From NCBI GenBank assembly GCA_016926475.1, contig JAFGON010000055.1:1-26346 (forward strand): a stretch of DNA of 26,346 nucleotides, read 5' to 3'. A program made the position numbers and the translations under genes. The notes beneath the pieces were generated by a model that saw only the letters and a list, made by a program, of their open reading frames with translations, ran no database searches and was not told the DNA's origin. Below, piece after piece: positions 1-26,346 of this stretch; position 1 is the stretch's first letter, and the number at the start of each line of letters is the position of its first letter. The DNA comes from a candidate division WOR-3 bacterium. GTDB lineage: Bacteria; SDB-A.

Positions 1-69
1 GACGTGACATCCAAAATAATGATAAATGACGGCACGATTTTTGATTATAACTAGTTAGCAAAATAAGGT

Positions 70-98
70 TTGATTTTAAACTGTAGAACTAATAGAAT
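70..98 (+). promoter_or_regulatory. Sigma-70-type promoter for the small secreted protein gene
   Basis: A -35 box TTGATT (70-75) and a -10 box TAGAAT (93-98) are separated by exactly 17 nt. Transcription would start near 105, leaving a leader of about 17 nt that is almost entirely the ribosome site AAGGAGG (111-117). Nothing else is recognisable in bases 1-69. Seen directly; promoter function is inferred from the consensus match. Confidence 0.6.
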
Positions 99-121
99 CT
101 TTTTAAAAGCAAGGAGGACAG

Positions 122-550
122 ATGAAAAAGATACTGATGCTCGTCATTCTCGGTGCGACGGTTTTCTCATATGCATGGGCTAAGCCATCCTCGACAAACG
201 AAATGACTTTTGACTGGGCGGCTCTTTTTGTGGTCGAAGGCGGCATTGACGACGTTGAAGCCGATGACGATTGGCTTCTCGAAAATGACAAAGACGGCGG
301 TTATGTTTATGAAACATTGGCTTCGCTCGTCTTCAGTTGGGATGAAGTTTCCGGTGGAGACTGGAATATTCAGTTCAGAGTGAACGATGCCAACGGCGAC
401 GATATTTGGTCAGATGTCTTCTACTTCGATTCCTCAGATGATTATAAAATTCAGAAATGGGAATTCGACGTCGATTACACGGGGACATACGACGTTTATG
501 TCTACATAAACGGTTACGAATGGTACCACGGAACTTTTGAATCGAAGTAA
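122..550 (+). CDS. Small, strongly acidic secreted protein of unknown function
   Basis: I do not recognise the family. The 142-residue product starts with a clear signal peptide (Lys-rich start, hydrophobic core, likely cleavage after Ala-Trp-Ala at residue 20), so it should be exported. The mature part (about 122 residues) carries roughly 29 Asp/Glu against about 6 Lys/Arg and is rich in Trp and Tyr. Alternating hydrophobic patterns in the second half suggest a beta-sandwich. AAGGAGG sits 4 nt before the ATG, and the gene has its own promoter and a terminator directly after the stop. It stands alone, convergent with murA. Acidic Asp-rich loops could bind calcium, but no canonical motif is evident, so that is only a possibility. 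Confidence 0.85.
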   Translation: MKKILMLVILGATVFSYAWAKPSSTNEMTFDWAALFVVEGGIDDVEADDDWLLENDKDGGYVYETLASLVFSWDEVSGGDWNIQFRVNDANGDDIWSDVFYFDSSDDYKIQKWEFDVDYTGTYDVYVYINGYEWYHGTFESK

Positions 551-558
551 CAAATCCA

Positions 559-584
559 GCGGCGCAACCGCGCCGCCTTTTCTT
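559..584 (+). terminator. Rho-independent terminator between the secreted protein gene and murA
   Basis: A perfect 7-bp GC stem, GCGGCGC (559-565) and GCGCCGC (570-576), with a 4-nt loop AACC, is followed by the T-rich run CTTTTCTT (577-584). It starts 8 nt after the stop of the upstream plus-strand gene. On the minus strand the same hairpin lies just after the murA stop (583-585), but the tract there (TGGATTTG) is a poor U-run, so it is mainly a plus-strand terminator. Confidence 0.85.
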
Positions 585-1863
585 AAATTCTTTTAATAGA
601 CAAACCCAGATCAAAAAGCCTTTCGTCGATTTTCTCGTAACCTCTGTCTATCTGGCTTGCGTTGTTGATTACGCTTTTCCCTTCAGCGATAGACGCAGCT
701 ATCAAAAGAGCCATACCCGCCCTGATATCAGGGCTTGACATATGCTGAGCTCTCAGTTTTGTCGGACCGCTTACTACTGCCCTGTGGGGATCGCAGAGAA
801 TAATTCTGGCTCCCATGGAAACGAGTTTATCCACGAAAAACATCCTGCTCTCAAACATTTTTTCAAAAATCAGAACCGTACCCGATGAACCAGTCGCGGC
901 TACTACCGCTATGCTCGTCAAATCAGCGGGAAAACTCGGCCATGGTCCGTCCGAAATAGTGGGTATCGCGCCTCCAAAATCCGTTTTGACGACAAGATGC
1001 TGGTTTTCCGGCACAATCAAAACATCTTCGCGAAGAGATGTATCTATGCCGAGTTTTCTGAAATTTAAAAGAATCGGTTCCAAGTCTTCTTTTATGACTC
1101 CCCTAATTTCAAGTCTGCCGCCTGTCAGGGCGGAAAGAGCGATCACGCTGCCTATCTCGATGTTATCTTGACTTATTTTCGCATCAACTCCTCCAAGAGC
1201 GCTTGCTCCAGTCACTTCTATTCGATTTGTCCCCTTGCCCTTCACTTTTGTTCCCATGCTCTCAAGCATTCTGCAGAGGTCATGAATGTGTGGCTCGCAA
1301 GCGGCATTTTTTATCACTGTTCTTCCCTTGGCAAGTGCAGCCGCCATCAATATGTTTTCGGTGCCGGTGACGCTTGGTTCTTCGAGAAAAATATCGCCCC
1401 CCATGAGACTTTTCCCCGATCTTAGAGTATACCTGCAGTCCTTCCATTCGACTTTGACACCCATCGATTCAAACGCTGCGAAATGAGTGTCAAGTCTTCT
1501 TCTGCCAATGACATCGCCTCCTGGAGGGCTAAATGACACGTATCCATTTTTCGCCAAAAGAGGTCCGGCAAACAGTATTGATGCCCTGATTTTGGAACAG
1601 AGTTCTGAATCGAGGTCGAAATTATCTATCGAAGAAGAGTTGACAACAAGAGTGTTTTCTCCTTTCCATTCGCATCTGCCACCCGCGCTTTTTATAATCT
1701 CGATCATATTGACAACATCCTGAATCTTCGGCACATTTTCAAGAGTGACGTCCTCTTCGGTGAGGCAAGCGGCCGCTATCATCGGCAAAGCAGCGTTCTT
1801 GTTGCCCTTTGGTTTGAAAATTCCTTCAATTTTTGAAGGACCCATTATTTCAAAAGAATCCAC
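583..1863 (-). CDS. murA: UDP-N-acetylglucosamine 1-carboxyvinyltransferase (MurA), Asp-type active site
   Basis: MurA transfers enolpyruvate from PEP to UDP-GlcNAc in the cytoplasm, the first committed step of peptidoglycan synthesis. The 426 residues match the family length. Visible marks are KNAALP near residue 22 (catalytic Lys), [10 protein letters not shown] at 93-102, FPAD with the conserved Asp (E. coli Asp305 equivalent), and the MFESR segment. The active-site loop reads [13 protein letters not shown], so Asp117 replaces the usual Cys (E. coli Cys115). Such natural Cys-to-Asp enzymes, as in mycobacteria and Chlamydia, are active and insensitive to fosfomycin. The start is GTG at 1863, with AGAGGT about 6 nt upstream. 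It begins 2 nt after the mscS-type stop and is the last gene of the long minus-strand run. Confidence 0.97.
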
Positions 1864-1865
1864 TT

Positions 1866-2882
1866 TTATACCTCTCTCCCGTTCTTTTCAATGTGTACCG
1901 TATTTGTGGGATAAGCAAAATCTATTCCAGACGAAGTCATGACCTCGAGCAGTTTGGAATTTATGTTTTGCTGGATGTTCATGTATTCCAGATAATCATT
2001 CCCTTCGACGAAGTAAACGGCTTCAAACACCAGAGACGAGTCTGCAAAAGAACTGAAATGCGCCTTGTCATAGACTGCTCCTTTCGTCTCTGATATTGCC
2101 TTTTCGATGATCCGAGGCATTTCTTTCAGTTTTTCAATCGAAGTTTCATACTTTACGGAAACGTGGAAGACAACCCTCCTTCTCTTCATTTCCGAATAAT
2201 TCTTCAAAACCGACTCTACCAAGAACGTGTTTGAAAAAACAATTTTTTCTCCGCTTAAGCTTGTCAGGCGGGTGCTCTTTATTCCAATGTGATCCACCGT
2301 TCCTGTCGTATCGCCTATCGCGATGAAGTTTCCGACTACAAAAGGCCTGTCCATTATAATCACGAAATAATTGAACAGATCTTTCAAAACCGCTTGAGAC
2401 GCTAAAGCAACCGCGACGCCTCCTATGCCGAGACCTGCGAGGATTGTGTTAATGTCGAACCCAAAATTGTCCAAGAGTATGAGACCGCTCGTAAGCCACA
2501 CGACGGTTTTAATCAGAGGAAGAAAATTCATTAGAGCTGTTTTTGTCGAACTTTCAGGGGAAAGTCGTTTGTGAATTAAATACGAAATTGAATGGACTGT
2601 GAATCTCGAGACCAGGAAAATTGCAGTCACAACTATAGTTTTATCTATGAAGTTTTTCCAATTGTTAGAAAAAGTCAAAAATTGAACAGCAACGTAAAAA
2701 GTCAAAAGGTACATTCCGGGAAACAAGTGCTTTATAAGGGTAGCGTTCAAAAAGCTTTTCTTTCTCAGAAAAATTTTTGACACTGACATCAAAAGAAAAT
2801 ACACACCTGCAATTATCAAGGCGCATATAAGGTAAGAGAGAACGGTATTGCCAAAATACGCTTTTTTCATAAATTCAGTCAA
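1866..2882 (-). CDS. MscS-family mechanosensitive ion channel
   Basis: A 338-residue inner-membrane protein. About four hydrophobic segments occupy residues 12-165, followed by a soluble beta-rich region and an alpha/beta C-terminal part. The pore-lining TM3 is recognisable as a Gly/Ala-rich stretch (GLGIGGVAVALASQ, about residues 150-163), followed by the MscS signature region with IGDTTGTVDHIGIKSTRL. Family members open on membrane tension to release solutes during hypo-osmotic shock. The start is TTG at 2882, chosen because AAGGAG lies 6 nt upstream; the nearest ATG (2870) has no ribosome site at usable distance. It lies 13 nt after add and 2 nt before murA, so it is co-transcribed with envelope genes. 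The YnaI/YbdG-type subclass is not resolved. Confidence 0.93.
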   Translation of the reverse strand: MTEFMKKAYFGNTVLSYLICALIIAGVYFLLMSVSKIFLRKKSFLNATLIKHLFPGMYLLTFYVAVQFLTFSNNWKNFIDKTIVVTAIFLVSRFTVHSISYLIHKRLSPESSTKTALMNFLPLIKTVVWLTSGLILLDNFGFDINTILAGLGIGGVAVALASQAVLKDLFNYFVIIMDRPFVVGNFIAIGDTTGTVDHIGIKSTRLTSLSGEKIVFSNTFLVESVLKNYSEMKRRRVVFHVSVKYETSIEKLKEMPRIIEKAISETKGAVYDKAHFSSFADSSLVFEAVYFVEGNDYLEYMNIQQNINSKLLEVMTSSGIDFAYPTNTVHIEKNGREV

Positions 2883-2895
2883 TACTTTCTCCTTT

Positions 2896-4047
2896 TTAGT
2901 TTTCCAGAATAGATTTTCTTATCTCGGAAAAGCCGGGCTTGATGATTTTGTATATGATGTGGTTTCTCTGCCGGTATGGAAGAAATGCCGACTTCATGGC
3001 GTTTATAATCAGTTTTTCCAAATCTCTCATCGTCAAATTATAGTGTTCTACAGCCTTGACAAACTCATTCGTCATCGACGTCTCGCTCATAAGAGTGTTG
3101 TCTGTGTTGAGAAAAACTCTGTACTGCATCTTGTTGAATATAATGAAAGGGTGTTTCTCGAAGGACTCAGCCGCTTTTGTCTGTACGTTAGAAGACAGGC
3201 AGACCTCCAAAGGTATTCTATGGTCGAGAACATAACTCGCCACTTGGCCGATTCTTTCAACTTCTCCTTCTTGGTTTATTTCCATGTCCTGGACCAGTTT
3301 TGTTCCGTGACCAATACGGTGGGCTCCGCAGTATTGAAGAGCCTGCCATATCGAATCCACACCGAAAGCTTCGCCGGCGTGAACCGTGATGTTGAAATTG
3401 GACTTCTTGCAATAATTGAAAGCCTCCAAATGGTCTTTAGGAGGATAACCGGCTTCTTCTCCGGCGAGGTCAAATCCAACAACGCCCTTGTCTCTGAATT
3501 TGACTGCCAATTTTGCTTCTTCGAGAGAATCGCTTCTGTCTCTCATGGCGCAGACGATCAGCCCCCATGAACAGTTAAATTTTTTCCCTGCTTCTTCCAT
3601 ACCCTGCAGTACAGCTTTCATAATTTCATCCTGTGAAAGACCTCTGGAAGTATGGAGAACAGGGGCAAACCTCAATTCACTGTAAACCACTCCGTCTCGA
3701 AAATTGTCTTCAACCACTTCAAACGCAACCCTTTGCAGGCTTTCATGGGTCTGCAAAACAGAAGTCGTAACGGCGAATCCTTCCAGGTAAAGAGGTAGAG
3801 AGCCTCTTCTCGCTCCTCTCTGAAGGTACTCTCTTAATTCCGAAGGGTCGTTGTAAGGGAGTTCAACTTTGTCTATCTTTGCCAGATCTATGATCGTCTG
3901 CGGTCTCAAGCATCCGTCGAGATGCTGATGAAGATCTACTTTCGGCATGGCTCTGATAATTTCTCGAGAAAGAATGTTCTTCGGGTGTATTTCCTTTCTG
4001 TAGTTTTTGTCCCATTCAGACTGGCTGAAATTTAGGGTTTTAAACAT
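2896..4047 (-). CDS. add: Adenosine deaminase
   Basis: Hydrolyses adenosine (or deoxyadenosine) to inosine and ammonia for cytoplasmic purine salvage. The product has 383 residues from the start chosen here. Metal and catalytic motifs in order are KVDLHQHLDG (first two His ligands), HAGE (His ligand plus catalytic Glu), the RIGHG region, CLSSNVQT, and LNTDNTLMS with the Asp ligand. The second Asp of the animal TDDP motif is Asn here, a form I recall as common in bacterial Add proteins, so not a defect. The ATG at 4047 is preferred to an upstream ATG at 4074 because GAGGTGA lies just before it and it starts 2 nt after the cpoB stop without overlap. A related aminodeaminase (adenine or futalosine type) cannot be fully excluded. 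Confidence 0.92.
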   Translation of the reverse strand: MFKTLNFSQSEWDKNYRKEIHPKNILSREIIRAMPKVDLHQHLDGCLRPQTIIDLAKIDKVELPYNDPSELREYLQRGARRGSLPLYLEGFAVTTSVLQTHESLQRVAFEVVEDNFRDGVVYSELRFAPVLHTSRGLSQDEIMKAVLQGMEEAGKKFNCSWGLIVCAMRDRSDSLEEAKLAVKFRDKGVVGFDLAGEEAGYPPKDHLEAFNYCKKSNFNITVHAGEAFGVDSIWQALQYCGAHRIGHGTKLVQDMEINQEGEVERIGQVASYVLDHRIPLEVCLSSNVQTKAAESFEKHPFIIFNKMQYRVFLNTDNTLMSETSMTNEFVKAVEHYNLTMRDLEKLIINAMKSAFLPYRQRNHIIYKIIKPGFSEIRKSILEN

Positions 4048-4049
4048 TA

Positions 4050-4730
4050 TCACCTCAACTTTTCTTTTGCCCACATAGCCTCTCTGCTATCAGGGTACGC
4101 TTCAATTACATCGTTAAAAAATCTTCTTGATTCCGCGGTATCTCCGGAAGCCAATTTGCAAAGACCGCTTTTATACAGAGCTGAAGGCATCGTTGGGTTT
4201 AGGGGAAAATTAACCCTGAAAAGCGAATAATTGTTGAAAGCTTCTTCGTATTTTTCGAGGCTGAATTGAGATTCAGCGAGAAGAAACAGCGCATCCGAAA
4301 TTTTGGGGCTCGACCTATAATTTTGAACAAAATCCAAAAGCGCCATCTCAGCTATGTCGTAATCGCCTTTTGAGAAATCGACCGCCGCCAATTCAAACGC
4401 TTCTGCTGAAGCCTCTGGATTTGTGTCGGAAATATTCTGTATCCTATAGGTCAACGCGTCCAGTTGACTCCTTGAAAGCTGCAGCGCCTGCCTCAAGGCG
4501 TCAATTTTCATATTTATATTCTCTAAATTCTGGAGGTAGTAGGCGTCTTTTTCTCTTTGGTAGAGATGTATCTCGTTTGTTGTAGAGTCCAAAATTCCGG
4601 CGCTCTCTTCAACACTCGCGAGTCTCAGGTCGATATCTTTCACCGTATCCCTGATATAATCGAAATCCCTTTTTACGGAGCAAGACAATTGCAGAAAAAT
4701 GGCAGAGAGTAAAAATATTTTTTTTCCCAT
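4050..4730 (-). CDS. cpoB: CpoB/YbgF-like TPR protein of the Tol-Pal system
   Basis: In E. coli CpoB is periplasmic, binds TolA and coordinates outer-membrane constriction with peptidoglycan synthesis. This 226-residue protein shows the same architecture: an N-terminal export signal, a heptad-rich coiled coil (about residues 25-100), then TPR-like repeats (about 105-226) with the typical DALFLLAESQFSLEKYEEAF pattern. The signal ends in LQLSC, so Cys17 may be lipidated, although Gln at -3 makes a weak lipobox. It begins 2 nt after the pal stop, which is the classical position of this gene. The ribosome site is short (AGG 2-3 nt before the ATG), suggesting coupling to pal. The name rests on architecture and position more than on sequence recognition. 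Confidence 0.85.
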   Translation of the reverse strand: MGKKIFLLSAIFLQLSCSVKRDFDYIRDTVKDIDLRLASVEESAGILDSTTNEIHLYQREKDAYYLQNLENINMKIDALRQALQLSRSQLDALTYRIQNISDTNPEASAEAFELAAVDFSKGDYDIAEMALLDFVQNYRSSPKISDALFLLAESQFSLEKYEEAFNNYSLFRVNFPLNPTMPSALYKSGLCKLASGDTAESRRFFNDVIEAYPDSREAMWAKEKLR

Positions 4731-4732
4731 AC

Positions 4733-5227
4733 CTAACTCGCCGTTTTAAATTCCACTCTTCTGTTTTTCACCCAGACGCTTTCTCCCGTGCCGGTAGCCG
4801 CTGGTCTTTCTTTCCCGTAGGAAACAGTACGAATTCTCTCCGGCGCTATACCGTAGTTGACCAAGTATGACCTGCAAGCGTCGGCTCTTTTCTGTCCGAG
4901 AGCCAGGTTGTATTCACTGGTCCCCCTTTCGTCGCAATGACCTTCTAGTATCACGTCGACTGACGGATACTTCAGAAGCTCTCTGGCGTTTTTTGACATG
5001 ACTTCTCTGGCGGTAAAACTCAGCTCCCAGGAATTATATTCGAAATAGACCGTCTCCAGGACGATCAAATCTTCGGGTCTCTGGACTTCTGTTTGTATAT
5101 CTGCAGTGTCGGAGACCGCCGTTGTGGTATCCAAAAGGACTTGATCTCCGTCGGTGTTTTTGGGTGTGCAGGAAAACAACATAAGAATTGACACGGCAAA
5201 GAAAATAAAGAATCTTATCATTTTCAT
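4733..5227 (-). CDS. pal: Peptidoglycan-associated lipoprotein Pal
   Basis: Pal anchors the outer membrane to peptidoglycan and is the outer-membrane partner of TolB. It has 164 residues. The lipoprotein signal ends in LFSC (Cys20), followed by a short Thr/Asp-rich linker, then an OmpA-like domain from about residue 55. That domain carries VYFEYNSWEL, LEGHCDERGTSEYN (the Asp/Arg peptidoglycan-binding signature), ALGQKRADACRSYL and the C-terminal NRRVEF. AAGGAGG lies 4 nt before the ATG. It sits 12 nt after tolB and 2 nt before cpoB, the usual tolB-pal-cpoB order, so assignment is secure. Confidence 0.97.
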   Translation of the reverse strand: MKMIRFFIFFAVSILMLFSCTPKNTDGDQVLLDTTTAVSDTADIQTEVQRPEDLIVLETVYFEYNSWELSFTAREVMSKNARELLKYPSVDVILEGHCDERGTSEYNLALGQKRADACRSYLVNYGIAPERIRTVSYGKERPAATGTGESVWVKNRRVEFKTAS

Positions 5228-5239
5228 GGAGCCTCCTTT

Positions 5240-6475
5240 TCACTTCGACCACGCGGGCATAGCGCTGCCTGGAGATGAAATGATTTCTCTCAAGTATGTT
5301 CCGTCAAAATTCATTGTGTAAAGTTTGTCGCTCCCGGATCTGTCGCTTGAAAAAACTATATGAAGCCCGTCCGGGGACCATGAAGGATCTTCGTTGTCTC
5401 CAACAGCTGTCAACTGTTTCTGATTTTCACCTGTCGGCGAAACGCTGAATATTTGAAAAGAACCGCTTTGTTCACCGACAAAAAGTATCCTGTCACCTCT
5501 GGGAGACCATGCTGGAGATGTGTTGTAAAACCCCGACCGCGTAATCCGCCTGGTGTTAACTCCATCCACGCCGCATGCGAATATTTGAGGGTATCCCGCC
5601 ATGTCGCTCGTAAAGGCGATTTCTTTTCCCGAAGGAGACCAGGTCGGCGAGCATTCTATGGAAGGGGAATTGGTCACTCTGCTGAGAATTCCAGATGAAA
5701 CTTCCGTAATGTATATGTCTGTGTTTCCGTCGACAGTCATCGCGAACGCCATCATAGAGCCGTCCGGAGAAAATTCACCTCCGAATTGAAGGTCGCCCCG
5801 GGAAACAAACGAGGTCAACCTCCCGGATTCGATAGTCACAATTTCGGGTTTTCCGCTGAAATACGAGGTGAAAAATATTTTTCCAAAAAAATCCCAAGTC
5901 GGTGCTATGTTAACCGATCCGTTGCTGACGATGCTTTGATCGTTATAGCCGTCGTAATCACATACTCTTATTCCGGAAGAAGATCCCCCTCTTCTCGAGT
6001 ATGCTATTTTTGTCGAAAAAACTCCTCTTTCTCCTGTTAAAGCCCAGACAATGTCGTCTGAAAACTCGTGGGCTATGCTTCTTAATCCTTCGGAATTAAC
6101 TCTATAATCCTTTTCAAAAACAATGTTTTCCGATTGAATGTCGAGCAGGAACCCTTTTAGTGAAATCCCGTCGAAACTACGCGAAACGACTGCCGCTGCG
6201 AGGGCTTCAGCTCCGGTGCTTTTCAATTTATCCCAGTTCGCTGGCATGAAATCCTCCGGGGCAACACCGGTTTCATCCCAGGGTACAATAGAAAAATACA
6301 GGCTGTACAAAAGATCCGACTTGACAACGTTTTCAAGCATACAAGCAGTTTCAGAAAGGTCTTCTGAAGAAGAGAAAGGCATCAGGATCAAATCCATCTG
6401 TTCCTTTCCATAGGTTGAAATTCCAACGTAAATATCGCCTTGTGAAATTACAAGGCTCATCAACAAAAATACCAT
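5240..6475 (-). CDS. tolB: TolB periplasmic beta-propeller protein
   Basis: TolB binds Pal and TolA in the periplasm. The 411 residues begin with a short hydrophobic signal (cleavage probably after about residue 16) and a TolB N-terminal alpha/beta domain to about residue 150. A six-bladed propeller of PD40-type repeats follows, with SPTWSPSGKEIAFTSD, SPAWSPRGDRILFVG and DPSWSPDGLHIVFSSD as successive blade motifs. GAGGTGA precedes the ATG. The gene starts 13 nt after the TolA-like gene and ends 12 nt before pal. Length and repeat count match the family. Confidence 0.95.
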   Translation of the reverse strand: MVFLLMSLVISQGDIYVGISTYGKEQMDLILMPFSSSEDLSETACMLENVVKSDLLYSLYFSIVPWDETGVAPEDFMPANWDKLKSTGAEALAAAVVSRSFDGISLKGFLLDIQSENIVFEKDYRVNSEGLRSIAHEFSDDIVWALTGERGVFSTKIAYSRRGGSSSGIRVCDYDGYNDQSIVSNGSVNIAPTWDFFGKIFFTSYFSGKPEIVTIESGRLTSFVSRGDLQFGGEFSPDGSMMAFAMTVDGNTDIYITEVSSGILSRVTNSPSIECSPTWSPSGKEIAFTSDMAGYPQIFACGVDGVNTRRITRSGFYNTSPAWSPRGDRILFVGEQSGSFQIFSVSPTGENQKQLTAVGDNEDPSWSPDGLHIVFSSDRSGSDKLYTMNFDGTYLREIISSPGSAMPAWSK

Positions 6476-6488
6476 GCGATCACCTCTA

Positions 6489-7115
6489 TCACCTGTGTTC
6501 GAAATAAAAATGGACGACTACGGAATCTCCGAATTTATCAGGCAAAGGCGGAAAAGGAGACGAGTTTTTGACAGCTCTCAATGCCGCCAGGTCCAATGAA
6601 GAACTGCCCGAGCTCTCTTGAATCTGAGCGCCGGAAATGTCGCCGCTTCGGTTTATGGTAAATACAATAGTAGCTTTTTTTATTCCGGTTCCCGACCCCA
6701 GCGGGTCTGTGTAATACCTCGCCACTTTTCTCACAATAGATTTTATATACGGGTCTTCAGGCCCCAAACCCGGTATATTTACCCAGACCGGATCTTCACC
6801 GCCGGTTGCATTTGGAAGGATGTTGTGATCAGAATTGTCATCCACCTCTGGTTGCTCGAAGACAGTGGTCGCGACATCTTCGTCAGTCGTCTCTGGAGGA
6901 GTTTCCTCCTCGCTGCCTATGTGGTTTTGCAAATCTTCTCTCGATGCGACAAGGTTTACTCTGTAAGCCACCCTTTCTGTTTCCGATCTTTGAATAAGAT
7001 CCTGAATTTTCGACAGCACAAGCATAAATGAAATTATAAAGACTAAATGGATCAAAAAAGAAAGATAAAACCCTTTCCAATTATCTGATTTTAGAAGTGT
7101 ATACGAGTTCGACAC
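6489..7115 (-). CDS. tolA: TolA-like/TonB-family energy transducer
   Basis: A 208-residue bitopic protein with a short cytoplasmic start, one transmembrane helix (about residues 17-37), an acidic Glu/Asp/Thr-rich linker (about 60-105) and a C-terminal TonB/TolA-type domain (about 120-208) with KKATIVFTINRSGDI and ALRAVKNSSPFPPLP. By position between tolR and tolB it should link the TolQR motor to TolB/Pal. It lacks the long helical domain II of E. coli TolA (421 residues), so its periplasmic reach must differ. The start is GTG at 7115, inside the tolR end (35-nt overlap); AGGA sits 7 nt upstream, and no later ATG/GTG/TTG precedes the membrane helix. By sequence alone it could be called TonB; context favours the Tol role. 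Confidence 0.85.
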   Translation of the reverse strand: MSNSYTLLKSDNWKGFYLSFLIHLVFIISFMLVLSKIQDLIQRSETERVAYRVNLVASREDLQNHIGSEEETPPETTDEDVATTVFEQPEVDDNSDHNILPNATGGEDPVWVNIPGLGPEDPYIKSIVRKVARYYTDPLGSGTGIKKATIVFTINRSGDISGAQIQESSGSSSLDLAALRAVKNSSPFPPLPDKFGDSVVVHFYFEHR

Positions 7116-7527
7116 TGTTTATTCCTGATTTTGCCACCGTTCTGACGCAGTCCAGAACGTGTTTATAAAACACCGCAGAATCCGCTTCAATACTGACAGA
7201 TGTCATGGGATCCAATCCTCTCAAAAGCGGGACGAGATCCTCTGGGGAATTCAAAGTCTCGGCCGAAACGCTGTTCGACCCCTGGTAGATTCCGAAAAAT
7301 ATTCTCCCTTCTCTGTCTATTGAAATAACGCAATTCTTAAGGTCTTCCGGGACGACCTCCGACTTCGCGCTGTCGCTTAAAACCGGAACCGCGACCGATG
7401 ACCTAACCCTCTGTTCGTTTATCAGAGGTACAGTGATCATAAACATAATCAGCAACGACATGGTCACGTCGACAAGGCTTGTGACGTTTATCCCCGACAA
7501 AGGTTTCAATTCGTTTGAAACTGCCAT
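7081..7527 (-). CDS. tolR: TolR/ExbD-type motor subunit
   Basis: A 148-residue inner-membrane protein with one transmembrane helix (about residues 17-38) and a periplasmic domain. Asp20 at the start of the helix (SLVDVTMSLLIMF) matches the essential protonatable Asp of TolR/ExbD. With TolQ it forms the proton-driven stator complex that energises TolA. AGGTGA is 4 nt before the ATG. It begins 8 nt after tolQ, and its last 35 nt overlap the tolA-like start. ExbD and TolR are hard to separate by sequence; the neighbouring tolB and pal decide the name. Confidence 0.92.
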   Translation of the reverse strand: MAVSNELKPLSGINVTSLVDVTMSLLIMFMITVPLINEQRVRSSVAVPVLSDSAKSEVVPEDLKNCVISIDREGRIFFGIYQGSNSVSAETLNSPEDLVPLLRGLDPMTSVSIEADSAVFYKHVLDCVRTVAKSGINSVELVYTSKIR

Positions 7528-7535
7528 AAATTCAC

Positions 7536-8228
7536 CTAATCTATCAGACCCCAGACCAGAGCTTTTTCGATTATCTCGTCAGAAAAATTTTCCATGGAAA
7601 CAACCATGCCCCTCAATCTGGAGTTTAAGCCGTTATAGAGCATCACTGAGGGAATAGCAACCAACAAACCGACGATTGTCGTCACAAGCGCTGCAGCGAC
7701 ACCCGGGCCTATCGCGGATATATCCGTCGTTCTGTGTTTTCCCATTGCCATAAACGAAAGCATTATACCCCAGACAGTCCCCAAAAGTCCGAAAAAAGGA
7801 GCGACAGTGGTAGTAGTGGCCAAGAACGTGACCTTTCCTTCAAGTCTGTGCATCTCCTCCCTGACTAGTTTTTCAGACAGCATCTTGATTTCTTCGAGTT
7901 TAGGTCTTGAGGGTTTTAGAGAATCTGGAGCTGGTGTGAAAAATAACCTCGCGTGAAGACCTATGAAAATCCTCGCGAAAGGTGACGGATCTCCTACGAT
8001 TGTCAAGTTCCTCATCATTTCCTTTGTCTTAATATTCGAAAACGTCGCTTCGAAACTGCCGTTTAAATTTTTGGCTTTTCTGAATACAAGAAACCTCTCA
8101 ATTGCAATTGAGACAGTGAAAAATGAAAGAATTAAAAGAATACCGAGAATCATATACGTAACAGGGTCTGTTCTCGAAAACACTCCGGAGTTTTCTAAAG
8201 ATATCTGGCAAAACCTTAAAAAGACCAT
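7536..8228 (-). CDS. tolQ: TolQ/ExbB/MotA-type proton channel subunit
   Basis: A 230-residue inner-membrane protein with three hydrophobic helices (about residues 25-45, 130-155 and 175-200). The conserved MotA/TolQ/ExbB region is visible as TTTTVAPFFGLLGTVWGIMLSF followed by a Thr/Ala/Gly-rich helix (GPGVAAALVTTIVGLLVAIPSVM). It conducts protons with TolR to drive TolA. The ATG at 8228 overlaps the trpS end by 13 nt with no strong ribosome site, suggesting coupling to trpS. Length is typical of TolQ. Confidence 0.93.
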   Translation of the reverse strand: MVFLRFCQISLENSGVFSRTDPVTYMILGILLILSFFTVSIAIERFLVFRKAKNLNGSFEATFSNIKTKEMMRNLTIVGDPSPFARIFIGLHARLFFTPAPDSLKPSRPKLEEIKMLSEKLVREEMHRLEGKVTFLATTTTVAPFFGLLGTVWGIMLSFMAMGKHRTTDISAIGPGVAAALVTTIVGLLVAIPSVMLYNGLNSRLRGMVVSMENFSDEIIEKALVWGLID

Positions 8229-9199
8229 AAACCCGTCTTCTCCTTGACTTCTTCGATTGTTTTAGACGCTATTTTTCGAGCCGTTTTACTGCCTTCAAAA
8301 ATTATCTCTTTGACCCTCGGCAGTTCAGAACTCCAGCGTTTTTTGTTTTCCCTGAAAGGTTCCAGTTCCCTGTTCAGGTTTTCCGCCAAAATTCTTTTGC
8401 ATTCAAAACAGCCTATAGTAGCGTTCATGCAACCTTCCCTGCAGTATTTGATCTGTTCGGGATCAGACACCAATTTGTGCATGGAAAATATGTTGCATTC
8501 CTCGGGAACGCCGGCATCTGTTTTTTTCTGTCTTCTCGTGTCGGTCACTGCGGTAGACAACTTTTTGGATATCTCCTCAAAGGAGTCAGTCAGGTATATG
8601 CAGTTTCCGAGGCTTTTGGACATTTTGAATTTTCCGTCCAGACCGAGTATCACGGCTCCTTCTCCCATGATAGGCTGAGGTTCTGGGAAAGTGCCCCCAA
8701 AGGTTGAATTAAATTTTCTGGCAATTTCCCTGCAGAGCTCCAGGTGGGGAATCTGATCTTTGCCTACCGGGACAAATTCTGACTTGTATATCAATATGTC
8801 AGCCGACATCAAAACCGGATAATCCAGAAGACCCACGTTTATGTTGTCCGCGTTTTGCGCGACCTTGTCCTTGAAAGTCGGAACCCTCTCGCACCATGAA
8901 AGAGGGGTCACACAGTTCAATATCCAGGCTAGTTCGGTGTGTTGGGGTACAAGAGACTGAACCATCAAAACAGATTTCTCATGGTCAAGCCCCGCGGAAA
9001 GATAGGAAATCGCGGCGTCGAGGGTTCTTTCCGGCAACTCCTGGGGTTCATACCTGACGGTCATGGCGTGAAGATCTACTATTCCGTAAACGCAGTCGTA
9101 TTGCTCCTGAATTCCTATCCACTGCTTTAAAGCGCCGAAATAATTCCCTATGTGCAAATTTCCCGAGGGTTGAATCCCCGAAAAAACCTTTTTTTTCAA
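8216..9199 (-). CDS. trpS: Tryptophanyl-tRNA synthetase with a four-Cys (Fe-S type) motif
   Basis: Class I aminoacyl-tRNA synthetase charging tRNA-Trp. The 327 residues carry HIGN at 16-19, VPVGKDQIPH at 144-152 and KMSKS at 192-196, all catalytic signatures. Cys235, Cys257, Cys264 and Cys267 form C-x21-C-x6-C-x2-C, which closely matches the C-x22-C-x6-C-x2-C motif that binds a [4Fe-4S] cluster in Thermotoga maritima TrpRS; Cys253 is additional. The start is TTG at 9199, whose TTGA overlaps the rlmN stop (4-nt overlap). A G-rich AGGGGTGA precedes it. It lies between rlmN and tolQ within one transcription unit. Confidence 0.96.
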   Translation of the reverse strand: MKKKVFSGIQPSGNLHIGNYFGALKQWIGIQEQYDCVYGIVDLHAMTVRYEPQELPERTLDAAISYLSAGLDHEKSVLMVQSLVPQHTELAWILNCVTPLSWCERVPTFKDKVAQNADNINVGLLDYPVLMSADILIYKSEFVPVGKDQIPHLELCREIARKFNSTFGGTFPEPQPIMGEGAVILGLDGKFKMSKSLGNCIYLTDSFEEISKKLSTAVTDTRRQKKTDAGVPEECNIFSMHKLVSDPEQIKYCREGCMNATIGCFECKRILAENLNRELEPFRENKKRWSSELPRVKEIIFEGSKTARKIASKTIEEVKEKTGLWSF

Positions 9200-10251
9200 T
9201 TTTCACCCCTTTTCATTTTTTGCTTCGTGAAGAGCTGGCCGCAAGCGGCGTCAATGTCTCCGCCGTGGCTGTATCTCACAGTGACATCCACGCCGTTCTT
9301 TTCGAGAATTTCACGAAACCTCAAAAGAGATGTCTCTTCAGCTCTTTGAAATCTTTCGACGGCTTGATTGTAAGGAATCAAATTTATTTTGCACATAACC
9401 CCATTGACCAGCTCTGACAATTTCTTTGCGTCTTTTGGCTTGTCGTTGATGTCTTTGATTAGAACGTATTCAAAAGTAACTTTCTTGTTCGTTATTTCGA
9501 TGTATTCCTTTACCGAGTCAATGAGAGCTGCCAAGTTCCATTTTTTTGTTATCGGCATGAGTCTTTTTCTCATCGAATCATCCGAAGCGTTGAGCGAAAC
9601 AGCGAGCTTGTATTGCTTGGCGCTTTTAGCTAGATAAAGTATGCCTGGGACAACACCCGCGGTTGAAATGGTTATCTTCCTCTGTCCAATCCCCAGCATT
9701 TTCTTGTCGTTTAAAATGTCGCATGCCTCAACTGCGCCCTTGTAGTCATAAAAAGGTTCTCCCATGCCCATCAAAACTATGTTCGTGGGGTTTTTATCAC
9801 CGAGCTGCAGGGAAACGAGCAAAACCTGAACAGCGATCTCGTATGGCGTGAGTTGCCTGAAAAAACCCATCTCTCCGGTAGCACAGAACAAGCATCCGTA
9901 GGGACAACCTACACCTGTCGATACGCAGACGGTTTTCCGGCTTTTTTCTTCTATGAGGACAGTCTCGGCTTCCAAGCCGTCTTTGAATTTCATGATATAC
10001 AATACTGTTTTGTCGCCAGATTTATTCGATTTTCTTATTTCTGGTATGTACAACTTTTCATTCAGTTCTTGTCTCAATTCGTTTGGCAGGTTGGACATTT
10101 TTAAAATATTCGTCTCTTTTTTTTTCCAGAACCATTCGAGTATTTGCCCTGTCCTGTATGAGGGAAGATTTTTGTCATGCATGAATTTGTCAAGGCTTTC
10201 CGGAGTCGGCTCCAGGGTATACGCCATGGTCTTTGATTTTTCGCCGTTCAT
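9196..10251 (-). CDS. rlmN: Dual-specificity RNA methyltransferase RlmN (radical SAM)
   Basis: Methylates C2 of A2503 in 23S rRNA and of A37 in some tRNAs, using SAM and a [4Fe-4S] cluster. In 351 residues, Cys116, Cys120 and Cys123 (CPYGCLFC) form the radical-SAM CxxxCxxC motif. Cys337 (AACGQL) is the methyl-carrying Cys, and Cys109 keeps the conserved spacing to the cluster. GMGEP is also present. The ATG at 10251 overlaps the stop of the rhodanese gene as ATGA; a second ATG at 10227 is possible, and neither has a clear ribosome site. The Cfr subfamily is unlikely given the housekeeping context. Confidence 0.96.
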   Translation of the reverse strand: MNGEKSKTMAYTLEPTPESLDKFMHDKNLPSYRTGQILEWFWKKKETNILKMSNLPNELRQELNEKLYIPEIRKSNKSGDKTVLYIMKFKDGLEAETVLIEEKSRKTVCVSTGVGCPYGCLFCATGEMGFFRQLTPYEIAVQVLLVSLQLGDKNPTNIVLMGMGEPFYDYKGAVEACDILNDKKMLGIGQRKITISTAGVVPGILYLAKSAKQYKLAVSLNASDDSMRKRLMPITKKWNLAALIDSVKEYIEITNKKVTFEYVLIKDINDKPKDAKKLSELVNGVMCKINLIPYNQAVERFQRAEETSLLRFREILEKNGVDVTVRYSHGGDIDAACGQLFTKQKMKRGEN

Positions 10252-10697
10252 TTTAAGTCGTACCCCATTTCAATCCAAGCCGTTATTCCGCCTGAAAGGT
10301 TGATCAATTTGACAAAACCCATATCTTTCATCTTCATGGCTGCAGAAAAACTCCTGGCTCCGTATTTGCAATACACGAGGTAAATTTCTTCCCTCGGAAA
10401 AACGTCTATTGAGTCTTGGAAATCTTCTCCATAGTAATTGACGTTCACAGCTCCTTCTATTCTGAAAAGGTCAAATTCGTCAGAGGGTCTGACATCGATT
10501 ATGATTATACTGTCGCTGTAAAACATTAACAATTCATGCGCTTTCTCGGCGTCAATTTCCGCGAAAACATTGCCGCTGTAAAAAAGATCATTGCATATAA
10601 TGTCATTTTTTCTCATGCTGCCGCATCCTATCATATCCATCAACAACAGAACTTGAGCGACGTACAGGGTTTTCAAAAAAATCTTCAACATGATCAT
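10248..10697 (-). CDS. Rhodanese-domain lipoprotein
   Basis: A 149-residue single-domain rhodanese. The N-terminal hydrophobic stretch ends in MIGC (Cys25), a plausible lipobox, so it is probably an exported lipoprotein. The rhodanese fold follows from about residue 45, with IIIIDVRPSDEF (CH2A-like motif) and the active-site loop VYCKYGARSF. Cys110 is therefore available to carry sulfur. The sulfur acceptor is unknown. The start is ATG at 10697 or the in-frame ATG at 10691; no ribosome site is at normal distance. An 87-nt AT-rich gap upstream may hold a promoter, but I see no convincing boxes. It heads the rlmN-trpS-tol run through an ATGA overlap. Confidence 0.85.
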   Translation of the reverse strand: MIMLKIFLKTLYVAQVLLLMDMIGCGSMRKNDIICNDLFYSGNVFAEIDAEKAHELLMFYSDSIIIIDVRPSDEFDLFRIEGAVNVNYYGEDFQDSIDVFPREEIYLVYCKYGARSFSAAMKMKDMGFVKLINLSGGITAWIEMGYDLK

Positions 10698-10784
10698 TTA
10701 TAGTACTTTTACCTCAAAAATATAAATTTATTGTTAATATACTCTTAAATTTTGCAAACAAGTTCAAATGGACTTTCCTATACA

Positions 10785-11252
10785 TTATTGGCAGGAGAAA
10801 AAAAGCACTCCGCCATTTCCTTTTTCGTCACGGATCATCGTCAAGAATTCTTCGTCCATGAGGACTTCATAACTTAAAGGGTCAACATACTGGGCGCGAA
10901 TAGACACCGAATCGTTTTCGAATACCCGGAATTTAACATAGTTGATTACATGTCTTTCTCTGAGAAGAACAAGCGAATTCCCCGAAAAAGACAGATATTC
11001 GTATTCGTTTTCGAAAACTCCCTTCGAGAAGATCTCAAATGTATCAATATTCATTCCGCCTATGGCATCCGGCGGTTCTTGAATAGGCTCTCCTTCAATT
11101 AATACCGTGCAGGTTCCATAGTGTACGACCACCCTAACCTGAATTCCCGACAGCAGGTTGTTTTTTAGGGACACATAATCATAAAGCGAATCCGTTTGGG
11201 AAAATAGTGTAGGGGCAAAAAGAAAAATCGCCGTGAAAACCGTCTTTCTCAT
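10785..11252 (-). CDS. Secreted protein of unknown function
   Basis: Not recognised. From the ATG at 11252 it encodes 155 residues, starting with a good signal peptide (Met-Arg-Lys, then a hydrophobic stretch ending near Leu-Phe-Ser, about residue 18). The mature part is rich in alternating beta-strand patterns, suggesting a small beta-sandwich. An ATG at 11270 directly follows the deiminase stop, but the inner ATG is preferred because AAGGA lies 8 nt upstream and it gives a cleaner signal peptide. It is the last gene behind recD2 and the deiminase-like gene and may act with the latter outside the cell; that is inference from position only. Confidence 0.72.
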   Translation of the reverse strand: MRKTVFTAIFLFAPTLFSQTDSLYDYVSLKNNLLSGIQVRVVVHYGTCTVLIEGEPIQEPPDAIGGMNIDTFEIFSKGVFENEYEYLSFSGNSLVLLRERHVINYVKFRVFENDSVSIRAQYVDPLSYEVLMDEEFLTMIRDEKGNGGVLFFSCQ

Positions 11253-11270
11253 CTTTGCAGTCCTTTCCAT

Positions 11271-13046
11271 CTACCGGTAAAAAAAGATTTTTTCAGAAAA
11301 AGAGTTTTTTCCAATTCTCGCAAATACAAAATACCTTCCTGCAGAAAGGGTGTTGACTCTTGAAAAGTCGTCTAAGTCGCGTGTGAAAACATGGGTTCCC
11401 GCTGAGAAAGATCCCCCGCAAAGCTGAACAACTTCTCTTCCTGTGACGTCGAAAATTCCGATGGATACTTTTGTCATCTCGGGAATTGAAAATTCAACTT
11501 CGAGAATCCTTTCGGACACAGATGACCTGAACTGGACATCCGGTGTGTTCACCGGCGGGATTTGCTCCTCTACGCGGTTTGACGTCTCGTATGTTATGGT
11601 GTAGTAACCCAGTGGCGCGGTGAATGGATCTTTTTGCGTCCTTCCCGAAGAGTCGCTCGCCTGGATAAAGTAATCTATGGTCAAAAAAGCCTCACCCACG
11701 GGCTGCGGCAAATACAGAAAAAAACTGTCATCAAAACCCGGCACTCTATTCATAACTTCGTAATTCACGAACTGTGTTTCAGAAGATAGCTTCCAGAAAA
11801 AGAAAACCGAATCGGTTTTTACACCTGATCCGCTGTATGGATGCACGAAAGCCCTGACCCTTGAATCTGCAGTGTCTATGTAGGGGTCATGGTCGACGTA
11901 GAGCATTCCCGGATCGAATATCGCCATAGTCCTGCAGTGAATCGCGTCCGTCGGTTCAAAACCGGAAGCCCCTGTGTATTGAAAACCTACTGCGTCGTAA
12001 CCCTGCATCTCCCTCTCGTAGAAATTGAGAGCCGCGGTGTCGTAGGTCGTCACGCCGGTCAACGGAACATAGACTTTTCCGTTCAGAATAAGGCTGTTGA
12101 CGTAGGCGGCTTCTATACCGTCAGGGCAGTTAAGCCTGACCACTTCATAGTTCTCTCCGTAGCAGTTCGTCAGAGAAGATATCTGGGCGGCGAGTTGGTT
12201 TAAGTTGTAATCATCAATACCATTCGTTATAACTGCCACTTTAGTTTCCGAAAGAAATTTTGCGTAGCAGTCTATGTGGTTTATATAACTTCCGAGAGGA
12301 TCGCTGAAGGTGTAATAGGTCTGAATTCCCCAGTAGGCGAGCATCAATGAGTTGACCGAATCAACGGAAAGAGAAGGGTTGTCGTCAAAGTACACGTTGT
12401 TGCTCGACATTGCCGTTCCGTGGCCGTCGCACATCATGTTCCCGCCTGTGTGCGCCAACAAGGTCTTCCACAGGTTGATCCCGAGAGCCGGGGCTAGATC
12501 CCAGTTGGACTCGTCGTCGTCTATCCTGCCGTGGGTGTACCTTCTGTTGTAGACGTGGTCGGATATTCCAATGGAGTCGGTTCCGTCGAAAAGCATCCAA
12601 GGTCCGTAGTCCCTCGTCCAATATGATTCTGTCTGAGTAGATACAAAACTTACGTCGGAAAGAGAGATTCCGTGGCTGACAAAAGCCGACTGAGCCGAAG
12701 AGACGTTGCTCGCAAGGCAAGTGACATGAAGGTCTTGAGCAAGCTGTGATATCAAATCCCAGGGAAGACCAACGGGGTACCTTATCAAAACCGACACAGC
12801 GGGTTCCCACTCCGCGCACATCCTGACCAGCGGAGTCGGGGGATCCGTCGGCACTATTACATCCCTAATCATACTAGGGTAATTTTCCGGCAGGAGAGGT
12901 TTCAGGGGACCGGGATCGTGCGGAGAATGATCTATTGACATGCCGTCTTCGATCCTCTCTCCTGTTCTGCGGGGGCTGATATCACACTGTAGCGGTGTCG
13001 AAAATTGGCTTTGAGACAAAATCAAAAAAAACACGATTGATAACAT
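11271..13046 (-). CDS. Secreted peptidylarginine/agmatine-deiminase-family protein with C-terminal sorting-type domain
   Basis: A 591-residue member of the guanidino-group-modifying deiminase fold. After a signal peptide (about residues 1-19), the catalytic domain spans about 70-400. Candidate catalytic residues are Asp146 (WTRDYGPW), His257 and Asp259 (HIDCYAKFL) and Cys371 (IHCRTM). Their spacing closely follows Asp130/His236/Asp238/Cys351 of Porphyromonas gingivalis PPAD as I recall it. HTGGN is also present. A beta-rich linker region is followed by about 75 residues resembling a T9SS type A sorting domain (IGIFDVTGREV, then LSAGRYFVFARIG near the end). It likely converts peptidyl-Arg or a free guanidine to citrulline-type products outside the cell. 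AAGG precedes the ATG; it is 3 nt after recD2. Confidence 0.87.
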   Translation of the reverse strand: MLSIVFFLILSQSQFSTPLQCDISPRRTGERIEDGMSIDHSPHDPGPLKPLLPENYPSMIRDVIVPTDPPTPLVRMCAEWEPAVSVLIRYPVGLPWDLISQLAQDLHVTCLASNVSSAQSAFVSHGISLSDVSFVSTQTESYWTRDYGPWMLFDGTDSIGISDHVYNRRYTHGRIDDDESNWDLAPALGINLWKTLLAHTGGNMMCDGHGTAMSSNNVYFDDNPSLSVDSVNSLMLAYWGIQTYYTFSDPLGSYINHIDCYAKFLSETKVAVITNGIDDYNLNQLAAQISSLTNCYGENYEVVRLNCPDGIEAAYVNSLILNGKVYVPLTGVTTYDTAALNFYEREMQGYDAVGFQYTGASGFEPTDAIHCRTMAIFDPGMLYVDHDPYIDTADSRVRAFVHPYSGSGVKTDSVFFFWKLSSETQFVNYEVMNRVPGFDDSFFLYLPQPVGEAFLTIDYFIQASDSSGRTQKDPFTAPLGYYTITYETSNRVEEQIPPVNTPDVQFRSSVSERILEVEFSIPEMTKVSIGIFDVTGREVVQLCGGSFSAGTHVFTRDLDDFSRVNTLSAGRYFVFARIGKNSFSEKIFFYR

Positions 13047-13049
13047 GAG

Positions 13050-15137
13050 CTACCTTTCCTTTCGCTTTTCCATCTCCAGCCTCTCTTTCAAAAAGAAGTA
13101 CCTCTTTGAAGATACGTCGTTCGAAAGAGCTCTGTAGAGAGCTTTGGTGTCGCCGACAATGATGACTATTTCTTTTCCTCTCGTAACAGCCGTGTAGAGA
13201 AGATCCCTCGCGAGCATGACGTAATGACCGGAATATAGGACTATCACTACCGCGGGGTATTCCGTGCCCTGGGACTTGTGAACCGTGACTGCGTACCCCA
13301 AGACGACATTATCTATCTTTTCATTTTCTATCTCAACAGTTTTGTATGAAAAATCGACCGTCAGAGAGTGTTTTTTTTCTTCGACCACGATGCCGGTGTC
13401 TCCGTTGAAAATTTCAAGGTCGTAGTCGTTCTGAACCTGAAGGACCTTGTCGCCGAGAGATGGCCGTCGAGTTTTACCGGGGTTGAAAAGTTCTGCGAGT
13501 TTTTTGTTAAGCTCCGAAGTTCCTACTTCACCACCGTTGACAGGTGTTATTACCTGGACGGCTTCGGGTGTTCTGCAGCCGTACCTTTTCTTCATCTCTA
13601 TTCCTGCTATTCTGCATACCTCATCGGAAATTTCCGACGCACCCTCTTTTTTCACAAATACGAAATCCTTCGGGTTGAAATTCGGTTTTTTGCCTTCGAG
13701 AATATTTTTGGCTCCGGATAAAATACCGCTTTCGGAGTTTTGTCTGAAGACTTCTTCCAGCTTCAGAGCGGGTATAGAACCGAACTGGACAAGGTCTCTG
13801 AAAAAAATTCCGGGACCTACAGGCGGCAGTTGATCTGCGTCCCCGACAAAAACTATTTTTGTCTCTTCCCCCAGAGATTCGAGCAAACTCGAAGCCAGAA
13901 AAATATCCACCATCGAGCTCTCGTCCACTATAACTAGGGTTTCGTCAATTCTCTTTAAAGAATTGAAGGTAAAAGCTCCGGTCGCGGGGTTGTACCCAAG
14001 AAAACGATGGATGGTTCTGGCTTTTTTGCCGGTGATCTCCTCAAGCCTTTTCGCCGCACGTCCTGTGGGCGCGCAGAGTTCGATCCTCCCGTCGTAGAAC
14101 TGGGCGATTTTTTTTATGAGCGTCGTCTTTCCCGTGCCTGGCCCGCCGGTGATGACGCTTATAGAAGACAGCCCGATGTTCCAAAGCGCTTTTTCCAAAG
14201 GATTTGACGGTTTTTCAGCCCCATTTGCGCTTTTCATATAGTCTTTATTTTTAGACATAATCCTCAAAATTTCTCCGCAGACAGTCTTTTCAGCCCTATA
14301 AGTCGAAAATGGGTATGCGTAATTTTGCCCTGAAAAGCTTTCGATCCTGACAAGGTTTTTATGGATCATTTCGTTGAAAATCACAGAAATTTCAGAAATT
14401 TCTACCTGGGTTATTTTTGAAACTTCTCTGACAAGCATTTGGGCGGGATAACAAGTGTGACCCAGTGAAACAGCTTCCGACAGAACATAATCCAACGCAG
14501 CCTTCAACCGAAGCGGAGAATTCATGTCTATTCCCATTTCAAGAGCAATTTTGTCAGCCCTCTTAAAACCTATTCCGCCTACAGTTTCAGACAAAATCCA
14601 GGGGTTGGTCTTCAGGACTGACACGACATTTTCAGCCCCTACCTCTTCGACTATTTTCTCCGCGGTCCTGGGTCCAACACCGTATTTGGAGACATACACA
14701 AAAGCGTTTCTCCGGCTAGAATCTTTTTTCCATTCTTCCGCTATTGATTCGACGAGGGATTTTTTAAGTCCTTTGACTTCTCTGAGCCGAAAAGGCTGAT
14801 TTTCTAGAACCTCCGACGTCTTCTCTCCAAATATCTGTACTATTTTTTGAGCCGTCTTCGGTCCCACCCCTTTGATTTTGCCGCTTGAGAGGAAAGCGAG
14901 TATTCCTCTCACAGAATCTGCTTCTTCAGGAAACGATGAAGTGACGTTGAATTGGACGCCAAACTTGGGATGAACGGTCCATTCTCCTGTCAATCTGTAA
15001 AACCTTCCAATTAATGGGAAAGGGATATTTCCTGCAGCGATAAAATCTTTTGAATTCCTGAATTTGGCTACAGCCCAAGCCCTTTCGGAGTGTTCGTATA
15101 TGATCTTTAGAAGTTCAGCTCTGATTTCCATCCTCAT
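13050..15137 (-). CDS. recD2: RecD2-type 5'-3' DNA helicase (SF1B)
   Basis: A 695-residue RecD-like ATPase of the RecBC-independent RecD2 type. The N-terminal part (about residues 1-200) carries helix-hairpin-helix motifs (KGVGPKTAQKI at 89, YGVGPRTAEKI at 152, GGIGFKRADKI at 187), the mark of RecD2. The motor has Walker A GGPGTGKTT at 331-339, the APTGRAAKR motif at 356, Walker B VDESSMVD at 404-411 and the C-terminal motif VTVHKSQGTEYP. It unwinds DNA with 5'-3' polarity in repair. The ATG at 15137 overlaps the dapB stop as ATGA; a second ATG at 15131 is possible. There is no sign of recB or recC next to it. Confidence 0.94.
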   Translation of the reverse strand: MRMEIRAELLKIIYEHSERAWAVAKFRNSKDFIAAGNIPFPLIGRFYRLTGEWTVHPKFGVQFNVTSSFPEEADSVRGILAFLSSGKIKGVGPKTAQKIVQIFGEKTSEVLENQPFRLREVKGLKKSLVESIAEEWKKDSSRRNAFVYVSKYGVGPRTAEKIVEEVGAENVVSVLKTNPWILSETVGGIGFKRADKIALEMGIDMNSPLRLKAALDYVLSEAVSLGHTCYPAQMLVREVSKITQVEISEISVIFNEMIHKNLVRIESFSGQNYAYPFSTYRAEKTVCGEILRIMSKNKDYMKSANGAEKPSNPLEKALWNIGLSSISVITGGPGTGKTTLIKKIAQFYDGRIELCAPTGRAAKRLEEITGKKARTIHRFLGYNPATGAFTFNSLKRIDETLVIVDESSMVDIFLASSLLESLGEETKIVFVGDADQLPPVGPGIFFRDLVQFGSIPALKLEEVFRQNSESGILSGAKNILEGKKPNFNPKDFVFVKKEGASEISDEVCRIAGIEMKKRYGCRTPEAVQVITPVNGGEVGTSELNKKLAELFNPGKTRRPSLGDKVLQVQNDYDLEIFNGDTGIVVEEKKHSLTVDFSYKTVEIENEKIDNVVLGYAVTVHKSQGTEYPAVVIVLYSGHYVMLARDLLYTAVTRGKEIVIIVGDTKALYRALSNDVSSKRYFFLKERLEMEKRKER

Positions 15138-15805
15138 AGAGACGTTGAGAGGAAATCCTTCATCGAATAAAACCCTGTGGTTTGTCCAGAAAACCAGAAA
15201 ATGGCTTCCAAAGCCCCCCCCGCGAATACTTCTCTCGACACTGCTCTATGGTGGAATTCAAGGAGCTCGCCCCTCCTTGCAAAATAGATCCAATGATCCC
15301 CTGGTATATCAGCTTCCCTTATAGCGTGTATTTTCGATATGTCCACTCCAGCCGTTTCGGCCAAAAGAAGGGCTGTTCCGCTCGGTGAATCCTTCTTCGC
15401 CTTGTGGTGAATCTCCACTATCTCTGCGTCGTAATTTTTTAAAATCCGGCTGTTTTCCGATATTATTTTGACAAGCAAGTTGACCCCTATAGACATGTTA
15501 GGAGAGTAAAAAACCGGTATGGATTTGCTCGCTGAGCCAATTGCGTCTTTATGAGACTGGTCAAGGCCTGTCGTGCCTGAAAAAAAACCGGTTTTGAACT
15601 TCAGGCATGTTTCCAATGCTTTTTGAAAACCTTTTGGAGAGGAAAAATCGACGACTACATCTCCCTTGGAGCTGTCTGAAAGCTCTGAACCCGCGTCGTG
15701 GATCGACACTATCCTATAACGCTCGTCTTTGTCGATCAGGTCTTTTAAAAGCCTGCCCATTTTTCCATTAGCTCCGTTTAAAATTATACCAACGGGTTTC
15801 TTCAT
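15134..15805 (-). CDS. dapB: 4-Hydroxy-tetrahydrodipicolinate reductase
   Basis: Reduces 4-hydroxy-tetrahydrodipicolinate with NAD(P)H in the lysine/diaminopimelate pathway, which supplies the peptidoglycan cross-link amino acid. The 223 residues show the Rossmann start GANGKMG (residues 10-16), the catalytic and substrate segment EIHHKAKKDSPSGTA, and the C-terminal HHRAVSREVFAGGAL. It is shorter than the E. coli enzyme (273), as in some other lineages, mostly through shortened loops. GAGGTGA lies just before the ATG. It is 9 nt after the HAD-fold gene and overlaps recD2 by 4 nt. Confidence 0.94.
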   Translation of the reverse strand: MKKPVGIILNGANGKMGRLLKDLIDKDERYRIVSIHDAGSELSDSSKGDVVVDFSSPKGFQKALETCLKFKTGFFSGTTGLDQSHKDAIGSASKSIPVFYSPNMSIGVNLLVKIISENSRILKNYDAEIVEIHHKAKKDSPSGTALLLAETAGVDISKIHAIREADIPGDHWIYFARRGELLEFHHRAVSREVFAGGALEAIFWFSGQTTGFYSMKDFLSTSL

Positions 15806-15814
15806 TAATTCACC

Positions 15815-16582
15815 TCAAGAGATAAAACGCCGTATCAATTCTTTTATCGCCGAAAACTCTGTTGTTATTGCTGTCACTTTCATGTCTTTCTTTTCTTCGT
15901 CGATTTCCATCCTGTCTGACCTCTGTATGCTGTCTATGTAAGCGTTTCCAGTAGCGTCGTCACTCGTCGGATTCCATCCTTTGTAGGTGACTTTAGGTTT
16001 GTATAAAATAACTTTTGCACCCCAGTCGCTCAGCCCTCTGATATAGTCTCCCGTTTTGGAAGTTACGACTATTACAGAATCGGGTTTAATTTTCTGTCTG
16101 TCGAAATGCGATATCAAAACGGAAGGTCCCGGATTGTCAAGCCAACCTTTTTCGAAAATTTTAAAGTCTTTGTATACGTTTTTTATCTTTTTCTCGGCGA
16201 TAATGTTCTCGACGCATTTAGGTTGAAAAGCGGCAAATACTATCTTCAGGTTCTTAATATTTTTCATTTCCTTGAGAAGGGGAATAACATTGTCGAAAAA
16301 TATAACATGATCATCATAACTTTTTTTGACTTCTTTGTTTATTCTTCCCTTTAAAACCGTCCAATTGTCTTTTCCGAGAAGCCTGGTTCCGAGAATGTTG
16401 AACGGAGGTCCTTTTCTTTTTTCTCTGATAAGAGCTTCCCTCATAGCAAGAAGCCTGGGAAAAGTTATTGTCTTCCCGAGTTCGCTCGCTCTTTCCCACA
16501 TTCTTTTGTATATATGAGCGTAAATTCTGTCTTCATTTATCAGAGTGTTTTCTAATTCCACGACGAGCCAGAATGATTTCAT
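15815..16582 (-). CDS. HAD-fold protein with degenerate catalytic motifs
   Basis: The 255 residues have the layout of a haloacid-dehalogenase-superfamily protein with a helical cap (about residues 20-95): motif I after the first strand, a motif II strand near 110-117 and a KPDSVIVV strand with a following Gly-Asp near the motif III/IV position. The catalytic parts are altered. Motif I reads VVELENTL (Glu9 and Glu11 replace the two Asp of DxDxT), and the motif II Ser/Thr is absent (IVFAAF). Normal phosphatase activity is therefore doubtful. It is the first gene behind the consensus promoter at 16722-16695, with a leader of about 105 nt and only a weak ribosome site. Its role next to dapB is unknown. 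Confidence 0.7.
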   Translation of the reverse strand: MKSFWLVVELENTLINEDRIYAHIYKRMWERASELGKTITFPRLLAMREALIREKRKGPPFNILGTRLLGKDNWTVLKGRINKEVKKSYDDHVIFFDNVIPLLKEMKNIKNLKIVFAAFQPKCVENIIAEKKIKNVYKDFKIFEKGWLDNPGPSVLISHFDRQKIKPDSVIVVTSKTGDYIRGLSDWGAKVILYKPKVTYKGWNPTSDDATGNAYIDSIQRSDRMEIDEEKKDMKVTAITTEFSAIKELIRRFIS

Positions 16583-16657
16583 CTTGCCTATCCGTTTAAT
16601 TTGTTAAGAGGTCGCCCCGACACTGAAAAGAATTAAATTATGTCACGAAAATTCGAT

Positions 16658-16688
16658 ACATTAAAGCACAAACATTAATGTACATTTT
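16658..16688 (-). promoter_or_regulatory. Possible operator repeats at the transcription start
   Basis: Three near-identical motifs, ACATTAA at 16658-16664, ACATTAA at 16672-16678 and ACATTTT at 16682-16688 (plus-strand reading), overlap the predicted start site. The last two build overlapping 10-bp palindromes ACATTAATGT (16672-16681) and AATGTACATT (16677-16686). Repression at the start site is an inference; AT-rich chance repeats are an alternative. Confidence 0.3.
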
Positions 16689-16694
16689 AGATCA

Positions 16695-16722
16695 ATTATA
16701 TCACTTTTAGAAAAAATGTCAA
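16695..16722 (-). promoter_or_regulatory. Consensus sigma-70-type promoter of the HAD-dapB-recD2 operon
   Basis: On the minus strand a perfect TTGACA (16722-16717) and a perfect TATAAT (16700-16695) are separated by 16 nt. The predicted start is near 16688, giving a leader of about 105 nt to the ATG at 16582. Seen directly. The strength of the boxes suggests high expression or a promoter that needs a repressor. Confidence 0.8.
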
Positions 16723-16755
16723 TACAAGAGCTGTTTTTTCCCTTTTAACAGCCTA

Positions 16756-16768
16756 TTGACGACGTCAA
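16756..16768. promoter_or_regulatory. 13-bp perfect palindrome upstream of the operon promoter
   Basis: TTGACGACGTCAA is a perfect inverted repeat of TTGACG around a central base. It lies 34 bp upstream of the -35 box, in the 228-nt gap (16583-16810) that has no gene. It may be a binding site for a dimeric regulator; no factor can be named. A weak 6-bp hairpin (16730-16735 with 16747-16752) lies between it and the promoter. Confidence 0.3.
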
Positions 16769-16810
16769 AAAGCAGAAAATTTAAAATCCTGACAAATTAT
16801 GTCGAAAAAA

Positions 16811-17500
16811 TCAGTCTCTTTTCCAGATTTCTGTTCCAAAGCCGTTAGCGCCGTAAAACGCCCAAACCCCTTTTACATCGTTATCTACACTTCTCATCAG
16901 AGACACGCCTATTGTGTTCATGGACCCGTCTGTCCAGGAACAAACAAAATAACTGCCGTCAGAAAATGCTATTCCATCGTAGCTGAAATCTTCGAAAATC
17001 CATGATATTGCAAATATGTCGTCATATTCCTCTATGTGCAGAGAGCAAGTGTATTCTGAACTGTCGGAATTTGTCCCGAGAACACGGTATTCTCCCTCGG
17101 GGTTAAAACTTGACGAGTTAATAACATAAGTCGTTTTCTGACTTTCTTCAGGCGTTCTAAAGGCGTTTTCAAAACCTCTCAATCCGGAAAGCGTCGCCCA
17201 GATTCCTTTCAGATTCTCCCCCTCGATTTTGTATAGAACCGCTCCTAAATCACTGTTGCTCTCGTCAGTGTAGGAGACGGCAAGATACTCTCCGCTCTTT
17301 ATTCCCACGCCAATGTAGTATTCTTCGCCGCCAAAAAGCCAGTTGACTTCGTAAGCTCCGAAATGGTCTATTACCTCCAATTCTCCTTCGTATTCATTTT
17401 CTCCGTTCGTTCCCCATACCGAATAAACCCCTTCCAAACCTTCGCCTGTCAATGAGACGGTAAAAAATAAAAAAATCAAAGCGTAATACGCGATTCTCAC
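16811..17500 (-). CDS. Secreted protein made of two tandem copies of one domain
   Basis: Not recognised by name. The 229 residues begin with a signal peptide (about 1-19) and then carry two copies of a domain of about 95 residues (about 23-120 and 133-229). Shared positions are G-x-Y-x-V-x-GTN near the start, a mid strand with W-x-F, a Gly-rich strand (YIGVGIKSGEYL against YDGIAFSDGSYF), a Tyr/Trp-Thr-Asp strand, and GIWATLSGLRGFE against GVWAFYGANGFGTE at the end. It is probably all-beta. The start is GTG at 17500 with AAGGAGG 4 nt upstream. It follows the YbjN-like gene by 14 nt, so the two form an operon. Confidence 0.8.
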   Translation of the reverse strand: MRIAYYALIFLFFTVSLTGEGLEGVYSVWGTNGENEYEGELEVIDHFGAYEVNWLFGGEEYYIGVGIKSGEYLAVSYTDESNSDLGAVLYKIEGENLKGIWATLSGLRGFENAFRTPEESQKTTYVINSSSFNPEGEYRVLGTNSDSSEYTCSLHIEEYDDIFAISWIFEDFSYDGIAFSDGSYFVCSWTDGSMNTIGVSLMRSVDNDVKGVWAFYGANGFGTEIWKRD

Positions 17501-17514
17501 TACTCCTCCTTCAA

Positions 17515-17946
17515 TTAAAGTTCAATTCCAAACCACGACGCGATTGTAGCCAGGTTTTGATCCACGGCATAAGCGACGAATTCGATGTTATTTAAAAGAT
17601 CAGCCTTCGTGACGGTATGATAAGGCATTTCAACCTGAAGGAAAAGGTATCCTTCCTCGGAAAGTCCCAGTTTAAGCTGGTTCATCTGGTAGTTGGCAAG
17701 AGTTACTTGCTTGAAAGCATCGGAAGGATAAGACGAAGGTATCTCAAAAAGAGGGGTCATCACCAACACCCATTCTTCTTCTACAGTGAGGATTCCGATA
17801 TTAATCGTTCCTCCTAAACTCGAAGAATATGGAACAATCCAAGTATTGTCATCGGGTTTCTCGAAGAAAATACTGTCCTCTTCGAGCCAATCTGAAACAG
17901 GATGTGAAAGAGTCAGCATAAAAAATAAAGAAAAAACGGCATTCAT
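17515..17946 (-). CDS. YbjN-like secreted protein (type III chaperone-like fold)
   Basis: From the ATG at 17946 it encodes 143 residues. An N-terminal hydrophobic stretch (about 1-16) is a short signal peptide. The rest resembles the YbjN/type III secretion chaperone-like family: two strands with WIVP and INIGILTVEEEWVLVMTPL, a helix with a Leu/Asn-rich NYQMNQLKLGLSEEGYLFLQVEMP pattern, and a C-terminal helix. The longer in-frame reading to 18177 is rejected because it runs antisense through tRNA-Val. The chosen ATG has GGGAGG 7 nt upstream. Function unknown; the YbjN likeness is from pattern recognition only. Confidence 0.8.
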   Translation of the reverse strand: MNAVFSLFFMLTLSHPVSDWLEEDSIFFEKPDDNTWIVPYSSSLGGTINIGILTVEEEWVLVMTPLFEIPSSYPSDAFKQVTLANYQMNQLKLGLSEEGYLFLQVEMPYHTVTKADLLNNIEFVAYAVDQNLATIASWFGIEL

Positions 17947-17997
17947 CCGGAGGCCTCCCTGATAATTGACTTCAGTGCAGTGTATAACTATTTTCTT

Positions 17998-18026
17998 AGT
18001 AATCCATATTAAATCATATTTGTCAA
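17998..18026 (-). promoter_or_regulatory. Possible promoter of the YbjN-like operon
   Basis: On the minus strand a perfect TTGACA (18026-18021) is followed after 17 nt by ATTACT (18003-17998), a poor -10. The leader would be about 45 nt. The 152-nt divergent gap (17947-18098) must contain a promoter for this gene pair, and this is the best candidate I see. Confidence 0.35.
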
Positions 18027-18052
18027 CCTGCAGGGCTTTTCTCAATTTAATG

Positions 18053-18081
18053 TTGACAATAACAGGAAAAAAAAATAGAAT
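18053..18081 (+). promoter_or_regulatory. Sigma-70-type promoter for tRNA-Val and the thrS operon
   Basis: TTGACA (18053-18058) and TAGAAT (18076-18081) are separated by exactly 17 nt. The start would be near 18088, about 11 nt before the tRNA. No separate promoter is visible between the tRNA and thrS, so this probably drives both. Confidence 0.75.
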
Positions 18082-18098
18082 TTGCTTCTGGTGTTTTT

Positions 18099-18176
<78 letters not shown>

Positions 18177-18216
18177 AAGTGTCCGTTTATTTTCATGGAA
18201 ATTCAAGGAGATACCA

Positions 18217-20064
18217 ATGAGGGCATACGAATTATTAAAAAAGGACGCATATACAGTACTCTGCGGGGATGAGCTCGTCGACCTCGACGAACAAATAAAA
18301 GATGCATGTGAAGCGCTTCCCTTCTCGGACGAAAGGTGCAGAAATGTATTTTGGCATTCTTCCGCTCACCTTCTCGCCCAGGCTGTTTTAAGGCTATTCC
18401 CGGGTACAAAACTCGGAGTCGGTCCGGCTGTAGAAGAAGGTTTTTATTATGATTTTATACCTCCAAAACCTTTCACACCCGAAGACCTGACCCAAATTGA
18501 AGACGAAATGAAAAAAATAATCTTAGAGGATTTGCCCATAAAAAAGACCGTTGTTTCAAAAGACGACATGGTCGAACTTCTGAAAAAACAAGGGCAGGAT
18601 TTGAAAATTGAACTCGCCCAGGAATTTGATGAACCAATCAGCTACTACTCTCAGGGGGAATTCTTCGACATGTGCAGGGGTCCCCACTTGAGGTCTACAG
18701 GTGAAGTAGGTCATGTAAAAGTTTTAAGCGTTGCCGCCGCCTATTGGAAAGGCGACGAAAAGAATCCATCGATGCAGAGAGTTTACGCAATCGCTTTTCC
18801 CTCAAAAGAACTCCTCGAGGAACACCTGGAAAAATTGGAGCAGGCAAAACTCAGAGACCACAGAAAAATCGGCAAAAACATGAGTCTCTTCAGCATTGAA
18901 GAAGAAGGCGGCCAAGGGCTGATATACTGGCATGAAGCTGGGAGTATAATCAGAGAAGAAGTCGAAAACCTCTGGATCAACGAGCACAAAAGGCGCGGAT
19001 ACGGTTTCGTCAGAACCCCTCATATCGCCAGAGCAGACCTCTGGAGGCAATCCGGTCATTTGGATTATTACAGCGAGAATATGTTTTTCCTCGACGACAA
19101 AGAATTTGTTTTGAAACCGATGAACTGTCCTGAACACATACTGATTTTTAAAAGGAACAAAAAAAGTTACAGAGAACTGCCTTATAAAATTGCCGAACTC
19201 GGAACAGTCTACAGAAAAGAGAGATCGGGAGTGTTGCATGGAATGCTGCGGGTCAGAGGATTCACTCAGGACGACGCTCATATCTTCTGCACCGCGGATC
19301 AAATCGAACAGGAGATAACAGGTGTTCTTGACCTTGTTCTCGGCTGGATCGAGAGATTCCGATACGATAAGTACTCCATAGAGCTCAGCCTCCGGGACCC
19401 TCTAAATGCCGGTAAGTACGCCGGTGATGAAGAAAGTTGGGAAAGGGCTGAATCTTCCTTGAAATCCGCCCTTGAAAACAACAATCTTCAATACAAAGAA
19501 ATGCCGGGGGAAGCAGTTTTTTACGGACCGAAAATTGACTTCAAACTTTACGACGCCATTGGCCGATCATGGCAAGGCTCGACCATACAACTTGACTTTA
19601 ACCTCCCCAAGAGGTTCGACCTCGTCTACATTGATAAAGACGGACAAGACAAAACCGTAATCATGATTCACAGGGCAATTATGGGATCTCTAGAAAGATT
19701 TGTCGGCGGCCTGATCGAACACTATTCAGGCAGATTTCCTTTCTGGCTTGCTCCAGAGCAAGTCAGAATAATCCCCATAACCCAGGAACAACAAGAATCA
19801 GCTCAAAATCTTGCCAAATCTCTTCGAGAAAATGGAATCAGATGCTCTGTGGACGAAAGAAACGAAAAGTTAGGCCACAAAATCAGAGACGCGGAGACCG
19901 CCCATGTTTCTTTGATGGCTGTTTTAGGAAGAAAAGAAATGGAGTTAAGCCGGATTTCCATTAGGGAATCGCAGGGAAAAGAAATGGGCTTGATGTCTTA
20001 CGAATCCTTGATAGAATTATGTATTAACCGTATAGACGAAGGAAGAAAGAAACTCAACAGATAA
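18217..20064 (+). CDS. thrS: Threonyl-tRNA synthetase with truncated TGS domain
   Basis: Class II synthetase charging tRNA-Thr. The 615 residues include the editing domain with HSSAH (first His at 47) and the catalytic core, where the zinc ligands are Cys304 (KPMNCPEH), His355 (DDAHIFC) and His485 (MIHRAIMGS). The C-terminal anticodon-binding domain is present (KLGHKIRDAE region). Cys304 and His355 keep the 51-residue spacing of E. coli Cys334/His385. The N-terminus is about 30 residues short: only the second half of the TGS domain (GDELVDLDEQI onward) is present. AAGGAG is 6 nt before the ATG, and no in-frame upstream start exists before the tRNA. It heads thrS-infC-rpmI-rplT. Confidence 0.97.
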   Translation: MRAYELLKKDAYTVLCGDELVDLDEQIKDACEALPFSDERCRNVFWHSSAHLLAQAVLRLFPGTKLGVGPAVEEGFYYDFIPPKPFTPEDLTQIEDEMKKIILEDLPIKKTVVSKDDMVELLKKQGQDLKIELAQEFDEPISYYSQGEFFDMCRGPHLRSTGEVGHVKVLSVAAAYWKGDEKNPSMQRVYAIAFPSKELLEEHLEKLEQAKLRDHRKIGKNMSLFSIEEEGGQGLIYWHEAGSIIREEVENLWINEHKRRGYGFVRTPHIARADLWRQSGHLDYYSENMFFLDDKEFVLKPMNCPEHILIFKRNKKSYRELPYKIAELGTVYRKERSGVLHGMLRVRGFTQDDAHIFCTADQIEQEITGVLDLVLGWIERFRYDKYSIELSLRDPLNAGKYAGDEESWERAESSLKSALENNNLQYKEMPGEAVFYGPKIDFKLYDAIGRSWQGSTIQLDFNLPKRFDLVYIDKDGQDKTVIMIHRAIMGSLERFVGGLIEHYSGRFPFWLAPEQVRIIPITQEQQESAQNLAKSLRENGIRCSVDERNEKLGHKIRDAETAHVSLMAVLGRKEMELSRISIRESQGKEMGLMSYESLIELCINRIDEGRKKLNR

Positions 20065-20080
20065 GGAGGTCATTATCACG
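20063..20080 (+). promoter_or_regulatory. infC ribosome site with non-canonical start codon
   Basis: AAGGAGGT (20063-20070) overlaps the thrS stop and is followed in the infC frame by ATT (20072), ATC (20075) and ACG (20078). Between the in-frame stop at 20033 and the conserved IF-3 start there is no ATG, GTG or TTG. ATC at 20075 has the best spacing, matching that of thrS. IF-3 rejects such starts in other bacteria, giving autoregulation. Confidence 0.8.
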
Positions 20081-20671
20081 TTTTCTCCCAAAGGTTATAA
20101 AAACGTTCAGGTCAATCATTCAATTAAAAGCCCAAGCGTCAGGGTAGTAGATGAAAACGGGAAATACATAGGAATATTAGACGTGAAGACAGCAGTGAAT
20201 ATGGCAGCCGAACGAGGTTACGATTTAGTTATGATTTCGGAATCTTCAACTCCCCCTGTGTGCAAGATAATCGACTTCGGTAAATTCAAATTCGACGAGA
20301 AAAAAAAGTTAAAGGAAGCTCAACACAAACAAACAACTATCAAGGTCAAAGAACTCCGAATGAAACCTGGAATAGACGAGCACGATTACAGAGTTAAACT
20401 TGAGAAAGCTAAATCTTTTTTAACTCAGGGAAAAGACGGAAAAAGCAGTAATTCACCTCTGTCCAACAAAAAAAACAAAGTAAAATTTATCGTCCGTTTG
20501 TACGGAAGGGAAATGGCTCACTCTGAACGGGGAATGGCTGTTTTAAACAAATTCATTGAAGACCTAGAGGATTTGGGTACCGTCGAACAAAATCCAATTC
20601 AGGAAGGCCGTTTCATCAGCATGGTAATAGCGCCTAAAAAAATGGAGGGCAAACAAAATGCCAAAAATTAA
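20075..20671 (+). CDS. infC: Translation initiation factor IF-3, non-AUG start, with an inserted loop
   Basis: IF-3 binds the 30S subunit, prevents subunit joining and checks start codons. Read from ATC at 20075 it has 198 residues. The N-domain carries SVRVVDENGKYIG and the signature TPPVCKIIDFGKFKF; the C-domain has KELRMKPGIDEHDY and YGREMAHSERG. The first standard start codon (GTG, 20183) lies inside the N-domain and would delete about 36 conserved residues, so the real start must be non-canonical (ATC, or ATT 20072 / ACG 20078). A Ser/Asn/Lys-rich insertion of about 15 residues (about 119-134, around KSSNSPLSNKK) sits before the KVKFIVRLYGRE strand. It overlaps rpmI by 14 nt. Confidence 0.93.
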   Translation: MTFSPKGYKNVQVNHSIKSPSVRVVDENGKYIGILDVKTAVNMAAERGYDLVMISESSTPPVCKIIDFGKFKFDEKKKLKEAQHKQTTIKVKELRMKPGIDEHDYRVKLEKAKSFLTQGKDGKSSNSPLSNKKNKVKFIVRLYGREMAHSERGMAVLNKFIEDLEDLGTVEQNPIQEGRFISMVIAPKKMEGKQNAKN

Positions 20672-20855
20672 AACAAACAAATCAGCAGCAAAAAGATTTA
20701 AAAAGACAAAGAACGGTAAAATTAAGAGATGGCAGTCTTTCACGGGTCACTTGAAAACAGGCAAATCAGCGGGAAGAAGGAGAAAATTGAGATCTTCAAC
20801 TCTCGTCTCCAAAGCCAATCTCGAAAAGACTAAAATGCTAATACCTTACGCTTGA
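20658..20855 (+). CDS. rpmI: 50S ribosomal protein L35
   Basis: A 65-residue, very basic protein with the family start MPKIKTNKSAAKRFKKT, the GHLKTGKSAGRRRKLR segment and the C-terminal motif ending in MLIPYA. It is a structural protein of the large subunit. GGAGG (20644-20648) lies inside the infC end, 9 nt before the ATG; the start overlaps infC by 14 nt. The order infC-rpmI-rplT is the classical one, in which L20 usually represses the downstream genes; I did not identify the L20 binding structure here. Confidence 0.97.
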   Translation: MPKIKTNKSAAKRFKKTKNGKIKRWQSFTGHLKTGKSAGRRRKLRSSTLVSKANLEKTKMLIPYA

Positions 20856-20864
20856 GGAGGAAAA

Positions 20865-21221
20865 ATGCCGCGAGCCACAAATAACCCCGCGTCAAAGGCG
20901 AGACATAAAAAAATTCTCGAACTCGCCAAAGGTTTTTACGGAGTAAGACATTCAAGGTTCAAATCTGCCAACCAAGCTGTTATGAGAGCAGGCATCAATG
21001 CTTACTCTGACAGAAAAAAGAAAAAAAGAGATTTCAGAAGGCTCTGGATTACGAGAATTTCAGCTTCCTGCCAAAACCAGGGTCTTTCTTACTCTAAATT
21101 CATGTTCGGGTTGAGCAAAGCCGGAATTCAAATAAACCGTAAAATGATTGCCGAAATCGCGGCTAAAGACAATGAAGCTTTCAGCGATCTGGTCAAAATC
21201 GCGCAAAAATCTCTTTCTTGA
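20865..21221 (+). CDS. rplT: 50S ribosomal protein L20
   Basis: 118 residues, the usual length, starting MPRATNNPASKARHKKIL and containing GFYGVRHSRFKSANQAVMRAG and the RRLWITRISASCQNQGLSYSKFM signature. It is a 23S rRNA-binding assembly protein of the large subunit and a translational repressor of this operon in E. coli and Bacillus. GAGGAGG is 4 nt before the ATG, 9 nt after the rpmI stop. Its last 50 nt overlap the start of the next gene. Confidence 0.97.
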   Translation: MPRATNNPASKARHKKILELAKGFYGVRHSRFKSANQAVMRAGINAYSDRKKKKRDFRRLWITRISASCQNQGLSYSKFMFGLSKAGIQINRKMIAEIAAKDNEAFSDLVKIAQKSLS

Positions 21222-21945
21222 TATCTCCATTTCGGCGCTGATAGCGTTTTTTGCCTTGGCGTCGCATTCTTGTTCAAGAGGAGAAACCGAAGATATTCTT
21301 TCGCAACCAGGCAACATAAATGATTGGGCGAAAGGGCAGTGGAGTGAATATGAAGTCCACAAAGGTGAGAAACAATTCACCATAAGGTATACCGTTATAG
21401 CCAGAGACGAATTTGACACTTCCCTTTTCTGGATAGAATCGGTTGTGAATACAGGTGAGGATTCGTTCCTTTGGCAAGCGCTTGTTCCAGAATTTTTCAA
21501 GGGCTCCCCTAAAGAACTCGTAATAGTAGATCTAACTCAGAGCAAATTGGAAGCCCTCGCAGTTCCACTGGGCAAAAACTGCCGAACGGATTTTCTTCTC
21601 GGCTCATTTGATCCTTCCAATCTTAAAAGGCTCGGGTTCGAAACCGATTTCATTTCCACGCCTGCGGGAAAATTCTATTCCCTGCACTGCCAACTGATGA
21701 TAGAAGACAAACCTGCCAGCGCATGGATAAGCAGTAAAGCTCCAATTTTCGGATTGGTGCAGTGGGAGTCTCAGAACGAAGTGAGAACCCTCGTTAATTT
21801 TGGATATGACGGAAAATCAATACTTCCCAAAGACATAGTTCGTATGCAGATAGGACCCGCTGATTTTTCAAAACCTGTTTTCAGAGAAAACCTCGTAACT
21901 TTTGTCATCGACACATCGGCGGCAATCATAGAATCCATTCCATGA
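21172..21945 (+). CDS. Exported protein of unknown function, possible lipoprotein
   Basis: Not recognised. From the ATG at 21172 it has 257 residues: a positively charged start, a hydrophobic stretch (about 14-30) and Cys34 in SHSC, which is a poor lipobox, so lipidation is uncertain. The mature part is beta-rich, with a Thr-Pro-Ala-Gly-Lys-Phe strand and a following Trp-Ile-Ser-Ser turn. This loosely recalls DUF3108- or LolA-like outer-envelope proteins, but I would not name it. The start lies inside rplT (50-nt overlap) without a good ribosome site; a TTG at 21148 is possible. It stands where pheS/pheT occur in many relatives of this operon. Confidence 0.75.
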   Translation: MKLSAIWSKSRKNLFLDISISALIAFFALASHSCSRGETEDILSQPGNINDWAKGQWSEYEVHKGEKQFTIRYTVIARDEFDTSLFWIESVVNTGEDSFLWQALVPEFFKGSPKELVIVDLTQSKLEALAVPLGKNCRTDFLLGSFDPSNLKRLGFETDFISTPAGKFYSLHCQLMIEDKPASAWISSKAPIFGLVQWESQNEVRTLVNFGYDGKSILPKDIVRMQIGPADFSKPVFRENLVTFVIDTSAAIIESIP

Positions 21946-21987
21946 AACAAGTTGTCTTGCTCCTTTGTAATTGAACCCGGAGGTTTT

Positions 21988-22296
21988 ATGAACAGCGAGA
22001 AACTAACTTTGATCTCGGAAAAAATTGAGCAGATGATAGAGAAGATTGAAACGCTTAAAAAGGAAAACGAGTCTCTTAAAATTAGAATTGACGAAAACGA
22101 ATTCGATGAAAAAAATTTGAATTCAAAATTAGACCAGCTCCAGAATGAAGTAAATTACCTAAAAAAAACTGTAGACGAAAAAAACTTAGACATTCAAATT
22201 ATGTCCCAAAAGAATGAAGAGCTCCAAGAAGCAATAAAAAAGACTTCCTCTGTGATAGACAATGTTCTGGCAAAACTTGAAACCATTTCTGAATGA
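21988..22296 (+). CDS. ZapB-like coiled-coil protein
   Basis: A 102-residue, almost wholly coiled-coil protein, Glu/Lys-rich with regular Leu/Ile heptads throughout (about residues 3-95). It has no signal and no membrane segment. The ATG at 21988 is preferred over 21952 because GGAGG lies 4 nt upstream. It sits 27 nt before zapA. In several lineages a short coiled-coil gene precedes zapA and encodes a ZapB-like partner of the division ring. Coiled coils are easily matched by chance, so the function rests on position. Confidence 0.7.
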   Translation: MNSEKLTLISEKIEQMIEKIETLKKENESLKIRIDENEFDEKNLNSKLDQLQNEVNYLKKTVDEKNLDIQIMSQKNEELQEAIKKTSSVIDNVLAKLETISE

Positions 22297-22323
22297 AATA
22301 AACGCTGAAAACCTCCAGGGATT

Positions 22324-22605
22324 ATGATGGAAGAAAATATTATCGACACCGTCATCGGCGGAAAAAAAATATCCCTTAAAGTATCGGAAAATTTCCAAAT
22401 AATCAAAGAGGCAATAGAGCTGTTGAAAAGAGAATTGGATGAAATACAAAACAGCCCAACCCCCCCGATGTCTCAGGAAGAAGCGTTTTTAATCGCCGCG
22501 TTGAATATCGCGGGAGCTCTTGTAAAAGAAAAAAGCGGAAAACCTTTTAGAGATTTTGAACTCAGCCCGGAACTCTTAAAGAAAATCGACAATGCCGTAA
22601 ACTGA
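22324..22605 (+). CDS. zapA: Cell division protein ZapA
   Basis: A 93-residue protein with the ZapA layout: a short beta start (DTVIGGKKISLKVSENF), a helix, and the conserved helix AFLIAALNIAGALVKEK. ZapA binds FtsZ and bundles its filaments at midcell. It starts at ATG 22324 (or ATG 22327) with only a weak ribosome site. It is the last gene of the plus-strand run and ends 1 nt before the murI stop on the other strand. Confidence 0.82.
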   Translation: MMEENIIDTVIGGKKISLKVSENFQIIKEAIELLKRELDEIQNSPTPPMSQEEAFLIAALNIAGALVKEKSGKPFRDFELSPELLKKIDNAVN

Positions 22606-22606
22606 T

Positions 22607-23410
22607 TTACACATTTATCCTCTCCAGATAGTCGATTTTCTCACCTAAAAATCTCTCTGCAATACCTATGAAATTCGGAGGAATATCGCTCAGATAGTAT
22701 CCAACCGTTCCGGGTTTTTCGGCGCGGTTCAAAATATTCTCAGACCTCAGAGTTTCCGCCAAAACTTTTGAGACTTCCTGAGCTGAATCGACCAGAGTAA
22801 CATTCCGCCCCATAACTTGTTTAATGGTGTTTTTGAGAAGGGGGTAATGAGTGCAACCCAAGACAAGCGTGTCGATATCGCTCGCGGCGAGATGCGAAAG
22901 GTAGATTTTCGCTGTCATGAGAGCTATTTCTGTGTTTTCCCAGCCTTCTTCAACCAAAGGTACAAACAACGGGCAAGCCTGGGTGAACACTTTTGTCTTC
23001 TCGTTCAATTTCTTTATGTGTTCAGAATAAGCTCCGCTCGATATGGTGGCGTTTGTTCCGATTACCCCGACTCTGTTGTTTTTCGTCACCTTTATAGCTT
23101 CTTTAGCGCCGGGGCCAAGCACACCTATAATAGTCACGTCACATTGATGTTTCAACTCGTCAATCGCTATAGACGAAACTGTGTTGCAGGCGGCTATGAT
23201 AATTTTGACGTCTTTGGATAGAAGAAAATCGATGTCTTCTTTCGCGAATCTTATGATAGTGTCTCTTGATTTATTGCCGTAAGGAACTCTCGCTGTATCG
23301 CCGAAATATACTATATCCTCAGTTCCGAGAATTTTTCTCACTTCGCGGACTACAGTAAGCCCCCCGACACCAGAATCGAATATGCCAACGGGTCTCGGAT
23401 CTATTCCCAT
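22607..23410 (-). CDS. murI: Glutamate racemase
   Basis: Interconverts L- and D-glutamate, supplying D-Glu for peptidoglycan. The 267 residues contain [12 protein letters not shown] near the start, [14 protein letters not shown], the first catalytic Cys in AACNTVS and the second in GCTHYPLL, all at normal spacing. AGGAG is about 7 nt before the ATG; the start overlaps smpB by 10 nt. It is last in its minus-strand run and convergent with zapA. Confidence 0.97.
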
Positions 23411-23856
23411 TTTTTTCTCCTGATATCCCTCTCAACGTCAGCCTTTTTAACAGCTTCCCTCTTGTCGTACAATTTTTTTCCTCTCGCCACTCCAATTTGG
23501 ACTTTGACAATATTTCTCGAATTGAAATACATCATCAGGGGGATAGCGGTCAACCCCTGCTGCTCGATCTTCGCTTTCAGTTTGAAAATTTCTCTTCTGC
23601 TCAAAAGCAATTTACGATTCCTTTTCGGGTCGGGCTGGTAAAAGGATGATTTGTCGTAAACAGGTATCAATACCGACGAAAGGTATGCTTCACCGTCGAT
23701 AATCTTCACGTAACCTTCACCCAAGCTGCATGCCCCGTTGCGGAGAGACTTCACTTCCGATCCTTCGAGAACGATACCGGCTTCAATTTTATCCAGAATA
23801 GTGTAATCGTGAAAAGCCCGTCTATTTTTTGATATCATTTTCTTTAAATCACTCAT
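23401..23856 (-). CDS. smpB: SsrA-binding protein SmpB
   Basis: Partner of tmRNA in rescuing stalled ribosomes. The 151 residues match the family, with [20 protein letters not shown] and GSEVKSLR in the N-terminal part, then an SRREI segment and the basic tail [23 protein letters not shown] that enters the mRNA channel. It overlaps yhbY by 8 nt and murI by 10 nt. No tmRNA gene is seen in this window. Confidence 0.97.
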
Positions 23857-24124
23857 CTCGTTCTTGGTTTTCCCTGTAGAGTATTATTTTTCTTCCTATG
23901 ACAAGGACAATCTCAGAACCTGTCGCCGTGGATAATTCTTCAGCGACATTTTTTGCCTCCAAAAAGGAATTTCTGTTGACTTCAATTTTGATTATCTCCC
24001 TCGCGCCCAGCGCTTTATCTATTTCCTCTATAAAAACCCTCGAAAGTCCGGACTTGCCTATGTTGAATAATGGTTTTAATTTGGAAGCGTCAGCTATGAG
24101 TTCTTTTCTTTTCTTTGTTTCCAT
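23849..24124 (-). CDS. yhbY: YhbY-type CRM-domain RNA-binding protein
   Basis: A single CRS1-YhbY (CRM) domain protein, associated with pre-50S ribosomes in E. coli. From ATG 24124 it has 91 residues, with [20 protein letters not shown] (the GxxG loop region) and [15 protein letters not shown] at the end. A GTG at 24136 that overlaps the preceding stop as GTGA is an equally possible start and adds four residues; ATG was preferred because it gives the usual family start. It overlaps smpB by 8 nt. Confidence 0.87.
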
Positions 24125-24132
24125 GATAACCG

Positions 24133-25437
24133 TCACAAATATTTTTTGAGATATTCATAGTTTGGTGTAAGTCTTCCGCCATGAGCTACAATGGCGTTTT
24201 TTATTTCAGGCGGCAGTTTTAAAGATTCAAAAGGCTTGTCATATTCCTCTAGGGTTATATCAGGTATGAATCTCATGAGGGTATGGCTGAAATGTTGGGA
24301 AGACTCCAGTGGCAATTCGCTTGGAAGTATATCCACCGCGAGGACAGCTATACCTTCTCCTTCCAAGCCATCTACAACCGATCCATCTCTGGGATTATAT
24401 ACAAAAACAGGTTTTTCAGGAGCCGTGGCTTTGACCGTAACCTGGATTCCCCCTTCTACGTCGCAGCTTATATCTCCGATAACTTTCATCTTTCTCTTTT
24501 CCGAGTTCCAAACCCTTTTCGCGTCTTCATAGGTGAATACTCTCGGATACCTTTCATCCCAATAATTTCCGTTGACGAGAATTGAAATGAACGGAGTGTA
24601 TTTCCCGAAAATACAATCATACAATTCCGGGTTTTTGTAATATTGGTCAAGATCAAAATCTTGTTTGCCGTCTTTTCTCGCGTAAAGGTCTTTTTCCTTG
24701 AAAACAGCCCTGTATAAAAGATTTTTTTGATACTTTTGATCTTCAATTTTTAATAGATCTTCAGGTTTAATGTCTTCAAATGGCAAGAGGTCAAAAATCT
24801 CTTGAGCTCCAGAAGACACATTCCCATAACCAATGAATGAGACAGTCAAAGGGCACAAAGTTTGGGGCAAACCCTTTTGTTTGATTTCATGTCCTATTTC
24901 ACTTATTTCTTTCATCGCTTCTGAGAGGTCTTTGTATTCAAACGCCCTCCTTACTCTCTCGAAAGGAGTTTTTATACCTTCAGAAGACAGTCTCTTTCCG
25001 AATGTCCAAAGGGTATCTATAGCCCCCGCCAAACCGGCGTATCTGCCGAAAAAAATCAACCTTCTGCCTTTATCGTCTTTTATCGTCTCATAATCTATCA
25101 GTGTTATCCGCTTTTTTAGAATTTCCCTGAGCATATCCATGTTGTAGTGCTGCCCTTTAATTACATGAGAGAAAAATAGATAAACTTTTCCCTGGAGCAA
25201 ATATTGAGTTTTTACCTCTTTTATCCCAAGAACGACGTCTACGTCCTTTTTATCGAATTGATCGACTATCACAGCGCCAGAAGCCGAGAACTGTTCCGAG
25301 GGAATGATTCTTTCCTCTGATTTTTCCACCAAAACCTTAAATCCTGCTCCAACGAGTTTCTCAACGTCAGAGGGCACAACTGGGCTTCTTCTCTCAAAAG
25401 GTCCTTTGTTTTCTTTTCTGATTCCGATTGTTTTCAT
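24133..25437 (-). CDS. Stand-alone lysine-ketoglutarate reductase (LKR)-like protein
   Basis: A 434-residue protein resembling the N-terminal half of animal and plant LKR/SDH (AASS). It has an alanine-dehydrogenase-like start with ERRSPVVPSDVEKL, FFSHVIKGQHYNMDML, LIDYETIKDDKGRRLIFFGRYAG and a nucleotide-binding region with FIGYGNVSSGA. In the bifunctional enzyme this half joins lysine and 2-oxoglutarate into saccharopine with NADPH. Here no saccharopine dehydrogenase half or gene follows, so the substrate is uncertain. AGGAG precedes the ATG. It lies between the TPR/SH3 gene (12-nt gap) and yhbY. Confidence 0.78.
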   Translation of the reverse strand: MKTIGIRKENKGPFERRSPVVPSDVEKLVGAGFKVLVEKSEERIIPSEQFSASGAVIVDQFDKKDVDVVLGIKEVKTQYLLQGKVYLFFSHVIKGQHYNMDMLREILKKRITLIDYETIKDDKGRRLIFFGRYAGLAGAIDTLWTFGKRLSSEGIKTPFERVRRAFEYKDLSEAMKEISEIGHEIKQKGLPQTLCPLTVSFIGYGNVSSGAQEIFDLLPFEDIKPEDLLKIEDQKYQKNLLYRAVFKEKDLYARKDGKQDFDLDQYYKNPELYDCIFGKYTPFISILVNGNYWDERYPRVFTYEDAKRVWNSEKRKMKVIGDISCDVEGGIQVTVKATAPEKPVFVYNPRDGSVVDGLEGEGIAVLAVDILPSELPLESSQHFSHTLMRFIPDITLEEYDKPFESLKLPPEIKNAIVAHGGRLTPNYEYLKKYL

Positions 25438-25449
25438 ATTTTTCTCCTG

Positions 25450-26064
25450 TCAATTTAACTCAGCGATATTTTCATCAGGTATCCAGCCTTTTACCTGTCC
25501 AAACTGCACTTTCAACCATGCTCCTCTTGAGCCGGTTAATTTTCCGACGTCGCCGGGTTCTAGCTCCACAGAACATGATGATCCGTAAAGGGGCTGTTCT
25601 CTAAGAGGTGTTTTCGAAAGAACGAATATTTTCTTTTCATCGTTCATTTTATCCAGTTTTTGCCAAGTAATAAAAAGGGGTAAGCTGAGCGTGAACATCA
25701 AAGCCGCGGCCATGGTCAAATTGGTTTTTCTTTTAAAAATGTTGATTGTCGATAAAACAGATGAAGCGAGAAGGAACACAACACCTGCCCATCCGAATAG
25801 TGAACGAAAGGGCACAATGTATACATTCGATTGAACCACTAGTTTTTTACCCATTTTTGAATATGAATTTTTAAGAGCGGATCGGATTTCATTCTCGAAA
25901 GGATTCCTCATAAAAGCCGCGTAAAATTTCGCTGCTGCAATTTCATATTTTCCCGAATTATAATTGCGGACACCTTCTTCATAAAGAGCCGAAGCAGCAC
26001 AATCATTCAACGCGGCGGAACTCTGAACATTCGAAAACAATAAAAATACGATGAACAATACCAA
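25450..26064 (-). CDS. Membrane protein with TPR and SH3-type domains
   Basis: A 204-residue protein: signal or anchor (about 1-18), a TPR-like helical pair (about 25-75, YEEGVRNYNSGKYEIAAAKF), two membrane helices (about 86-104 and 113-133), then a bacterial SH3-like domain (about 148-204, TPLREQPLYGSS through VKGWIPDENIAEL). The architecture recalls BatE of the aerotolerance (Bat) operons, but no other Bat gene is present, so the role is open. The start is TTG at 26064 with AGAGGA 6 nt upstream. It heads the LKR-yhbY-smpB-murI run. Confidence 0.8.
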   Translation of the reverse strand: MVLFIVFLLFSNVQSSAALNDCAASALYEEGVRNYNSGKYEIAAAKFYAAFMRNPFENEIRSALKNSYSKMGKKLVVQSNVYIVPFRSLFGWAGVVFLLASSVLSTINIFKRKTNLTMAAALMFTLSLPLFITWQKLDKMNDEKKIFVLSKTPLREQPLYGSSCSVELEPGDVGKLTGSRGAWLKVQFGQVKGWIPDENIAELN

Positions 26065-26105
26065 ATTCTATCCTCTGCCGTTTGTTTTTTAGTTGGAAAC
26101 GCATA

Positions 26106-26114
26106 ATTATATAC
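26106..26114 (-). promoter_or_regulatory. Possible promoter -10 region of the TPR/SH3 operon
   Basis: On the minus strand TATAAT (26111-26106) is part of TGGTATATAAT, which could act as an extended -10. The -35 position (TGGATT) is poor. The predicted leader is about 35 nt. Confidence 0.4.
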
Positions 26115-26172
26115 CAGAGGATAACTTAAATCCATACTTATCGACTTAATGGACTTGTCCTGAAATGATATG

Positions 26173-26181
26173 TGTTATAAA
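26173..26181 (+). promoter_or_regulatory. Possible extended -10 promoter of the heptose kinase gene
   Basis: TGTTATAAA (26173-26181) fits TGn followed by a near-consensus -10. TTGTCC (26155-26160) is a weak -35 at a short 15-nt spacing. The predicted start lies about 3 nt before the ATG at 26191, so the mRNA could be almost leaderless; no ribosome site is visible. Confidence 0.35.
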
Positions 26182-26190
26182 ATTCAAAAC

Positions 26191-26346
26191 ATGAATTTTA
26201 ACAGAGTGAATCAAATAACAAAAAAATACAACGGCAAAAGAGTTTTTACGATAGGCGATATAATGCTCGATGAGTATATATGGGGAAGCGTTGAAAGAAT
26301 TTCCCCTGAAGCACCTGTCCCTGTTGTTGAAGTGGTCAAAGAATCC
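26191..26346 (+). CDS. hldE: D-glycero-beta-D-manno-heptose-7-phosphate kinase, N-terminal part (cut by window end)
   Basis: Only the first 52 codons are in the window. They read [20 protein letters not shown] followed by [11 protein letters not shown], the signature start of the RfaE/HldE heptose kinase domain (PfkB family). This domain phosphorylates heptose-7-phosphate for ADP-heptose and LPS inner-core synthesis. Whether the gene also encodes the adenylyltransferase domain (HldE) or is a kinase only (RfaE1) cannot be seen. The ATG at 26191 lacks a clear ribosome site; the gene is divergent from the TPR/SH3 operon across a 126-nt gap. Confidence 0.88.

Follow-up and report, generated by a model that had tools for sequence, protein, structure and literature searches.

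The thrS-infC junction and its start codons

The window analyzed here is a 26,346-nt stretch of DNA, contig 55 of a draft metagenome-type genome from a candidate division WOR-3 bacterium (G000; 2.15 Mb, 106 contigs). It was compared with three further genomes of the phylum, two from the same genus (G001, accession JAFGIG010000064.1, deposited as candidate division WOR-3, and G002) and one from the same family (G003). The region of interest carries the genes thrS-infC-rpmI-rplT in their normal arrangement, with the following features.

18099-18173, + strand: tRNA gene just upstream of thrS (Rfam)
18217-20064, + strand: thrS, threonyl-tRNA synthetase (ORF list); ATG start, TAA stop overlapping the infC ribosome site
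20063-20070, + strand: Shine-Dalgarno (SD) sequence of infC, AAGGAGGT, read from the sequence; kept as TAAGGAGGT in G001 and as TAAGGAGGG in G003
20075-20077, + strand: ATC, most likely the infC initiation codon; 5 nt after GGAGG, with ATT equally spaced in G001 and G003
20075-20671, + strand: infC, initiation factor IF-3, 198 aa (TIGR00168, 193.8 bits; IF3_N, 94.9 bits)
20658-20855, + strand: rpmI (L35), standard ATG; assigned from its position and a reading of the sequence rather than a family search
20865-21221, + strand: rplT (L20) (ORF list), standard ATG; orthologues in G001 (88%) and G003 (65%)

The tRNA gene was the single match in an Rfam scan of the window. Read from the ATC, the infC product is IF-3, with a score far above the cut-off of 60 bits set for the NCBIfam equivalog. 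The infC frame is open from a TAG at 20033-20035 to its own stop at 20671. Codon-by-codon inspection of this frame bore out the initial annotation, according to which infC has no ATG, GTG, or TTG between that TAG and a GTG at 20183, itself located inside the conserved domain. Indeed, the Pfam IF3_N domain starts at 20111, and a start at GTG 20183 would remove ∼24 domain residues. The perfect ribosome site and the three codons said to follow it were likewise found at the expected coordinates: the thrS TAA (20062-20064) is overlapped by AAGGAGGT, and ATT 20072, ATC 20075, and ACG 20078 come after it as the sole plausible starts between the stop codon and the domain. By our own estimate, which assumes 5% start codons, a run of 26 codons without a standard start arises by chance in about one in four cases. 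The start-less stretch is significant because a conserved gene must start within it, because TAAGGAGGT is rare (one occurrence in the window, 0.17 expected), and because both relatives that hold infC are alike in this respect.

Choice of the initiation codon

The starts were compared by anchoring on the SD sequence; a MAFFT alignment misplaced the start of G003. In G001 and G003, the two phylum relatives holding the gene, thrS is directly 5′ of infC (77% and 63% identity to the window's thrS, respectively), and infC likewise lacks a standard start. The anchored reading is GGAGG-TCATT-ATC-ACG in the window, GGAGG-TAGCT-ATT-ACG in G001, and GGAGG-GAATA-ATT-AAA in G003. The letters of the spacer thus differ among the three genomes, and its 5-nt length and the ATH codon that follows are constant. 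Before standard starts in the window, the SD-to-start spacing ranges from 4 to 10 nt (5 nt for thrS, 4 nt for rplT). Because spacing and ATH are kept in three genomes across a changed spacer, ATC 20075 is the best start, and this comparison of sequences strongly supports initiation at AUC. The AUC start already regarded as likely therefore gains from its 5-nt distance to the SD and from ATT at the identical distance in both relatives. Conservation of the rare codon, proposed as a check, applies to the ATH position and not to the codon itself, which is ATT in G001 and G003; the C of ATC is specific to the window's genome among the phylum genomes compared, of which two relatives hold infC. G002 has neither infC nor a close match to thrS or rplT, although it is rated 100% complete. 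The whole thrS-infC-rplT segment is probably missing from this assembly, which would make G002 uninformative.

The two codons flanking ATC 20075 are both very unlikely starts, and to the same degree. ACG 20078 lies at a good spacing, 8 nt from GGAGG, and recurs at the same place in G001, but AAA occupies that place in G003, the mismatch would fall on the second codon base, and in the 130-genome sample described below most genes have ATH in register with the SD. Initiation at ATT 20072 would use the same codon as Escherichia coli infC, but only 2 nt separate it from GGAGG, and GCT stands there in G001, whose ATT occupies the position of ATC. Even less probable is a sequencing or assembly error that conceals an ATG, as the initial annotation had considered. 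The window does come from a draft metagenome-type assembly of 106 contigs, but G001 and G003 share the start-less arrangement with an equally spaced ATT, so that independent errors in three genomes would be required; dozens of unrelated families also have no standard start, and rplT in the same sampled loci has standard starts, which indicates that non-standard starts are no general assembly fault. Least credible of all is a shortened IF3 from GTG 20183. This is the earliest standard codon in the frame, but besides lying ∼24 residues into the IF3_N domain, it has no strong SD upstream, and the protein sequence that precedes it is conserved in G001 (84% over residues 1 to 197) and in G003.

A frameshift or a thrS-infC fusion was also considered and rejected, since thrS has its own TAA in a different frame, overlapped by the SD; no conserved slip site was seen. 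A search for 16S rRNA in the window's genome, aimed at its anti-SD, found none. Predicted RNA structure over the infC start was no more stable than that of shuffled sequences (z, 0.53).

infC starts across bacterial families

A domain-wide sample comprised 130 infC genes, nearly every one from a different family. Between the in-frame stop and the start of the conserved domain, 63 of them have no ATG, GTG, or TTG. All but 4 of these 63, which have neither kind of start, show an ATH codon in register with the SD (ATA in 24, ATT in 18, and ATC in 17). In 42 more genes, the SD favors ATT, ATC, or ATA over standard codons that are present, whereas only 6 clearly favor a standard codon and 19 are undecided. 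An in-frame ATT, ATC, or ATA thus occurs at SD distance in about 100 of the 130 genes. Classification was automatic, by an anchor motif and the longest SD match, and individual entries may be wrong; a frame control nonetheless argues for sound totals, since ATH was found 4 to 10 nt after the SD in the infC frame of 93 of the 117 genes with a clear SD, as against 11 and 5 genes for the two remaining frames. The rplT starts in the sampled loci were ATG in 14 and GTG in 1 of the 15 loci matched by a motif that presumes Pro at position 2 and leaves the first codon free.

Judged from these sequences, ATT, ATC, and ATA starts are the norm for infC across bacterial families and not a specialty of this lineage. 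In practice, a gene caller that accepts only ATG, GTG, and TTG will shorten infC or overlook it in about half of the families sampled. In a survey of non-AUG starts in fully assembled genomes, which probably did not include the candidate phylum, infC is reportedly prominent. The Myxococcus xanthus IF3 gene, dsg, is also reported to start at AUC. Genes that prefer non-AUG starts have been surveyed (arXiv:2008.10758, as cited in PMC9845219). The idea that the window offers something notably new through its different codon finds no support, given the generality of these codons in the sample and an infC start that is ATT in E. coli and already ATC in Streptomyces (PMC5472188). Similarly, the picture of an enterobacterial trait extended to one distant lineage proved too narrow for what is the general state of infC in the sample.

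Predicted initiation, IF3 features, and known systems

We consider it highly probable that infC starts at AUC 20075-20077 by means of the CAU initiator tRNA and a strong SD, with an IF3 feedback inferred by homology. The AUC would be read by the ordinary CAU-anticodon initiator with a mismatch at the third position, and the very strong SD would make such initiation possible. An initiator-type anticodon stem and loop, GGGCTCATAACCC, is present in all four phylum genomes, and its CAU anticodon is normal; with the initiator tRNA loop standard, a recoded initiator is unneeded. IF3 would reject codons like AUC, and high levels of the factor would lower its own translation, as happens with AUU in E. 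coli. By analogy with E. coli, negative feedback of IF3 on infC is likely. In that bacterium, IF3 destabilizes initiation complexes formed at any codon but AUG, GUG, or UUG (as cited in PMC5472188), and the AUU-started infC is less translated when IF3 is plentiful, an effect abolished by changing AUU to AUG (Butler et al. 1987; Sacerdot et al. 1996, as cited in PMC5472188). IF3 autoregulation is also stated in PMC5472188 itself.

Among the E. coli residues considered for codon discrimination, the window IF3 keeps Lys110 and Arg133 and has Lys for Arg99 and Tyr for Arg131. The residues at Tyr70 and Tyr75 of E. coli are Phe in the window IF3. A 14-residue insertion in the C domain (KDGKSSNSPLSNKK in the window; 20432-20480) is found in all three IF3 proteins of the family and in none of the 47 other IF3 proteins aligned; it follows the C-domain helix and precedes the strand containing Arg129 to Arg133 of E. 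coli. The position of Arg131 (about 20498-20506, in RLYGRE), occupied by Tyr in the window, is Phe or Val in the two relatives, and Arg is found there in 44 of the 50 IF3 proteins sampled. Substitutions at Arg131 are among those reported to relax start selection in E. coli. If this residue matters for codon discrimination, the feedback could be weaker in the WOR-3 lineage. It is an unlikely, if conceivable, reading that the IF3 of this phylum, with the insertion and without Arg131, judges start codons differently and that the AUC/AUU feedback on infC has been retuned. The insertion together with the loss of Arg131 is the sole feature of the locus that may merit a further look.

With this locus, a phylum about which little is known joins the bacteria retaining a rare infC start, as would be expected of an IF3 feedback that is very old and general. 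One close parallel is E. coli infC, which starts at AUU and is autocontrolled by IF3 (Butler et al. 1986, 1987; Sacerdot et al. 1996, as cited in PMC5472188 and PMC9845219), which is alike in the gene, the thrS-infC neighborhood, the AUH start, and a ribosome site that overlaps the end of thrS; in RefSeq, the annotation of E. coli infC begins at the ATT that lies three bases beyond the stop codon of thrS. The two differ in the codon, AUU there versus AUC in the window, and the feedback proposed for the window is modeled on E. coli. Streptomyces infC (PMC5472188) is the same gene with the same ATC start in an unrelated lineage.
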